From contig NZ_JAAAYE010000009.1 of NCBI RefSeq assembly GCF_013282575.1, forward strand, positions 62,001 to 126,000: a stretch of DNA of 64,000 bases. The letters run 5' to 3'. The stretch comes from Paraburkholderia sp. NMBU_R16. Its GTDB lineage: Bacteria > Pseudomonadota > Gammaproteobacteria > Burkholderiales > Burkholderiaceae. Positions 1 through 64,000 of the stretch are shown piece by piece; position 1 is the stretch's first letter; the number at the start of each line of letters is the position of its first letter. Made by a program: the position numbers and the translations under genes. Under the pieces are notes generated by a model, which was not told where the DNA came from, ran no database searches, and was given only the letters and a program-made list of their open reading frames with translations.

Positions 1-569
1 GTATCGAGCACGGCGGCGACGCGCGCACCGGCTTTTGCATATTGGTATGCGACGAGGTAAAGGAGCGGCCCCGTACCGGCGAATACGATCTGTGAGCCGA
101 TCGCGCAACCTTGCGCCTTGAGCGCTGTTTGGGCACCGCCCAGCGTATAGACGCCGGGCAGCGTCCATCCGGGTATCGGCAAGACACGATCGGTCGCGCC
201 TGTTGCGAGGATCAGGTGGGAGAAAGGCACGTTCTGCTCGCGTGCGTCATGCAGCGCCACGAGCCGGCCGCCTTGTCCATTGCGCGCTTCGCAGTCCCAG
301 ACCAGCGTATCGGACTGATAGTCGATATGGGGGAGCAGCGCCGCCATCGTCGAATGGAGCGCATGGGCTTTGGCTGCCTCGAACCCGTAGAGCGTACGCT
401 TCGAGCGTTCGAAACCGGCACCGGCGGCCGGCTGCCGATAGACCTGCCCGCCGCAACGCGATTGCTCGTCGAGCACGAGCGGACGCAATCCAGCTGCCAC
501 GAGCGTTTCGGCCGCCCGCACGCCCGCGGGACCCGCGCCGACGATGACGATGCGCGCAGCGTCGGTCAT
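1..569 (-). CDS. FAD/NAD(P)-dependent oxidoreductase, N-terminal part (runs off left edge)
   Basis: The gene starts with ATG at 569 and continues past the left edge, so only about 189 residues are visible. GAGPAG at residues 11-16 is a Rossmann dinucleotide-binding loop. ATGATDR at 122-128 and AGTGP at 164-168 are the second and third conserved glycine-rich segments of two-dinucleotide flavoproteins. This arrangement fits the alpha subunit of HcnB, opine oxidase or D-hydroxyproline dehydrogenase type enzymes. Its ATG overlaps the stop of the upstream 2Fe-2S gene by four bases, so the two are translationally coupled. By inference it is the dehydrogenase that oxidises whatever the linked ABC importer brings in. 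The substrate cannot be read from this fragment. Confidence 0.85.
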   Translation of the reverse strand, partial: MTDAARIVIVGAGPAGVRAAETLVAAGLRPLVLDEQSRCGGQVYRQPAAGAGFERSKRTLYGFEAAKAHALHSTMAALLPHIDYQSDTLVWDCEARNGQGGRLVALHDAREQNVPFSHLILATGATDRVLPIPGWTLPGVYTLGGAQTALKAQGCAIGSQIVFAGTGPLLYLVAYQYAKAGARVAAVLD

Positions 570-964
570 CGTTCGCCGTTCCGCGTCATGCCGTCACCGG
601 GCGCGGCCGCACGGTCCCCGTCGCATTTCATGCCGCTGGCCCTGACACGCGTGACGAGGCGCATGCCTGCCGCGATCGGCGTCGAGCATCCGCGTATGCG
701 CTCGCCGGTTTCGGTGTGCAGCCAGCAGTCCTGGCATGCGCCGATGAGACAAAAGCCGGCACGCGGCTCGTCGTTGAATTCGCTGTGGCGCACGAACCGC
801 TGCTGCAAAAGCACCGCGGTGAGCACCGTATCGCCGACCAGCGCTTGTGCCTCGCGGCCGTCGAGAAAGAAGGAGACGCTCGCACGACGCGTCTCGGCGA
901 TCCGAACGAATTGCGGATCGCTGCGGTCGCAGGCGTCGGCTTGCCGATCAGGAGTGCCAAGCAT
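566..964 (-). CDS. (2Fe-2S)-binding subunit of an oxidoreductase
   Basis: This protein of 132 residues carries Cys72, Cys77, Cys80 and Cys93 in the spacing C-x4-C-x2-C-x12-C, the pattern of the Fer2_4 type [2Fe-2S] domain. Such small subunits (HcnA-like, or the gamma subunit of D-hydroxyproline dehydrogenase) pass electrons from a flavoprotein partner. ATG at 964 overlaps the upstream permease stop by one base (TGATG), which fixes this start over a TTG three bases upstream. The gene overlaps the next one, the FAD oxidoreductase, by four bases. The tight coupling suggests the two proteins form one complex. Residues before about 28 are not recognisable as a domain. Confidence 0.85.
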   Translation of the reverse strand: MLGTPDRQADACDRSDPQFVRIAETRRASVSFFLDGREAQALVGDTVLTAVLLQQRFVRHSEFNDEPRAGFCLIGACQDCWLHTETGERIRGCSTPIAAGMRLVTRVRASGMKCDGDRAAAPGDGMTRNGER

Positions 965-1758
965 CAATGATTGCCGATCAGGACGCGGTTGAGCCCGTAT
1001 ATGCGGTCAAGCAGCAGCATCGCCGCGGCAGAGATCGCGATTACGAGCGTGGAGACGGATGCCATCATCGGATCGATGGATTCCGTCGCATACATGTACA
1101 TGCGCACCGGCAAGGTGACGGTTTGCGGCGACGTGACGAAGATCGACATGGTCAGTTCGTCGAAGCTGTTGATGAATGCGAGCAACCAGCCGCCGGTGAT
1201 GCCGGGCAGAATCATCGGCAACGTGATGCGACGGAACGTGGTCCATGCGCTCGCCCCGAGCGAGAACGCGGCGTGCTCGACGCTGCGATCGAGCCCGCTC
1301 GCGGCGGCCAGGATCAGACGCAATACGAACGGCGTGACGATGACCACGTGCGCGATGACGAGCCAGGCAAACGAGCCCGTCGCACCGATCACGGCAAAGA
1401 ACCGCAAAAACGCGATACCGAGCACGAGCCCGGGAATGACGAGCGGCGAGAGCATCAACGCGTTCAGAAAGTTCCGCCCCGGAAAACGCGCGCGGGCAAT
1501 CGCGAGTCCGGCCGGCAGTGCGATCGCGAGCGAGAGCGTTGACGCAAGGAACGCGAGTTTCACGCTGTTGAAGAACGCGCCAATGAAATCGGGGTAGTTG
1601 AGGATGGCGCGAAACCAGCGCAGCGAAAGCCCGTGCGTCGGCAACGTCAGTGTCTCGTCGGGCGTGAATGCCACGAGCACGACGATGGCGAGCGGTGCAA
1701 GCACGAACAGGATCACGAGCGTATGAAACGCGAGTGCGAGAGGTCCGTTACGTCTCAT
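964..1758 (-). CDS. ABC transporter permease, PotC type
   Basis: This 264-residue membrane protein has about six hydrophobic segments and the EAA-like loop of binding-protein-dependent permeases (around the sequence AAFSLGASAWTTFRRITLP). It resembles PotC/PhnV-type inner-membrane subunits of spermidine/putrescine and opine importers. It follows the PotB-like gene with 15 bases between them and runs directly into the 2Fe-2S gene. Together with the neighbouring permease and ATPase it would form the membrane part of an importer. The periplasmic binding protein is not in the window and probably lies beyond the left edge. Confidence 0.88.
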   Translation of the reverse strand: MRRNGPLALAFHTLVILFVLAPLAIVVLVAFTPDETLTLPTHGLSLRWFRAILNYPDFIGAFFNSVKLAFLASTLSLAIALPAGLAIARARFPGRNFLNALMLSPLVIPGLVLGIAFLRFFAVIGATGSFAWLVIAHVVIVTPFVLRLILAAASGLDRSVEHAAFSLGASAWTTFRRITLPMILPGITGGWLLAFINSFDELTMSIFVTSPQTVTLPVRMYMYATESIDPMMASVSTLVIAISAAAMLLLDRIYGLNRVLIGNH

Positions 1759-1773
1759 GGCGAAATTCCGGTC

Positions 1774-2718
1774 TCAACCCATGCTGCGCGCGTAACGGCG
1801 CTCGAGCACGCGGTAGTAAGTGAGCATGACGGCGAGATTGGCGGCAAGCAGCAAGAGCGCGATCGTTGCGCCGAGCGGCCAGTCGAGCGAGCCGAGAAAT
1901 TGATCGTAGACCGCGGTGGCGGCCATTTTCAGGCGCCGCCCTCCCAGCAGGCCCGGAATCGCGAACGCACTCGCCGATAGACCGAACACCATCAGGCTGC
2001 CGGACAGAATGCCGGGCATCACCTGCGGCAGCACGATGCGATAAAGCGTGACCCAGGGCGTTGCCATCAGCGAGAGCGCGGCTTGCTCGGTTTGCGGATC
2101 GAGCCTTTGCAGGGCCGTCCAGACGGGAATGACCATGAACGGCAGCATGACGTGCACGAGTGCGATGACGATCGCGAACGTCGTATATTCGAGTTTGAAG
2201 GGCCCGAGGCCGAACAACGCGAACGCCTGGTTGACGAGGCCGTTCGTGTTCAGCAGCATGCTCCAGCCGAACGCCCGGACGACGACGGAGACGAGCAGGG
2301 GCGCCAGAATCGCGAGCAGGAACAACGAGCGCCATGGGTCGCGCATGCGCGAGAGCACGTAGGCTTCGGGCGCGCCGATCGCGACGCATGCCACCGTCGT
2401 CACGAGCGCGATGGCGAACGTGCGCGCGAAGATGGTCTGATAGTAAGGAGAGCTGACGACTTCGATGTAGTTGCCGAACTGAAACGCGGCGATGGGCCCG
2501 CTCGACGGGTCGAAGCGATAGAACGTCAGCACGAGCGTCATCGCGAGCGGCACGAACACGAGGGTCGCAAACAGCATGAATGCTGGCGCGCTCGCGAGCC
2601 ACAGCGGCACATAAGCTCGCCATGGCGTGCCGGTCGACGGCAACGCCGGCGATGCGGCGACGGTCGATGTCGTGCGCGCCGGTGCGGGCTGCGAGGGCTT
2701 CGATGCAGCGATCGTCAT
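1774..2718 (-). CDS. ABC transporter permease, PotB type
   Basis: This 314-residue permease has an unconserved N-terminal tail of about 35 residues rich in Ala, Pro and Thr, then six predicted membrane segments and the EAA loop near AALSLMATPWVTLYRIVLP. The start chosen is ATG at 2718, which overlaps the stop of the upstream ATPase gene by four bases. A reading frame open further upstream only runs antiparallel-free through the ATPase gene and is not needed. It is the partner of the PotC-like permease. Family membership points to uptake of polyamines, opines or similar cationic or amino compounds, but the substrate is not determined. Confidence 0.88.
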   Translation of the reverse strand: MTIAASKPSQPAPARTTSTVAASPALPSTGTPWRAYVPLWLASAPAFMLFATLVFVPLAMTLVLTFYRFDPSSGPIAAFQFGNYIEVVSSPYYQTIFARTFAIALVTTVACVAIGAPEAYVLSRMRDPWRSLFLLAILAPLLVSVVVRAFGWSMLLNTNGLVNQAFALFGLGPFKLEYTTFAIVIALVHVMLPFMVIPVWTALQRLDPQTEQAALSLMATPWVTLYRIVLPQVMPGILSGSLMVFGLSASAFAIPGLLGGRRLKMAATAVYDQFLGSLDWPLGATIALLLLAANLAVMLTYYRVLERRYARSMG

Positions 2719-3803
2719 TGTCGCGTCTCCGTCTCGACGAAACGGATTGCGTCGTTGGTCCAATCGACACCCACCTGCTGTCCCTCGGCGATCGGCTCCC
2801 CGCCCTCGTTCTGGCAACACACGAGCACCTCCCCAAGCGGGGAAGCCACCCGATAAAGCCATTGGCTCCCGAGAAAGAAACGGCTCGTCACGGTGGCGTC
2901 CAGGCGGCCGCGGCTCGACTCGCAAAGCTTGAGCTTTTCCGGGCGGATACAGACCGTCACCGCGTCGCCTGTGCCGGGTTCGCCACGGCCGTTCCCGCTG
3001 GGCACCGCGCGTCCCACGGCAACGACGTCATGCCCGAGATCGATGCGGATTTCGTCGCCGTCGTTCGCGAGCACCGTGCCCGCGAGCAGATTCGCCTTGC
3101 CGATGAATTGCGAAACGAAGCGGTTTTCGGGGCGCTCGTAGGCTCGATAAGGTGTATCGATCTGCGTAATGCGGCCTGCTTGCATGACGACGACGCGGTC
3201 GCTGATGGAAAGCGCCTCGGACTGATCGTGCGTGACCATGATGGTCGTCGTGCCGATGCGCCGTTGGATCGCGCGCAGTTCGAACTGCATCTCCTCGCGC
3301 AGCTTGGCATCGAGATTCGACATCGGCTCGTCGAGCAACAGGACCGGCGGCGCGATCACGATGGCGCGGGCCAGTGCCACGCGCTGACGCTGGCCGCCCG
3401 AGAGTTCGCGCGGGAAGCGGTGGGCGAGCGCGTCCAGATGAACGAGCGAGAGCGCTTCACGCACGCGCTCCTCGCTTTCCTTGCGATCGGTGCCGCGCAT
3501 CTCGAGTCCGAACCGGACGTTCTGCGCGACGCTCATGTGCGGAAACAGCGCATAGCTTTGGAACACGACGCCGAGCCCGCGGCGATTGGGCTTCAAATGG
3601 GTGATGTCGCGTCCGTCGAGCGCGATGCTGCCGCTCGATACGTCGAGGAAACCGGCGATCATCTGTAGCGTCGTGGTTTTGCCGCAGCCGGACGGACCGA
3701 GCAAGGAAACGAATTCACCCTTCTCGACCGACAGGTTCAGGTTGCGTACGGCCTGCAGATCGCCGAACGATTTCGACAGATCGGTGAGCTTGAGAAACGA
3801 CAT
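2715..3803 (-). CDS. ABC transporter ATP-binding protein, PotA type
   Basis: This 362-residue ATPase has Walker A GPSGCGKT at residues 36-43, the signature LSGGQ at 134-138 and Walker B LLLDEP at 155-160. The C-terminal 120 residues correspond to the TOBE-type regulatory domain of the PotA/CysA group. ATG at 3803 is preceded by AGGAT at a good distance. A longer frame extending to 3968 would run through the operator palindromes and is rejected. It is the first gene of the five-gene operon that is divergent from the IclR regulator, and it would energise the two permeases. Confidence 0.9.
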   Translation of the reverse strand: MSFLKLTDLSKSFGDLQAVRNLNLSVEKGEFVSLLGPSGCGKTTTLQMIAGFLDVSSGSIALDGRDITHLKPNRRGLGVVFQSYALFPHMSVAQNVRFGLEMRGTDRKESEERVREALSLVHLDALAHRFPRELSGGQRQRVALARAIVIAPPVLLLDEPMSNLDAKLREEMQFELRAIQRRIGTTTIMVTHDQSEALSISDRVVVMQAGRITQIDTPYRAYERPENRFVSQFIGKANLLAGTVLANDGDEIRIDLGHDVVAVGRAVPSGNGRGEPGTGDAVTVCIRPEKLKLCESSRGRLDATVTSRFFLGSQWLYRVASPLGEVLVCCQNEGGEPIAEGQQVGVDWTNDAIRFVETETRQ

Positions 3804-3912
3804 GGCGGATCCTTTATAACCGCGACGCCGCGACACCATCGATGGCGATTTCGCCATGCGGCGCGAGGCACGGCTGATTCTGTCCAGCCAGATTTGTCGC
3901 GTCAATTTGGAA

Positions 3913-3927
3913 TTCCGCTCAGCGGGA
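3913..3927. promoter_or_regulatory. Putative IclR operator, site 1
   Basis: The sequence TTCCGCTCAGCGGGA is a 7-1-7 inverted repeat with one mismatch. It has the same frame, TTCCG-N5-CGGRA, as the perfect palindrome centred exactly 30 bases away, about three helical turns. IclR-family regulators bind such palindromes, and the site lies next to an iclR-type gene. Assignment to that protein is inference. Confidence 0.55.
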
Positions 3928-3941
3928 GAAAAATTGAAAAA

Positions 3942-3958
3942 ATTCCGTTGAACGGAAT
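3942..3958. promoter_or_regulatory. Putative IclR operator, site 2 (perfect palindrome)
   Basis: ATTCCGTTGAACGGAAT is a perfect palindrome with 8-base arms around a central G. It shares TTCCG-N5-CGGAA with site 1. The pair in the divergent promoter fits autorepression plus control of the importer operon by the adjacent regulator. Confidence 0.6.
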
Positions 3959-4101
3959 GCCAATTCATCTTTTCGGTGCTTCATTCCATTGCGGGGGATC
4001 AGGGTTTGCCCGCTGTCTCAAGCTATATCTCACACATTCGCTCGAAAACTGAGATACTCGCTTTCGACGAGCCGGCAGAGATAGTTTCACTCAATGGAAT
4101 A

Positions 4102-5001
4102 ATGGTCGCATATATGAGGCAATCCTCCGTCTCGGATGGAACATCGGCGAGAGCAGCGTCGGAGCAGGCGGACGACGCGCGCGCGAGCGGCATGCTGCCG
4201 CGCGCATTCGCCGTGATTCGCGCGTTGGCGGCTGCGCAGGCCGATGGCGCGCGCGTGACGCAGCTCGCCAAGTCCGTGGGCCTGACGCAGGGCACGACGC
4301 ATCGCATCCTGCACGCGTTGATGGCGGAAGGTGCGGTCGAACAAGACGAGCAAACCAAGCGCTACCGGCTCGGCCTCGATTTCTTTGCGCTGGCCGCGCT
4401 CGCGGGCAACCCCGGCGGGTTGCGCACGCTTTGCCGCCCATCGCTGTTGAGGCTATGCGCCAGTCTTGGCGAGACGTTTTTTTTACTGGCGAAGAGCGGG
4501 TTCGACGCAGTGTGTCTCGACATCTGCGAGGGACCGTTTCCGATTCGCTCGTTCACGAGCGACATCGGCGGACGAATCGCGCTGGGTGTCGGACAAGGCA
4601 GCCTCGCAATCCTCGCGTTCTTGCCTGAAGCCGAACGAGAAGAAATCATCCGCTTCAACGTGCCACGCATTCGCGGATACGGCGTACTCGACGAGGTCTA
4701 CCTGCGCACCGAGATCGAACGCGTGCGGCAGCTCGGCTATGCCGGGCGCAACAGCGGCGTGCTCGACGGCATGGCAGGCGTGGCCGTGCCGATCCTCGAC
4801 CGCGCGGGTACGGCCATTGCGGCGTTGAGCGTAGGCACACTGGCTTCCAGGCTCGGCGAGGAACGGCTGCCGATGATCGTGGAACTGCTGAAACGGCAGG
4901 CCGATGCGATCGGACCATTGGCCAATCCGTTCGACGTCGCGCTGCGGCGCCGGCCCACGCACGCGCTTGCCGATGTCGTGCCGCACCCGCGCAGCGTATG
5001 A
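4102..5001 (+). CDS. IclR family transcriptional regulator
   Basis: About 299 residues from ATG at 4102; an in-frame ATG at 4114 and an upstream GTG at 3976 are alternatives. Residues from about 30 form the winged helix-turn-helix (VTQLAKSVGLTQGTTHRILHA is the recognition region), and the C-terminal 180 residues are the IclR effector-binding domain with the SVGTL segment near the end. IclR proteins usually repress catabolic or transport genes until a small metabolite binds. Its place opposite the ABC/oxidoreductase operon, with paired palindromes between, makes that operon the likely target. No clear ribosome-binding site marks the start, so the exact N-terminus is uncertain. Confidence 0.88.
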   Translation: MVAYMRQSSVSDGTSARAASEQADDARASGMLPRAFAVIRALAAAQADGARVTQLAKSVGLTQGTTHRILHALMAEGAVEQDEQTKRYRLGLDFFALAALAGNPGGLRTLCRPSLLRLCASLGETFFLLAKSGFDAVCLDICEGPFPIRSFTSDIGGRIALGVGQGSLAILAFLPEAEREEIIRFNVPRIRGYGVLDEVYLRTEIERVRQLGYAGRNSGVLDGMAGVAVPILDRAGTAIAALSVGTLASRLGEERLPMIVELLKRQADAIGPLANPFDVALRRRPTHALADVVPHPRSV

Positions 5002-5074
5002 CGCGTGACGTCGCCGTGAGGGCGGGGGACTCCGGTAAAATCAGCGCTTTTCGCCTCACATCGAGCTGCTCCTC

Positions 5075-5773
5075 ATGACCCAAGACGAACTCAAGCGCAT
5101 GGTCGGCCAAGCCGCCGCCGACTACGTGAATGCCCACGCTCCGGAGGGCGCCGTCATCGGCGTCGGCACCGGATCCACGGCGAATTGCTTCATCGATGCG
5201 CTGGCGCCGCATCGGGCGCGTTACCGCGGCGCGGTATCGAGCTCGGTGGCCACCACGGCGCGGCTCGAGCAGCATGGCATTCGCGTGTTCGATCTGAACG
5301 AGATCGAATCGCTGCCCGTCTATGTCGACGGCGCCGACGAGATCGATGCGAGCGGCGCCATGATCAAGGGCGGCGGCGGCGCGCTCACGCGCGAGAAAAT
5401 CGTTGCTTCGGTATCCGAAGTATTCGTCTGTATCGCCGATGCATCGAAGCGGGTCGATGTGCTCGGCGGTTTTCCATTGCCGATCGAGGTCGTGCCAATG
5501 GCACGCACGGCGATCGGGCGGCGAGTCATGGCGCTCGGCGGGGTGCCGGTGCTGCGCGTGCGGCCGGACGGTGCTCCTTATATCACGGACAACGGCAACG
5601 AGATTCTCGACGTCAAGGGCTTGCAGATCGCCGTCCCGCGCGAACTCGAGGCGACGATCAACGCGTGGCCCGGAGTCGTCACCGTCGGACTGTTTGCCGC
5701 ACGAGGCGCGGATCTGTGCCTGTTGGGCTCCGAAACGGGCGTCGAATCGATTCTTTACGGCGCACCAAGGTAA
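5075..5773 (+). CDS. rpiA: Ribose-5-phosphate isomerase A
   Basis: RpiA interconverts ribose 5-phosphate and ribulose 5-phosphate in the non-oxidative pentose phosphate pathway in the cytoplasm. The 232-residue product has the normal family length. GVGTGST at residues 29-35 binds phosphate, DGADEID is at 85-91, and [11 protein letters not shown] at 98-108 carries the catalytic Glu107 and Lys98, equivalent to the known active-site residues of the family. It lies on its own, 73 bases after the IclR gene and followed by a small unknown gene. Confidence 0.97.
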
Positions 5774-5965
5774 GACGCGCGTCGGCCGCGAGCGCAACGG
5801 GAAGCCGTTCGCGCGCGGGCCCGACGCTTGCACACCGTTTCGCGGACGAAAAAAGATACGCTGACGCTGCACATTCGCTATGACCCGAGCGGGCCCGAAG
5901 AATGCGGCAAAACTTGCGAAATCCCGGCGTGCCCGGGGAGACCATCAGAGCGAAGGATTGCAACG

Positions 5966-6217
5966 ATGCAACGCGAACTACGGTGCGCACTCGATACGGC
6001 GTATGCGCGATTGAAAGACGCCGAGGCAACGCCCACGGCGTTCGCCGGCAACTATGCACTCGGCCTCGGTATCGTCGTGGGCGCCCAGGCGTGCGGCGGT
6101 ATGACGGACGCTGAAGCAGCCTGTGAGCGTGCGCGATTTGCGATGCTTGCCATCGTCTATGAAGCACGCGAGCGCGTGCGCAGCAATATCTCGACGCGCA
6201 ACGATCAAACGCAATGA
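5966..6217 (+). CDS. Small conserved hypothetical protein
   Basis: This is an 83-residue protein starting at ATG 5966, preceded by AAGGA about nine bases upstream. The sequence is mostly helical and alanine-rich, with a central ANYALGLGIVVGAQACGG stretch that could be a short hydrophobic helix. It has two cysteines and ends in a basic, polar tail. I do not recognise the family. It stands alone between rpiA and a convergent Fnr-type regulator gene. A frame open upstream to 5828 lacks a binding site and looks like non-coding sequence. Confidence 0.6.
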   Translation: MQRELRCALDTAYARLKDAEATPTAFAGNYALGLGIVVGAQACGGMTDAEAACERARFAMLAIVYEARERVRSNISTRNDQTQ

Positions 6218-6232
6218 CAGGCGTGTGGCAGT

Positions 6233-6256
6233 GCACCGCGGTTGACACCGCGGTGC
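6233..6256. terminator. Hairpin between convergent genes
   Basis: GCACCGCGGT and its exact complement form a 10-base stem around a TGAC loop. The hairpin sits between the plus-strand small gene ending at 6217 and the minus-strand regulator ending at 6277. There is no T-run on either side, so it is either a weak bidirectional terminator or an mRNA 3'-end stabiliser. Confidence 0.5.
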
Positions 6257-6276
6257 GGACTACATCGCGTGCCCGC

Positions 6277-7011
6277 TCAGGTGACGGCGTTCGTTTGATG
6301 CAGGCTCGGCAGCAGCCGGTCGAATTCGCGTTTCACGAGCCCATAGCATTCGCAGGCACGCGATTCGAGACCTTTCCGATCAAGCACCTTGATATGCCCT
6401 CGGCTGTGATGGATGAGGCCCTGCTCATGCAGCTTGCCGGCGGCCTCGGTAATGCCTTCGCGGCGCACGCCGAGCATGTCGGCGATCATCTGTTGCGTCA
6501 CGGCCAGCTCGTTCGTGGCGGCCCGGTCGATTTCGATCAGCAGCCAACGGCATAGTTGCTTGCTGAGCGAATGATGCCGGTTGCATGCGGCCGTTTGTGC
6601 GACCTGCGTGAGAAGGGCCTGCATATAAAGCAGCATCAGCCGGCGCAAGAGATCGGAACGCGCGATCTCCTGTTTCAATTGCTGAGCGCTCATTCGATAG
6701 GCGAAACCCGCGCATTGCACTTGGACACGACTCGGCATCGTCTCGCCGCCGGTCAGCACCTGTACGCCCGTCATGCCCTCGCGGCCGACGGCGGCGAGCT
6801 CGACAGAACCGCCGTCTTCCATCATCGAGAGGATCGAGATGATGGCCGTCGTCGGGAAGTAGACGTGATGGATCTTGTGTCCGCAGTCGCACAGCAACTG
6901 CTCTGTGCGAAGATGAACCAACTCGAGATGAGGCGTCAACGCTTGCCATTCATGCGACGGCAATGCCCCTAGCAGATGGTTGCCGTGAAGGTCGGATTGT
7001 AGTGTCAACAT
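6277..7011 (-). CDS. Crp/Fnr family transcriptional regulator
   Basis: This 244-residue regulator has a cyclic-nucleotide-binding-like beta barrel in the first 130 residues and an Fnr-type winged helix at about 160-215 (the LAVTQQMIADMLGVRREGIT region is the helix-turn-helix). It lacks the N-terminal cysteine cluster of oxygen-sensing Fnr and the cAMP-binding arginine/serine pattern, so the ligand is unknown. ATG at 7011 is preceded by GAGGA; an ATG eight codons upstream has no such site. Related proteins are common in several copies in Burkholderia genomes, often as stress or redox regulators. No target gene can be named from the context. Confidence 0.85.
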   Translation of the reverse strand: MLTLQSDLHGNHLLGALPSHEWQALTPHLELVHLRTEQLLCDCGHKIHHVYFPTTAIISILSMMEDGGSVELAAVGREGMTGVQVLTGGETMPSRVQVQCAGFAYRMSAQQLKQEIARSDLLRRLMLLYMQALLTQVAQTAACNRHHSLSKQLCRWLLIEIDRAATNELAVTQQMIADMLGVRREGITEAAGKLHEQGLIHHSRGHIKVLDRKGLESRACECYGLVKREFDRLLPSLHQTNAVT

Positions 7012-8117
7012 GATCGGTCCTCGAATAACAGCCACGTCATGCGGTTCTCGCGCATAGGCTCGTGCGGCTCTTTGTTGCTTAAGGCCTGGATGCTTGGATG
7101 TGTCGGACGATTGAGTTCGACATCGCCATTCAACCCGGCGCGGTTTTGGCCTTCTCTCCCTGGCCGTGCCACCGTCTGTGCGGCAGCGCTCAGTTGCGCG
7201 CCAGGATCAGCGAGGATCGTGCCATGCCCCGCGGGGCCCCGCCGCGCCGAAAGCGGCCTCTGTTGCGACGCGGGACTACGGAACCGAGCAACCTTTTTGT
7301 TTCAAATCTGCACAACGCGCCCGTGTGCCGGGACTCCTCAGATTCAGCTTCGTTTGATTGCCGTAAACCGTTGATCGGCCGGCTCTTTGCGCTCGAGGCG
7401 CACGGCCTTTGGCGGCTTGCACCCCCTCTCGATTGGCGGCGTGCAAGCACGGGCAGGATGGCGGAAATTGATTCAGTTGTGTTGCATCGGCCACATTCGT
7501 TGCTGCGTAACGCTGAGTTCCCTACGAGATCGAAGCCCCGGCTGACAAGGCTTCGGCTCGCTACAGCATGACGGCCAGCGGCTTGGCGATGCGGCTGCGT
7601 CGATCCTCCCGCGGACAACGCTTCGCAGAGTTGGCGTCCCTCGCATGTAAAAGCGACGAGCGTCGCGAATGACTCATTGTTGAGACATGTGCGTGCGGTG
7701 CAATTTGGCTCGTTGTATTGCCTCACGTCATGCAAACTCGGAAGAGTGAGTGCGATTGCGAACGGAACTGTACTTGTATGAGAAGTACCGTGCAGCATGA
7801 CGATTCGTCTTACCTGGGCCCGCGGCTCGATGGTCGGCAAGCGGTGGTCGTATGCAGCGGTATGCAACCTGTACCGCGCCCGTCGTCAATGTGGAGACGA
7901 CAGTGAGGTCTCCTAAACGATTGGCGCCCACGCCGCGAGGGAGCGGCAGCGCGCAAGCATAGTCACGTGGGATTCGTCAGAGGGATAACCCTGTTCAGGC
8001 GTATCCCAATAGCGTGGCGAATTTGAACGAAGCACCGTATCGCTATCGAAAGCGCGATGCGTAGCCGGGCAACGGATGAGGCGGGAGCAAGCGTCGATAG
8101 GCGCATCGGGGGGAGTC
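7012..8117. other. 1.1-kb gap without a convincing gene
   Basis: This is the longest stretch without a supported gene. It is less GC-rich than its surroundings and none of its open frames shows the strong third-position GC bias seen elsewhere. A minus-strand frame at 7190-7867 encodes 225 residues but has no family features and an Arg/Ser-rich composition typical of chance frames. Small inverted repeats are present: arms at 7415-7422 and 7441-7448, at 7770-7775 and 7783-7788, and at 7893-7898 and 7908-7913. The left end must hold the promoter of the Fnr-type gene and the right end that of the GntR gene. Confidence 0.5.
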
Positions 8118-8834
8118 ATGGAGCAGGGGAAGGATCGTTCGCTGGTCAGCAAGGTGATGGACGGGCTTGTCACAGGCATCGTCGAAGAGAAGTACGGGGC
8201 GATTCTTCCGCCGCAAGACGTGCTGTCGAAGGAGTTCGACGTCAGTCGCACAGTCATGCGTGAAGCGTTGTCGATGCTGCTCGCGCGGCACATGCTGGAC
8301 GTCCGGCCGAAGGTCGGTACGCGCATTCGTTCGATGCGCGACTGGCGCATGATCGACGAAGATGTCGTGAACTGGCGCTTCAGGGCCAAGCCCGATCCAC
8401 TGTTCATGCGCGATGTCATCGAGTTTCGTATGGTCATCGAGCCGCGGGCGGCTGCGCAAGCCGCGGTACGGGCGAGTGTGGCCGACGTGGCGACCATTCG
8501 CGAGGCGTTCGACCTGTTTCGCTCGCTTGCGCCGGGAGACGCAGGCTATGCGTCCGCGAACGAGATGCTGCATACGCGCATCGTCCATGCGAGCGGCAAC
8601 CAGTTTTTCCAGCAAATGGCTGCGATCATTCGCGGAGCGCTTGCCGCGACGCAACCGATGCTGATGGAAAAGCAGGGCGCCTGGGAGATCTCGGTGCGCA
8701 CGCACGAACGTCTGGTTTCGGCGATCGAGCGGCGCGACCCGAAGGAAGCCGAAGCTGCGGCGCTCGCGCTCGTCGAGCTGGCCGCCGATGAAGTCAGCCG
8801 GGAGTTCTCGGTCGAAATGCCGGGCCGGCGGTAG
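8118..8834 (+). CDS. GntR family regulator, FadR subfamily
   Basis: This 238-residue regulator has the GntR winged helix at about 15-75 (the VLSKEFDVSRTVMREALSML segment is the helix-turn-helix) and a C-terminal FCD all-helical effector domain. The FCD metal-binding pattern is partly visible (Arg/Glu around EFRMVIEP, then His in LHTRIVHASGN). ATG at 8118 follows a GGGGGAG binding site, which excludes the longer frame from 8076. FadR/FCD proteins usually control sugar-acid or amino-acid catabolism. The convergent neighbour is an amino-acid uptake pair, but convergence does not itself imply control. Confidence 0.87.
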   Translation: MEQGKDRSLVSKVMDGLVTGIVEEKYGAILPPQDVLSKEFDVSRTVMREALSMLLARHMLDVRPKVGTRIRSMRDWRMIDEDVVNWRFRAKPDPLFMRDVIEFRMVIEPRAAAQAAVRASVADVATIREAFDLFRSLAPGDAGYASANEMLHTRIVHASGNQFFQQMAAIIRGALAATQPMLMEKQGAWEISVRTHERLVSAIERRDPKEAEAAALALVELAADEVSREFSVEMPGRR

Positions 8835-8872
8835 CGCGCAGGACGGCGGGCGCTCGCGGGCGACGCGATGCG

Positions 8873-9535
8873 TCAGTGACGCGTCGGCAGCGCCAGCCGG
8901 CGCTCGTACCAGCGCTGCACCCATTCGAGCGCTTGGCAGAGCACCCAATAGATCGCCGCCGCCGCGAGATAAAGCGGTAGCGGCTGATAGGTGGCCGCGA
9001 TGATCTCCTGCGCGCTGCGCAAGAGTTCGGTCACCGTGATGACCGAGACGAGCGACGTATCCTTGATGAGGCTGATCAGGCTGTTCGAAAGGCTCGGCAC
9101 CGCGATGCGCAGCGCCTGCGGCCCGATGATATAGCGCAGCGTCTGCTGCCTCGACAAGCCGAGGCTGTAGGCCGCGAGCCATTGGCCGCGATGAATGCCG
9201 TTGATGGCGCCGCGCATGCTCTCCGATAGATACGCGGCCACATTGGCCGACAGCGCGATGACGCCCGCGGGCGTCGGTTCGAGCGCGATGCCGACGCTTG
9301 GCAGCCCGTAATAAACGACGAAGATCTGCACGAGCATCGGTGTCCCGCGCATGAGACTCACGTAGACGCGCGCGATCCAGTTCAGGGGGCGACTATGGCT
9401 GATGCCCATCAATGCGAGCCCGACCGCGGCAACGAGCCCGCAGGCCATCGAAAGCACGGCGAATTTGACGGTGAGTGCGGCGCCCTGCAACAGCGCGGGC
9501 ATCGACTGGACGAGCAGGGATGTTGTGGACGACAT
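8873..9535 (-). CDS. Amino-acid ABC transporter permease (HisM/GlnP type)
   Basis: The 220-residue membrane protein starts at ATG 9535. It has about five hydrophobic segments and the EAA loop of the polar amino-acid permease family around residues 110-140 (GQWLAAYSLGLSRQQTLRYI). It lies downstream of the matching substrate-binding gene, separated by 139 bases holding a strong stem-loop. No ATPase gene follows, because the next gene is convergent, so the importer must borrow an ATPase encoded elsewhere. The likely substrate is a polar amino acid such as cystine, glutamine or arginine, which cannot be resolved here. Confidence 0.88.
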   Translation of the reverse strand: MSSTTSLLVQSMPALLQGAALTVKFAVLSMACGLVAAVGLALMGISHSRPLNWIARVYVSLMRGTPMLVQIFVVYYGLPSVGIALEPTPAGVIALSANVAAYLSESMRGAINGIHRGQWLAAYSLGLSRQQTLRYIIGPQALRIAVPSLSNSLISLIKDTSLVSVITVTELLRSAQEIIAATYQPLPLYLAAAAIYWVLCQALEWVQRWYERRLALPTRH

Positions 9536-9615
9536 GACCTGTGATGGCGTGGGGGCTAAACGATTCGACGAGCCGCAACGGCGCGAGCGCACATCATATA
9601 CGCTCGATAAAGAGA

Positions 9616-9644
9616 AAGGGCGGCATCGCCGTGACGCCGCCCTT
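9616..9644 (-). terminator. Intercistronic stem-loop between binding protein and permease
   Basis: On the minus strand AAGGGCGGC pairs perfectly with GCCGCCCTT around an 11-base loop and is followed by a T-rich TTTCTCTTTAT tract. It lies after the binding-protein stop and before the permease start. It would act as an attenuating terminator or an mRNA stabiliser, giving more binding protein than permease, a known theme in ABC importer operons. Confidence 0.65.
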
Positions 9645-9674
9645 CATCCGAAGCTGTGAAATAGTGAGGGGCGC

Positions 9675-10472
9675 TTACTTGCCCTTGGGCTTCGTCACGT
9701 CGATGCCAAACCACTTTTCCGAAATCTTCTTGAACGTGCCGTCGGCTTCGAGCTGGGTCATAGCATCGTCGATGGCCTTGGCAAATTTCGGATTGCCCTT
9801 GCGAAACGGAATGGCGGACGGCGTATCGCTGTTCAGCTGTGCACCCGCACGCAATGGCAGCTGCGAGCCCTTCAGCAGATAAGCGACCATGAGCTTGTCG
9901 TTGAGTGCGGCGTCGAGGCGTCCCGCGGCAAGGTCGCGCAAATATTCGGGCGCGCCCGGGTAGGTCTTGACGTCGATGCCGGGAACGGCCTTGGCCATCT
10001 GCTCGTAGTTCGTGCCCAGCCCGAGGCCGAGCTTTTTGCCCTTCAGGTCATCGAGCGATTTGAACTCGCGCGTATCATCCTTGCGCTCGATCAACTGCGG
10101 TCCCGAGTAGGTATAGGCCGGCGAAAAATCCAACACTTGTTTGCGCGCATCGGTCGCGCCAACCTGGTTGACGATCACATCGAACTTGCCTGCTTGCAGG
10201 CCGGCAATGATGCCGCTCCATTCGGTCGTCGTGAATTCGGGTTTCACGCCGAGCTTGGCCGCCACAGCCTTGGCGATATCGACATCGAAACCGACGAGCT
10301 CGCCGCTGGCATTCTTCGAATTGAACGGCGGGAACGTCCCTTCGAGACCGATGCGCAACGTCCCGCGTTGTTTGACCTCGTCGAGCAAATCCGCTGCGTG
10401 CGCGGTGACCGCAACGAACGCCGCGCCAAGCAGGCCGGCCGTCAGGATCTTCTTGAGCGTCGCCAATTTCAT
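9675..10472 (-). CDS. Amino-acid ABC transporter substrate-binding protein
   Basis: This 265-residue periplasmic protein belongs to the bacterial solute-binding protein family 3. The first 26 residues are a clear signal peptide (basic start, hydrophobic core, AHA cleavage site before ADLL). The mature part contains the family signature near residue 55 (GFDVDIAKAVAAKLG) and the lobe II motif GTNYEQMAKAV. ATG at 10472 is preceded by GGAG; the frame open to 10577 overlaps pyrD and is not used. It is the first gene of the pair with the HisM-like permease. Confidence 0.92.
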   Translation of the reverse strand: MKLATLKKILTAGLLGAAFVAVTAHAADLLDEVKQRGTLRIGLEGTFPPFNSKNASGELVGFDVDIAKAVAAKLGVKPEFTTTEWSGIIAGLQAGKFDVIVNQVGATDARKQVLDFSPAYTYSGPQLIERKDDTREFKSLDDLKGKKLGLGLGTNYEQMAKAVPGIDVKTYPGAPEYLRDLAAGRLDAALNDKLMVAYLLKGSQLPLRAGAQLNSDTPSAIPFRKGNPKFAKAIDDAMTQLEADGTFKKISEKWFGIDVTKPKGK

Positions 10473-10560
10473 CGTGTCGATCTCCTCGCCCCGGGGGCAT
10501 TGATTAGGTGCGTCATGATAGCGAAATACCAATCGGTCTAGAAATATCGTTTGTTTATGT

Positions 10561-11604
10561 CTATATGACAGGCGCATTCATGTGGGCGATCGCGTCCACG
10601 CACTCGCCCACCAGCGCAGGGCCCCGGTAGATGAAGCCGGTGTAGATCTGTACGAGCGACGCGCCCGCAGCAAGCTTGGCCACCGCGTCGGCACCCGACG
10701 CAATGCCGCCGACGCCGATGATGGCGACCGTTTCGCCGAGTTCGGCGCGCAGCTTGGCGATTACGGCGTTGGAAGCTTCGAACACCGGTTTGCCCGACAA
10801 TCCGCCGGTCTCGTCAGCATGCGGCAGACCCGCGACGGCCGCGCGCGAGAGCGTCGTATTGGTGGCAATGACGCCTTCGACGCCATGGCGCAGCAGGGTG
10901 GCCGCGATCGCCTTGATCTGCTCGTCATCGAGATCGGGGGCGATTTTCAGCGCGAGCGGAACGAGCTTGCCATGCAGGTCCGCCAGCCGTTGTTGCTTGT
11001 CCTTGAGCGCGCCGACGAGCGCGTCGAGTTCGTCCGCCCCTTGCAACTGGCGCAGGTTTTTCGTATTCGGCGACGAGATATTGATCGTTACGTAGCTGGC
11101 GAACGGGTAGACCCTTTCGAGACAATAGAGATAATCGTCGGCGGCGCGCTCGATGGGCGTATCGGCGTTCTTGCCGATGTTCAGGCCGAGCGGGCCGCGG
11201 TATCGCGCCGCCTGCACATTGCGCACGAACTGATCCACGCCGCCGTTGTTGAAACCCATCCGGTTGATGAGTGCGCCGGCCTGCGGTAGCCGGAACATGC
11301 GCGGGCGAGGGTTGCCGGGTTGTGCGCGCGGCGTCACGGTGCCGACTTCGATGAAGCCAAAGCCGAGTGCGGCGAGTCCGTCGATGCAGGCGCCATCCTT
11401 GTCCAACCCCGCTGCGAGCCCGACCGGATTGCGAAACGCGATGCCCATCACCGTGCGCGGCAAGTCGGGCACGTGCGTGGCGAGCAACCGCGCGACGCCG
11501 GCACGGCCCGCGGCACTGAGTGCGCGCAGCGTCAGATGATGAGCGTCTTCCGCATCCATGCGAAAGAGTTGGGCTCGTGCAAACGGATAAAGGGAGCTGA
11601 GCAC
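10561..11604 (-). CDS. pyrD: Dihydroorotate dehydrogenase (quinone), class 2
   Basis: PyrD oxidises dihydroorotate to orotate at the inner membrane, passing electrons through FMN to quinone in pyrimidine synthesis. The 347-residue product has the class 2 N-terminal amphipathic extension ([18 protein letters not shown]), the [17 protein letters not shown] segment, NRMGFNNGG, and [11 protein letters not shown], which includes the catalytic serine region. The start is GTG at 11604, since no ATG lies near the expected N-terminus. It is the last gene of the nudix-aat-bpt-pyrD group, a conserved order in Burkholderia. Confidence 0.96.
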
Positions 11605-11701
11605 GGAACGATTGGAGCCGGAAATGGGAACGCGCTATTTTACCGGCTTCGCGGTGCGGGCCCCGAAATGCGAGGTCCGATGCCGGGCGCGCGCAAGGGC
11701 G

Positions 11702-12520
11702 TTACTCTTCGGCGGCACAGGCGGCACTGCCTTCGGACGGCGGGGCCTGATGCGACGATGTATCCAGCGGGCTCCAGCGCCCGCCGCTCAAGCCTTCGAG
11801 CGGCCGAAAGTTCGACTTGTAGGCCATCTTGGCGCTTTCCTGAATCCAGTAGCCCAGATAGACGTAGGGCAGCCCGAGGCTTCGAGCCTGCTCGATCTGC
11901 CAGAGAATGTTGTAGGTGCCGTAGCTCGCCCTCCCGGCGTCGGGTTCGAAAAAGGTATATACGGAGGACAGCCCGTCGCCGAGGATGTCGATCATGCTGA
12001 CCATGCGCAGCGTTCCCGGTTGCGCCATGCCGAGATCCGCCGGCACCGGCTCGCGGAATTCGACGAGCCGCGAGTTGATGCGGCTATGCAACAGGAACTG
12101 TTCGTATTGATCGCGGCTGTCGCGGTCCATGCCGCCGCCCGCATGGCGGGCCGCCTGATAGCGCATATAGAGCGCGTAATGTTCCTCGTCGTAGTGCAGC
12201 GGCGAGACCGATGCGACGAGACTCGCGTGGCGCTTCCACACGCGGCGCTGCGTCCGGTTCGGCGTGAAGGCCGCGACGGGCACGCGAACCGGCACACAAG
12301 CACGGCAACCTTCGCAGTACGGGCGGTACGTGAACACTCCCGAGCGGCGAAAGCCCGCCTTGACGAGTTCGGTATAAACGTCGGAATTGATCAGGTGGCT
12401 TGGCGTGGCGACTTGCGAGCGCGCGATGCGTCCTTCCAGATAACTGCAAGGATAGGGCGCGGTTGCATAAAATTGCAGCGCGGAAAGAGGTGAAAGCGGC
12501 AGCTCATTCGGGTGAGTCAT
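11702..12520 (-). CDS. bpt: Aspartate/glutamate leucyltransferase (bacterial Ate1-like)
   Basis: Bpt transfers leucine from Leu-tRNA to proteins with N-terminal Asp or Glu, feeding them into the ClpS/ClpAP N-degron pathway. The 272-residue product contains the N-terminal cysteine motif CEGCRAC, preceded by TYRPY, and the ATE_C segment YTFFEPD with the GYWI motif near the end. ATG at 12520 begins with [12 protein letters not shown]; a second ATG six codons upstream is possible. It lies directly downstream of aat, whose enzyme works in the same pathway. Confidence 0.95.
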
Positions 12521-12572
12521 TGGCGGCTCTCGAAGCATCGTCCCTCGTTGGCAAGCTGCTCACGGTGCGTGG

Positions 12573-13337
12573 TCAGCGCGCGCGTTTTTCCGGCATCGCC
12601 TGCATCGTGTCAGGCAGGACCTCGAGCAAGGCGGATTTGTCGAAGCGCCACGGAATGGGTGCTTGCGCCACCGCTTCGCGCACATGTCCGAGAAAGCTCT
12701 TGCGCGCAATTTCGCGGCCGCCGAGCGATGCCAGATGCGACGTATTCTGTTGGCAGTCTATCATTTCTACTTCATTGCGGAGCAGGTGGCCGACGAGTGC
12801 GGCGAGCGCGATTTTCGACGCATCGGTCACATCGGCGAACATCGATTCGCCGAAGAACATGCGGCCGAGCGAGACGCCGTACAGACCGCCCACGCGGGCG
12901 CCTTCGTACCAGGTTTCCACGCTGTGCGCTTCGCCGGCGCGATGCAGCATCGAATAGGCGTCGATGATTTCGGCCGTGATCCAGGTGCCGCGCTGCCCTC
13001 GGCGCGGCGCTTGCGCACAGGCGCGCATCACCCCAGGGAAATCGCAATCGACGCGGACCTCCCAGCGCGGATCGCGCAGCACGCGCTTGAGCGTCTTTCT
13101 CAGTGAAGGGGATACCTTGAACTCCGCCGGCACGAGGATCATGCGCGGATGCGGACACCACCAGAGTACCGGCTGACCGTCCGAGTACCAGGGGAAAATG
13201 CCGCGCCGGTAGGCGTCGACGAGTCTCCACGGCAGCAGGTCCGAGCTCGCGGCCAACAAGCCCGGCGCACCGCTCGTTGCGCCGAGTGCCTGCTCGACAG
13301 GCGGGAACGGATCGTCAGGACCGAGCCAGGGGACCAT
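12573..13337 (-). CDS. aat: Leucyl/phenylalanyl-tRNA--protein transferase
   Basis: Aat adds Leu or Phe from aminoacyl-tRNA to proteins with N-terminal Arg or Lys, marking them for ClpS-dependent degradation. The 254-residue product has the family hallmarks [20 protein letters not shown] and the [18 protein letters not shown] core. ATG at 13337 gives the usual length and start ([13 protein letters not shown]). It sits 16 bases after the nudix gene and before bpt, so both N-degron transferases are co-expressed. Confidence 0.96.
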
Positions 13338-13353
13338 CGGCGCGCGGGTTCGA

Positions 13354-13899
13354 TCAGCCTTCGCGCAGCGAGCGGAAGATATCGCCCGTGTGCAGCCCAT
13401 AATTGCCGGCCGAACGATCGGCAAAGAAAAAACGCAACGTCTGGCAGACGGTGGGAAACGCGATGTCGTCCCAGGGGATTTCGCCTTCGTCGAAAAGACG
13501 CACTTCGAGGCTTTCCTCGCCGGCTTCGATATCGATATCGAGCAGCCGCGCGAGATAGAAAATGTGCACCTGGTGGACGTGCGGCACATTGAGCAGCGAG
13601 AACAAGTGCTGGACTTCGACGCGCGCGCCCGCTTCCTCGAGTGTTTCGCGCGCGGCGGCCTCCGCGGTGGTCTCGCCCATTTCCATGAAACCGGCCGGCA
13701 GCGTCCAATAGCCATAGCGCGGTTCGATCGCGCGGCGGCAGAGCAGAATCTTGTCCTCCCACACGGGCACCGTCCCGACGACGTTGCGGGGGTTCTGATA
13801 ATGCACGACGCCGCAGTGCTCGCATACGAAGCGCTCGCGATTGTCTCCGGCTGGAATCCGTAAGCTGACCGAGTGGCCGCAGGCTGAGCAGAATTTCAT
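13354..13899 (-). CDS. NUDIX hydrolase with N-terminal zinc ribbon
   Basis: This 181-residue protein begins with a zinc ribbon (CSAC at residues 4-7 and CEHC at about 27-30) followed by a NUDIX domain. The NUDIX box [20 protein letters not shown] then AG is complete, with the REtlEE metal-binding glutamates. The layout resembles NudC-like NADH or capped-RNA pyrophosphatases and other ADP-ribose type hydrolases, but it lacks the long NudC N-terminal domain, so the substrate is unclear. It is the first gene of the aat-bpt-pyrD operon. Confidence 0.9.
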
Positions 13900-14106
13900 A
13901 GGTGTCGTGAGGGACGGCGCGGGCGCGGTGCAGGGCTGCTGCGTACTCGGCGCTCGCGCAAGCCGGAAAAAAACGCGCGCGTGAAAGTGATGCGAGTTTA
14001 TCACTGGCCGCCCGCTCGGCGCGGGTCGCCCGACGTTTCGGATAGCGCACCGAAAAAGCGAAGCCGGGCGCATGGCCCGGCTTCCGATGCGGCTCGTCGG
14101 TGCGCT

Positions 14107-14238
14107 CTAGACGAACAGCTTGAGTGCCTGGCGCAGCGTGTTGATGACGCCCCAGGCGAGCGGGATCAGGACGTATGCCCAAAAGACGATCAGGCGGATG
14201 CGGCTCGATGGCGTCACCGCGGTGGATGTCTCGTTCAT
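14107..14238 (-). CDS. Small membrane protein, MFS transporter small partner
   Basis: This is a 43-residue protein from ATG 14238, which is preceded by a strong GGAGAGG site. It consists of a short polar N-terminus, one membrane helix (LIVFWAYVLIPLAWGVINTL) and a short basic/hydrophobic tail. It lies 11 bases downstream of the oxalate/formate-type MFS gene and is too short for most gene finders. Small proteins in this position next to OFA-type carriers are conserved in Burkholderiaceae. A structural or stability role for the carrier is inference. Confidence 0.75.
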   Translation of the reverse strand: MNETSTAVTPSSRIRLIVFWAYVLIPLAWGVINTLRQALKLFV

Positions 14239-14249
14239 TGCGCCTCTCC

Positions 14250-15647
14250 TCACTGTTCGTTGGCGAGCTGGATCTCGCTCATATGATGTTTTTCGTTCAC
14301 GCGCGATACGAGCAGATTGCAGACGAAGCCGATGACGAGCAGCACTGCCATGATGTGGACAGTCATCGTGTAAGCGTCGGCCTTGGCCACGCCGTGTGCT
14401 ACCTCATAGGCGCGGATGTAGTTGACGAGCACCGGGCCCGCCACGCCCGCGGCGGCCCAGGCGGTCAACAGGCGCCCATGAATGCCGCCGACGAAGGCTG
14501 TTCCGAACATATCGGCGAGATAGGCCGGCACGGTCGAAAAGCCGCCGCCGTACATCGAGAGAATCACGCAGTAAGCCAGCACGAAAAGTGCAATGTTGCC
14601 CGTCGTCGCGAAGCTCGGAACGAGGTAGTAGAGCACGGCGCCCAGCGCGAAGAAGATGAAGTAGGTGTTCTTGCGGCCCACCCAGTCCGACGCCGATGCC
14701 CAGACGAAGCGCCCGCCCATGTTGAACAGGGAGAGAAGACCGACGAAGCCGGCGGCGGCGGCTGGCGTGACGGTGTTCTTGAAGCTCTCCTGGATCATGA
14801 CCGAGGCCTGTCCGAGAATGCCGATGCCTGCGGTGACGTTCAGGAAGAGCACCAGCCAGATCAGATAGAACTGCGGCGTTTTCAAGGCCTCGTCGATATG
14901 GACGTGGTTGCGCGTGATCAATTTGTGCGACGTGTCGGGCGGCGTCCATCCCGCCGGCTTCCAGTCCGCGGGCGGCACACGGATGGCGAGGGCACCGATC
15001 GACATCGAGATGAAATAGGCGATGCCGAGAACGATGAACGTTTCGGCCACGCCGACGCTCGTGGCGCTCTTGAAGTGGTTCATCAGGGCGACCGACAACG
15101 GCGCCGCGATCATCGCGCCGCCGCCGAAACCCATGATGGCCATACCTGTTGCCATGCCGCGGCGGTCCGGGAACCAACGGATCAGTGTCGATACCGGCGA
15201 GACGTAGCCAAGCCCCAGCCCGATACCGCCGATCACGCCATAGCCGAGATAGAGCAGCACGATCTGATGCAGCCAGACCCCGAGCGCGGAAACGAGGAAG
15301 CCGCCGCCGAAACAGCAGGCCGCCGTGAACATCGTGCGTCGCGGGCCGACGTGCTCGAGCCACTTGCCCGCGAAGGCCGCGGAGAGCCCGAGGAACACGA
15401 TGGCGAGCGAGAAAATCCAGCCGAGCGTGGTCAGCGACCAGTCGTCCGGCGCCGATTGGGTAATGCCGATTACTTTCGTCAGCGGACCGTTGAAGACGGA
15501 GAACGCGTACGCCTGGCCAATGCACAGGTGCACGGCGAGTGCCGCGGGCGGCACCATCCAGCGAGTGAAACCGGGGCGGGCGACCGTGGCCTGCTTCGAA
15601 AAAAATGTGGGGGGCCCGGCGTGTGCGGGTTCGGACATGCTTGTCAT
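14250..15647 (-). CDS. MFS transporter, oxalate/formate antiporter (OFA) type
   Basis: This 465-residue membrane protein has about 12 predicted helices. The N-terminal half contains GQAYAFSVFNGPL and the GIGLGLGYVSPVSTLIRWFPDRRGMATG region, which are characteristic of the OxlT/OFA family. The start at ATG 15647 follows a GGAGA site; ATG at 15638 is nearly as good. OFA carriers exchange monocarboxylates or oxalate and formate, but many Burkholderia members are uncharacterised. The 43-residue gene directly downstream is probably its partner. Confidence 0.9.
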   Translation of the reverse strand: MTSMSEPAHAGPPTFFSKQATVARPGFTRWMVPPAALAVHLCIGQAYAFSVFNGPLTKVIGITQSAPDDWSLTTLGWIFSLAIVFLGLSAAFAGKWLEHVGPRRTMFTAACCFGGGFLVSALGVWLHQIVLLYLGYGVIGGIGLGLGYVSPVSTLIRWFPDRRGMATGMAIMGFGGGAMIAAPLSVALMNHFKSATSVGVAETFIVLGIAYFISMSIGALAIRVPPADWKPAGWTPPDTSHKLITRNHVHIDEALKTPQFYLIWLVLFLNVTAGIGILGQASVMIQESFKNTVTPAAAAGFVGLLSLFNMGGRFVWASASDWVGRKNTYFIFFALGAVLYYLVPSFATTGNIALFVLAYCVILSMYGGGFSTVPAYLADMFGTAFVGGIHGRLLTAWAAAGVAGPVLVNYIRAYEVAHGVAKADAYTMTVHIMAVLLVIGFVCNLLVSRVNEKHHMSEIQLANEQ

Positions 15648-15999
15648 CGGTGGTCTCCGTAGCTGTCTCAGAGTGTCGGCCTTTCGCGCAGTCGTTCTGT
15701 TTTTTTGCGCAGCCGTTGATGTTGCCTCGACAACGATAGGGGCGCGTCCGATTATGCGCAATAGGAGCCGACACTACATAAAGAAAACGTTGCCACGGGC
15801 TCGGCGCATCGGCTGGGCGATCGCCGCCGCTTCGGTGGTCGATGCGGGTTTTTGCCGGTACGCCAGGCGCTCGCAGTCGTGCCAGCCTGCGCGGCGCGCA
15901 CATAACTGTGGGCGTAAAAAAAGCCCGATCTGACGATCGAGCTTCAATGTTCCTGGACGGCAGCACATCGCTTGGAAGTGCTCGCAGATATGCTTATTT
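15648..15999. other. Spacer upstream of the MFS gene, with tRNA terminator
   Basis: This 352-base stretch holds no supported gene. The part next to 15648 should contain the MFS promoter, although no convincing -35/-10 pair stands out. The tRNA-fMet terminator occupies 15916-15944. Confidence 0.5.
15916..15944 (-). terminator. Rho-independent terminator of tRNA-fMet
   Basis: On the minus strand AAGCTCGATC and GATCGGGCTT form a 10-base stem with one mismatch and a GTCA loop, followed by seven T residues. It lies about 55 bases after the tRNA 3' end, as expected for a terminator. Confidence 0.8.
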
Positions 16000-16076
<77 letters not shown>

Positions 16077-16286
16077 TCCGTCGAAAAGAAGATTATAGAG
16101 AAATCGCAAAGACGACGCAAGGATGGATTCGCTTTTATCTATCGATCGCAGGTCTTCGCGGAGGCTGGATTGCTCGCCCGCACTTCGGCGCGGCCGCATG
16201 CACCTGCGCTAGAATCGGGTGCCGCGCCGCAGCACGACCGCGTCGTCCCGGTTCACGCGCATTACCCAACGTCATTTTGCTCTCTC

Positions 16287-16784
16287 ATGGATATCGACCA
16301 CGATCTGCGTACCATCGCAGCCCAGGAGCACACGCTGGTGTTCCCTCGTTTCGACGCCGCTCGCGCCTGGCAGCTCGGCGCTTATCTGCACGAAATTGGG
16401 ACGGCGCGTTCGCTCGCGCTCGCCATCGATGTTTCGACCTTCGGCCAGTCGCTTTTCTTCTGCTCGCTGGAGGGGGCCACGCCCGATCACGCAGCTTGGG
16501 TGCGCCGTAAGCGCAACGTCGTCGCCCATTTCCGCCGCAGTTCGTATGCGATCGGACTACGTATGCAGCAGGCCGGAACGACGCTTGCCGATAAGCACGG
16601 CTTGCCCGGCGCCGAATACGCCGCCCACGGCGGCTCGTTCCCGATCACGGTGGCCGGTGTTGGATTCATCGGGTCGGTGACGGTGTCGGGACTCGCTCAA
16701 CGCGCCGATCACGAACTGGTGGTCGAGGCGCTCAGCGCGGAACTCGGCCATGACTACACGCAGCTTGCGCTGGTCAAGGGCTGA
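16287..16784 (+). CDS. UPF0303 / HbpS-like heme-degrading domain protein
   Basis: The 165-residue product starts at ATG 16287 and matches the length and pattern of the UPF0303 group in the HbpS/GlcG-like superfamily. Recognisable blocks are the [20 protein letters not shown] start, [20 protein letters not shown] in the middle and the [21 protein letters not shown] segment. Some superfamily members bind heme or corrinoids, others have unknown roles, so the function is not assigned. The next gene begins five bases after its stop, suggesting co-transcription with the SMR pump gene. Confidence 0.8.
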
Positions 16785-16789
16785 ACCCG

Positions 16790-17137
16790 ATGCGCGGATC
16801 GAGCGGTTTCGGCTATCTCTGGCTCGCCATTGCGATCGTAGCGGAGGTCATTGGCACTTCGGCGCTGCGTGCTTCGGCCGGCTTCACGCGTCTCGCGCCT
16901 TCGCTCGTCGTGGTGGGTGGCTATGGCGTGGCGTTCTACTGCCTTTCGCTGACGCTCAAATCGATGCCGGTGGGCATCGTCTACGCAATATGGTCGGGCG
17001 TGGGCATCGTGCTCATCACGCTCGTGGCCATCGTGCTTTACCGGCAGGTTCCCGATGTCGGTGCGGTCGTCGGCCTTTCGCTGATCGTGGCGGGTGTCGT
17101 CGTCCTCAACCTCTTTTCCGGCATGCAAGCGCATTGA
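16790..17137 (+). CDS. SMR family multidrug efflux transporter (EmrE-like)
   Basis: This 115-residue protein has four membrane helices. Glu19 in the first helix ([12 protein letters not shown]) is the essential proton/substrate carboxylate of EmrE-type pumps, and [10 protein letters not shown] in helix 3 is the signature of the group. It begins five bases after the UPF0303 gene. Function as an antiporter of quaternary cations or guanidinium-like compounds is inferred from the family. Confidence 0.92.
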
Positions 17138-17216
17138 TTAATAAGGCCTCGCTCGCTGTCGATGCCCGCGCGTGCTACCGTTTCGTGTGTCGCTTTCTCG
17201 GTTTCGACGTGCAGCC

Positions 17217-18362
17217 ATGACTACGACTGATGATTCGGCTTTAGCTGCCACCTCGGCCGAGGTGCGCACCTTCATCGCCAACCGAATCGGTTTTATCGAA
17301 CTGAACCGCCCCAAGGCGCTCAATGCGCTTTCTCTGGGCATGATTCGCACGATGCACGCCCGGCTCGACGAATGGCGCACGGATCCCGGCGTGCTCGCCG
17401 TCGTCGTTTATTCGCCGCACGAGCGCGCTTTTTGCGCCGGCGGCGACGTCCGTTCCTTCTACGAGATGTCGCAGCGCAAGGACATCGCCGCACGCGAGCG
17501 TTTCTTCATCGAGGAGTATTCGCTCGATCACGCGATTTTTATTTACCCCAAGCCTTATATCGCATTGATGAGCGGCATCGTCATGGGCGGCGGGATGGGC
17601 ATTTCGCAAGGGGCGCATCGGACGGGCGGCCTGCGCGTCGTGACGAGCACGACGCGGATGGCGATGCCCGAGACGCGTATCGGGTTCTTCCCCGATGTCG
17701 GCGCCGGATGGTTCCTCGCCCGTACGCCCGGCGCGATCGGTCGGTATCTCGCCGTCACCGGTGTAACGATCGGCGCGGCCGATGCGCTCTACGCCGGGCT
17801 GGCCGATATCTGCATGAATGCCAGCGCCATTCCGACGCTTCTCGAAGCGCTGCGTCATGAATCGTTTGCCACTGGCACCGACGTGATCGCCTGCGTGAAG
17901 CGCATCGCGGACCAGGCGGTCTGCACCAGAAGCGATGAGCACGCCGACACGTCGCTCGCTGCCACGCGCGCATGGATCGACAGGCATTTCGGGCAGCCCG
18001 ATGCCGCGGCCATCGCCGCTTCGCTCGCAGCCGAAAGGGAAGAGGGCGCGCGCGATTGGGCGGAGGATACGCTCGGCATGATGCATGAACGCTCGCCTCT
18101 ATCGATGGCCGTTTCGCTGGAGGTGGTGGCGCGCGGCGACAGCACGATGGCGGAATGCCTGCGCCGTGACCTCGATCTCACTCATACGATGTTCGCGCTT
18201 GGCGATGTGCTGGAAGGAGTGCGTGCGCGGATCATCGACAAGGACAATCACCCTGTCTGGCGAATCGGGCGCATCGAGGATGTGACGGCGCAAGATGTCG
18301 AGCGCATGTTCATGAGCCCGTGGCGCGCGGACGAGCACCCGCTGCGCGCGCTTCACGGCTGA
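17217..18362 (+). CDS. Enoyl-CoA hydratase/isomerase family, 3-hydroxyisobutyryl-CoA hydrolase-like
   Basis: This 381-residue crotonase-fold protein starts at ATG 17217. The oxyanion-hole and active-site blocks are visible: ERAFCAGGDVRSFYE, MSGIVMGGGMGISQGA and MAMPETRIGFFPDVGAGWFL. Length and the PETxIGxxPDVG motif identify the 3-hydroxyisobutyryl-CoA hydrolase group, which acts in valine breakdown by releasing 3-hydroxyisobutyrate from its CoA thioester. No other valine-degradation gene is near, so its physiological substrate is inferred from family only. Confidence 0.87.
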   Translation: MTTTDDSALAATSAEVRTFIANRIGFIELNRPKALNALSLGMIRTMHARLDEWRTDPGVLAVVVYSPHERAFCAGGDVRSFYEMSQRKDIAARERFFIEEYSLDHAIFIYPKPYIALMSGIVMGGGMGISQGAHRTGGLRVVTSTTRMAMPETRIGFFPDVGAGWFLARTPGAIGRYLAVTGVTIGAADALYAGLADICMNASAIPTLLEALRHESFATGTDVIACVKRIADQAVCTRSDEHADTSLAATRAWIDRHFGQPDAAAIAASLAAEREEGARDWAEDTLGMMHERSPLSMAVSLEVVARGDSTMAECLRRDLDLTHTMFALGDVLEGVRARIIDKDNHPVWRIGRIEDVTAQDVERMFMSPWRADEHPLRALHG

Positions 18363-18413
18363 GTCGGCGCGGCACCGCGCGTTAATTATTGGCCGCCGCT
18401 TCGGAGAGAAATT

Positions 18414-18845
18414 TCAGGCCGATTCTTCGGCGCTTTCGGCCATGAAAGCGCGCATGAAGACGAGAGCGCCCCAGCCCCACATGGCGTTGGCGGCGAAACC
18501 GATGGCAAGGCGCGGCAGCATGTTGCCGCTCGGCCAAATGCCGCGTACGGGATCGACGACGAAGATTCGTGCCGCCGTCAGGACGATACCTCCGAATACG
18601 AACGCCTGAACCCACGGCGCGACGCGCTCCGGCGAAACGCGCAGCAGCCAGGCCATCAGTACGGCCCACACCGCGCCCCAGAGCGCGTTGGCGACGAACT
18701 CGGGGATGTCGAGCGGCGCGAACGGGGTCGTGGAAAAGCCCGTCATGTCGATGAGCCCCGCGGTATGCAGGAGGGCGAGCGTCGCTTCATGGAAAAAGAG
18801 CGCGGCGAGAAAGCCCGACACGAGAGGCAGGATGATTTTTTGCAT
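18414..18845 (-). CDS. Conserved membrane protein of unknown function
   Basis: This 143-residue protein starts at ATG 18845 with a hydrophobic helix (MQKIILPLVSGFLAALFFHE) and has about four membrane segments. An ATG 21 codons upstream at 18908 is possible but would place a charged tail first and has no clear binding site. Conserved-looking features are the repeated small-residue helices around ANALWGAVWAVLMAWLLR and ANAMWGWGALVFM. I do not recognise the family. It is convergent with the crotonase gene. Confidence 0.7.
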   Translation of the reverse strand: MQKIILPLVSGFLAALFFHEATLALLHTAGLIDMTGFSTTPFAPLDIPEFVANALWGAVWAVLMAWLLRVSPERVAPWVQAFVFGGIVLTAARIFVVDPVRGIWPSGNMLPRLAIGFAANAMWGWGALVFMRAFMAESAEESA

Positions 18846-19072
18846 GTAGTGCTCGGGCGGCGCGGGCATGACGCGATGCGCCCGTTCGTCTAACGGAACG
18901 AGCGTCATTATAGAGGCGAGGCCGTCTCGTGGCGCAGGCGTATTTGCGCACCTGTTTCGCGCGGAGGAAGTGCTACGATGGATTGACGATGCTCACGCGA
19001 GCGTTGCACGGCACCGGAGTCGATCGGAATCGACATCGGCGCGCAAGCGCTATCACTGACAAGGAGCCGGCC

Positions 19073-19270
19073 ATGTCCAAACCCTTGAGCCCCGAGGCGA
19101 TAGAGGCGCTGAGGCGCCTGAACGATGTTGGAATAGGCCAGGCGCCGCCGCTCGTCTCGATGTCGGTCGCCGCCGAGCTGCTTGGTGCGGGGCTTGTCGA
19201 CGAGAATACCGAAGGCGCGATCGAAATCACCTGCGAGGGCCGAAAGTATTTGTCGGGCGATTGCGACTAG
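19073..19270 (+). CDS. Small hypothetical protein
   Basis: This is a 65-residue protein whose ATG at 19073 follows an ideal AAGGAG site at a spacing of six. It is acidic and largely helical, with no membrane segment. The sequence LSPEAIEALRRLNDVGIG looks like a small winged-helix-like fold followed by a short beta hairpin (AIEITCEGRKYLSGD). The family is not recognised. It stands upstream of another small gene on the same strand. Confidence 0.65.
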   Translation: MSKPLSPEAIEALRRLNDVGIGQAPPLVSMSVAAELLGAGLVDENTEGAIEITCEGRKYLSGDCD

Positions 19271-19325
19271 CCGAGCGTGCGGTCCCGGTTGTAGGTCTAC
19301 CTGCAATGATCGTTGGGGGAGTGCG

Positions 19326-19568
19326 ATGAAACCGACTGGCATCGACATGGGCGATTACGAGGAGCCTTATCGCGGTTTTGCACTGGAAGTCGCCGTGGAA
19401 CAGGTGATGACGGGGGTGAAATCGCACTTTCGCGTGTTGAAGGACGGCATGGTGGTGCACGACTGGCAGCTCGTTCATGTCGACAAGCTGTGGCCGACCG
19501 AACGGCAGGCGGCTCGCGCCGCGCTCGACGCGGCGCGAGCGATCGTCGATGACCGGCTTGACGGGTGA
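19326..19568 (+). CDS. Small hypothetical protein
   Basis: This is an 80-residue protein from ATG 19326, with a GGGGAG site upstream. It shows an alternating strand pattern (FALEVAVEQV, SHFRVLKDGMVVHDWQLVHV) followed by a C-terminal alanine-rich helix. The strands and the helix together suggest a small alpha/beta fold. No family is recognised. It follows the 65-residue gene by 55 bases and could share its transcript. A GC-rich hairpin lies directly after the stop. Confidence 0.65.
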   Translation: MKPTGIDMGDYEEPYRGFALEVAVEQVMTGVKSHFRVLKDGMVVHDWQLVHVDKLWPTERQAARAALDAARAIVDDRLDG

Positions 19569-19574
19569 TCGTTC

Positions 19575-19592
19575 GCCCCGCGGGCGCGGGGC
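19575..19592. terminator. Hairpin between convergent genes
   Basis: GCCCCGC and GCGGGGC form a perfect 7-base stem around a four-base loop, between the small gene ending at 19568 and the MFS gene ending at 19601. No T-run follows, so it is a weak or factor-dependent bidirectional terminator candidate. Confidence 0.4.
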
Positions 19593-19600
19593 CGACGATT

Positions 19601-20872
19601 TCATTGCGCAGCCGGTGTGGGGCCTTGCCCGTCTTCGGTCGGTGAATCGACCGCATCGCGTGTCTCGGGCAGCGCCATCCATACGAGCAGGACGGCCAGC
19701 ACGCCCGCCGCGGCGAGACCGAAAAAGCTGACCGTATTGCCGAAATGATCGGCGATAAACCCCGCGAGCAGCGTCGATAGCGTTGCGCCGATACCCGCCG
19801 TGAGCCCGAACAGGCCGATACAGAGGTTGTAATGTCCTTTGTCGCCGGCCACATCCGCCGCGATGAGCGGCAGCATGACGCCGAAGACTGCCGCGCTGAT
19901 GCCGTCGAACAATTGCACGGGCACGAGCAGATAAGGGCTCGACACGCCCGCGAAGAGCAGCGCGCGCACGGGCAGCGCGGCAAAGCCGAACAAGAGGAGC
20001 GGACGCCGGCCCCAACGTTCGGCCGATCGTCCCACCCACGGCGAGAGCGCCGCGACCACCATCTGCGGCACGATGATGCACGCCGCGATCACGAGCTGCA
20101 CGTTATCGCTCATATGCGTGGTGACTTCGCCGGCGGCCAGATTGAGCATGGCCGCGTTCGACAAGTGGAAAAGCGCGATGCACGCGGCGAAAACGAGTAC
20201 CCGCCGATCGCGCAGCAGCTCGCTCATGCCTGCGCGGCGATGCGCGGCCACGGGCGGGCCGGCGGCAGGAACGGTGGCCGCGCCCGCGGCGGTCGCGGCG
20301 GCGCGCCCAGTATGCTCGACCATCGAAAGCGCGATGAGCGCGGGAACGTTCAGTGCCGCGGTCAACCAGAACACCGCCCGCGCCGACGAATACTCGCCGA
20401 ACGCTCCCATGAGCGCGGCGGCGACAGCACTGCCGATCGATGCGAAGCGGGCGTTGCGCCCGAGCCGGTCGCCGAGGCCATGGCGTCCGACGAGCGCGAA
20501 CGAAATGGCCGCGATGGCAGGCGTCAGCATGCAGCTCGCGAAACCATGAAACACCTCGGCGGCAAGCACCGGAATGGTCGTCGGGCTGGCGGCGAGCAAG
20601 AGCGCACATGCCGCGATGGCGACGATCGCGAGCGCGGCGGCGCCTTTCTTGTTGCGCAGCGCGTCGATCAACGCGCCGGCGGGCACCTGGCTCAGCATCG
20701 CGGTCGCCGTGCCGACGCTGAGCGCAATGCCGATCTCGCCCTGTGTCCATTTATGCGACGTCAGATACGACGCGATGAACGGGCCAAAACCCGTCTGGAC
20801 GTTGGCGAGGAAGAAGTTGAGCCAATCGAGCGCGCGGAGACTGCGTGGGTTTGCCATCTGCGCGTTCGTCAC
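19601..20872 (-). CDS. MFS transporter
   Basis: This 423-residue membrane protein has about 12 helices and a long central loop rich in Ala, Gly and Pro near residues 190-215. The start of the fold (LDWLNFFLANVQTGFGPFIASYL) and the GTATAMLSQVPAGALIDALRNKK loop, equivalent to MFS motif A, place it among drug or metabolite exporters of the family. GTG at 20872 overlaps the stop of the upstream lipoprotein gene by four bases; ATG at 20857 is an alternative. No substrate can be assigned. Confidence 0.87.
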   Translation of the reverse strand: MTNAQMANPRSLRALDWLNFFLANVQTGFGPFIASYLTSHKWTQGEIGIALSVGTATAMLSQVPAGALIDALRNKKGAAALAIVAIAACALLLAASPTTIPVLAAEVFHGFASCMLTPAIAAISFALVGRHGLGDRLGRNARFASIGSAVAAALMGAFGEYSSARAVFWLTAALNVPALIALSMVEHTGRAAATAAGAATVPAAGPPVAAHRRAGMSELLRDRRVLVFAACIALFHLSNAAMLNLAAGEVTTHMSDNVQLVIAACIIVPQMVVAALSPWVGRSAERWGRRPLLLFGFAALPVRALLFAGVSSPYLLVPVQLFDGISAAVFGVMLPLIAADVAGDKGHYNLCIGLFGLTAGIGATLSTLLAGFIADHFGNTVSFFGLAAAGVLAVLLVWMALPETRDAVDSPTEDGQGPTPAAQ

Positions 20873-21864
20873 CGTGAAGCGTCGTTGCCGGAGGCCGCAG
20901 GCTTGGCCCCCGCTGGGGCCGGCTGAGCGGCGACGGGCGGCTTGGGCGCGGGCGACACCGCACGCACCGGGCGATCGGGCTCGTAATCCGGCGCCGCGTC
21001 GACCTGCGCATCGGTCAGATCCGACTGAACGTGAAGTGCATCGTTTTTATGGACGAAGCGCAGCGCCGACCAGTCGATCGCGACACGGTGCCGATCCTGC
21101 ATGAGCCGGCTGACGTCGACCACCGCGGCCTGGGGCGCGGCATGATTATCGATGAGTACATCGACGACGCGCCCCACTCGCGCGCCATCGCCGCGCTCGA
21201 CCGTCGCATCGATCATGCGCGTGAGTTCGGGTTTCGAAGCGATGCCGCCGGGACGAGCCCCCTTCTTCTGCAACGCCTGCGCGGCAGGCGGCTGACCTTG
21301 CTTGACAGCCAGCGTAATAGCGGCTTTTTTCGCGCTCATATTGAACGTGAACGCATTCCACGGGAAGCGGACCTTGCGGTCGCCGATGCCGAGGAACCCC
21401 GATAGATTGACGAGCATTTCCTGCGGCCTGCCGTCCTTGTCGACGAACATGTCGATGGCACGCCCGAGCGCCTTGCCGTCGGGCCGCTGTATGCGGGCAT
21501 CCAGCAGCCCGCGCGTATCGTTGGACGACAGCAACCGCGTGCTGATGATCGGCGCCGGCACGACGGGCGCAGGGGGCGGCGGCGTTTCGGGCGGCGCGGG
21601 GCGATGTGGAGGGGCGTGCCGATGGACCGGTTTGGGCGGTGCCCGTTTGACCTCGGGAACGGCGGGGGCGGACGCCGGCGCAGGCGCCGAGGCTTCCGGT
21701 TCCGGCGCCGCAGGCTCCGGTTCGGGTTGCGGCTCGGGCGCCGGCTGTTCCGTAACGGGAGGCGGTTTGGGGCCGAACAGCGCGCTGCATCCTGCTAGCA
21801 TCGTCAGCAGCATCCAGACCAGGATGCACCGGCTCACGCCATGACGGTAGAGTCCGCCGCTCAT
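20869..21864 (-). CDS. Lipoprotein with two PRC-barrel-like domains
   Basis: This 331-residue protein starts at ATG 21864 after an AAGGAG site. The signal ends in LAGC with the lipidated Cys at residue 26. A Pro/Glu/Ala-rich linker covers about residues 33-105. Two related domains follow, near 110-175 and 195-265, each with a RGLLDARIQ/RMIDATVERGDG...GR..DVLID pattern typical of PRC barrels. The tail is again Pro/Ala-rich. PRC barrels often bind tetrapyrrole, RNA or protein partners, and an envelope-anchored role is all that can be inferred. It overlaps the MFS gene by four bases. Confidence 0.78.
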   Translation of the reverse strand: MSGGLYRHGVSRCILVWMLLTMLAGCSALFGPKPPPVTEQPAPEPQPEPEPAAPEPEASAPAPASAPAVPEVKRAPPKPVHRHAPPHRPAPPETPPPPAPVVPAPIISTRLLSSNDTRGLLDARIQRPDGKALGRAIDMFVDKDGRPQEMLVNLSGFLGIGDRKVRFPWNAFTFNMSAKKAAITLAVKQGQPPAAQALQKKGARPGGIASKPELTRMIDATVERGDGARVGRVVDVLIDNHAAPQAAVVDVSRLMQDRHRVAIDWSALRFVHKNDALHVQSDLTDAQVDAAPDYEPDRPVRAVSPAPKPPVAAQPAPAGAKPAASGNDASR

Positions 21865-22045
21865 CGATCAACGCTCCTTCGAAACGGGTTGGGCGCGCGA
21901 AAGCCGGCCGTCCTGCGACGCGCGGGCTACATTCTAGCGGGTCGGCTGCCTCGGGCGAGACCGATTGCTGCTTTGCGGGCGCTTCGACGGGCTTTCGCCT
22001 GCCCGCTGCGGTAAAATCGCGGTCTATTCTGTCGTTGGCCTTCCT

Positions 22046-23059
22046 ATGTCGTCTCCTGCCGTTTCCCGCCCGCGCCGCGTCAGTGTCGCTCCCATGATGG
22101 ACTGGACCGATCGTCACTGTCGGTACTTCCATCGGCTCATTTCGCGCCATACGTGGCTGTACACGGAAATGGTGACGACGGGCGCGTTGCTGTTCGGCGA
22201 TGTCGCACGTCATCTTGCGTTCACGGCCCAAGAAGCGCCGGTCGCTTTGCAACTTGGCGGCAGCGAGCCCAGCGATCTGGCACGAGCGGCCAAACTGGGC
22301 GAGCAGTGGGGCTACGACGAAATAAACCTCAACTGTGGCTGTCCTTCCGAGCGCGTGCAGCGCGGCGCGTTCGGCGCTTGCCTGATGAACGAGCCCGCAC
22401 TCGTGGCCGAGTGCGTGAAGGCGATGCGCGACGCGGTGGGCATACCGGTGACGGTCAAGCATCGGATCGGCGTCGATGCGCTCGAGGATTATTCGTTCGT
22501 GCGCGATTTCGTCGGTACGGTGGCCGATGCCGGCTGCGAAGTCTTCATCGTCCATGCGCGCAATGCGATTCTCAAGGGCCTGTCGCCGAAGGAGAATCGC
22601 GAGATACCGCCGCTCAAATACGACTACGCCTATCGCCTCAAGCGCGATTTTCCGGCGCTGGAAATCATCATCAACGGCGGCGTCAAGACGCTGGACGAAG
22701 TCGAATCGCATCTCGCGCATGTGGACGGGGTGATGCTGGGGCGCGAGGCCTATCACAACCCCTACGTTCTCGCGGAAGTCGACACGCGATTCTACGGTAC
22801 GGCGGCGCCCCTGCCGAGTCGCGAGCAGGTCGAGGCGGGTCTCATCGATTACTGTGGTATCGAGCTGGCGCGCGGGACGTTCCTCGGTGCAATCACGCGT
22901 CACGCGTTGGGCTTGTATCGCGGTGTGGCGGGCGCGCGCGGCTGGCGGCGGGTGCTGTCCGACAGCAAGCGGCTCGCCGCCGCCGATTTGTCGATATTCA
23001 ACGAAGCGCGTGCGCAATTGCGCGAGCCCCTCGAATCCGCGGTAGAAATTGTCGATTGA
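22046..23059 (+). CDS. dusA: tRNA-dihydrouridine(20/20a) synthase
   Basis: DusA reduces uridines 20 and 20a in the D-loop of tRNAs using FMN and NADPH. The 337-residue protein has VAPMMDWTDRHCR at the N-terminus, the FMN-binding TIM barrel, the catalytic cysteine in NLNCGCPSERV (residue 99), and the VKHRIGVD and HARNAILKGLSPKENR blocks specific to the DusA subgroup. ATG at 22046 gives the usual length. A tRNA-His gene follows 88 bases after its stop, and an island is inserted there. Confidence 0.96.
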   Translation: MSSPAVSRPRRVSVAPMMDWTDRHCRYFHRLISRHTWLYTEMVTTGALLFGDVARHLAFTAQEAPVALQLGGSEPSDLARAAKLGEQWGYDEINLNCGCPSERVQRGAFGACLMNEPALVAECVKAMRDAVGIPVTVKHRIGVDALEDYSFVRDFVGTVADAGCEVFIVHARNAILKGLSPKENREIPPLKYDYAYRLKRDFPALEIIINGGVKTLDEVESHLAHVDGVMLGREAYHNPYVLAEVDTRFYGTAAPLPSREQVEAGLIDYCGIELARGTFLGAITRHALGLYRGVAGARGWRRVLSDSKRLAAADLSIFNEARAQLREPLESAVEIVD

Positions 23060-23147
23060 GGGGCTAGGCAAGTCGCGATGGTATTTGTATAATCTCGCTT
23101 CTTCGTCGGTGCGGCTGGTCTTGACGCACCGAACTGCAGATCCCAGT

Positions 23148-23224
23148 GGTGGCTGTAGCTCAGTTGGTAGAGTCCAGGATTGTGATTCCTGTTGTCGCGA
23201 GTTCGAGTCTCGTCAGCCACCCCA
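23148..23224 (+). tRNA. tRNA-His (GTG), hybrid with island-supplied 3' half
   Basis: This is a 77-base cloverleaf with the extra G at position -1 pairing with C73, typical of tRNA-His, and with encoded CCA. The anticodon GTG is at 23182-23184. The T-stem reads GCGAG/CTCGT here, while the displaced half-copy at 26921-26969 reads GTGGG/CCCAT, so pairs 50-64 and 52-62 are swapped as complementary pairs. The gene is therefore intact and functional-looking, but its 3' end came with the integrated element. Confidence 0.97.
23176..23224 (+). repeat. attL: left attachment repeat in tRNA-His
   Basis: These 49 bases of the tRNA anticodon arm to CCA end are repeated at 26921-26969 with five mismatches (at 23193, 23198, 23200, 23210 and 23212). 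The first 17 bases, AGGATTGTGATTCCTGT, are identical and span the anticodon loop, which is the probable crossover core. Confidence 0.9.
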
Positions 23225-23275
23225 ATAAAATCAACGATCTGCGCATTCTCCACCGTGTATACGAACAGGGCGAAA

Positions 23276-23303
23276 TTCCCAAAAATTCCCATTTCGGGAA
23301 CTA
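23276..23303. repeat. Candidate integrase arm-type sites, left end
   Basis: TTCCCAAAA at 23276-23284 and CGGGAACTA at 23295-23303 both recur near the right end of the element in mirrored order. They sit just after the integrase stop and outside any gene. A role as recombinase or excisionase arm sites is inference. Confidence 0.4.
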
Positions 23304-24290
23304 TAGCGCTCTCCGCTTGACGATCTTCGTGCGATCGTAGACCCGCGCCGTCGTCTCCTTGTTCGCGTGCAGGTCCGGAAGTTCGCCACGTTTTGCCTTG
23401 TACTGCGTGGCGTAATATGCCCGTAAGTCATGAAAGGTGAAGCGCTTGGCGATCACCTTTTCCGCGAGTGCGGCTACGATCACCTTTTGCCACATTGCCT
23501 TGAACCCGGCGCTCGTGTAATGCGTCCGGTGTCGAGTCGAAAAGACGTATAGGCAATCGTCCTTGCGCGCTGCGCGCAGCCTCGACAGCAGTTCGGAGAC
23601 GGCCGGCGTTATCTCGATATGCTCGATCACTTCGCCTCGCTTCTTGCCACGCTGTTTCGCGCGCTTGACGCGTATCACTCCCTTTTCCTCGTCGATCTGC
23701 GGCCAGGACAGGTCGAGAAACTCAGCCTTGCGGTTGCCGGCGAGCGCTGCGTATTCGGCAGCCATGCCCACCATTGCACGCTGCCCTCCCATCGCAGCAA
23801 TCCATGCGACGAATGCCTCGAAGTCGGCGACATCGGGGGCCTCCGTGCGCGGCTGCTCTTCGTTACGGCGCACCTCGCGGCAGGGGTTGTGCTTGGCCTC
23901 GCCGCGGTCTATCGCAAGCCCGATTAAATTCGACAGTAGAGCTATTTCGCGGTTCGCACGCACCGGCGCGTCCGCCCGCTCGACCCTGAGATACCGCGCG
24001 ACGTGCGTAGCATCGATGTCCGCTGCTCGCATGTCGCCGAATATAGCCAGTAGTGGGATGCTGCATTGTGCGTAGTCGGTGCGTGTGTCCTTCGCATATC
24101 GGTTCCATCGAGCCGATTCCTGGAATTGCTCCCATAGACGCTTGATCGTCCCGATGTCATCCCCGCCGCCGGTAATATCGAGCACCTTTCGGATCGCCGC
24201 GATTCGATCATGGCCGAGTTTGATCGGCTTCCCCTTGATCGGATGGTAGCGGTACGAGAACCCACCGCTTTTGAGCGGGCGAGCTTCCAT
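23301..24290 (-). CDS. Tyrosine recombinase/integrase
   Basis: This 329-residue site-specific recombinase starts at ATG 24290 (a TTG three codons upstream is also possible). The N-terminal third carries a core-binding SAM-like domain. In the catalytic domain the box I arginine lies in AALAGNRKAEFLDLSW, the beta-hairpin lysine in VKRAKQRGKKR, the HxxR pair in FTFHDLRAYY, and the nucleophilic tyrosine in TTARVYDR. All catalytic positions are present, so the enzyme may still be active. It ends 76 bases from the tRNA-His gene that forms attL, the usual arrangement for tRNA-targeting integrases. Confidence 0.93.
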   Translation of the reverse strand: MEARPLKSGGFSYRYHPIKGKPIKLGHDRIAAIRKVLDITGGGDDIGTIKRLWEQFQESARWNRYAKDTRTDYAQCSIPLLAIFGDMRAADIDATHVARYLRVERADAPVRANREIALLSNLIGLAIDRGEAKHNPCREVRRNEEQPRTEAPDVADFEAFVAWIAAMGGQRAMVGMAAEYAALAGNRKAEFLDLSWPQIDEEKGVIRVKRAKQRGKKRGEVIEHIEITPAVSELLSRLRAARKDDCLYVFSTRHRTHYTSAGFKAMWQKVIVAALAEKVIAKRFTFHDLRAYYATQYKAKRGELPDLHANKETTARVYDRTKIVKRRAL

Positions 24291-24317
24291 GCGAGGCAAT
24301 AGGCCGTCGCGCTCGCG

Positions 24318-24605
24318 ATGATGCAGCAGCAGATGTCGGCCATCCTCGCTGAAGCACAGAGCAAAGATCCGTGGACAAGCCGCGCGCGTCCGAGCTTCAT
24401 GTACGTCATGTACATCCTGATCCTTTGTGCAATCCCTATGGGAGTTCTGGCGGCCTTCAGTCCGGAGACCGCTGTCAGCATCGCCCGAGGCATGCAGGCG
24501 TGGCTGAAGGCCATTCCTGACGCACTATGGACGACGTTCGGCACTGGCTACGCGGGCTATGTCATCGCGCGCACTTATGAGAAGAAACGGGGGACTTCTA
24601 AATGA
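24318..24605 (+). CDS. Phage holin-like protein (3TM type), possibly N-terminally shortened
   Basis: This is a 95-residue protein with two clear hydrophobic helices (MYVMYILILCAIPMGVLAAF and ALWTTFGTGYAGYVIA) after a polar start, and a lysine-rich end. The DPWTSRARPSFMYV entry and the FGTGYAGYVIAR segment resemble three-helix holins of prophages. Those are often longer at the N-terminus, and here the gene begins only 28 bases from the integrase start, so its 5' part may have been lost in a deletion. Several ATGs (24318, 24321) are possible. Its stop overlaps the next gene by four bases. Confidence 0.65.
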   Translation: MMQQQMSAILAEAQSKDPWTSRARPSFMYVMYILILCAIPMGVLAAFSPETAVSIARGMQAWLKAIPDALWTTFGTGYAGYVIARTYEKKRGTSK

Positions 24606-24826
24606 AACAGTTCCTCTGGAATCTGCTCATCCTGATTGATGAGATCGCCAACACGCTGACCGGCGGCGACCCGGGGGAAACGATCAGCTCGCGCGCGGGC
24701 AAAGCCATGAAAGAGGGTAAGCGCTGGGGCTGCATCCTCTGCCGCTTCCTCGATCTCTTCCAGAAAGACCACTGCATCCTTTCGATCAACGACGACGACG
24801 GCTCACGCGCTGTCATCAAGGACTGA
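24602..24826 (+). CDS. Small conserved phage protein, lysis-module associated
   Basis: This is a 74-residue protein from ATG 24602, coupled to the holin-like gene by a four-base overlap. The N-terminus MKQFLWNLLILIDEIANTL is an amphipathic or membrane-associating helix, followed by GGDPGETISSRAGKA and the cysteines of WGCILCRF and KDHC. Proteins with this pattern occur next to holin genes in Burkholderia prophages. The biochemical role is unknown. Confidence 0.65.
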   Translation: MKQFLWNLLILIDEIANTLTGGDPGETISSRAGKAMKEGKRWGCILCRFLDLFQKDHCILSINDDDGSRAVIKD

Positions 24827-24828
24827 CC

Positions 24829-25566
24829 ATGAAAAAGATCATCGGCGCCTTCATCGCGCTTTACTCGGCGTTTGCGTTCTCGGCGACTACTGTCCCGATC
24901 CAGCTTATTGCGCCCATCGCTGCGAATACGGTTATGGCGAACGGAACGGGGTCTACAGCTACGCCGACTGCCTTCACAATGCCAAGCTGCACCGGCGCGA
25001 CGAATGCGCTAGGTTATACAAACGGAACCGGGATAGTTTGCAACTCGGCGATCAATGCTGCGACGCTCGGCGGGGCAACTTTTGCGGCGCCCGGCGCGAT
25101 CGGCGGAACCACGCCGGCGGCCGGGACGTTTACGGCGCTAAAGGGCAACTCAAACAGCAAGTTGACTTATCAGAACAGTTCGTCGCAGAGTATTACCACG
25201 ACGCTCACTACCGTCACGGGATGGACTTCGGTCTTCGATGCCAATAGCAACTTCAATGCAAGTACGGGGGTCTTCACGGCGCCTGTGACGGGCTATTATT
25301 TGATAAGCGGGCAGTTGCTTCTTTCTACGACGTCCCCGGTAGCGGGGGACCAGTTCGCTTGTAATGTTGTTGCCAATGCAGTGACCATTGCCCACGGCGT
25401 CACACTCGCGCCGAACGCGACAAATCTGCTGCAACCGTGCACCTTCTCTGTCGTCGTTTCGCTTTCCTCGGGCCAGACAGCTGCGGTACAGGCTTCCAAT
25501 TCGCGTACGCAACCGTTGAATTCGGCCGCAAGCGCGAACTGGATCAGCATCCAGCAAGTGCCTTAA
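24829..25566 (+). CDS. Secreted phage fibre-like protein with C1q-like C-terminal domain
   Basis: This 245-residue protein opens with a Sec-type signal peptide (MKKIIGAFIALYSAFAFSA). A low-complexity Thr/Ala/Asn/Gly region follows, including IGGTTPAAGTFTAL, a motif common in phage fibre and collar proteins. The last 120 residues have the beta-strand pattern of a C1q/TNF-like jelly roll, with FDANSNFNASTGVFTAPVTG as the characteristic entry block and cysteines in QFACNVV and QPCTFSV that could form a disulfide. A signal peptide on a fibre-type protein implies export by the host rather than virion assembly alone. Its stop codon overlaps that of the convergent methyltransferase gene. Confidence 0.7.
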   Translation: MKKIIGAFIALYSAFAFSATTVPIQLIAPIAANTVMANGTGSTATPTAFTMPSCTGATNALGYTNGTGIVCNSAINAATLGGATFAAPGAIGGTTPAAGTFTALKGNSNSKLTYQNSSSQSITTTLTTVTGWTSVFDANSNFNASTGVFTAPVTGYYLISGQLLLSTTSPVAGDQFACNVVANAVTIAHGVTLAPNATNLLQPCTFSVVVSLSSGQTAAVQASNSRTQPLNSAASANWISIQQVP

Positions 25567-26615
25567 CCGCGCTTGCGCACGACGATGCCCACCGAGGTTG
25601 TGACGAACTCGCCGAACTTGATCTTGAGGCTGGGCTCGTCGGCGTAAGGTGGAAGATCGACATAGCCGTCGAGGAAGTGGGAGTCGGGGGCCACGATAAA
25701 CGGACTGACTTCATGGCCCAGCTTCTCCAGCCTGCTCACCAGTTCTTCCATGTCCCGGCGCCGGTACAAGACCGTGTGGCCGGTCGCGATCGTGTCATCG
25801 TTGGACGACAGGTTGAATTCGGTCGTGTGAACGGCAACCCCGCCCGGCTTGAGCGTATTCAGGCTATTGACCACGAACTGCATGCCCGCTTCCAGCGATC
25901 CAAGGTGCTCGAAACAGCAAGCCGACCAGGTGAAGTCAAACCCGGTCAGATCCGCACTGATCGCGTTCATGTCCTCGAAGCGGTGCGAAACCTTCGCGTC
26001 GAACACGTCCTTGTCGACCAGGGTGGGGTAGTAAAGCTCGCCCAGACTATCGCTGTGCTGGCCGGTTTCCGTCCAGCCGCTCGAAACGCCGATCTCGGGT
26101 GGAGCGTCAGTTGCGACAATCGCAGCGCCACAGCTCGCAAACACGGATGGCATTCTTTCTTGGCCGACGCCGAACCCTAGACCTCGACTTTCTTCCTTCA
26201 GCACTCCAGCCTGCTCAAGGTGATGGAAGATGAAAACCCATTCCCACAGCTTGCGATGAAACTGAACGCGGTGGTCAAGAAGCCCGCATATCTCGGCATA
26301 GCGCGGGTGCAGGAAGTCGGAAGCACTGCAAGTCGAGTAGGGCAGAAAGGGGCTGTCGTAGGATCGGGACGGCTGCGGCAGGAACAGGTGATCACGGATT
26401 GACCTGCTGATACGAGCCTCGATATCCCCTTCCAGCATTTCGAGTCTCGCACGGAGTTCGCTGACTTCAGCCGCAAGCCTGGCGTTGGTGGCGGATGATT
26501 CCACTGCCACCGTCTTGGCGGTTCCATGCAGGCCATGTAAGGATTCGTTGATGCCCAGCAGGGCGGAGTAAGCACGCGCCATCTGGCGGAATGGCGTGAT
26601 CTGGGCAATCGACAT
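25563..26615 (-). CDS. SAM-dependent methyltransferase, class I
   Basis: This is a 350-residue protein from ATG 26615, preceded by GAGGAG. The first 75 residues contain a predicted coiled coil (AAEVSELRARLEMLEGDIEARI). The Rossmann fold has motif I in LGFGVGQERMPSVFASCGA, the acidic residue in ATDAPP, an SACCFEHLGSLEAGM post-motif and LKPGGVAVHTTEFN. Such proteins with N-terminal coiled coils are found in polysaccharide and glycan clusters, which suggests a sugar or lipid target, but this is inference. It is the outermost gene of the island and is convergent with the fibre-like gene, so it looks like a cargo (moron) gene. Confidence 0.8.
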   Translation of the reverse strand: MSIAQITPFRQMARAYSALLGINESLHGLHGTAKTVAVESSATNARLAAEVSELRARLEMLEGDIEARISRSIRDHLFLPQPSRSYDSPFLPYSTCSASDFLHPRYAEICGLLDHRVQFHRKLWEWVFIFHHLEQAGVLKEESRGLGFGVGQERMPSVFASCGAAIVATDAPPEIGVSSGWTETGQHSDSLGELYYPTLVDKDVFDAKVSHRFEDMNAISADLTGFDFTWSACCFEHLGSLEAGMQFVVNSLNTLKPGGVAVHTTEFNLSSNDDTIATGHTVLYRRRDMEELVSRLEKLGHEVSPFIVAPDSHFLDGYVDLPPYADEPSLKIKFGEFVTTSVGIVVRKRG

Positions 26616-26819
26616 TGTGGTTTGCTCCTCGGGATCTCAGGTGTGTTTGTTCCGGAATATTACATTAGTCGAAATTCCTGAATATCGGCGCCAGATCATG
26701 GATCTTCCGTTACAGGCTGCATGAGCGCTAGCGCGTCATGGGGCCGGCCCGGGCCAATCTCGCTGCTGCTCTCGCCACCGCGAGGGCCGAACTGGCGTGA
26801 GAATTCCGGCACAATGGAC

Positions 26820-26882
26820 CGGGAACTACGTTAGAAAAATCCTTAAAAATCAACGCGTGCGTTTACGTTTCAGTTCCCAAAA
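26820..26882. repeat. Candidate integrase arm-type sites, right end
   Basis: CGGGAACTA at 26820-26828 and TTCCCAAAA at 26874-26882 are exact copies of the two 9-mers at the left inner end, in mirrored order, within 100 bases of attR. This arrangement is expected of arm-type sites but is unproven. Confidence 0.4.
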
Positions 26883-26920
26883 GCATGCCTTAGCACAGCA
26901 GAATGGCGGCATGGATGGCT

Positions 26921-26969
26921 AGGATTGTGATTCCTGTCGTCGTGGGTTCGAGTCCCATCAGCCACCCCA
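26921..26969 (+). repeat. attR: displaced 3' half of tRNA-His
   Basis: This is the 3' half of a tRNA-His gene from the anticodon arm to CCA, without any 5' half, so it is not a working tRNA gene. Its T-stem GTGGG/CCCAT is internally paired, and it differs from the active gene by two covarying pairs and one variable-loop base. It most likely represents the original host 3' end, pushed aside by integration. Confidence 0.9.
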
Positions 26970-27062
26970 CCTAGATTGTCGAATCTCCCCTTTTTGTCGT
27001 CGATGAACCGCAGCGCTCGGCTGACGCTGGAACCGGCCCATCGAGTCGTGGGGCGCTTTCCT

Positions 27063-27773
27063 CTATGTCGATGCGGTGCCTTCGAGTGAATTGAGCGGCA
27101 CCGGCATATTCCCGATCTCCTCATGCAGCGACGGCGCCTCTTCGGGCATCGGCACCCGTTCGTTCATCGCCGGATGCAACCCCCAGCGCCGCCAGTCGAG
27201 TTCGTCGGAGCGCTGAGCCGCATCCTGCTGTCGCTCGATCGCGGACGCCTCCTTGCGCATCTGGCTGTCCGATTCATTCCATGTCCGCACGAAGAACGGC
27301 AGGGCAGGCGACTTGGCGTGGCCATGATCGGCTGCGACGTGGTCCGCTGGGACGAGCGATCTGCTCGCCCGGTCGGCAATCGCCGCTCTTGCGGTGCCGA
27401 GCGCAACGAGCCGCCCCTTGCTGTTTTCGAAGCGATGCTCGATATAGAAAAAGCGCCGGTCCCATCCGAGGATGCGGGTGCGCAACGCATAGCGCTCGAA
27501 TGGACGAAGCTCGTGAACATACCGAATCATGACGCCGCTCAGCAACATTCGCCAACCTTTCGACATGGCGTTCTGCAGTACGCCATTGCGAAGCAGCAGA
27601 TCGATTCGTCCGAGGTCCATGATCTGCAGGAAACGGCCGTTGTTCATATGCAGTTGCACGTCCAGGTCGGTCGGCAGCACGCGGAAATGACATTCCGAGG
27701 CATCGAGCGCCGCAAGGTTGGGACGTAGCATTGCGCGAATCGAAACGAATGCAAGGCGGGCGAGCAGTTTCAA
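27063..27773 (-). CDS. Acyl-CoA thioesterase-like protein, THEM6 type (hot-dog fold)
   Basis: This 236-residue protein belongs to the 4HBT-like group related to THEM6. The hot-dog core is visible in FRVLPTDLDVQLHMNNGRFLQIMDLGRIDLL, which includes the catalytic-type Asp, followed by the YVHELRPFERYALRTRILGWD and FYIEHRF strands. The start is TTG at 27773, supported by a GAGGGA site five bases upstream; ATG 14 codons later is an alternative. The C-terminal 50 residues are polar and not part of the fold. The substrate is unknown. Confidence 0.8.
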   Translation of the reverse strand: MKLLARLAFVSIRAMLRPNLAALDASECHFRVLPTDLDVQLHMNNGRFLQIMDLGRIDLLLRNGVLQNAMSKGWRMLLSGVMIRYVHELRPFERYALRTRILGWDRRFFYIEHRFENSKGRLVALGTARAAIADRASRSLVPADHVAADHGHAKSPALPFFVRTWNESDSQMRKEASAIERQQDAAQRSDELDWRRWGLHPAMNERVPMPEEAPSLHEEIGNMPVPLNSLEGTAST

Positions 27774-28150
27774 TTTATCCCTCGATGAAAGCGTCCCGTT
27801 TATTGGCCAATATATTGAGTCGTTTTTTTACAGGGAGCACGCGAGCCGCTTTCCGTTTTTCGGTTACGTCTCGTTACGCGGCCACAAGGCCAGTATAGAA
27901 GCGCCGCTTTATCGGCCATCATCCGAAACCTGTAGGTACCGTATTGCAGACGAATCGGAATTTACGGGATCGTCGAGCGGCCTCGATGAGCGCGTTTCAA
28001 ACGGGAATGCGGCTTGCGTCGCACCGAAGCGCATGGCGAATATGCGTTGGGGCCGGATGTATGCCCACCGGTGGTACGATGCGTTCGACGGCCACGCATG
28101 CCCCGCGCGGCGGTGGCGGTCGTCCTGTATCGAATTCATTGGAAGACGAA
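27774..28150. other. Divergent spacer, no gene
   Basis: This 377-base region separates the minus-strand thioesterase from the plus-strand unknown gene and should hold both promoters. Open frames that enter it from the right lack ribosome-binding sites and family features. No convincing palindrome or promoter pair was found. Confidence 0.45.
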
Positions 28151-28576
28151 ATGAGCAAGCAAAAGAAGACCGATCCGAAACTCGAACAAGCATTGACTCG
28201 CGGCGACCTCGCTATTCGTCAAGCGAACTCGGCGCGCGCAACTGCTGTACTTCGAGCCCTGGCGAAGATGGTGGTGGATGCCTGCGCCACGATCGGCGTC
28301 GAGGCGCATACCTCGATTCCCGACGGCGACCGAGTCTACGATCCCGTCAACGGCGTGTGGCCTCAAAAGCTGCTCGTTTCGCTCGACGGCCCCGTCGAGA
28401 CGTCGGATCCCGAAGAACTGCGCACGGTACGGCTGCTCGCCGACACGCCCGAGGTCAGATTCCGCGTCGAATGGCATCGCGCCGATGGCAAGATGGGGCG
28501 TCACGAGGCGCAACCGTTTTCGATGGTCGCGTTCATCACCGATGTGGAAATTCCCTGGGACGACGATGAACAGTGA
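28151..28576 (+). CDS. Hypothetical protein
   Basis: This is a 141-residue protein from ATG 28151, with a GAAGACGAA stretch upstream. It has a basic N-terminus, a helical segment (ATAVLRALAKMVVDACATIG) and then alternating strands such as VWPQKLLVSLDG and VRFRVEWHRADG, ending in an acidic tail. No signal peptide or membrane helix is present. The family is not recognised. It is convergent with the ABC-2 permease gene. Confidence 0.65.
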   Translation: MSKQKKTDPKLEQALTRGDLAIRQANSARATAVLRALAKMVVDACATIGVEAHTSIPDGDRVYDPVNGVWPQKLLVSLDGPVETSDPEELRTVRLLADTPEVRFRVEWHRADGKMGRHEAQPFSMVAFITDVEIPWDDDEQ

Positions 28577-28593
28577 CGGCTGTTTGGCTCGCC

Positions 28594-29439
28594 CTAACGC
28601 ATCATGCGGCGGGAAAACAGCGCCGAACAGACCAGAAACGATGTAACGGCATACGCCGCGAGCACGGCCACGTGCAGCGGCGCATCGGCCATCGGGCGCC
28701 CGAGCATGGCGGGCCGGATCAGCTCCACCGCATGCGCAAGCGGCAGCGCGAGCGCGGCGTGCTGCACGGCAGCCGGGAGCTGACCGAGCGGAAAGAACAC
28801 ACCGGAAAGCAGCAGCATCGGTGTGATCACGAGCGTCTGGTAGAACATGAAGAAGTCGTATGACGGTGCCATCGCCGTCACGATCATCGCGAGGCTCGCG
28901 AAAGCGAGCCCGGCCAGCGCAACGACGGGCAGCGCGAGCAGCATCGATGGGAAGTGCGCATAGCCCAGCGCGCCCGCCACGAGCATGATCGCAGCGCCCG
29001 ACAGTACTGCCTTGCTGGCCGCCCACGCGATTTCGCCTACGACAATGTCGCCGAGCGTGAGCGGCGTGTGCATGATCGCCTCCCACGTACGCTGCACGTG
29101 CATCCGGGAAAATCCAGAGTACATCGCTTCGAACGTGGCGGACATCATGACGCTCGACGCAACCGTGCCCGCCGCCAGAAAGTCGATATACGGGACACCG
29201 GCGACGTGTCCCACCATCAAGCCAAGTCCAAAGCCTAGTCCGAAGAGATAGATCATCGGGTCGGCCAGATTGCCGAACATCGACGCCAACGCCAGCTTGC
29301 GCCAGACCAGGTAATTGCGCCGCCATACGGCAATCCAATGCGTTCCGTTGGACGGCCACGCGAACCGCACCCGCACGGTGTGCCGCTCGTGCGTGCGGCG
29401 CTGCCCAGTTTCGGTGCGATGGGAAGAAGACGTATCCAT
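28594..29439 (-). CDS. ABC-2 type transporter permease, NodJ family
   Basis: This 281-residue membrane protein has six predicted helices. The block from [14 protein letters not shown] to [21 protein letters not shown] is the ABC-2 signature region of the NodJ group. ATG at 29439 is used rather than a TTG one codon earlier. It lies 31 bases after the matching ATPase gene. In betaproteobacteria these NodIJ relatives belong to the drug-resistance-type ABC exporters from which the rhizobial nodulation exporters arose. There are no other nod genes here, so a lipochitooligosaccharide role is unlikely. Confidence 0.9.
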
Positions 29440-29470
29440 CAAAGCTTGTCCGGTTGACGTTGCCCGTGGC

Positions 29471-30385
29471 TCATTCCTGCATTTCTCGCCCGGTCAGGCG
29501 CAAGAAGACGTCCTCGAGGTTCGCCGGCCGGTGAAGGTAGCGCAGTCCCTGGCGGCCTGCGAGACGAGCATTGACGGGCCCCGGATCGTCGACATAGCAA
29601 AAAAGCGTTTCGCCGCTGATTTCGGTGCGCACCGCAAAAGGCGACAACTCCTCGCGCAGGGCTTCCGGTGCCGCGCCATAAACTTCAATGACATCGCAGC
29701 CGATCTCCTTGGCGATCAATGCGTGCGGTGCGCCTTCCGCGATCTTTCTGCCTTCCTCGATGATGCAGAGCCTGTCGCAGAGCCGCTCCGCTTCCTCCAT
29801 GAAGTGTGTCGTGAGCATGATGGTCTTGCCGCGAGACAACAACGAGCGCAACCGTTCCCAAATCAGGTGCCTCGCTTGCGGATCGAGCCCGGTTGTGGGC
29901 TCGTCCATGACGAGCACGTCCGGGTCGTTGATCAGTGCCCGTGCAAGCGTCAAACGTCGCTTCATGCCGCCCGAGAGCTCGGCCACGCGTGCATCGGCCT
30001 TGTTTTGGAGGCGCGCGAATTCCAGCAGCGGATCCACTTTGGCCCGGGTCTTGCTCGCAGACAGCCCGAAGTAACGGCCGAACACGAGCAGGTTTTCGCG
30101 CACGGTGAAATCCGGATCGAGATTGTCGAATTGGGGAACTACGCCGACGCGCTGCCTGGCGATGCGCGACCGCGCGGGGATCGATTCGCCGGCAAGCATG
30201 ATCGTCCCCGCATCGGGGTTCGCGATGCCCAGCAGCATCTTCAGTGTCGTGGTCTTGCCGGCCCCGTTCGGCCCTAGCAGTCCAAAGCATTCGCCGGTGC
30301 GGACATGAAAACTCAGTCCATCGACGACCGTCTTATCGCCGTAGCGTTTTTGGACGTCAGAAAATTCGATCGCGTTTTGCGGCAT
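29471..30385 (-). CDS. ABC exporter ATP-binding protein, NodI/DRA family
   Basis: This 304-residue ATPase has Walker A GPNGAGKT at residues 38-45, the signature LSGGMKRR near 138 and Walker B VLVMDEP near 160, with the daunorubicin-resistance-type C-terminal extension. ATG at 30385 fits the family start ([11 protein letters not shown]); a longer frame to 30463 is not supported. It forms an exporter with the NodJ-like permease downstream. Substrate unknown; the gene name nodI is avoided because there is no symbiotic context. Confidence 0.9.
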
Positions 30386-30584
30386 CGGGAGTCGAATGTG
30401 GCAGGTACGAGAATAGGTCCGTTGGCGCTCCATTCTATTGCATCGTCTGAAAGCGTCGCGCAAGGAAGCACAAAAGGACGCGTGGGCGGCGGCGCACTAG
30501 GCGTTTTCCATCTCTTGCAACCGCGAGTGCGCCGCACCATGATTCAAACAAACGTCTGCGGTTAACGCAGGAAGGGAGGCCATC

Positions 30585-31082
30585 ATGGCAAGCTACAACA
30601 AAATTCTGCTCTGTTACGACGGGACGCGCGAAGGCCGTAAAGCACTGCGCTGCGGCGCCGATCTCGCGCTCGACCTGAAGGCCGAAACGCACCTCTTGTC
30701 GGTTGTCGACATGCGCACGAGCATCGCCCAAAGCGCTGGGCTATTGACCGACGTGGCGTGCGGCCGCTTCGAGGACGCAGCCCGCGAAATCCTGCAGGAA
30801 GGCGTCGATTGGCTCACGGAGCGGGGTGTCAAAGCACAGGGGCATTTCGCGTTCGGTCATCCAATCGATGAAATCGCCCGGCTCGCCGCCGATCTGAAGG
30901 TAGACCTCGTCGTGGTCGGGCATCGCGCACGGAGCGGTCTGTCCCGCTGGTGGATGGGGGCAGGTAACACGCTGTTGCTCGATCGCGTGTCGTGCAGCAT
31001 TCTCGTGGCCGTGTCGACCGCGCATGAACAAGAGCCCGTGACTGCAGCGCCCGCCAAGGCCGGTGCCGGAACGGAAAGCTGA
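30585..31082 (+). CDS. Universal stress protein, UspA family
   Basis: This is a 165-residue protein whose ATG at 30585 follows a GGAGG site. The Usp alpha/beta fold begins with YNKILLCYDGTREGRKALR and has the nucleotide-binding region VVVGHRARSGLSRWWMGAGN near residue 110. The glycine pattern of the ATP-binding subgroup is only partly kept, so nucleotide binding is uncertain. It stands alone, divergent from the NodI-like operon. Confidence 0.88.
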   Translation: MASYNKILLCYDGTREGRKALRCGADLALDLKAETHLLSVVDMRTSIAQSAGLLTDVACGRFEDAAREILQEGVDWLTERGVKAQGHFAFGHPIDEIARLAADLKVDLVVVGHRARSGLSRWWMGAGNTLLLDRVSCSILVAVSTAHEQEPVTAAPAKAGAGTES

Positions 31083-31140
31083 GCGCCGGCAGTCAGCGCC
31101 TCGCACTGCGCCTCGGCCGGTACGGCGTCTGGCACGCACG

Positions 31141-31767
31141 CTACTGATTCAGGTTGACCGCGAAGAGCTTCCACGAGAACCAGCCGTCGCGCCGCAGCAG
31201 CACGCTATAGGGCCGGCTCTGCTCATCGCGCCGATAGGTGACGACGAATTGATCGATGCCGTCATATCCCGCGCTCGCGCGCGGCGGTTGAGTAGGGGCG
31301 GGCGCGGGCGCGTTTGATTGCCCTTGGCCCGACGCGGCAGCGTCCTCGTCCCGTTGTGCGCCCGGCTGCGGCGGCGTTTCGCCCGGTTCGCCGCGGGGCG
31401 GCAACCCATTCAAGAGTGCCGCGACGCCGTCGGGCGTGGCATAAGCGTCAACGAGCGGACCAATCAGCGCCATACCGACCAGCGCACCGAGCGCCGCGAA
31501 CGGATGCTCCCGTTTTTGTGCATCGATGCGCCGAGCCAGCATCTCCGTCACCTGCTGCTTCAGGCTCGTGCGCAGCGCCGGATAGTCGACGTAGCGATTG
31601 ACGATTTCGGCATTCCGAGCGTCCGCCGCGCGCTTGAGTCGATCCAGCACAAGATACGGCGAGGCGTACGACAAGGCGGCCGCCGCGAGGACGATAACGG
31701 GAATGAGGACGGCGACAGCGGTTGCGAGCCGATGCGGGCGGCCGGGACTCCTTTGATCGTTCATCAT
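31141..31767 (-). CDS. DUF2939 family membrane-anchored protein
   Basis: This 208-residue protein has one N-terminal membrane helix (ATAVAVLIPVIVLAAAALSYA) followed by the DUF2939 pattern SPYLVLDRLKRAADARNAEIVNRYVDYPALRTSLK. A Gly/Pro/Gln-rich linker at about 120-165 separates it from a C-terminal strand-rich part ending in WFSWKLFAVNL. By topology most of the protein is periplasmic. Function is unknown. ATG at 31767 is followed by another ATG, so the start is uncertain by one codon. Confidence 0.78.
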   Translation of the reverse strand: MMNDQRSPGRPHRLATAVAVLIPVIVLAAAALSYASPYLVLDRLKRAADARNAEIVNRYVDYPALRTSLKQQVTEMLARRIDAQKREHPFAALGALVGMALIGPLVDAYATPDGVAALLNGLPPRGEPGETPPQPGAQRDEDAAASGQGQSNAPAPAPTQPPRASAGYDGIDQFVVTYRRDEQSRPYSVLLRRDGWFSWKLFAVNLNQ

Positions 31768-31875
31768 TCGATAGGTCAGCTCATTCGGATGGAATTCAGA
31801 TTGACTGCTTCCGACGCGAAACGATCCCGGCCGTTATCGCCAGCGGTAACAACCCGTTTCAGCGGGCTGCGGGAT

Positions 31876-32220
31876 TCAACCCAAACTGGCTGAGCGCAGC
31901 CCGGCGCGCTCCTCGTCGATGCATCGATCGATCATGCGGCACACGGCGTCGATCGTGCCGACAAGGATTACGCGCGAAGCGCCGTGATAAACCCGGACAG
32001 GAGCCCGGCGCGCCGGCTCCGCGTGCAGGCCGCTGTTGAGCGAGACCCGGGCGAACGCGGGCTGTGTCGACGGCTGGAGGCCCGAAGAGGACGCAAACGT
32101 CGATTCACGCCCGACGGTGCGCAACGGAGCCGCCTCGAGCGGCGGGCAGGGAATGAGGCCGCGCAAACGGCGCAGGCGGCCGAAGGCGCGAAACGGAATG
32201 AGGCGGGCAAGGCGGTCCAT
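31876..32220 (-). CDS. Conserved hypothetical protein downstream of lexA
   Basis: This is a 114-residue protein from ATG 32220, which follows GGAGACGCC. The first 25 residues are strongly basic (MDRLARLIPFRAFGRLRRLRG), the middle is low-complexity, and the C-terminus has the compact block SRVILVGTIDAVCRMIDRCID, a likely strand-helix unit. The gene starts 23 bases after the lexA stop on the same strand and would be transcribed from the SOS-controlled lexA promoter. No family is recognised; an SOS role is inferred only from position. Confidence 0.6.
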   Translation of the reverse strand: MDRLARLIPFRAFGRLRRLRGLIPCPPLEAAPLRTVGRESTFASSSGLQPSTQPAFARVSLNSGLHAEPARRAPVRVYHGASRVILVGTIDAVCRMIDRCIDEERAGLRSASLG

Positions 32221-32243
32221 GGCGTCTCCGTAATGTTCGTAAT

Positions 32244-32891
32244 TCAAAATTCGGTGGGACGAATCAAGCCGACGGCAATCCCCTCGAGCGCGAACTCCGC
32301 GCTGCCTGCATGCACGAAGATGTTCTCGTAATCGGGGTTTTCGGCGATCAGTTCGAGACCGTCGGGGCGGCGCTTCAAGCGCTTGACCGTAACGTCGTCC
32401 CCAAGACGCGCGACGATGATTTGACCGTCATTCGCTTCCGTGCGCTTTTGCACCGCCAGCAGGTCGCCATCGAGAATACCGGCGTCGCGCATCGACAGGC
32501 CTCGCACCTTGAGCAGGTAATCCGGTTTGCTCGAAAAGAGCGCCGGGTCGCAGGCGTAATGCTGCGAGATATGCTCCTGCGCCAGGATGGGGCTGCCCGC
32601 TGCGACGCGCCCGACGAGCGGCAGCGACAACTGCATGAGCGCCGCATGCGGCAGCGAAAGCTGGCGCGGTGCATCGTCCAGGCCCAGCAGCCGGATTCCG
32701 CGCGACGCCCCCGCGGCCAATTCGATGACACCCTTTCGCGCCAGCGCGCGCAAGTGTTCTTCCGCTGAGTTTGCCGAGCTGAAACCCAGCGCCGCGGCAA
32801 TTTCGGCGCGGGTGGGCGGAAAACCACTGTGCTCGATCGATTGCCGGATCAGATCGAATACCTGCTGCTGCCGTGCGGTGAGTTTGGTCAT
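32244..32891 (-). CDS. lexA: LexA repressor
   Basis: LexA represses SOS genes and is inactivated by RecA-stimulated self-cleavage. The 215-residue protein has the winged-helix domain with [26 protein letters not shown] at about 25-50, the scissile Ala98-Gly99 bond in RVAAGSP, catalytic Ser133 in GLSMRD and Lys170 in VTVKRLK. ATG at 32891 is downstream of two SOS boxes, which shows autoregulation. The slightly longer linker compared with E. coli is normal in Burkholderia. Confidence 0.98.
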
Positions 32892-32898
32892 AGGGCCA

Positions 32899-32914
32899 CT
32901 GTATGTATGAACAG
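32899..32914. promoter_or_regulatory. SOS box 1 (LexA operator)
   Basis: CTGTATGTATGAACAG matches CTGT-N8-ACAG. It lies 8 bases upstream of the lexA start codon, in the transcribed leader. Confidence 0.85.
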
Positions 32915-32918
32915 GTTG

Positions 32919-32934
32919 CTGTATTTTTATACAG
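32919..32934. promoter_or_regulatory. SOS box 2 (LexA operator)
   Basis: CTGTATTTTTATACAG matches CTGT-N8-ACAG with AT-rich centre, close to the consensus. Its centre is 20 bases from that of box 1, and it overlaps the probable -10 element. Confidence 0.9.
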
Positions 32935-32955
32935 TATCGCGCGGATTTCAAGCAA
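32926..32955 (-). promoter_or_regulatory. Probable lexA promoter
   Basis: On the minus strand TTGCTT (32950-32955) and TATAAA (32926-32931) are separated by 18 bases, a sigma-70-like pair. The -10 is inside SOS box 2, which explains repression by LexA. Confidence 0.6.
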
Positions 32956-33099
32956 AACGTTGCGACCCCGCTCAGAAAGCGCGCGCCGCCTTTAGCATCT
33001 TTTCGTATAAAAAAATGAAAATCCATTCGTTCCGCTCATAAGGGCGACCGTCTAGACTGGCCCGACTTCATAGAAACGCCAGTAGGCAAAGGGGAACGC

Positions 33100-34137
33100 A
33101 TGAGCACACGGGGAACGGCGCGCTCGGGCACGCGCAGACGCTGGTTGGCGGGGATGGCCGTCGGCACGGCGGCGCTGATCCTGGGGGCGCCGAGCGCATT
33201 TGCGCAAACGACGCTGCTCAATGTGTCCTACGACCCGACGCGCGAGCTCTATCAAGACGTCGACAAGGCTTTCGCCGCCCAATGGAAAACCCAGACGGGC
33301 GAAACGCTTTCGATCCGTCAGTCGCACGGCGGCTCCGGAGCGCAGGCGCGCTCGGTGCTCGACGGCCTGCAGGCCGACGTCGTGACGCTCGCGCTGGCCT
33401 ATGACATCCAGGCGCTGGCCGACCGCGGCCTCGTGGCACAGGACTGGCAAAAGCGGTTGCCGGACAACGCCTCGCCCTATACGTCGACGATCGTCTTCCT
33501 CGTGCGCAGCGGCAACCCCAAGCACATCAAGGATTGGGACGATCTGGTGAAACCCGGTGTTTCGATCGTGACGCCGAACCCCAAGACTTCGGGCGGGGCG
33601 CGCTGGAATTATCTGGCCGCCTGGGCCTATGCGCTCAACCGGCCGGGCGGCGACGCCGCCAAGGCCCGTGCGTTCGTCACGGCGCTCTATCGCAATGCGG
33701 GCGTGCTCGATTCCGGAGCGCGCGGCGCGACGACGAGCTTCGTGCAACGCGGTCTCGGCGATGTGCTGATCGCGTGGGAGAACGAAGCGTTTCTCGCACG
33801 CAAGGAATTCGGCGCGGACAAGTTCGAGATCGTGGTGCCGTCGGCCAGCATCCTGGCGGAGCCCCCGGTGGCGGTCGTGGACCGCGTCGTCGAGCGGCGC
33901 GGGACGCGCAAGCTCGCCGAAGCGTATCTGCGCTTTCTCTATACCGACGAAGGACAGCGGATCGCGGCGCGCAACTACTATCGGCCGCGCGCCACCAATT
34001 TGCCCGCCGATCTGACCGCGCAGTTCCCGAAGCTCAAGCTCTACACGGTCGATGCCACATTCGGCGGCTGGACCAACGCGCAAAAGACGCACTTTGCCGA
34101 CGGTGGAGTGTTCGATTCGATTTATCAGCCGCATTGA
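33100..34137 (+). CDS. sbp: Sulfate ABC transporter substrate-binding protein
   Basis: Sbp binds sulfate in the periplasm and delivers it to CysTWA. The 345-residue precursor has a long signal peptide with twin basic residues (about 1-35, ending SAFA). The mature protein shows the family blocks [47 protein letters not shown] and LLYxxx-like [11 protein letters not shown] at 33100 follows AAAGGGGA. It is the first gene of the sulfate operon, 26 bases before cysT, and is probably activated by CysB. Confidence 0.96.
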
Positions 34138-34163
34138 GCGGTGCCCGCCTATCGGTCGACAGC

Positions 34164-35057
34164 ATGACGAAATTCGCTTTTCGCAAACCCGGCGCCTTGC
34201 CAGGCTTCGGTCTGACACTCGGTCTCACGCTGACCTACCTGGGTCTCGTCGTGCTGATTCCGCTCGCCATGGCTTTTTTGAAGGCGGCGACGCTCGGGCC
34301 CGCGCCGTTCTTCGCGGCCATCGCTTCGCCGCGCGTCGTTGCCTCGTATCGTCTGACGATCGGCGCGGCGGCGCTCGGGGCAGTCATCAACGGCGCCTTC
34401 GGTCTGCTCGTCGCATGGGTGCTCGTGCGCTATCCGTTTCCTGGCAAACGGTTCGTCGATGCGATCGTCGATCTGCCGTTCGCGCTGCCGACCGCCGTGG
34501 CCGGTATCGCACTCGCCGCGGTCTACTCCGAGCACGGATGGATCGGCCGGTGGCTCGCGCCGCTTGGCCTCAAAGTGGCATTCACGCCGCTTGGCGTGCT
34601 CGTCGCGTTGACGTTCATCGGCCTGCCGTTCGTCGTGCGAACGGTGGAGCCGGTCCTTGCCGATTTCGAGCGCGCGCAGGAAGAAGCCGCCGCGTGCCTT
34701 GGCGCCTCGCGCGCCCAGACGTTCGTGCGCGTCGTGCTGCCCGCGCTGGTGCCCGCCTGGTCCACGGGGGTCGCGCTCGCGTTCGCGCGCGCCCTCGGCG
34801 AATACGGCTCCGTCATCTTCATCGCCGGCAACATTCCGATGAAATCCGAGGTCACCTCGCTCATCATCATCACCAAGCTGGAACAGTACGACTACGCCGG
34901 TGCCACTGCGCTCGCCACGGCAATGCTCGTCGCTTCGTTCCTGATGCTTTTCGCGATCAACGCGCTGCAATGGCATTGGCAGCGGCGCACGAGTCCGCGT
35001 GGGCGCCGCCGGTCGGGTCCGCCGGCCGGTACGACGATTTCGGGAGCGCTCACATGA
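34164..35057 (+). CDS. cysT: Sulfate ABC transporter permease CysT
   Basis: This 297-residue permease has six helices, with the EAA loop in EEAAACLGASRAQTFVRVVLPAL and the CysT-type GLPFVVRTVEPVLADFE and ALGEYGSVIFIAGNIP blocks. It pairs with CysW to carry sulfate or thiosulfate across the inner membrane. ATG at 34164 gives the normal N-terminus; its stop overlaps the cysW start by four bases, indicating coupled translation. Confidence 0.96.
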   Translation: MTKFAFRKPGALPGFGLTLGLTLTYLGLVVLIPLAMAFLKAATLGPAPFFAAIASPRVVASYRLTIGAAALGAVINGAFGLLVAWVLVRYPFPGKRFVDAIVDLPFALPTAVAGIALAAVYSEHGWIGRWLAPLGLKVAFTPLGVLVALTFIGLPFVVRTVEPVLADFERAQEEAAACLGASRAQTFVRVVLPALVPAWSTGVALAFARALGEYGSVIFIAGNIPMKSEVTSLIIITKLEQYDYAGATALATAMLVASFLMLFAINALQWHWQRRTSPRGRRRSGPPAGTTISGALT

Positions 35058-36028
35058 ACCTACTTGCCGCGACCGCCCGTTCGGCTCGCGCGCCGGCAGC
35101 GGATGGCGTGCGTGCGCGTGCCGATGTGCAAGAAAATCGGGAGCCTGCCCAAATCACCGGCATCCGCCGACCGACCGCATCGGCGCGCCGGCTCGCACCT
35201 GCGGCGCAGTGGGTGCCGCGCTGGACGCTCATCGGCATCGCGCTTGTTTTTCTGTCGCTGTTTCTCGTCGTTCCCTTGGCCGCCGTCTTCACCGAGGCGT
35301 TCAGCAAAGGTGTGCGCTTTTATTTCGAATCGCTCGTCGAGCCCGATGCACGCGCGGCGATCGCGCTGACGCTCGGTGTCGCCGCGATCGCCGTGCCGCT
35401 CAATCTCGTGTTCGGGCTTGCCGCTTCGTGGGCGATCGCGAAGTTCGAATTCCGAGGCCGCGCACTGCTCACGACGCTGATCGATCTGCCGTTCTCGGTC
35501 TCCCCGGTGATTTCGGGCGTCATTTACGTGCTGCTGTTCGGCGCCCAAGGCTGGCTCGGTCCGTGGCTCGAGCGGCACGGCCTTCAGATCGTGTTCGCGG
35601 TGCCGGGCATCGTGCTCGCGACACTGTTCGTGACGTTTCCGTTCGTCGCGCGCGAGCTGATTCCGCTCATGCAGGCGCAGGGTAAGGAGCAGGAGGAAGC
35701 GGCGCGGGTGCTCGGCGCATCGGGCTGGCAAATCTGGCGCCGGGTCACGCTGCCGAACGTGAAGTGGGGCTTGCTCTACGGCGTGATCCTCTGCAACGCG
35801 CGGGCAATGGGCGAGTTCGGTGCGGTATCGGTGGTCTCGGGCCATATCCGCGGGCTGACCGACACCATGCCGCTGCACGTCGAGGTTCTCTACAACGACT
35901 ACAACTTCGCGGCCGCCTTCGCAGTCGCGTCCCTGCTTGCTTTGATCGCGCTCGCGACGCTGGTGGCGAAGATCGTCGCCCAGCGCCGGATGGCGGCCGC
36001 CGGCGTGAGCCGCACGCATCATCGATGA
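35054..36028 (+). CDS. cysW: Sulfate ABC transporter permease CysW
   Basis: This 324-residue permease begins with an unusual polar, Ala/Arg-rich N-terminal tail of about 55 residues before the first helix ([17 protein letters not shown]). The rest has the CysW blocks [29 protein letters not shown] (EAA loop, read in two parts) and [15 protein letters not shown]. It overlaps cysT by four bases and is followed by cysA after 10 bases. Confidence 0.95.
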
Positions 36029-36038
36029 AAGGATCGTC

Positions 36039-36767
36039 ATGAGCATCACCGTTCGCAATCTGGAAAAACATTTCGGCGAGTTCAAGGCGCTCGACGACGT
36101 ATCGCTCGAGTTCGGCCGCGGCGAGCTCGCGGCACTGATCGGACCGTCGGGCTGCGGTAAGACGACGCTTTTACGCGTGGTGGCCGGGCTCGAGTCGGCC
36201 GATGCCGGCGAAATCGTATTGAACGGCCGCGACGTCACCGCCCTCGACGCGCGCGATCGGCGCGTGGGGTTCGTGTTCCAGCATTACGCGCTCTTTCGCC
36301 ATATGACGGTGTTCGAGAACGTTGCGTTCGGACTGCGCGTCAAGCCGCGTCGCGAGCGACCCGCGGCCGCGGCGATCGACGCCAAAGTGCGCGAGCTGCT
36401 CGAACGCGTGCAGCTCGCGCAGCTCGGCCAGCGCTATCCCGCAGAACTTTCGGGTGGGCAGCGGCAGCGCGTGGCACTGGCGCGCGCGTTGGCCGTCGAC
36501 CCGTCCGTGCTGTTGCTCGACGAGCCGTTCGGCGCGCTCGACGCCAAGGTGCGTAAAGAGCTGCGCAATTGGCTGCGGCGGCTGCACGACGAGCTTGCGA
36601 TCACGACACTCTTCGTCACGCATGATCAGGAGGAGGCGCGCGATGTGGCGGATCGTATCGTCGTGCTCAATCATGGGCGCGTCGAGCAGCAGGGCACTCC
36701 AGAGGAAGTCTACGAGCGTCCGGGCACACCGTTCGTCAGCGAGTTTCTCGATGTCGCCGCATACTGA
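36039..36767 (+). CDS. cysA: Sulfate ABC transporter ATP-binding protein CysA, short form
   Basis: The ATPase energises sulfate uptake by CysTW. Walker A GPSGCGKT is at residues 35-42, LSGGQ at 137-141 and Walker B LLLDEP at 158-163, so the catalytic domain is complete. The product is only 242 residues, while typical CysA proteins have about 340-360. The C-terminal TOBE-type regulatory domain is absent: the frame stops after [12 protein letters not shown] and cysB starts 54 bases later. No continuation is visible in another frame. Loss of the domain could alter regulation but not ATP hydrolysis. Confidence 0.93.
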
Positions 36768-36821
36768 GTGCATCGCGCCGTACCGAACCGACCGCCGTAC
36801 CCCTGAACCTGCGAGACTTGC

Positions 36822-37748
36822 ATGAACTTCCAACAACTGCGATACGTACGCGAAGCGGTGCGCCGCAATCTGAACCTCACCGAAGTCGCCAATGTGCTGT
36901 TCGCCTCGCAATCGGGCGTCTCCAAGCAGATCAAGGATCTCGAGGACGAGCTCGGCGTCGACATCTTCGTGCGGCGCGGCAAGCGCCTCACCGGCCTGAC
37001 GGAGCCGGGCAAGGCAGTGCATCGCCTGATCGAGCGAATGCTGCTCGATGCCGAGAACCTGCGCCGCGTCGCGCGCCAGTACGCTGACGAGGACACGGGC
37101 CATCTCGTCGTCGCCACGACGCATACGCAGGCGCGCTATGCGCTGCCGCCCGTCATTCGCCAGTTCAAAGAGGCGTTTCCGAAGGTCCATCTCGCCTTGC
37201 GCCAGGGTAGTCCGCGTCAAATCGGGCAGATGCTGGTCGACGGCGAGGCCGATATCGCGATCGCGACGGAAGGCCTCGACAGCTATGCCGATATCCTCAC
37301 GTTCCCGTGCTACACGTGGCATCACGTGATCGTGGTGCCGAAAGACCATCCGTTGGCCACGCGGACCAACGTGACGCTCGAGGAAGTCGCCGATTTCCCG
37401 ATCATTACGTACGAGCGCGATATCACCGGCCGCTCGCATATCGATGAAGCATTCGAAAAAACGGGCCAATTGCCCGATGTCGTGCTGACGGCCATCGACG
37501 CGGACGTGATCAAAACCTACGTCGAGCTTGGCATGGGCGTCGGCATCGTGGCGGCGATGGCGTACGATCCCAAGCGCGACACCGGCCTCGTCGCACTCGA
37601 TTCGCAGCATCTGTTCGAGGCGAGCACGACGCGCGTCGGGGTCCGCAAGGGCGCTATTTTGCGGGCCTATGCGTATCGGCTCATCGAAATGTTCGCCCCT
37701 CAGCTCGCTGGCACGGACATCATCGGCAAGCTGCGTGAAGCGGCCTGA
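36822..37748 (+). CDS. cysB: LysR-type regulator CysB
   Basis: CysB activates sulfate assimilation genes in response to N-acetylserine or O-acetylserine and sulfur status. The 308-residue protein has the LysR winged helix at the N-terminus (NLTEVANVLFASQSGVSKQIKDLE) and the CysB effector domain with TTHTQARYALPPVI, which includes the sulfate-binding Thr/Gln region, and GVGIVAAMAYDP. Its place as last gene of the sulfate operon is typical for Burkholderia. Confidence 0.95.
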   Translation: MNFQQLRYVREAVRRNLNLTEVANVLFASQSGVSKQIKDLEDELGVDIFVRRGKRLTGLTEPGKAVHRLIERMLLDAENLRRVARQYADEDTGHLVVATTHTQARYALPPVIRQFKEAFPKVHLALRQGSPRQIGQMLVDGEADIAIATEGLDSYADILTFPCYTWHHVIVVPKDHPLATRTNVTLEEVADFPIITYERDITGRSHIDEAFEKTGQLPDVVLTAIDADVIKTYVELGMGVGIVAAMAYDPKRDTGLVALDSQHLFEASTTRVGVRKGAILRAYAYRLIEMFAPQLAGTDIIGKLREAA

Positions 37749-37849
37749 GCCGTAACGGGCGGCGCCGTGCCGAGCGGTTGCGAAGCCCCCCGCCCGCCGC
37801 AGCGGCAACAGGCTCGGCGAGCGGCTTTTGCGCGTATAGAATGGCGGCC

Positions 37850-38872
37850 ATGAACACGACCGCTACCTCCGCATCCTCCTTGCCGTTGCCCCGTATCGCC
37901 GTGCTGGCGACAGGCGGCACGATTGCCGGCGCCGCGCCCGACGCGGCGCAAACGGCCGGCTATCAGGCCGGCGTCGTCGGCGTCGACAAGCTGCTGGCCG
38001 CCGTGCCCGCGCTCGCCGGCGTGGCAGCCATCCAGGCCGAACAGGTCGCCAGCATCGACAGCAAGGATCTCGATTTCCCGCTCTGGAATGCACTGCTCGC
38101 GCGCATTCATACGCTCGCTGCACGCGACGACATCGACGGCATCGTCATTACGCACGGCACGGATACGCTCGAAGAAACTGCTTATCTGCTGCATTTGACC
38201 GTCAAAACGGCCAAGCCGGTCGTGCTCACGGCCGCGATGCGGCCGTCCTCGTCGCTTTCCGCCGATGGTCCGCTTAACCTGCTGGGTGCGGTGACGGTGG
38301 CGGCCGCGCGTGCCGCACATGGCCAAGGGGTACTCGTCGCATTCAACAACCGGATTCACAGCGCGCGCGATATCGTCAAGACGAGCACCTACGCCGTCGA
38401 TGCGTTTCAATCGCATGAAGTCGGCGTGCTCGGGTGGGTACAGGATGGGCGCGTCGAGTTCCAGCGCGCCGTCGTGCGGCCGCATACGGCGGCGACACCG
38501 TTCGACGCCGCGAACGGGTGGCCCGCAGTCGAGATCGTCGCGAGCTACGCTGGGGCGTCGCGTACGGCCGTCGACGCGTTGATTGCTGCCGGAGTGCGCG
38601 GCATCGTCGTGGCCGGGACCGGCAACGGTTCGATCCATGCCACGTTGCAAGCGGCGCTCGCGCAAGCCGCGGAGCAGGGCGTCGCGGTCGTGCGCGCGTC
38701 GCGGGTCGGCTCCGGCCATGTCATGCGCAACGGCGCGGCACCCGACGATGCGCTGGGATTCGTGAGCGCCGGCTCGCTCAACCCATATAAGGCGCGCGTG
38801 CTGCTGATGCTCGGGCTGGCAGCGGGTATGAAGGAGCGCACGGTGCTGCAGCTGGCCTTCGACACTTACTGA
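37850..38872 (+). CDS. L-asparaginase
   Basis: Hydrolyses asparagine to aspartate and ammonia. The 340-residue protein carries both catalytic threonine motifs: ATGGTIAG with Thr24, and HGTDTLEETAYLL. AAMRPSSSLSADGPLNLLGAV and VAGTGNGSIH are further family blocks. Sequence type is like the bacterial type II enzymes, but no signal peptide is visible, so it is probably cytoplasmic. ATG at 37850 is chosen; ATG at 37841 is three codons upstream. It follows cysB by about 100 bases, with TATAGAAT just before the start. Confidence 0.92.
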   Translation: MNTTATSASSLPLPRIAVLATGGTIAGAAPDAAQTAGYQAGVVGVDKLLAAVPALAGVAAIQAEQVASIDSKDLDFPLWNALLARIHTLAARDDIDGIVITHGTDTLEETAYLLHLTVKTAKPVVLTAAMRPSSSLSADGPLNLLGAVTVAAARAAHGQGVLVAFNNRIHSARDIVKTSTYAVDAFQSHEVGVLGWVQDGRVEFQRAVVRPHTAATPFDAANGWPAVEIVASYAGASRTAVDALIAAGVRGIVVAGTGNGSIHATLQAALAQAAEQGVAVVRASRVGSGHVMRNGAAPDDALGFVSAGSLNPYKARVLLMLGLAAGMKERTVLQLAFDTY

Positions 38873-39223
38873 GTCCGGGTACTGCGCCCGGTCCAGCACG
38901 CCGGCATTTTGCCGAGCGCTCGGCATCCGGCAGGCGGACACCCGGCGACGACGTCTGACCGACCAAGGCTTCCCCGACGTCGCCGGGTGCCGCTGACGGA
39001 CCCCGCTCGCCGCTCTCAGCCCGAAAGCGGCGTTTTGCCCGCCACGGCGCGCGACGCCGGCCGCAAACGGCACGACGAATACACACGCCGGGCGTAGCGC
39101 CCCACCAGCCGGCCGCCCCCGCATGCGAGGCGCGGCCGATATCCCCCTTCGCCGTGATTTCCGCAGCATCCGGGCGGCGCGAAGGCCGCACGCAGCGTGC
39201 CTCTTGGCGTGCGTCTCCCGTTT
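38873..39223. other. Spacer between convergent genes, no gene
   Basis: This 351-base GC-rich stretch lies between the asparaginase stop and the glxR stop. CCGGG and CCCGG at 38875-38891 can form a small hairpin after the asparaginase gene, without a T-run. Open frames exist on both strands, as expected at this GC content, but none has a binding site or family features. Confidence 0.45.
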
Positions 39224-40132
39224 TCAGGCCGCAAGCGCGGTGCCGTCGTCGACCTGGGCGATCTCGAAGCCGGCCATGATCTCGAGCGCGCGCAGCATGG
39301 CGGAGTGGTCCCAGGCATTGCCGCCGTGCGCCGCGCACACGCTGAACAGTTGTTGCGCGCTGGCCGTATGCGGCAGCGAAATGCCGAGCTTGCGCGCGCC
39401 GTCGAGCGCGAGGTTCAGATCCTTGCGATGGAGTTCGATGCGAAACCCCGGCTTGAAAGTACGCTTCGTCATACGCTCGCCATGCACTTCGAGAATGCGC
39501 GACGAGGCGAAGCCGCCCATCAGTGCACGGCGCACGCGCTCGGGATCGGCACCCGAGCGTGCGGCGAACAGCAGCGCTTCGGCCACCGCCTCGATATTGA
39601 GCGCCACGATGATCTGGTTTGCGACCTTGCAAGTCTGCCCGGCACCGTTGTCCCCGATCAGTGAAATGTTCTTGCCCATCAACTCGAACAGCGGCTTGGC
39701 GCGCTCGAAAGCGGTGTCGGGGCCGCCGACCATGATCGTCAGCGTGGCGTCGCGGGCCCCGAGCTCGCCACCGGAGACAGGGGCGTCGAGATAGTCGCAG
39801 CCGAGTGCGTTGATGCGTTTGGCGAAGGCTTGCGTGTCGAGCGGCGAAATGGAGCTCATGTCGATGACGAGCTTGCCGGGGGCCAGGCCGGCTGCGACGC
39901 CGTCATCGGCGAAGAGCACGTTTTCGACGTCGGGCGTGTCCGGGACCATCGAGATGACGATGTCCGATGCGCGGGCGACCGCGGTGGAATCTTCGACCAC
40001 GGTCGTTGTGTCGCGCAGATCGTCAGGTACCGGGTACTTGCCATTGACGATGAGCGTATGGCCGCCCTTGAGCAGGTTGCGCGCCATGTGCGCGCCCATG
40101 ATGCCGAGTCCGATGAAACCGATCTTTGCCAT
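39224..40132 (-). CDS. glxR: 2-hydroxy-3-oxopropionate (tartronate semialdehyde) reductase
   Basis: Reduces tartronate semialdehyde to glycerate with NAD(P)H in glyoxylate use. The 302-residue protein has the beta-hydroxyacid dehydrogenase signature GFIGLGIMGAHMARNL with GLGIMG at 8-13, the substrate motif DAPVSGGELGARDATLTIM and catalytic Lys169 in GAGQTCKVANQI. It is the third gene of the gcl-hyi-glxR operon. Confidence 0.96.
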   Translation of the reverse strand: MAKIGFIGLGIMGAHMARNLLKGGHTLIVNGKYPVPDDLRDTTTVVEDSTAVARASDIVISMVPDTPDVENVLFADDGVAAGLAPGKLVIDMSSISPLDTQAFAKRINALGCDYLDAPVSGGELGARDATLTIMVGGPDTAFERAKPLFELMGKNISLIGDNGAGQTCKVANQIIVALNIEAVAEALLFAARSGADPERVRRALMGGFASSRILEVHGERMTKRTFKPGFRIELHRKDLNLALDGARKLGISLPHTASAQQLFSVCAAHGGNAWDHSAMLRALEIMAGFEIAQVDDGTALAA

Positions 40133-40231
40133 TTCCGTAGTTCCGTTGATCTGAGGTTGCGGGGCGGATGGGGTATGCCGTTTTCCGAGCCGTTGCAGTC
40201 GATTGGCAGCGCGTGCCGGCCGGCAGCCGGC

Positions 40232-41014
40232 CTACTCGCGTACCGCGCGTTCGAGCCAGCCGAGTCCGGCTTGCGTCGTCGTGAGCGGCTTGTACTCGCA
40301 GCCGATGTAGCCGTCGTAGCCCAGTTTGTCGAGCCACGCGAACAGGAACGGGTAGTTGATCTCGCCCGTGCCCGGTTCATGCCGGCCCGGGTTGTCGGCC
40401 AGCTGGATGTGCGCGATGCGCGGCAAATTGCGTTCGATGGTGGCCGCGAGCTCGCCCTCCATCCGCTGCATGTGATAGATGTCGTATTGCAGGTAGAGAT
40501 TGTCGGAGTCGACCGCTGCAATGACATCGAGCGCTTCCTTCGAGCGGGTGAGCGCAAACCCGGGGATGTCGAACGCGTTGCAGGGCTCGACGAGCAGCCG
40601 GATGCCTTCACGCTTGAGCGCCGCTGCGGCGAATCGTAGGTTTTCGACGAGGGTGTCGAAGCTGCGCCGGGCGTCCACCTGGTGCGGCCGGATGCCGACG
40701 AGGCAGTTCAGCTGCGGCACGCCGAGCGCTTTGGCGTAGTCGATCGCGCGCCCCACACCGTCCTGGAACTCGGAGACGCGATCGGGCAGGCAGGCAATGC
40801 CGCGCTCGCCCGCATCCCAATTGCCGGCCGGCAGGTTGTGCAGCACGAGCCGCAGCTGGTTGGAGGCGAGCCGCTCAGCCAGTTCGGCGGCGGGATACGG
40901 ATACGGGAACAGGAATTCGACGGCGGTGAAACCCGCCTTCGCGGCTGCCGCGAAGCGCTCGAGAAACGGCACTTCGTTGAACAGCATGGTCAGGTTGGCT
41001 GCGAATTTCGGCAT
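40232..41014 (-). CDS. hyi: Hydroxypyruvate isomerase
   Basis: Interconverts hydroxypyruvate and tartronate semialdehyde. The 260-residue TIM-barrel protein begins MPKFAANLTMLFNEVPFLER, the usual Hyi start, and contains the metal and acid/base residues in LLVEPCNAFDIPGF, LQYDIYHMQRMEG and HIQLADNPGRHEPGTGE. It lies between gcl and glxR, with spacers of 59 and 99 bases, in the glyoxylate operon. Confidence 0.96.
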   Translation of the reverse strand: MPKFAANLTMLFNEVPFLERFAAAAKAGFTAVEFLFPYPYPAAELAERLASNQLRLVLHNLPAGNWDAGERGIACLPDRVSEFQDGVGRAIDYAKALGVPQLNCLVGIRPHQVDARRSFDTLVENLRFAAAALKREGIRLLVEPCNAFDIPGFALTRSKEALDVIAAVDSDNLYLQYDIYHMQRMEGELAATIERNLPRIAHIQLADNPGRHEPGTGEINYPFLFAWLDKLGYDGYIGCEYKPLTTTQAGLGWLERAVRE

Positions 41015-41073
41015 GGTGGTGACTCGTCGGTCGGTCAGTCAGGTCAGTCAGTTCAGGATGCGCAAAAGCGGTG

Positions 41074-42849
41074 TCATTCGAACGCGGCGATGGCCGTCGG
41101 CGCGTCTTCGAGCGTTTCGGCGAGCGGCTCGAATTCGTTGACCGCATCGATCTCCGCGCCCATGGCGATATTCGTCACCCGCTCGAGAATCACCTCCACG
41201 ACAACCGGCACCTTGAACTCCGAGAGCATCGCCTGCGCTTTTTTCAGCGCGGGCTGGATGTCCTCGGGTTTGAATACGCGCAGTGCCTTGCAGCCGAGGC
41301 CTTCGGCCACGGCGACATGATCGACGCCATATCCGTTGAGCTCCGGAGCATTGATGTTTTCGAAAGCGAGCTGCACGCAGTAGTCCATGTCGAAGGCGCG
41401 CTGCGCTTGACGGATGAGGCCCAGGTACGAGTTGTTGACTACCACGTGCACATAGGGCAGGTTGAACTGCGCGCCGACGGCGAGTTCCTCGATCATGAAC
41501 TGGAAGTCATAGTCGCCCGAGAGCGCGACGATCGGACGCTGCGGGTCCGCCGCGCGCACGCCGAGCGCCGCGGGAATCGTCCAGCCGAGTGGCCCGGCCT
41601 GACCGCAGTTGATCCAGTTGCGGGCCTGGTAGACGTGGAGGAATTGCGCGGCGGCGATCTGCGAGAGTCCGATCGTGCTGACGTAGCAGGTATCGCGGCC
41701 GAACGCCTTGTTCATCTCCTCGTAGACGCGCTGCGGCTTGATCGGCACGTTATCGAAATGCGTCTTGCGGTGCAGCGTGCGCTTGCGTTCGCGGCAGGCC
41801 TCGGCCCACTCGGCGCGATCCTTCAGGCGGCCCTCGGCACGCCACTCGCGCGCCACTTCCACGAACACTTCGAGCGCGGCCTTGGCGTCCGAAACGATGC
41901 CCAGATCCGGGCCGAACACGCGCCCGATCTGCGTGGGCTCGATGTCCACGTGCACGAACTTGCGGCCCTTCGTATAGACCTCCACGCTACCGGTATGCCG
42001 ATTGGCCCACCGGTTGCCGATCCCGAGCACGAAATCCGAGGCGAGCAGGGTGGCATTGCCATAGCGGTGCGACGTTTGCAGACCCACCATGCCGGCCATG
42101 AGCGGATGGTCGTCGGCGATCGCACCCCACGACATCAGCGTCGGGATGACGGGCACGCCGAGCGTCTCGGCGAATTCGACGAGCAAGGCCTCGGCTGCCG
42201 CGTTGATGACGCCGCCGCCGGACACGATGAGGGGGCGCTCGGCGTCATTGAGCAGGGTCAGCGCGGCCTCGATCTGGCCGCGTGTGGCCCGCGGCTTGTA
42301 GACCGGCAGCGGCTCGTAGGTCGCGATGTCGAATTCGATTTCGGCCAGTTGCACGTCGATCGGCAAATCGACGAGCACGGGGCCCGGGCGGCCCGAGCGC
42401 ATGAGGTGAAACGCCTGCTGAAACACGCGCGGCACGAGCGCCGGCTCGCGAACGGTCACGGCCCACTTCGTGACGGGCTTGGCGATCGATTCGATATCGA
42501 CGGCCTGGAAGTCTTCCTTGTAGAGCCGCGAGCGCGGCGCCTGGCCCGTGATGGCGAGAATCGGAATCGAATCCGCCGACGCCGAGTAGAGCCCGGTGAT
42601 CATGTCCGTGCCAGCCGGCCCCGAAGTGCCGATGCATACGCCGATGTTGCCCGGCGCGGCGCGCGTATAGCCCTCGGCCATGTGCGAAGCGCCTTCGACG
42701 TGACGGGCCAGCACATGGCTGATGCCGCCGGCTTTTTTCAATGCCGAATAAAGCGGATTGATCGCGGCGCCGGGCACACCGAAGGCGGTATCGATGCCTT
42801 CTTTCTCCAGCACGAGCACGGCGGCATCGATAGCTCTCATTTTCGGCAT
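41074..42849 (-). CDS. gcl: Glyoxylate carboligase
   Basis: Condenses two glyoxylate molecules to tartronate semialdehyde and CO2 using thiamine diphosphate and FAD. The 591-residue protein has the normal length. [13 protein letters not shown] carries the valine that replaces the usual catalytic glutamate, a hallmark of Gcl, and [18 protein letters not shown] begins the ThDP-binding motif that ends in NNSYLGL. ATG at 42849 follows GGAGAC. The gene is divergent from a LysR regulator, with a long inverted repeat between. Confidence 0.97.
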
Positions 42850-43028
42850 GAGTGTCTCCTGGTTCCTGTTCCTGATAGTTGAGTACTTCGTTGCGATCAC
42901 TGTAAGTGGCCGAGAAAGGTTTGATAAGATCGCTTCGTGTCGATTGATCCGATACAAAAAGTATTGAATCAAGTTGGGGGATCGCCTGCTGGCCGTTCGG
43001 CCAGCCCGGCGTGACAGGGAGGCTGAAA
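42850..43028. promoter_or_regulatory. Divergent gcl / lysR promoter region
   Basis: This 179-base AT-rich spacer between gcl and the LysR gene should hold both promoters. A 29-base inverted repeat lies at 42944-42972. Confidence 0.7.
42944..42972. promoter_or_regulatory. Probable LysR-type operator (long inverted repeat)
   Basis: Arms TTGATCCGATAC and GTATTGAATCAA (12 bases each, two mismatched pairs) flank a run of five A. The inner part, ATAC-N5-GTAT, contains the T-N11-A pattern of LysR-type binding sites. Position in the divergent spacer fits autoregulation and control of gcl. Confidence 0.65.
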
Positions 43029-43946
43029 ATGGATCGCTTCAAGCAGATCGAGACGTTCGTGCGCGTGGCCGACGCGGGCAGCCTTGCCGCGGCGGCGCTG
43101 GAAGAGGGCGTATCGCCGGTCATTCTCGGGCGACGCATCGACGCGCTCGAAAAACGGCTCGGCGTGAAGCTGATGTACCGTTCCACGCGCCGGCTCGTCG
43201 TGAGCGAGGAAGGGGCATCGTTCCTCGAACGGTGCAGAGGGCTTCTGACGGAATGGGAACAGGCCGAAAACGAGCTGGCCGCAGGCCTGCGCGCCGTCGG
43301 CGGCCATCTGATCGTCTCCGCGCCGGCAGCCTTCGGGCGCAAGCATGTCGCGCCGCTCGCGCCGGCGTTCCTCGCGGACAAGCCCGAGCTGAAAATTTCG
43401 TTCAATCTGACCGACAGAGTCGTCGATCTCGTGCGCGAGGGCTACGACTTGTCGATCCGTATCGGCGGGGCGGTCGATCCGTCGTTCGTGGCCGTCAAGC
43501 TCGCCTCGAATCGCCGTGTGGTCTGCGGCACGCCCGCCTATTTCGAGAAACATGGCCGGCCGAAGACACTCGAGGACCTGCTCCAGCACAATTGCCTGGC
43601 GTTCAACCTTCAAGGCGGTCAAAACCGCGGGTGGAACTTTCGGCGCAACGGCAAGCTCGTGACGATGCGCGTCACTGGTACGCTCGACTGCAACGACGGC
43701 GAACTGCTGCACCGTTGGGCGCGCGAGGGGCTCGGGCTCGGCTGGCGTTCGACGTGGGAGATCGCGGAAGACCTCGAACGCGGCGAGCTCGAAACCGTCC
43801 TCGACGAGTTTGCGCTACCGGATTACGACATTCTGGCGGTCTACCCGCAGCAGCGCTATGTGCCGGCGAAGGTCCGGTACTTCATCGATTACCTGAAGGC
43901 CGTCTACGCACGGCCCGGCTACTGGATGGGCGGCGCGGGGCAATGA
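43029..43946 (+). CDS. LysR family regulator, likely of the glyoxylate operon
   Basis: This is a 305-residue protein from ATG 43029. The N-terminal winged helix spans about residues 3-60 ([30 protein letters not shown]), and the rest is the LysR substrate-binding fold, with [22 protein letters not shown] typical of the CrgA-like subgroup. An in-frame ATG six codons upstream is less likely. It is divergent from gcl-hyi-glxR, and the shared spacer holds a large inverted repeat, so the operon is its probable target. The inducer is not known. Confidence 0.9.
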
Positions 43947-44011
43947 GCGGATAGGGTAAGCGCCAAGTCATTGAAATATCACGGCAATCGCCGGCCGAAG
44001 GGTGAATGCAA

Positions 44012-44040
44012 TTGCGTCACCCGCACAATTGGGTTACACT
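44012..44040 (+). promoter_or_regulatory. Probable promoter of rpsF operon
   Basis: TTGCGT at 44012-44017 and TACACT at 44035-44040 are separated by 17 bases, 78 bases upstream of the rpsF start. This is a plausible sigma-70 pair for the ribosomal operon. Confidence 0.45.
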
Positions 44041-44056
44041 TTCCGGCTTCTCACTT

Positions 44057-44071
44057 GCCACACCGGTTGGT
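44057..44071 (+). promoter_or_regulatory. Possible S6:S18 autoregulatory leader element
   Basis: The rpsF leader contains GCCACACCGGTTGGT, in which CCA and TGG can pair around an ACACCGGT loop. An exposed CCG in a small hairpin is the known core of the S6:S18-binding leader motif. The match is short and the fold is not verified. Confidence 0.3.
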
Positions 44072-44117
44072 TTTTTACCATCGACGCCCGGGTGGCTTCA
44101 ATCCACAAGGAGTGTGT

Positions 44118-44495
44118 ATGCGTCATTACGAAATCGTATTCGTCGTGCACCCCGATCAGAGCGAGCAGGTGCCCGCCATGATCGAGCGGTACAAGTCCAC
44201 GATCACCACGCGCGGCGGTCAGATCCACCGCATCGAAGACTGGGGCCGTCGCCAACTGGCCTACATGATCGAGAAACTCGCGAAGGCTCACTACGTCTGC
44301 ATGAACATCGAATGCGATCAGGCAACGCTCGAAGAGCTCGAGCACGCGTTCAAGTTCAACGACGCCGTGCTGCGCCACCTCATCGTGAAGATGAAGAAGG
44401 CCGAAACCGGCCCGTCGCCGATGATGAAGGAAGTGCAGCGCGAAGAAGCCAAGAAGGCGGCTGTTTCGTCGCAGCCGTCCGAAGCGCAGGCTTAA
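44118..44495 (+). CDS. rpsF: 30S ribosomal protein S6
   Basis: S6 is a 30S subunit protein that binds 16S rRNA together with S18. The 125-residue product starts [19 protein letters not shown] and has the core [22 protein letters not shown]. The C-terminal Lys/Glu-rich tail is normal for betaproteobacteria. ATG at 44118 follows AAGGAG. It leads the rpsF-priB-rpsR-rplI operon. Confidence 0.98.
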
Positions 44496-44545
44496 CGGAT
44501 TCACGTTAGAAGCCGCCAAGGTTTTTCAGGCTCTTTGCCGCTTTC

Positions 44546-44845
44546 GTGAACAGGCTGCAACTCACGGCCAGTGTGATCGAGCGCGAACCGCTGCGCTATA
44601 CGCCGGCTGGCGTGCCGATCGCAAGCTGCACATTGCAGCACCGCGCGGAAGTCGTCGAAGCCGGTATCGCCCGGCAAGTCGAATTGACGATGCCCGCGGT
44701 GGCCGCGGGCGCCGCGAGCGGACAGCTCGAAAGCTGCGAGATGGGCGTAGAGGCGCTCTTCACGGGCTTTCTGGCCAAGAAAAGCCGTAATGCGAGAACC
44801 TTGGTGTTTCACATCACAGAATTGCAGGACATTGGAAAGGACTGA
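44546..44845 (+). CDS. priB: Primosomal replication protein N
   Basis: PriB is an SSB-like OB-fold protein that links PriA and DnaT in replication restart. The 99-residue protein starts at GTG 44546 ([22 protein letters not shown]), followed by the family segment [13 protein letters not shown] and the [16 protein letters not shown] strand. Its place between rpsF and rpsR is the conserved position, with two bases to rpsR. Confidence 0.95.
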
Positions 44846-44847
44846 AC

Positions 44848-45123
44848 ATGCCCCGCCCTACTGGTAAGAAGTTCGACAAGCGCCGTCAGCAACAAAACCC
44901 GCTCTTCAAGCGCAAGAAGTTCTGCCGCTTCACGGCTGCTGGCGTCGAGTACATCGACTACAAGGACATCGAAACGCTGAAGGACTTCATCGGCGAAAAC
45001 GGCAAGATCACGCCGGCTCGTCTGACGGGTACGAAGGCCCACTATCAACGCCAGCTCGATACGGCAATCAAGCGCGCGCGCTTTCTCGCGCTGCTGCCGT
45101 ACACGGATCTGCACAAGGCCTAA
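44848..45123 (+). CDS. rpsR: 30S ribosomal protein S18
   Basis: S18 binds the 30S platform with S6. The 91-residue product contains [18 protein letters not shown] and [18 protein letters not shown], the S18 signature. It follows priB by two bases and precedes rplI by 27. Confidence 0.98.
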
Positions 45124-45150
45124 GCGGACGACGGCACAAGGAGAATTCGA

Positions 45151-45603
45151 ATGCAAATCATTCTTTTGGAAAAAGTCGTCAACGTGGGCAACCTCGGCGA
45201 CATCGTCAAGGTGAAGGACGGTTACGCCCGTAACTTCCTGATCCCGCAGAAACTGGCCCGCCGCGCCACGAAGGACGCGATCGCCGAGTTCGAGGTGCGT
45301 CGCGCCGAGCTCGAAAAAATCGCCGCCGAAAAGTTTGCCGCCGCGCAAGCGCTCGGTGAAAAGATGTCGGGCCTGACGGTCCAGATCGCACAGAAGGCCG
45401 GCGTCGACGGTCGCCTGTTCGGTTCGGTCACGAACGCGGACATCGCCGAAACGCTGACGAAGCAAGGCTTCGCTGTCGAGAAGGCGCAAGTGCGCATGCC
45501 GGCGGGACCGCTGAAGATGGTGGGCGACCACCCGGTGCAGGTTTCGCTGCATACGGACGTCGTAGTCGACGTCAACGTCTCGGTGCTCGGCGAGCACGCC
45601 TGA
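45151..45603 (+). CDS. rplI: 50S ribosomal protein L9
   Basis: L9 has two globular domains joined by a long helix. The 150-residue product starts [21 protein letters not shown] and contains the signature [16 protein letters not shown], then the central helix and the C-terminal domain from about residue 80. ATG at 45151 follows AAGGAG. A strong terminator follows at 45647. Confidence 0.98.
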
Positions 45604-45646
45604 CGCAGGCTTGAACGCCGCACATGCTGCGGCGCCAAGCGAACGA

Positions 45647-45679
45647 GGGCAGGAGCCGGTGTCGGCTACTGCCCTTTTT
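45647..45679 (+). terminator. Rho-independent terminator after rplI
   Basis: GGGCAGGAGCCG pairs with CGGCTACTGCCC (one mismatch) around a four-base loop, followed by five T. It lies 44 bases after rplI and ends the ribosomal operon before dnaB. Confidence 0.88.
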
Positions 45680-45724
45680 CGTTTCTGTGGCGGACGGCTC
45701 GCCATTTCGCGATAATTCCTCCCC

Positions 45725-47113
45725 ATGAACGCACCGTCCAAAGACCCACAGCTCGAGTCGCTCAAAGTCCCGCCGCATTCGATCGAGGCCGAGCAGTCCG
45801 TATTGGGCGGGTTGCTGCTCGACAACGCGGCGTGGGACCGCATCGCGGATTTCCTCTCACAGAGCGATTTCTACCGCTACGACCACCGCCTGATTTACGA
45901 GCACATCGGCCGGCTCATCGCGTCGACGCGCCCTGCCGACGTCGTGACCGTCTACGAAGCCCTGTCGAGCGCGGGCAAAGCGGACGAGGTGGGCGGGCTC
46001 TCCTATCTGAACGCACTGGCGCAGAACACGCCGAGCGCGGCGAACATTCGCCGCTACGCCGAGATCGTGCGAGACCGCGCCGTGTTGCGCCGCCTGGTCT
46101 CCGTGGCCGACGAAATTTCGGCGGACGCCTTCAATCCACAAGGCAAGGAGGTTCGGCAACTGCTCGACGAAGCCGAATCGAAAGTTTTTTCGATTGCGGA
46201 AGACGGCGCGCGCGGTACGCAGGGCTTCCTCGAAATCGGTCCGCTGCTGACGCAGGTCGTCGAGCGTATCGACACGCTCTATCACACGGCCAATCCGAGC
46301 GACGTGACGGGCACGCCGACGGGCTTCGTCGATCTCGATCGAATGACGTCGGGCATGCATGGCGGCGAGCTGATCATCGTCGCCGGCAGACCGTCGATGG
46401 GTAAGACCGCGCTCTCGATGAACATCGGCGAGTACGTGGCGGTGGAATACGGTTTGCCGGTAGCGGTCTTTTCGATGGAAATGCCGGGCACGCAGCTCGT
46501 CATGCGGATGCTGGGCTCGGTCGGGCGGCTCGATCAGCACCGCATGCGCACCGGGCGACTTACCGACGAAGATTGGCCCAAGCTCACGCACGCCGTGCAA
46601 AAGATGAGCGAGGCACAACTGTTCATCGATGAGACGGGCGGCCTCAATCCGATGGAGCTGCGCTCGCGCGCGAGGCGGCTCGCGCGTCAGTGCGGCAAGC
46701 TCGGGCTCATCATCGTCGATTATCTGCAGCTGATGACGGGCAGTTCGCCCGGCGAAAACCGCGCGACCGAAATCTCCGAAATATCGCGTTCGCTCAAGAG
46801 CCTGGCCAAGGAACTCGATGTGCCGGTGATCGCGCTGTCGCAGCTGAACCGAAGCCTCGAACAGCGGCCGAACAAACGGCCAGTGATGTCCGACCTGCGC
46901 GAATCCGGTGCAATCGAACAAGACGCGGACGTCATTCTGTTCATTTACCGGGACGAAGTTTACAACCCCGACAGCCCCGACAAAGGGACGGCCGAAGTCA
47001 TCATCGGCAAGCAGCGTAACGGCCCGATCGGGCCCGTCAGACTTACATTCGTGGGCCAATACACGAAGTTCGACAACTTCGCCGGCGCACAGACTTTCCA
47101 CGGCGGCGAGTGA
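45725..47113 (+). CDS. dnaB: Replicative DNA helicase
   Basis: DnaB is the hexameric 5'-3' helicase at the replication fork. The 462-residue protein has the N-terminal helical domain (PPHSIEAEQSVLGGLLLDN), the linker helix, and the RecA-like C-terminal ATPase domain with Walker A AGRPSMGKTAL and Walker B LIIVDYLQLM. The end block IGKQRNGPIGPVRLTF is typical. No intein or insertion is seen. Confidence 0.98.
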   Translation: MNAPSKDPQLESLKVPPHSIEAEQSVLGGLLLDNAAWDRIADFLSQSDFYRYDHRLIYEHIGRLIASTRPADVVTVYEALSSAGKADEVGGLSYLNALAQNTPSAANIRRYAEIVRDRAVLRRLVSVADEISADAFNPQGKEVRQLLDEAESKVFSIAEDGARGTQGFLEIGPLLTQVVERIDTLYHTANPSDVTGTPTGFVDLDRMTSGMHGGELIIVAGRPSMGKTALSMNIGEYVAVEYGLPVAVFSMEMPGTQLVMRMLGSVGRLDQHRMRTGRLTDEDWPKLTHAVQKMSEAQLFIDETGGLNPMELRSRARRLARQCGKLGLIIVDYLQLMTGSSPGENRATEISEISRSLKSLAKELDVPVIALSQLNRSLEQRPNKRPVMSDLRESGAIEQDADVILFIYRDEVYNPDSPDKGTAEVIIGKQRNGPIGPVRLTFVGQYTKFDNFAGAQTFHGGE

Positions 47114-47245
47114 GGGCGGCCAAGTGCGGCCCGAAGACGACGAATTGCCTGTCAGAAACAGTTGCAACCATTGGGGGAAGCGGCGCTACCCGGTACAATG
47201 TTGCGATTTTGTGTCAGTCACAGACGTCTCTCTTCCGGGATAGCC

Positions 47246-47872
47246 ATGTTCGGTCGTTTCATGCCCACCGAGGGCAAATTCTTTGAAATCTTCAATGAGC
47301 ACGCGAAGTGCATCGTTGCTGCGAGCGAAGAGCTCGAACTGCTGATCGACAACCTCGGCGAAGCCGAAGTGCACAAGCAGCGCGTACAGGTCAACGAAAA
47401 GGCGGCGGACAAGCTCACGCACGAAACCATCGACCTGCTGCACAAGACCTTCATCACGCCGCTCGATCGCGACGAAATCCATAAGTTGATCACGACGATG
47501 GACGACATCCTCGATCTCATGGAGGACGTCGCCACCGCCATCTCGCTCTACGATGTCCAGGCGCTGAGTGCCGAGGCACGTCAACTCGCGCACATCTGCA
47601 CGGGCACCGCCAAGCACGTTCAGCAGGCTGTCAACATGCTGTCGGACATGAGTCAGGCGCGTGCCATTCTGACCGCTTGCGAAGAGATCGATCGCCTGGA
47701 GTCGGAGGCTGACAGAGTCCTGCGCTCGGCCATGTCGAAGCTCTTTCGCGAGGAGGACGACGTCAAGACGCTGATCAAGGTGAAGGCGGTCTACGAACTG
47801 CTCGAAGCGGTCACCGACAAGTGCGAGGATGTCGCGAACATCATCGAAGGCATCGTGCTGGAAAACGCCTGA
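47246..47872 (+). CDS. PhoU-like (DUF47) phosphate transport regulator
   Basis: This 208-residue all-helical protein of the DUF47/PhoU-like family starts at ATG 47246 (MFGRFMPTEGKFFEIFNEH). The acidic metal-binding motifs of the PhoU fold are seen in ETIDLLHKTFITPLDRDEIHKL and CEEIDRLESEADRVL. In betaproteobacteria such proteins are co-transcribed with Pit carriers and are thought to regulate them. It lies 22 bases before pit. Confidence 0.92.
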   Translation: MFGRFMPTEGKFFEIFNEHAKCIVAASEELELLIDNLGEAEVHKQRVQVNEKAADKLTHETIDLLHKTFITPLDRDEIHKLITTMDDILDLMEDVATAISLYDVQALSAEARQLAHICTGTAKHVQQAVNMLSDMSQARAILTACEEIDRLESEADRVLRSAMSKLFREEDDVKTLIKVKAVYELLEAVTDKCEDVANIIEGIVLENA

Positions 47873-47894
47873 ACGAGCCGACCGGACCTGACCG

Positions 47895-48905
47895 ATGCAT
47901 TCGATACAGATTGCGCTGTGGGCGCTTGCGACGCTGATCGCCGTTGCCCTTGTTTTCGATTTCATGAACGGCTTTCACGATGCGGCGAACTCGATCGCCA
48001 CCGTCGTGTCGACCGGGGTGCTGAAGCCTCAACAGGCGGTGGCATTCGCGGCGGCCTGCAATGTCATCGCCTATTTCATCTTCCACCTGAAGGTCGCCCA
48101 AACAGTCGGCAAAGGAACGATCGATCCGCAGATCGTCGACCATTACGTCGTCTTCGGCGCGCTCGTCGGCGCCATCATCTGGAACATTTTGACTTGGCGT
48201 TTCGGCATTCCCTCGAGTTCATCGCATGCCTTGATCGGCGGTCTCGTCGGTGCTGCGCTGGCGAAGTCGGGGTGGTGGTCGCTGAACGTCAACGGGCTCA
48301 TCAAAACGGTCGCCTTCATTTTCATTTCGCCGCTGCTCGGCTTCGTGCTCGGCTCGTTTTTCATGCTCGCGGTTTCGTGGATCTACTTTCGCACCCCGCC
48401 GAGCAAGGTGGACCGCCGTTTTCGCCGTCTGCAATTCATCTCGGCGGGGCTTTACAGCCTGGGCCATGGCGGCAACGACGCGCAGAAAACGATCGGCATC
48501 ATCTGGATGCTGCTGATCGCGACCGGTTTTGCCTCGGCCACAGCCGATGCGCCACCGGTCTGGGTGATCGGCCTATGCTACCTGTCGATGGGGCTCGGTA
48601 CGCTCTTCGGAGGCTGGCGAATCGTGCGCACGATGGGGCAGAAGATCACCAAGCTGAAGCCCGTCGGAGGTTTCTGTGCCGAAGCAGGCGGTGCAATTAC
48701 GCTGTTCACCGCCTCAGCGCTCGGCGTGCCCGTTTCGACGACTCACACGATCACGGGCGCAATCGTCGGTGTGGGCGCAACGCAAAAGCTGTCGGCCGTG
48801 CGCTGGGGCGTGGCAGGCAATATCGTGTGGGCGTGGGTGTTGACGATTCCCGCTTCCGCGGTCCTGGCCGCGGCGGCCTGGTGGGTCGGGCAGCGTCTGC
48901 TCTAG
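47895..48905 (+). CDS. pit: Low-affinity inorganic phosphate transporter Pit
   Basis: This 336-residue carrier of the PiT family moves metal-phosphate with protons. The two inverted PiT repeats show as DFMNGFHDAANSIATVVSTGVL near the start and SLGHGGNDAQKTIGIIWMLL in the second half, each with the GFHDAAN/GGNDAQ motif. The final GVPVSTTHTITGAIVGVGA block is also typical. It follows the PhoU-like gene. Confidence 0.95.
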   Translation: MHSIQIALWALATLIAVALVFDFMNGFHDAANSIATVVSTGVLKPQQAVAFAAACNVIAYFIFHLKVAQTVGKGTIDPQIVDHYVVFGALVGAIIWNILTWRFGIPSSSSHALIGGLVGAALAKSGWWSLNVNGLIKTVAFIFISPLLGFVLGSFFMLAVSWIYFRTPPSKVDRRFRRLQFISAGLYSLGHGGNDAQKTIGIIWMLLIATGFASATADAPPVWVIGLCYLSMGLGTLFGGWRIVRTMGQKITKLKPVGGFCAEAGGAITLFTASALGVPVSTTHTITGAIVGVGATQKLSAVRWGVAGNIVWAWVLTIPASAVLAAAAWWVGQRLL

Positions 48906-48926
48906 ACTGCGGCGCGTCGGCGCAGG

Positions 48927-49712
48927 TTACTTACTGGTCGCGAAACGGGCGATCGGGTCGTCGTTCGCCGAGGCCGCGTCCGCAGCTGCAGCGGTGGGCG
49001 CGCTCGTATCGGCCCATGGATCGTCGCGCTCCGAAAGCGGCTTGTAATGCTGGATTCTTGCTAGTGCCTGCGCTGGCGTCTCGACGTCCTCCGCAGGTCC
49101 GGCTTCGGCTCGGGCGGTGGGAACGGGAGCCGTCGGCTGCCGGGGCGCGGCAAGATAAGTTGGCGCATCGAAGGGAGCCGGCTGGCCAACCGGCGGAGCC
49201 ATGCGCCGGATGCCGTCGAAGCGTTTAGCCCAGTAGGGATTCGTCAAGTAGTCGAGCCGCACCGTGCCGCCCGTCGAAGGGGCATTGACGAAGCGCAGCT
49301 TGCCGACGTAGATGCCCACGTGCGAGTGGGGCCTGCCCGACGTATTGAAAAAAACCAGATCGCCGGGTGCGATTTCGTCGGGGTCGATCGGCTGGCCGCG
49401 CTCGCTCATCGCCGCTGTCGTGCGCGGCAGCTTGACGTCCGCGGCACGGCCGAACACATATTGCACGAGCCCGCTGCAGTCGAACCCGCTCGCCGGCGTA
49501 TTGCCGGCCCAACGATAGGGCACGCCCACGAGGCTCATCGCCTGGACGGAAATTTCCTCGCGGCCGATCGAATGATCGACAAAATTCGGCAAGCCTCGCG
49601 GCTTCGTGCGCCACGCATCTCCAGGCGCGTTGGAGCGCGCGGTGTTCGTCGGGACGCTCGAACACGCGGCCAGAAGCAGGGAGACTGAAGCGAGAAGGAT
49701 AAGTCGTCGCAT
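48927..49712 (-). CDS. NlpC/P60 family lipoprotein endopeptidase
   Basis: This 261-residue lipoprotein has a signal ending in LLAAC with lipidated Cys17. The NlpC/P60 peptidase domain spans about residues 52-165: catalytic Cys79 in SGFDCSGLVQYV and the histidine in RPHSHVGIYVGK. It resembles Spr/MepS-type peptidoglycan endopeptidases that cut the stem peptide. The C-terminal 95 residues are a low-complexity Ala/Pro tail of unknown role. Confidence 0.92.
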   Translation of the reverse strand: MRRLILLASVSLLLAACSSVPTNTARSNAPGDAWRTKPRGLPNFVDHSIGREEISVQAMSLVGVPYRWAGNTPASGFDCSGLVQYVFGRAADVKLPRTTAAMSERGQPIDPDEIAPGDLVFFNTSGRPHSHVGIYVGKLRFVNAPSTGGTVRLDYLTNPYWAKRFDGIRRMAPPVGQPAPFDAPTYLAAPRQPTAPVPTARAEAGPAEDVETPAQALARIQHYKPLSERDDPWADTSAPTAAAADAASANDDPIARFATSK

Positions 49713-49925
49713 GGCGCAGCGGCTAAGCGGCTTCGATTTCTCGGACGCAAGGCAGAGGAATGGACTGGTGCGACCGATAGTAGCCCGATGGGCGGGCGTG
49801 CGGCAAGATTTCCTAAGAAATCACTTGAAGTTTGCGTGAAAAGCGTTGCAATCGATGGACGTTTTTCGCTTCGATCCACGGATCTTCGTAGGCGACGCGG
49901 CCAGTGACCGTCCGCCCGGGCCGGC

Positions 49926-49956
49926 AAAGAAAAGCCCGGCCGAAGCCGGGCTTTTT
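49926..49956 (-). terminator. Rho-independent terminator after phoH-like gene
   Basis: AAAGCCCGGC and GCCGGGCTTT form a perfect 10-base stem with CGAA/TTCG loop and T-rich flanks on both strands. It lies 42 bases after the PhoH-like gene stop on the minus strand. Confidence 0.85.
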
Positions 49957-49997
49957 GGGGCAATGTCTGACGCGAGCGCTCGCGTGTCGCCTGCGTG

Positions 49998-51824
49998 TCA
50001 GAGAATGTCGGACGCGTAGTCGGCGAGCCGCGAACGTTCGCCGCGTGCGAGCGTGACGTGGCCGCTGTGAGCCCAGCCCTTGAAGCGGTCGACCACATAG
50101 GTGAGGCCTGAGCTACCTTCGGTCAGATAGGGCGTATCGATCTGCGCGATGTTACCGAGGCAGACGATCTTCGTGCCGGGTCCCGCGCGGGTGACCAGCG
50201 TCTTCATCTGTTTCGGCGTCAGGTTCTGCGCTTCGTCGATGATCAGGTACTTGTCGACGAAGGTGCGCCCCCGCATGAAGTTCATGCTCTTCACTTTCAG
50301 CCGCGAGCGGATCAGCTCTTGCGTAGCGGCGCGACCCCATTCGCCCGCGTTGTCGTCCGTTTTTTGCAGAACTTCGAGGTTATCGTCGAAAGCGCCCATC
50401 CACGGCTGCATCTTCTCTTCCTCGGTACCGGGCAGAAAGCCGATGTCCTCGCCGACGGGCACCGTGGCGCGCGTGACGATGATCTCGTTGTAGCGCTTCT
50501 CGTCCAGCACCTGAGCGAGCCCGGCTGCCAGCGCGACGAGTGTCTTGCCGGTACCGGCCTGGCCGAGCAGCGTCACGAAGTCGATGTCGGGATTCATCAG
50601 CAGATTGAGCGCGAAGTTCTGCTCGCGGTTGCGCGCTGTGATACCCCACACGTTGTTCTTGTGGTGGCTGTAGTCGCGCAAGGTCTGCAAAAGCGCCGTC
50701 TTGCCGTTGAGCTCACGCACGATGGCGTGAAATGCCGGCTCTCCGTTGGTGGGTTCCAGATAGACGAACTCGTTGACGAGCAACGAGGAACAGGCCGGCC
50801 CGGTCACGCGGTAATAGGTCGTGCCGGTCTTGTTGTCCTGCCAGCTCTCCATGCCCTTGGCATGCTTCGTCCAGAAATCCTGCGGGAGCGCGCGAATGCC
50901 GGAGAAGAGCAGGTCTTTGTCTTCGAGGACTTGATCGTTGAAGTAATCTTCCGCCGGCAAACCCAGGGCGTGCGCCTTGATCCGCATATTGATGTCTTTC
51001 GACACCAGGACCACTTGCCGATCCGGGCGATCGCGCTGAAGCGCGCGAACCACGCCGAGAATCTGGTTGTCGGCCTTGCCCTGCGGGAGCCCTTCCACGG
51101 GCGCGATATCGTTGAGCGTCGTCTGGAAATAGAGCTGGCCCAGCGCCTCGCGGCTGCCTAGCCTGGCAAGCGGCAGCCCTTCGGCGATCGGCCCTGCGTT
51201 CGCCACGAGCGCGTCGAGCGTACGGCTGACCTGGCGTGCGTTGCGCGCGACCTCCGACATCCCTTTTTTGTGGTTGTCGAGCTCCTCGAGCGTCATCATC
51301 GGCAGATAGACGTCGTGTTCCTCGAATCGGAAGAGGCAGGTCGGGTCGTGCATCAGCACGTTCGTGTCGAGCACGAAGAGTTTTCGCACTTCCGTTTCCG
51401 TATCGCTCTTGCGGGAACGGGCCGGGCTGGGCTTGGCGGTGGCGCCGCGCGCAATATTGGCGGCCGAACGCGCATCGCTGGCCGGTTCCTCTTGCCGGGC
51501 GACAGGTTGCGGCTGAGGCACCGGCTGTAGTAAAGCTGCCGTCTGCTTCGATTTTCGGGTGCGCCCAGCCGGTGCGCCGGCATCGTCGTTGGACGAAACG
51601 GCGACGGGCGTTTGTACGGATCGCAGCGTGGTGACCGAGTTGGCCGCGCGCGCCAGCGGCTCGGCGACGTCCGTCGAGCCGCTGATCGTGTCGAATTCGG
51701 CCGCTTCTGCTTGCTCCCCGGCAATGCCCTGTTTCTTCGCGTTTTTTGCAGGCCGGGCTTTGGCCTTGAATTCATCCGGCGGCAACAGATTGCCGAGCTT
51801 GCTGGGCGGGGTAGGCAAAGGCAT
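49998..51824 (-). CDS. PIN domain plus PhoH ATPase (PhoH2-like)
   Basis: This 608-residue protein starts at ATG 51824 after GAGGGAAACC. A disordered basic N-terminus of about 150 residues precedes a PIN nuclease domain (KLFVLDTNVLMHDP, with acidic residues in EELDNHKKG and SKDINMRIKA) and a C-terminal PhoH ATPase (Walker A GQAGTGKTL, Walker B YLIIDEAQNLTPKQM). PhoH2-type proteins act as RNA helicase-nucleases in some bacteria. A toxin-antitoxin role is known for mycobacterial homologues with an upstream antitoxin; none is seen here. Confidence 0.93.
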   Translation of the reverse strand: MPLPTPPSKLGNLLPPDEFKAKARPAKNAKKQGIAGEQAEAAEFDTISGSTDVAEPLARAANSVTTLRSVQTPVAVSSNDDAGAPAGRTRKSKQTAALLQPVPQPQPVARQEEPASDARSAANIARGATAKPSPARSRKSDTETEVRKLFVLDTNVLMHDPTCLFRFEEHDVYLPMMTLEELDNHKKGMSEVARNARQVSRTLDALVANAGPIAEGLPLARLGSREALGQLYFQTTLNDIAPVEGLPQGKADNQILGVVRALQRDRPDRQVVLVSKDINMRIKAHALGLPAEDYFNDQVLEDKDLLFSGIRALPQDFWTKHAKGMESWQDNKTGTTYYRVTGPACSSLLVNEFVYLEPTNGEPAFHAIVRELNGKTALLQTLRDYSHHKNNVWGITARNREQNFALNLLMNPDIDFVTLLGQAGTGKTLVALAAGLAQVLDEKRYNEIIVTRATVPVGEDIGFLPGTEEEKMQPWMGAFDDNLEVLQKTDDNAGEWGRAATQELIRSRLKVKSMNFMRGRTFVDKYLIIDEAQNLTPKQMKTLVTRAGPGTKIVCLGNIAQIDTPYLTEGSSGLTYVVDRFKGWAHSGHVTLARGERSRLADYASDIL

Positions 51825-52139
51825 GGTTTCCCTCAATGAATCGGGTCGCATATCGTACGCTGCCCCGCCGCGGCTCGATCGGGCTTCAAACGGGGGCCGT
51901 TCGAGCCGCGGCGGGGTAACGCGCTGTCAGTTTCGAAACGCCGGTTCGCCTAGTTTTCGATCGACTCCTTCAGAGCAAAATAAAAAAGCCGCCGCCCCGG
52001 CTGAAACGGAGCAAGCGGCTCGACTTCGAGCGTCGTGCGGCGCCTTGCGAGTGAAACCTCTGCGGTGTTCGACAACGCCAGCGCGACAACGGCGGAAACT
52101 GGGTGAATGCGGACTCATTGCAACGCAATATAACGCGCG
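51825..52139. other. Spacer between bcp and phoH-like gene
   Basis: This 315-base region holds the bcp terminator at 51978-52020 and the promoter region of the PhoH-like gene to the left. No gene is supported. Confidence 0.5.
51978..52020 (-). terminator. Probable terminator after bcp
   Basis: On the minus strand AGCCGC and GCGGCT pair around a 22-base loop and are followed by a run of T (TTTTTTATTTT). The loop is long, but the T-run and position after bcp support termination. Confidence 0.6.
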
Positions 52140-52601
52140 TCAAAGTCCTTGTACAGCTTCAAGGATTTCGTCGACATGCCCTGGTACCTTGACGCCGCGC
52201 CATTCGCGCCGTAGCACGGCCTCGGCGTCGATGAGAAACGTGGAGCGTTCGATGCCGCGCACCTCTTTGCCGTACATCTTTTTCATCTTGATGACGTCAA
52301 AGAGCTTGCAAAGCGTTTCGTCCGTGTCCGAGATCAGCGGAAACGGCAGTTCCAGCTTCGCCTTGAAGTTGTCATGCGAGCGCAGGCTGTCGCGCGAAAC
52401 GCCGACGATCTCCGCACCGGCTTTCTTGAATTTGGGATACAGATCGCGGAACTGCAGACCCTCGGTCGTGCAACCCGGGGTGTTGTCCTTGGGATAGAAA
52501 TACAAGACCAGCTTCTTGCCCCTCAGCGCGGACAGCACGAAGTCGCCGCCAGTCGCGGCGGCAGTGAAATCAGGGACGGGTTGGTCGACTGCAATGGGCA
52601 C
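52140..52601 (-). CDS. bcp: Peroxiredoxin, Bcp/PrxQ family
   Basis: This thiol peroxidase reduces hydroperoxides. The 153-residue product starts at GTG 52601, which has a perfect AAAGGAG site; the ATG ten codons upstream has none. The peroxidatic Cys lies in PKDNTPGCTTEGLQFRD. The second Cys found five residues later in E. coli Bcp is absent, so resolution may use the Cys in ETLCKLFD or an external thiol. It lies 91 bases downstream of arnD. Confidence 0.93.
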   Translation of the reverse strand: MPIAVDQPVPDFTAAATGGDFVLSALRGKKLVLYFYPKDNTPGCTTEGLQFRDLYPKFKKAGAEIVGVSRDSLRSHDNFKAKLELPFPLISDTDETLCKLFDVIKMKKMYGKEVRGIERSTFLIDAEAVLRREWRGVKVPGHVDEILEAVQGL

Positions 52602-52692
52602 CTGGTTCTCCTTTCTTATTGCGCAAGGCATCTTCTAGCGGGTATCGACAACGAGGCGCGCTTGCCGGAGGTCGCTGCGCCGCACGCGCGCC

Positions 52693-53589
52693 TCAGTCGG
52701 GCTGGACGATCAACTCGCCCGAGCGCCCCGGAATTTCGCCCCACGTCACAGGGTACGATGGCAGCGATTCGCGGTCCAGCGCCGCATGGTAGTCGCCCAT
52801 TGTCGCAAACGTGTGACCCTGTGCACGCCACCCCGCGAGCAGTTGCTCGAATACGGGCGCGAGCTTTTGCCCTTCCAGTTCCGCATGTAGCGTGAAGACC
52901 TGATCGTGCGGATTGTGCTCGGTCGAAGCGAGCAGCCGTGCGGCGACGCGGGTTTCGTCGAGCCCATCGACGCCGATCAATTCGTCGAGCGTCGAAAGCG
53001 TCGTCGGCAGCTGGACATGGGAGAGGGCGCGCCCGCCAACGACCGGGCGATACGGCCCGTGGCCACGCCCGTCGGAGGCATAGCGCATGCCCCAGGCATC
53101 GATCTGTTCGAACGCGTGCTCGTTCATCTGCCAGCCGGCGGCGCCGTGCGTGGCGGGCGCCGCGCCGAAGATCGTCACGAATCGTTCGTGGCACTTGTTC
53201 ATTTCCCGCAGCGTCCACTCGCGCGACTGATTGCGGACGTTGTCCTGCCAGTAGACGTGGTCCCAGGTGTGGATGCCGCATTCGAAGCCGGACTCGTGAA
53301 TGGCCCGCATTTCGGCCGCCGCCCGCACGCCGATGTCCGGCCCGGGCAGCAGCACGCCATACATGAGTTGTCGCACGCCGTAGTGCTCGACCACCGACGT
53401 GCGCGACACCTTTCTCAAAAACCCGGGGCGGAAGACGCGCCGCAATGCCCAGCCCGTGTGATCGGGACCGAGGCTGAACAGAAAAGTCGCGCGGGCCTTG
53501 TAGCGATCGAGCAGGCGCGCGAGATTCGGCACGCCCTCACGCGTGCCGCGCAACGTATCGACGTCGATCTTGAGGACGATGCGAGCCAA
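52693..53589 (-). CDS. arnD: Polysaccharide deacetylase, ArnD deformylase
   Basis: ArnD removes the formyl group from undecaprenyl-phosphate-4-deoxy-4-formamido-L-arabinose at the membrane. The 298-residue protein has the NodB-type fold: LKIDVDTLRGTREGV with the metal-binding and catalytic Asp pair, CGIHTWDHVYWQD with the His of motif 2, and the FTLHAELEG motif. The start appears to be TTG at 53589, directly in frame with MARIVLKID; no better codon is nearby. It lies 15 bases after the decarboxylase gene. Confidence 0.95.
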   Translation of the reverse strand: MARIVLKIDVDTLRGTREGVPNLARLLDRYKARATFLFSLGPDHTGWALRRVFRPGFLRKVSRTSVVEHYGVRQLMYGVLLPGPDIGVRAAAEMRAIHESGFECGIHTWDHVYWQDNVRNQSREWTLREMNKCHERFVTIFGAAPATHGAAGWQMNEHAFEQIDAWGMRYASDGRGHGPYRPVVGGRALSHVQLPTTLSTLDELIGVDGLDETRVAARLLASTEHNPHDQVFTLHAELEGQKLAPVFEQLLAGWRAQGHTFATMGDYHAALDRESLPSYPVTWGEIPGRSGELIVQPD

Positions 53590-53604
53590 CGGAGCGCCCG
53601 CGCG

Positions 53605-54672
53605 TTATTGCTGTTCGACGAGCGCGCGTGCCAGCTCGACATGGCCGCGATAGGCTTCGAAGATCTTGCGCAACGCGTCGTCGAACGTGGCCAGCGGTGC
53701 CCAGCCGAGATCGGCCATCGTGTTTTCGATCTTGGGCACACGGTTCTGAACGTCCTGGTAGCCCGCGCCGTAGTAGGCGCCCGACGAAGTCTCGACGAGC
53801 TTCACCGCTTTTGCCGATTCGGCGTACTCCGGGTACTCCGCCGCCAGTGCGAGCATCTTGTGCGCCAATTCGCGCACCGAGAAATTGTTCTTCGGGTTGC
53901 CGATGTTGTAGATCTTGCCCGATGCGATGCCGGCCGGATTCTCGATGATTTTCATGAGGGCGCTGATGCCGTCGTCGATATCGGTGAAGGCCCGCTTTTG
54001 CGACCCTCCATCGACGAGGCTGATATTCTCGCCGCGCACGATGTGCCCGAGGAACTGCGTGACGACGCGCGAGCTGCCTTCCTTCGGCGTGTAGATCGAA
54101 TCGAGGCCCGGCCCGATCCAGTTGAACGGCCTGAAGAGCGTGAAATCGAGCCCCTCCTGCATGCCGTAACCCCAGATCACGCGGTCCATCAACTGCTTCG
54201 AGCAGGCGTAGATCCAGCGCGGCTTGTTGATCGGGCCGTAGGTAAGCGGCGAGGCGGCCGGATCGAACTCTTCATCGGCGCACATGCCGTAGACCTCGGA
54301 CGTCGACGGGAAAACGAGGTGCTTGCGGTACTTCACCGCCGAGCGGACGATCGGCAGATTCGCTTCGAAGTCGAGTTCGAACACGCGCAGCGGCTGCTGC
54401 ACGTAGGTGGCCGGCGTGGCGATCGCGACGAGCGGCAGGATCACGTCGCACTTTTTGACGTGATACTCGACCCACTCCTTGTTGATCGTGATGTCGCCTT
54501 CGAAGAAGTGCATCCGCTCATGGTTCGCGAGCTCGCCGAGCCGGTCCGTCTGCATATCCATGCCGAAGACTTCCCAGTCGGTCGTTTCGAGGATTCGCTT
54601 GGACAGGTGATGGCCGATGAAGCCATTGACGCCGAGAATCAGGACTTTTTTAGCGGAACCTTCGGTTTTCAT
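53605..54672 (-). CDS. arnA: UDP-glucuronate decarboxylase (C-terminal ArnA activity as separate protein)
   Basis: This 355-residue short-chain dehydrogenase/reductase-type protein equals the C-terminal half of E. coli ArnA, which oxidatively decarboxylates UDP-glucuronate to UDP-4-keto-pentose. The NAD motif is LILGVNGFIGHHLSKRILE, with the catalytic SSTSEVYG-like FPSTSEVYGMC and YxxxK in WIYACSKQLMD. It overlaps the upstream formyltransferase gene by four bases, so the ArnA activities are split into adjacent genes. Confidence 0.94.
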   Translation of the reverse strand: MKTEGSAKKVLILGVNGFIGHHLSKRILETTDWEVFGMDMQTDRLGELANHERMHFFEGDITINKEWVEYHVKKCDVILPLVAIATPATYVQQPLRVFELDFEANLPIVRSAVKYRKHLVFPSTSEVYGMCADEEFDPAASPLTYGPINKPRWIYACSKQLMDRVIWGYGMQEGLDFTLFRPFNWIGPGLDSIYTPKEGSSRVVTQFLGHIVRGENISLVDGGSQKRAFTDIDDGISALMKIIENPAGIASGKIYNIGNPKNNFSVRELAHKMLALAAEYPEYAESAKAVKLVETSSGAYYGAGYQDVQNRVPKIENTMADLGWAPLATFDDALRKIFEAYRGHVELARALVEQQ

Positions 54673-55625
54673 GAATGACGGGTGCGGTGAGTGAGCTCAG
54701 TGAGCTGGGTGAATTGGGCAGGGGTGACCACGACCGTTTTGCCGTCGTGCGCGTGCCACAATTCCGAGACGGCGATGGCGCGTGCATCGCCGCACAGGCC
54801 GAAAAGCGCATTATCGCTTACGTGCAGACCCGGGGGCAAATTCGCGAGGGCGGCAACATGTGCGTCCCCGATCGGCGCGAGCCGGGCCCGGGCCACGATG
54901 AAGCGTTCGTCACCGATATCGGTGAATGCGCCTGGGTAGGGCGGCGCGACCGCGCGCACGAGATTGTAGACACGCTCGGCCGGCAACGACCAATCGATGC
55001 GGCCGTCTTCGGGCTTGCGCCCGCCGTAGTAGCTGCCGTTTGCGAGGTCGTTCGGCAGACGCGGGGCCTCGCCTGCAAGCAGCGCGGGAAGCACGCGCCA
55101 AAGCGTCTGCTCGGCTGCGACCGTCACTTTGTCGAACACCTGTTGCGCCGTGTCGTCGGGCAAGATCGGTACGCTCGTCTGGCCGACGATGGCGCCGGCA
55201 TCGGGCTTGACGCTCATTTCGTGCAGCGTTGCGCCGGTTTCCGTCTCCCCGTTCAGCACCGCCCAGTTCGTCGGTACGCGTCCGCGATATTTGGGCAGCA
55301 GCGATCCGTGCATGTTGTAGGCGCCGCGCGGCGCGAGCGCGAGCAGATCGATCGGCAGCATGTGCCGGTAGTAGAACGAGAAAATGAACTCAGGCTGAGC
55401 GCGGCGTACCGCGTCGCGCAAGAGGTCGCTGGCCGGCTCGCGCGGCGTGATGGTCTCGATTCCGTACTCGGCGGCCACGGCCGCCACGCTTTCGAACCAG
55501 ATGTTCTCGAGCGGGTTGTCCTCGTGCGTCACGACGAGTGCGACATCGACCCCGCGCGCGAGCAGCACCCGTAGGCAGCGCGCACCGACGTGGTGGTAGG
55601 CGAAAACGACGGCGCGTGGTTTCAT
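54669..55625 (-). CDS. UDP-4-amino-4-deoxy-L-arabinose formyltransferase (N-terminal ArnA activity)
   Basis: This 318-residue protein corresponds to the N-terminal half of E. coli ArnA. It has the formyltransferase core with FSFYYRHMLPIDLLALAPRGAYNMHGSLLPKYRGR, read here in two parts, and the N-x-H-x(n)-D catalytic set (Asn and His in YNMHGSLL, Asp in SVKPDAGAIVGQ). It uses 10-formyl-tetrahydrofolate. ATG at 55625 overlaps the arnC stop by four bases, and its own stop overlaps the decarboxylase start by four bases. Confidence 0.94.
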   Translation of the reverse strand: MKPRAVVFAYHHVGARCLRVLLARGVDVALVVTHEDNPLENIWFESVAAVAAEYGIETITPREPASDLLRDAVRRAQPEFIFSFYYRHMLPIDLLALAPRGAYNMHGSLLPKYRGRVPTNWAVLNGETETGATLHEMSVKPDAGAIVGQTSVPILPDDTAQQVFDKVTVAAEQTLWRVLPALLAGEAPRLPNDLANGSYYGGRKPEDGRIDWSLPAERVYNLVRAVAPPYPGAFTDIGDERFIVARARLAPIGDAHVAALANLPPGLHVSDNALFGLCGDARAIAVSELWHAHDGKTVVVTPAQFTQLTELTHRTRHS

Positions 55626-56659
55626 CGATGCGAGTCTCCCTGCGCGATGTGCTCGCCCGATGGAGCGGGCATCGTTAGCGCTGCTGAGGGCGTGGGCAGT
55701 GCCTCTCGCGCTTCGAGCACGGTCTGGATCAGATAGCGTGGGCGGTCGCGCACCTGCTGGTAGATGCGGCCGATATACTCGCCGAGCAGCCCGAGCGCGA
55801 AGATGATGACGCCGAGCATGAAGAACGTGATGGCGAACAGCGTGAACACGCCCTGGACTTCCGCGCCGATGACGAAGCGGCGAATGACGAGCAGCAGGAA
55901 AAGCCCGGCCGAACCCATCGAAAGGATCACACCGATGAACGACAGCCACTGCAGCGGGACGACCGAAAAGCCCGTTACAAGGTCGAAATTCAGCCGGATG
56001 AGGCTGTAAAACGAGTACTTCGATTCGCCCGCGAAGCGTTCTTCGTGGGCGACTTCGATTTCGATCGGGTTTTGCGCGAATGTATAGGCGAGCGCGGGAA
56101 TGAACGTGTTGACCTCGCCGCAGCGGTTGATCGTATCGATGATCTGCCGGCTGTAGGCGCGCAGCATGCAGCCTTGGTCGGTCATGCGGATGTGCGTGAT
56201 CCGCTCGCGCAGGCGGTTCATCGCGCGAGAAGCCTTGCGCCGCCAGAGCGTATCTTGCCGATCGCGCCGAATCGAGCCGACGTAGTCATAGCCCTCGCGC
56301 ATCTTCTCCACGAGCTTGCCGATCTCCTCGGGCGGGTTTTGCAGATCGGCATCGAGCGTCAGCACGATCGCCCCGCGCGATTGCTCGAAACCCGCGAGAA
56401 TGGCCATGTGCTGCCCGTAATTGCCGTTCAACAGGACGACGCGCGTCGTATCGGGGCGCGCGCGAAACTGCTCGGCGAGCATTGCAGCCGATTTATCGCG
56501 GCTGCCGTCGTTGATGAAGATGACTTCATAGGTTGTGCGAAGCGCGTCGAGCGCGGGGTACAGACGCGCGAAAAGCGCTTTGAGGCCGGCTTCTTCGTTG
56601 TAGACCGGGATGATCACCGACACTTCCGGATGCGCCGAACGATATTCCGTATAAGTCAT
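55622..56659 (-). CDS. arnC: Undecaprenyl-phosphate 4-deoxy-4-formamido-L-arabinose transferase
   Basis: This family 2 glycosyltransferase moves formamido-arabinose from UDP to undecaprenyl phosphate at the inner membrane. The 345-residue protein has the GT2 domain (SVIIPVYNEEAGL, FINDGSRDKS, LTLDADLQNPPEE) and two C-terminal membrane helices (FIGVILSMGSAGLFLLLVI and the FAITFFMLGVIIFALGLLG region). It starts seven bases after the arnB stop. Confidence 0.96.
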   Translation of the reverse strand: MTYTEYRSAHPEVSVIIPVYNEEAGLKALFARLYPALDALRTTYEVIFINDGSRDKSAAMLAEQFRARPDTTRVVLLNGNYGQHMAILAGFEQSRGAIVLTLDADLQNPPEEIGKLVEKMREGYDYVGSIRRDRQDTLWRRKASRAMNRLRERITHIRMTDQGCMLRAYSRQIIDTINRCGEVNTFIPALAYTFAQNPIEIEVAHEERFAGESKYSFYSLIRLNFDLVTGFSVVPLQWLSFIGVILSMGSAGLFLLLVIRRFVIGAEVQGVFTLFAITFFMLGVIIFALGLLGEYIGRIYQQVRDRPRYLIQTVLEAREALPTPSAALTMPAPSGEHIAQGDSHR

Positions 56660-56665
56660 GTCCGC

Positions 56666-57820
56666 TTATTTCCCGTGATGTTCGCAGATTTCATTGACGG
56701 CGGCGGTGACGCGAGCCACATCGGCTTCGGTCATTTGCGTGAAAAGCGGCAGCGTGAGCGTAGACGCGCCGTAGCGCTCGGCGTGCGGGAACATGCCCGG
56801 TGCGAAGCCGCGCGCGCGATAAAGCGTGAACAGATGGATGGCGGGGTAATGCACGCCTGTGCCAATGCCGTATGTGTCATGCATCTTCTGCATGAAGCCG
56901 GCGCGATCGATCGTGAGCCGCGCGAGCGGTAGCGCGATCTGGAACATGTGCCAATTGCCGTTTTCGAAGTCGCGCACGGGCAGCCCGATACCGAGCGCGC
57001 TCGCAGCGCCGTTTTCGAACCCATCGAAATACGCCCGCGCCAGCGCCTTGCGTTGCGCGAGGAAGCGCTCGATCTGCGCCAATTGCCCGAGACCGACGCG
57101 CGCCGCCACGTCGGTCAGGTTGTACTTGCCGCCGAGCAGATCGCAGTCCATGCCGTCGTAGCCCGTGCGGGTAATGCCTTGCAGCCGATACTTGCGCGCG
57201 AGCTCGGCTTCTTGTTCGTCGTTGAGCACGAGCGCGCCCCCCTCGATGGAGGTCAGATTCTTGTTCGCGTGAAAGCTGAACGAGACGATGTCGCCGAGCT
57301 TGCCGATGCGCTCGCCGCCCCAGGTGGCGCCGATCGCCTGCGCTGCGTCTTCGACGACCCGCAGCTTGTAGGTGCGCGCGATCTCGTAGAGCCGGTCCAT
57401 ATCGACGGGCAGCCCGGCAAGATAGACCGGAATGATCGCCTTCGTGCGCGGCGTGATGGCCTTTTCGATGAGATTCAGATCGAGATTGCGGGTGAGCGGA
57501 TCGATATCGACGAAAACCGGTGTTGCCCCGACCTCGAGGATGACGTTCGCTGTCGCGACCCATGAAATGGGCGACGTGATGACCTCGTCGCCCGAGCCGA
57601 TCCCTGCGATGCGCAAGCCGATTTCGAGGGTGGCCGTGCCCGAATTGAACGTGCGCACGGGACGGCCCCCACAGAACTCGGACAATTGTTTCTCGAAAGC
57701 CGTGTTCTGAGGGCCGGTGGTGATCCAGCCGGAGCGCAGCACGTCGGCTACGCCCTGAATCGTGTCCTCGTCGATCTCGGGCCGCACGAACGGCAAAAAG
57801 GGGAGGGCTTGCTGGGTCAT
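56666..57820 (-). CDS. arnB: UDP-4-amino-4-deoxy-L-arabinose aminotransferase
   Basis: This PLP enzyme converts UDP-4-keto-pentose to UDP-4-amino-4-deoxy-L-arabinose using glutamate. The 384-residue DegT/DnrJ family protein has the PLP-binding Lys187 in FSFHANKNLTS, FNSGTATLEIGLR near residue 60, and VEDAAQAIGATWGGERIG. The start at ATG 57820 gives the family start (LPFVRPEIDEDTI). Confidence 0.96.
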   Translation of the reverse strand: MTQQALPFLPFVRPEIDEDTIQGVADVLRSGWITTGPQNTAFEKQLSEFCGGRPVRTFNSGTATLEIGLRIAGIGSGDEVITSPISWVATANVILEVGATPVFVDIDPLTRNLDLNLIEKAITPRTKAIIPVYLAGLPVDMDRLYEIARTYKLRVVEDAAQAIGATWGGERIGKLGDIVSFSFHANKNLTSIEGGALVLNDEQEAELARKYRLQGITRTGYDGMDCDLLGGKYNLTDVAARVGLGQLAQIERFLAQRKALARAYFDGFENGAASALGIGLPVRDFENGNWHMFQIALPLARLTIDRAGFMQKMHDTYGIGTGVHYPAIHLFTLYRARGFAPGMFPHAERYGASTLTLPLFTQMTEADVARVTAAVNEICEHHGK

Positions 57821-57870
57821 GAATGATGAATGCTGTGCATGGGTAAAAAGAACGGGGCAGCCGGTGAGGC

Positions 57871-58242
57871 TCAGCTGCGCGCGAGGACCACGACTCCGAC
57901 CAGAATGATGGCAATGCCTGCCAGCCGGTGTACCGACAGCGCTTCGCCGAACAAGTACCAGGCTGCAAATGCATTGACGACGTAGCCGAGCGAAAGCATC
58001 GGATAGGCAACCGACACGTCGACGCGCGACAGTCCGACGATCCAGACAGCCACGCTGACGACGTAGCAGGCCAGACCGCCGACGATCGGCACCTGGGTGG
58101 CGAGTTTCAGGCCGATGGGCACAATGTTCGCACGGGTGAATTCGAAGTGTCCAACGGCGTTTACGCCGGCCTTCAGCAGCAACTGCGCGCCGGCGTTCAG
58201 TGTCACGCCGGCCAGAATGCAAAATAGCGAGATTGGGTTCAT
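57871..58242 (-). CDS. Small EamA/SMR-type flippase of the arn operon (ArnE-like)
   Basis: This is a 123-residue protein with four membrane helices from ATG 58242. It resembles ArnE/ArnF, which flip undecaprenyl-phosphate-aminoarabinose across the inner membrane as a pair. Only one such gene is present here, so it may act as a homodimer. SVAYPMLSLGYVVNAFAAWYLFGE is the shared SMR-like segment. The gene lies between arnT and arnB. Confidence 0.85.
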   Translation of the reverse strand: MNPISLFCILAGVTLNAGAQLLLKAGVNAVGHFEFTRANIVPIGLKLATQVPIVGGLACYVVSVAVWIVGLSRVDVSVAYPMLSLGYVVNAFAAWYLFGEALSVHRLAGIAIILVGVVVLARS

Positions 58243-58288
58243 TGGAAATCGCGGGGGCGCCGCGCGCGCGGCGCCGACAGGTTCAGAT

Positions 58289-60037
58289 TCATGAGGCTTC
58301 GGGTTTCTCCACCACCACGCGGCGCGTGTCGCGTGCAATGACGCGCATCGGCACATGGGCGGCCGCGAGTTCGTCGTAGCGCGAGACGGTCATGACGGCC
58401 AGCCCGTACGGGGCGGCCTTCCAGCGCTCGATCCATTCGGCGACGGTCGGGACCCATTTTTGCGGTTCCTGCTGGACGCCGAACGTCAGTTCGTTCGCGT
58501 CCTGGACCATGATCGTCGTATGGCCGACGTAAAACGGCAACGTGTGATCCAGCAGGGCGACGGAGTAGAACGGTGCGTCGGCCGGCAGGCGCGCGAGTGC
58601 CGCTTTGACGGCCGGTGCGAGGAGTACACCGGAACTGTACCGGCCAAATGCCTCGTGGCCCGTGCCCGCGATGGTCGCCAGCATCAGCCACGCCGCGGCG
58701 AAGGCGGTTGCCGAAGGCAGCACCGAAGCCTGCGCGCGCCGGTTGATCCAGAGCGCGAGCAGCGTCAGCGCGGTGGCAACGCCCACTGCCGCGAACACCC
58801 AGTTGCGAAATTCCAGATAAAGCGCGTTCGGCGTGCGGGCATCGCCGAAGCGGCCGATGAAGATGGCCCCGACGGCGACGATCGCCAGCAGGGCGAGATA
58901 GCCGAGCAGATGGCGGCGCCACGCATCGCGCGAAACATGCGGCAAATAGGCGCCGATGATGAGGGCCAACGCAGGGGCGATCGGCAGCACGTACGAGACG
59001 AGCTTCGAATGCGATACGCTGAAAAAGATAAAGATGAAGGCCGACCAGACGAACAGCAGCATCGCGGGCCTGAAGCCGTTGGTCTCGCGCGGCGTGCGCG
59101 CCGCGTGACGCAGGCTTTGCGCCGCGATCGACAGCCACGGCATGAAACCCACGAGGACGACCCAGACGAAATAATGGATTGGCCCCGGGCGGTGCTGGTC
59201 GGGCGTGAGGTAGCGCTCGAATTGCTGGACGACGAAGAAAAAATTGAAGAATTCCGGGTTGCGCAGCTGAACGAGCACGAACCAGGGCGCCGCGATGGCG
59301 AAGAAGACGACGAGCCCGCTCGCGAGATGAAGGCGCTTCCAGATGGCCCAGTCGCGCTCGATCAGCGTATAAAAGACGAGCGTGGCGCCGGGCAGGATGA
59401 GCCCGACGAGCCCTTTCGAGAGTACCGCCAGCGCCATGGCCGCCCAGCAGGCCCACATCCAGGCGCGGCGCTCGCGCTTGGCCGCGTCGGTGCGCTGGGC
59501 GAGCAGCAACGTGCACAGCGCGCATTCCATCCAGAACGAGAGGCCCATGTCGAGCGTGTCGAAGTGCCCCATCAGGTTCCAGTAGGGCGCGCTCGCCAGC
59601 ACCAGTGCCGTGGCGAAGCCCGCGGCGGGACTCGCGAGCCGCCGGGCCGTGAAGCCGGCGAGCAATACGCCGGCGAAGCCTGTCAATGCCGTGTAGAGCC
59701 GGGCTTGCCACTCGCCGATGCCGAACCAGGCGAACGTCAGGGCATTGGCCCAGGTCTGCAGCGGCGGCTTTTCGAAGTATTTGTAGCCGTTGTAGCGTGG
59801 CGTGATCCAGTCGCCCGAGACGAGCATCTCGCGGGCCATTTCGGCGTAGCGGCCTTCGTCGCTCGGCACGAGATGCCGCCAGCCGAGCGGCGCGAACCAG
59901 ATGACGGCCAGCGCGAGGACGAGCAAGGCGATGGCGACGCGGCCAGCCGGCAAGGGCTGCGCGAGGCCCGCGCCGTACGGGGCGTGGCCGTCTGCCGGAC
60001 TGGCGCCGGCGGCGCGTGAATAACGTTGAAGCGGCAT
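58289..60037 (-). CDS. arnT: 4-amino-4-deoxy-L-arabinose lipid A transferase
   Basis: ArnT attaches aminoarabinose to lipid A phosphates on the periplasmic face, which lowers binding of polymyxin and cationic peptides. The 582-residue protein starts at ATG 60037. It has a polar tail of about 30 residues, then some 11-13 helices. The first periplasmic loop carries PSDEGRYAEMAREML with the conserved acidic residues, and YFEKPPLQTWANAL follows. The C-terminal third is a soluble periplasmic domain. A frame open to 60193 upstream lacks support. Confidence 0.95.
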   Translation of the reverse strand: MPLQRYSRAAGASPADGHAPYGAGLAQPLPAGRVAIALLVLALAVIWFAPLGWRHLVPSDEGRYAEMAREMLVSGDWITPRYNGYKYFEKPPLQTWANALTFAWFGIGEWQARLYTALTGFAGVLLAGFTARRLASPAAGFATALVLASAPYWNLMGHFDTLDMGLSFWMECALCTLLLAQRTDAAKRERRAWMWACWAAMALAVLSKGLVGLILPGATLVFYTLIERDWAIWKRLHLASGLVVFFAIAAPWFVLVQLRNPEFFNFFFVVQQFERYLTPDQHRPGPIHYFVWVVLVGFMPWLSIAAQSLRHAARTPRETNGFRPAMLLFVWSAFIFIFFSVSHSKLVSYVLPIAPALALIIGAYLPHVSRDAWRRHLLGYLALLAIVAVGAIFIGRFGDARTPNALYLEFRNWVFAAVGVATALTLLALWINRRAQASVLPSATAFAAAWLMLATIAGTGHEAFGRYSSGVLLAPAVKAALARLPADAPFYSVALLDHTLPFYVGHTTIMVQDANELTFGVQQEPQKWVPTVAEWIERWKAAPYGLAVMTVSRYDELAAAHVPMRVIARDTRRVVVEKPEAS

Positions 60038-60206
60038 GAGTCGGAATCCGTTTAGCGAAGCCGCGGCAGCGGCCAATGGGTGCAATGGGTGCAGTGGGCG
60101 TGGGCGGTACGGTGCGCCGGCGGCGCACAGCCGGCTCCTCGCACCGCTGAGAGCGCGGCCGCTACGGCTGCGCTCTCGGACGCGGCACGGCACGCGCGGC
60201 GAACCG

Positions 60207-60581
60207 TCATCGCTCGATGAGCAGCGCCGCCGCGACCCGCCGGCCTTCGGCCATCAGAATGTTGTAAGTCCGGCAGGCGGCCATGAAATCCATCGATTCG
60301 ACGCCAATGCGCCGCGCCGTGAGCGCGGCCGTCAGACGCGGATGCGCGAACCGCAGGCGTGCGCCGGTGCCGAAGACGACCACCTCGGGCTCGGTGGCCA
60401 GCACGATCTCGAAGTGTTCCACGCTCAGCGTATCGAACGAGGAGACGGGCCACTCGACGACGGGCGCGTCCGGCACCACGACGACGCTGCTTTCGTGGCG
60501 CTCGAGATTGATCTCCACGTAGTGGGCGCCGTAACCGGTGACCGTGTTCAGGGCGCCGCTCGAATCCTGGTGTAATTTCAA
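60207..60581 (-). CDS. Mth938-like (DUF498) domain protein
   Basis: This 124-residue protein of the Mth938/NDUFAF3-like family has SSVVVVPDAPVVEWPVSSFDTL, the strand EIVLATEPEVVVFGTGARLRF and the end IGVESMDFMAACRTYNILMAEGRRVAAAL. The start is TTG at 60581, in frame with MKLHQDSSGALNTVTGYG. It precedes arnT by 169 bases on the same strand. The molecular function in bacteria is unknown. Confidence 0.82.
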   Translation of the reverse strand: MKLHQDSSGALNTVTGYGAHYVEINLERHESSVVVVPDAPVVEWPVSSFDTLSVEHFEIVLATEPEVVVFGTGARLRFAHPRLTAALTARRIGVESMDFMAACRTYNILMAEGRRVAAALLIER

Positions 60582-60878
60582 ATCCGTTTTTTCCGTAGTT
60601 TCCGGGCTGGCTTTCGGCTCCTAGCGATTGTGCATTGCGAAAGTTGGCCGAAATCCGCTAAATTATAACTTTTTAGCCGCCTGGCGGCGCCCTTTGCATC
60701 GCGATTGCCGCGCGGGGAGTCTGGCAACGAGCGCCAAAAGCGCTGACGCGTTGGCCCGCCTCGCGTGCTCCCCCACCCGGTGAATTCGCCGCCGCGCCCG
60801 GCACCGTCCTGGCGCGTCCGGCGCCTCGGCTGCCAGCGCTTTCGCCCCTTCAGGCCTTTCCCGAGGAAACGTGTCGCC
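60582..60878. promoter_or_regulatory. Divergent spacer between Mth938-like/arn genes and aminotransferase
   Basis: This 297-base spacer holds promoters for both directions. On the minus strand TATAAT is found at 60662-60667, about 80 bases upstream of the Mth938-like start, but without a clear -35. A frame open to 60765 on the plus strand lacks coding character before the GTG at 60879. Confidence 0.5.
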
Positions 60879-62117
60879 GTGAAACCGATTCTCAAATCGA
60901 ACAAGCTGTTGAATGTCTGCTACGACATCCGCGGGCCCGTGCTCGAGCATGCCAAGCGCCTCGAGGACGAAGGTCACAAGATCATCAAGCTCAATATCGG
61001 CAATCTCGCCCCGTTCGGCTTCGATGCGCCCGAGGAAATCGTCCAGGACATGATCCGCAATCTGCCCGTTTCGTCGGGTTATTCGGATTCGAAGGGCGTG
61101 TTCGCGGCGCGCAAGGCGATCATGCACTACTCGCAGCAAAAGGGCGTGGCGGGGGTCGAGCTCGACGACATTTATATCGGCAACGGCGCGTCCGAACTGA
61201 TCGTCATGGCCATGCAGGGCCTGCTCAACGACGGCGACGAAGTCCTGCTGCCGGCGCCCGACTATCCGCTGTGGACAGCCGCGGTGAGTCTATCCGGCGG
61301 CACGCCCGTTCACTATCTGTGCGACGAATCGAACAGCTGGATGCCCGATCTCGACGATGTGCGCGCGAAAATCACGCCGAACACGCGCGCGCTCGTCATC
61401 ATCAACCCGAACAATCCGACGGGTGCGCTCTACTCGGACGAGTTGCTGCTCGATTTGCTCGAAATCGCGCGCCAGCACGGCCTCGTCATTTTCGCCGACG
61501 AGGTCTACGACAAGATCGTCTACGACGGCAAGAAGCACACGTCGGTCGCCGCACTGTCCGAGGACGTGCTGACGGTCACTTTCAACAGCCTCTCGAAGAG
61601 CTACCGTTCGTGCGGCTACCGCGCCGGCTGGATGTATGTCTCGGGGTTGACAGGCGAGAACCGCCGGCGTGCAAAAGACTATTTCGAGGGGCTCGGCATC
61701 CTCGCCTCGATGCGCCTTTGCCCCAATGTGCCGGGACAGTACGCCATTCAGACTGCGCTGGGCGGCTACCAGAGCATCGACGATCTCATCATGCCGGGCG
61801 GGCGGCTGCACAAGCAGCGCCAGATTGCCTACGAGATGCTCAATGCGATCCCGGGCGTCAGTTGCGTGAAGCCCGAGGCCGCGCTGTACATGTTTCCGCG
61901 GCTCGACCCGAAGGTCTATCCGATCGAGGACGATCAGCAGTTCGTGCTCGATCTGCTGCTCGAGGAGCGTGTGTTGCTCGTGCAAGGCACGGGTTTCAAC
62001 TGGCCGGGCCCCGATCACTTCCGGGTCGTATTCCTGCCGAACGCCGACGATTTGACCGATTCGATCAGCCGCATCGCGCGGTTCCTCGAGGGCTATCGCA
62101 AACGTCACAGCATGTGA
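60879..62117 (+). CDS. alaA: Pyridoxal-phosphate aminotransferase, AlaA-like
   Basis: This 412-residue class I aminotransferase is closest to AlaA-type alanine-synthesising enzymes. PLP-binding Lys240 lies in NSLSKSYRSCGYRAGW, with INPNNPTGALYS, ADEVYDKIVYDG and FPRLDP as further blocks. The start GTG at 60879 follows GAGGAAA at a rather long spacing. It precedes hom on the same strand, so it may supply amino groups to the aspartate-family pathway. The exact substrate pair is inferred. Confidence 0.88.
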   Translation: MKPILKSNKLLNVCYDIRGPVLEHAKRLEDEGHKIIKLNIGNLAPFGFDAPEEIVQDMIRNLPVSSGYSDSKGVFAARKAIMHYSQQKGVAGVELDDIYIGNGASELIVMAMQGLLNDGDEVLLPAPDYPLWTAAVSLSGGTPVHYLCDESNSWMPDLDDVRAKITPNTRALVIINPNNPTGALYSDELLLDLLEIARQHGLVIFADEVYDKIVYDGKKHTSVAALSEDVLTVTFNSLSKSYRSCGYRAGWMYVSGLTGENRRRAKDYFEGLGILASMRLCPNVPGQYAIQTALGGYQSIDDLIMPGGRLHKQRQIAYEMLNAIPGVSCVKPEAALYMFPRLDPKVYPIEDDQQFVLDLLLEERVLLVQGTGFNWPGPDHFRVVFLPNADDLTDSISRIARFLEGYRKRHSM

Positions 62118-62182
62118 TGCGACGCGAGGCGCGGGCGCAAGACACACTCATCAACGCATTATCCAATCGACTCAGACGCTGC

Positions 62183-63508
62183 ATGGAACCGATCAAAGTT
62201 GGCCTGTTGGGCTTCGGCACGGTAGGAAGCGGCACCTTCACGGTGCTGCGGCGCAATCAGGAAGAAATCAAACGCCGCGCTGGCCGCGGCATCGAAATCG
62301 CTCGCATCGCCGTGCGCAACCCAGCCAAGGCGCTTGTCGCCCTGGGCGATGCCGCGAGCGATGTGCAAGTCGGTGCCGATTTCAACGCTGTCGTGGACGA
62401 TCCGGCGATCGGCATCGTGGCCGAGATGATCGGCGGCAGCGGTATCGCGCGCGAACTCGTGCTGCGCGCCATCGCCAACGGCAAGCATGTCGTCACTGCG
62501 AACAAGGCGCTCCTGGCCGTGCATGGCACCGAGATTTTCGCGGCAGCGCGCGAGAAAGGCGTCATGGTGGCGTTCGAGGCGGCGGTGGCGGGCGGCATTC
62601 CGATCATCAAGGCACTGCGCGAGGGCCTGACGGCCAATCGCATCCAGTACATCGCGGGCATCATCAACGGAACGACGAATTACATCCTTTCGGAGATGCG
62701 CGAACGCGGGCTCGACTTCGCGACAGCGCTGGCCGGCGCGCAGGCACTCGGTTATGCCGAAGCGGACCCGACCTTCGACATCGAGGGCATCGACGCCGCG
62801 CATAAACTGACGATCATGAGCGCCATTGCATTCGGCGTGCCGATGCAATTCGATCGCGCCTATGTCGAAGGCATCTCGAAGCTCGATGCCACCGATATCA
62901 AGTACGCGGAGGACCTCGGCTATCGCATCAAGTTGCTCGGCATCACGCGGCGTACGGCACGCGGCATCGAGTTGCGCGTGCACCCTACGCTCATTCCGGC
63001 CAAGCGCCTCATCGCGAGCGTCGAAGGCGCCATGAACGCGGTCGAAGTGCATGGCGATGCTGTGGGCGCGACGCTTTACTACGGCAAGGGCGCGGGCGCG
63101 GAACCGACGGCATCGGCCGTCGTCGCCGATCTCGTCGATGTGACCCGCCTGCATACGGCGGACCCCGAGCATCGCGTGCCGCACCTCGCGTTCCAGCCGC
63201 AAAGCCTGTCGGACACGCCGGTGCTGCCGATCGAAGAAGTCACGAGCGGTTATTACCTGCGCCTGCGCGTGGCGGATGTGACAGGCGTGCTCGCCGATGT
63301 GACGCGCCTGCTTGCCGATGCGGGGATTTCCATCGATGCCATGCTGCAACGCGAAGCGGAGCAGGTTGCGGGGGACGGACAGACGGACGTCGTCATCATT
63401 ACGCACGAGACGCTCGAGAAAAACGTCAATGCGGCCATCGCTCGGATCGAGGCGCTCGAGACCGTCGTCTCGAACGTCACGAAACTGCGCATCGAAGCGC
63501 TCGCCTGA
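62183..63508 (+). CDS. hom: Homoserine dehydrogenase
   Basis: Reduces aspartate semialdehyde to homoserine, the branch to threonine and methionine. The 441-residue protein has the NAD(P) motif GLLGFGTVGSG (residues 7-17), the GIINGTTNYIL block and the C-terminal ACT domain from about 355 (YYLRLRVADVTGVLADVT) for feedback control by threonine. ATG at 62183 is 18 bases before thrC and is in the alaA-hom-thrC cluster typical of betaproteobacteria. Confidence 0.97.
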   Translation: MEPIKVGLLGFGTVGSGTFTVLRRNQEEIKRRAGRGIEIARIAVRNPAKALVALGDAASDVQVGADFNAVVDDPAIGIVAEMIGGSGIARELVLRAIANGKHVVTANKALLAVHGTEIFAAAREKGVMVAFEAAVAGGIPIIKALREGLTANRIQYIAGIINGTTNYILSEMRERGLDFATALAGAQALGYAEADPTFDIEGIDAAHKLTIMSAIAFGVPMQFDRAYVEGISKLDATDIKYAEDLGYRIKLLGITRRTARGIELRVHPTLIPAKRLIASVEGAMNAVEVHGDAVGATLYYGKGAGAEPTASAVVADLVDVTRLHTADPEHRVPHLAFQPQSLSDTPVLPIEEVTSGYYLRLRVADVTGVLADVTRLLADAGISIDAMLQREAEQVAGDGQTDVVIITHETLEKNVNAAIARIEALETVVSNVTKLRIEALA

Positions 63509-63526
63509 GCCGAAGAGAGATTTCTT

Positions 63527-64000
63527 ATGAACTACATTTCGACGCGTGGCGCCGGCATCGGCGAGCGCCATACGTTCTCCGACATCTTGCTGGGTGGTCT
63601 GGCGAAGGACGGCGGTCTGTACCTGCCGGCCGAATATCCTCGTGTCTCGTCCGAGGAACTCGCGCGCTGGCGCGCTCTGCCTTATGCCGAGCTCGCCTTC
63701 GAAGTCCTGTCGAAGTTCACCGACGATATCCCGGCCGACGACCTGCGCGCCCTGACGCGGCGCACCTACCGCGCCGACGTCTATTGCAACGCGCGCTCGG
63801 GCGACGACGCCCGCGCGATCACGCCGGTGAGGCAACTCGGGGTGGAGAGCGGTGCGCCGCTTGCACTCGTCGAGCTGTCGAACGGTCCGACGCTTGCGTT
63901 CAAGGACATGGCGATGCAACTGCTCGGCAATCTGTTCGAGTATGCGCTCGCGAAGCATGGGCAGACGCTGAACATCCTCGGCGCCACATCGGGCGACACG
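63527..64000 (+). CDS. thrC: Threonine synthase, N-terminal part (runs off right edge)
   Basis: Converts O-phosphohomoserine to threonine with PLP. Only the first 158 residues are in the window, from ATG 63527 (MNYISTRGAG). GGLAKDGGLYLPAEYPRV is the conserved N-terminal block, and Lys126 in PTLAFKDMAMQ is the PLP-binding residue. The gene continues past 64000. It follows hom by 18 bases. Confidence 0.97.
   Translation, partial: MNYISTRGAGIGERHTFSDILLGGLAKDGGLYLPAEYPRVSSEELARWRALPYAELAFEVLSKFTDDIPADDLRALTRRTYRADVYCNARSGDDARAITPVRQLGVESGAPLALVELSNGPTLAFKDMAMQLLGNLFEYALAKHGQTLNILGATSGDT

Follow-up and report, generated by a model that had tools for sequence, protein, structure and literature searches.

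The tRNA-His gene of Paraburkholderia sp. NMBU_R16 appears to be a chimera, in which the 3′ half of the host gene was most probably replaced by a phage version with a divergent but internally paired T-arm. The analysis covered a stretch of 64,000 nt of this genome (contig NZ_JAAAYE010000009.1, positions 62,001 to 126,000; hereafter the window), in which a 3.7-kb element lies between the gene and a displaced tRNA-His 3′ half (Table 1). T-stem GCGAG/CTCGT, found in the gene, is called here the E form, and GTGGG/CCCAT, found in the half copy, the H form. We give a probability of about 0.9 to the reading that the attP of a temperate phage recombined with the host tRNA-His gene, that the phage supplied the E tail, with the H half left at attR, and that most of the prophage was later deleted. 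In this scheme, a tRNA-His-specific tyrosine integrase would have joined an attP carrying a tRNA-His 3′ half with a different, self-paired T-arm to the anticodon arm of the host gene. The crossover would have taken place inside the 17-nt identical core or at its edges. The working gene would then consist of the host 5′ half and the phage variable loop, T-arm and acceptor 3′ strand, the host-type 3′ half being displaced to attR, and a later deletion, apparently running from the integrase start into the holin, would have fixed the chimera. The divergent T-arm would still fold, as the segment from the phage contributes both strands of its stem; the acceptor 3′ strand, which has to base-pair with the host 5′ strand, is unchanged. 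Integration into tRNA genes generally replaces their 3′ part, which can be seen here only because the sequences differ.

Table 1. Features of the tRNA-His locus and of the integrated element, in window coordinates.
Feature	Position	Strand	Evidence or remark
tRNA-dihydrouridine synthase (dus), conserved host gene upstream of tRNA-His	21965..23059	+	Pfam Dus, E 1.5e-82
Predicted chimeric tRNA-His(GTG) at attL, host 5′ half and phage 3′ half	23148..23224	+	Sole full-length hit in the assembly
17-nt core AGGATTGTGATTCCTGT, anticodon arm	23176..23192	+	Identical at attR, 26921-26937
Phage-type T-arm GCGAG TTCGAGT CTCGT, E form	23197..23213	+	Same T-arm in L111 and L112, both phage contigs
Tyrosine integrase, tRNA-His-targeting family	23301..24299	-	Pfam Phage_integrase, E 1.3e-11; phrog_1
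3TM holin without about the first 48 profile positions	24318..24605	+	PF11351, profile 49-123 of 123; phrog_3427, profile 54-139 of 141
74-aa ORF like the ORF beside the lysis genes of L111 and L236	24602..24826	+	68% DNA identity over 129 bases
245-aa protein, weak C1q-like C-terminus	24829..25566	+	PF00386, E 2e-4, below its cut-off; phrog_15750 (phage family, function unassigned), E 3e-10
350-aa cargo protein without family match	25563..26615	-	No Pfam, PHROGs, PADLOC or NCBIfam match
Phage right end atggatggct, immediately 5′ of the core	26911..26920	+	Matches L112 attP
tRNA-His 3′ half displaced to attR, in the form of the host lineage, T-arm GTGGG TTCGAGT CCCAT	26921..26969	+	49-nt copy, same orientation as the gene

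ARAGORN called the tRNA-His(GTG) at 23149-23224 and Rfam at 23149-23221, and the extra G-1 of tRNA-His, which we take to belong to the gene, extends it to its full coordinates. Besides the full-length match and the half copy, a search of the assembly with this gene found two 60-base matches of 77% identity. These results reproduced the positions that a first-pass annotation had assigned to the gene and the half copy from the sequence alone. The same annotation had claimed that the first 17 bases, at the anticodon loop, are identical in both copies and that, of five differences, four make up T-stem pairs 50-64 and 52-62, each copy being internally paired; a base-by-base comparison agreed with it throughout. 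The differences (gene/half copy) are T at 23193/C at 26938 in the variable loop (tRNA position 45), C at 23198/T at 26943 (position 50), A at 23200/G at 26945 (position 52), T at 23210/C at 26955 (position 62) and G at 23212/A at 26957 (position 64). Thus, pair 50-64 is C-G in the gene and U-A in the half copy, pair 52-62 is A-U and G-C, respectively, both are compensated, and none of the five differences falls in the acceptor 3′ strand. A rough count, with four changes falling at random on the 32 positions outside the core, puts the chance that they re-pair two T-stem pairs in full at about 3e-5. Folding of the isolated T-arms gave -4.5 kcal/mol for the E form and -5.2 kcal/mol for the H form, whereas the cross-combined arms folded poorly (0 and -0.7 kcal/mol). 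A chance origin of the half copy was ruled out by its 49-nt length, the phage flank on one side and the integrase between the copies.

The form proper to the host lineage was determined in 10 genus relatives of the window genome. With a tRNA-His pattern that permitted both forms, the H T-stem was found in nine of them, and a full tRNA search revealed that the tRNA-His of the tenth, G006, is a variant in the acceptor stem and likewise has the H T-stem. The 45 bases at 26922-26966 of the half copy were identical in eight of the ten relatives; the tRNA-His of G002 has the H T-stem but a T at position 45. A dus DNA match lay in the tRNA-His region of all ten, and the integrase was detected in none at E≤1e-20. 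The first-pass annotation had predicted GTGGG/CCCAT in relatives free of the island and had named GCGAG/CTCGT in such relatives as a sign that the half copy came from elsewhere: the former was seen in 10/10 relatives, with the integrase in 0/10, and the latter in 0/10. Counted by eye among the matches listed, at least 25 genomes had two or more tRNA-His copies. Among these same matches, all copies were identical over the matched bases in 23 of the 25 multi-copy genomes; one copy was off by one base in G338, and one of five copies differed in G387.

On the right side of attR, no match beside tRNA-His was found in the relatives for the DNA from 26970 to about 28063, a 1.1-kb segment holding a thioesterase gene (27063-27773). 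Shared DNA resumes at about 28064-28165 in nine of the ten relatives; in G003 the next conserved gene did not appear in the stretch that was retrieved. Among relatives, this gene lies from about 150 bases to several kilobases away from tRNA-His; the distance is about 150-180 bases in three of them (G004, G006 and G009), and the window keeps 1.1 kb beyond the element. Since this segment is unmatched in the relatives, it is not proven that the attR flank belongs to the host, and the half copy could stem from an earlier element instead of being the host tail left untouched. Two elements in tandem, the earlier one leaving the GTGGG/CCCAT tail and the 1.1-kb thioesterase segment and the present one giving the E tail, would account for the extra DNA between attR and the conserved gene, and reuse of the site in the genus is documented by two tRNA-His copies 51 kb apart in G008 and by a decayed half copy in G005. 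However, a third copy of the tail is absent from the window, and phage records match the 1.1-kb segment over 99 bases only. We consider this arrangement rather unlikely. It would leave the direction of the replacement by the E form unchanged, and the half copy would then not be an untouched host tail. The lineage form is GTGGG/CCCAT whether the half copy is the host tail or that of an earlier element. The claim that the ancestral end persists at attR stands as far as the form is concerned, the half copy having the host-lineage sequence; it is less secure as to provenance, for with an unmatched flank the copy may be the tail of an earlier element.

We then asked in which genomes and phages the E form occurs, in order, class, family and genus draws that are overlapping samples. 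No E-form tRNA-His was found in the other 398 genomes of the order draw, in the other 368 of the class draw searched with a stricter pattern, or in the 60 genomes of the genus of G012. The E pattern was present in one of the other 328 genomes of the family draw (G106), which was discarded as an E-form tRNA-His because no tRNA was called at that place and its anticodon arm is another one. As no E-form tRNA-His, and thus no native host with this form, appeared in the sampled genomes outside the window, a native host allele was judged an unlikely source of E within these samples. A search of a viral collection recovered the E tail, letter for letter, from two metagenomic phage contigs, L111 and L112, which also ruled out a sequencing error. 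In both contigs the half tRNA sits between the end of the lysis region, with a phage lysozyme, and an integrase 75% identical to that of the window, an order that is the unintegrated attP arrangement. The flanks agree as well: the 10 bases that precede attR are those of the L112 attP (Table 1), and ataaaatcaa follows attL in the window as in L111. The 17-nt core is also present in the L112 attP, and 15 nt of it in L111. The loci collected gave 129 full-gene and 60 half-copy contexts that were distinct, and the E form accounted for one of the former and two of the latter; these counts are no random sample since the loci were partly fetched by tRNA-His patterns, and the 60 include the H-type half of one unrelated-looking copy. 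The occurrence of GTGGG/CCCAT in the relatives together with the E form in phage attPs indicates that the tail was supplied by a phage and that the displaced tail has the host-lineage form. The H T-stem in 10/10 relatives and the E tail in two phage attPs thus support the direction proposed in the first-pass annotation, according to which the element provided the T-arm of the gene.

Relatives of the integrase are spread over the family. At E≤1e-20 it was detected in 24 of 398 family genomes, the window's included, and full-length relatives of 63-79% identity occur in 14 family genomes besides the window's. The contigs that bear such relatives are named Burkholderia, Paraburkholderia, Caballeronia and Mycetohabitans, and others are found in viral contigs and in Burkholderia phage Magia. 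A tRNA-His tail lay within 700 bases of the integrase at 40 of the 48 relative loci used for a tree (49 rows, representing 34 different proteins); its stem was H at 37 of these loci, E at two and GCGGG/CCCGT at one. E as a mark of the integrase family was ruled out by the 37/40. E is thus rare among the alleles of this phage group rather than a hallmark of it. In agreement with the first-pass annotation, which expected GCGAG/CTCGT only together with the integrase, the E tail of tRNA-His turned up in the window, L111 and L112 and nowhere else in the collections searched, each time beside a related integrase; the converse does not hold, given the preponderance of H among integrase-linked tails.

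These data also bear on two other origins of the E T-arm. The tail may have been H-like on arrival and changed by compensatory mutation in the chimera after integration. The H stem of most integrase-linked tails fits this possibility, and T-stem compensation does occur in the family, whose tRNA-His genes include a third T-stem, GCGGG/CCCGT, a compensatory change. However, the identical E tail, including the T at position 45, is present in two phage attPs, and four changes in two pairs would have been needed twice over, which makes this origin very unlikely. The opposite polarity, a native E-form tRNA-His with the GTGGG/CCCAT half brought by the element, could draw on the unconserved DNA to the right of attR and on the GTGGG/CCCAT tail of other phages of the group, but it is highly improbable, as all 10 relatives carry the GTGGG/CCCAT T-stem and as in this family attP supplies the tail on the integrase side, which is E in the window, L111 and L112.

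Under the preferred reading, in which the phage supplied the tail, the 3.7-kb element looks like a decayed prophage remnant. In five relatives used for comparison, the integrase starts with an ATG that lies a few codons before DGLLPRMEAR; the window lacks this ATG, and the frame stays open further upstream. The adjoining holin is truncated (Table 1), and both defects are most simply read as a deletion that runs from the holin into the start of the integrase. A terminator scan found none in 23000-24500 (1.3 expected by chance). The 350-aa cargo protein looks methyltransferase-like by eye only, and a PDB search with it gave no meaningful match, three matches at E 0.75-0.91 being to apolipoprotein E. 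Because a truncated holin adjoins an integrase without its usual start, excision has probably been lost, and the chimeric tRNA-His would thus be lasting. The two sequences, the host form in relatives and the E form in phage attPs were observed directly, whereas we infer the crossover, the order of events, the loss of excision and the working state of the chimeric tRNA. In other genomes with the integrase, paired tRNA-His copies, for example 58 kb apart in G320 and 45 kb apart in G148, suggest elements of tens of kilobases.

The general mechanism is already known, and the locus is a clean, well-supported further example. The account of Islander, in the part available to us, describes genomic islands in tRNA genes with an anticodon-centred crossover and a 3′ part supplied by the element (PMC4383910). 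Like those islands, the present element has a tRNA gene, an integrase, a displaced 3′ fragment in the same orientation and a length over 2 kb; unlike in that account, as far as the available part goes, the two tRNA copies differ in sequence (PMC4383910). Consistent with an integrative element, the tyrosine integrase lies between the tRNA gene and the fragment, the 3′ fragment is downstream in the same orientation, the core is identical over the anticodon arm, and the related attPs of L111 and L112 carry the attL tail. For mycobacteriophage Boilgate, which uses attB-4 in tRNA-Lys-TTT, the available part of the report gives five differences between attP and attB in a 43-bp core (PMC10865867). 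There too, attP is a tRNA 3′ half with five single-base differences, and a foldable chimera is predicted at attL (PMC10865867). Phage, host and tRNA are others, integration was confirmed by PCR for Boilgate and is read from sequence here, and that part of the report treats neither compensated T-stem pairs nor a decayed prophage for Boilgate (PMC10865867). As in tRNA-dependent lysogeny, outlined in the same source, integration took place in a tRNA gene without another host copy (PMC10865867). In that system, according to the part consulted, the shared core is short, integration does not restore the tRNA and the phage supplies one itself (PMC10865867). Here the tRNA is rebuilt, and the remnant is without a tRNA gene. 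The tRNA-His is complete at attL, and the surviving remnant holds no replacement tRNA, none being called between 23225 and 26920. Burkholderia phage Magia (MT701587.1) likewise has a related integrase (77.4%) beside a tRNA-His 3′ half; unlike the remnant, it is a complete 44.9-kb phage, and its tail stem is GTGGG/CCCAT. The window is thus a natural record of the part of a tRNA that a phage can replace, namely the T-arm, which may differ, with the pairing of the acceptor strand with the host kept. The locus further suggests that the sole tRNA of a bacterium for one amino acid can be partly of phage origin, left behind by a prophage that has decayed.

A further result stands against the preferred reading, besides the unmatched DNA right of attR and its varying length in relatives: the window integrase did not group with those of the E-form contigs L111 and L112. 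In the tree, the integrases of L236, an H-form contig, and L111 grouped at 98/79 and were joined by L112 at 100/99, and the window integrase fell outside this clade, its own place being in no well supported set. With H-form L236 nested among E-form contigs and the E-form window outside, the T-arm allele does not follow the integrase tree. L111 and L236 are 97.6% identical over 4.39 kb and yet, unexpectedly, have different tails. Their alignment differs in 106 columns, 97 of them at 2200-2837 of L111, a part that holds the integrase 3′ half, the attP tail and the T-arm; there are no differences at 2838-5199, on the phage-head side, from the T-stem outward for over 2 kb. Tentatively, phages that integrate at tRNA-His may possess their own pool of T-arm alleles, which would move between phages and, with both strands of the T-stem on the phage, could evolve by compensatory changes in pairs; decayed prophages would then fix such alleles as the host tRNA-His. 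The att core, ordinary homologous recombination and unsampled E-form hosts are candidate routes for the allele. Taking G-U as a pair, the acceptor and T stems were fully paired in all seven full-gene haplotypes, and the acceptor variant haplotype, found in G006 and Mycetohabitans-type loci, was changed on both strands.

Alignment of two phage contigs carrying an attP-type tRNA-His half, L111 (T-arm GCGAG/CTCGT) and L236 (T-arm GTGGG/CCCAT), revealed that they are near-identical except in one block (L111:2200-2837), and that this block comprises the 3′ half of the integrase gene, the attP tail and the T-arm.

Within the window, parts of the cargo protein look, by eye, like a SAM-dependent methyltransferase. 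Sequence comparison with the relatives detected no counterpart adjoining tRNA-His for the segment to the right of attR.

Features of the window
Feature	Position	Strand	Remarks
Cargo protein	25563-26615		350 aa, no family match
Segment from attR to next conserved host DNA	26970-28063		about 1.1 kb
Thioesterase gene in this segment	27063-27773	-	
Burkholderia sRNA BcKCsr2 match	51981-52118		Rfam RF02883, 52.3 bits

A hairpin followed by a T-run, resembling an intrinsic terminator, was seen by eye immediately 3′ of tRNA-His in several relatives (L262, L263, L264, L266 and L267); the terminator scan of positions 23000-24500 found none at attL of the window.

G008, a relative from the same genus, carries two tRNA-His copies (L271 and L272) 51 kb apart, and no match to the integrase of the window was found in it at E<=1e-20. 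The sequence ataaaatca comes directly after both its full gene and that of the window, so a different element may use this site. In G005, a relative without the integrase, a decayed tRNA-His half copy lies 0.7 kb past the gene (L266:4438), a trace left by an older element.
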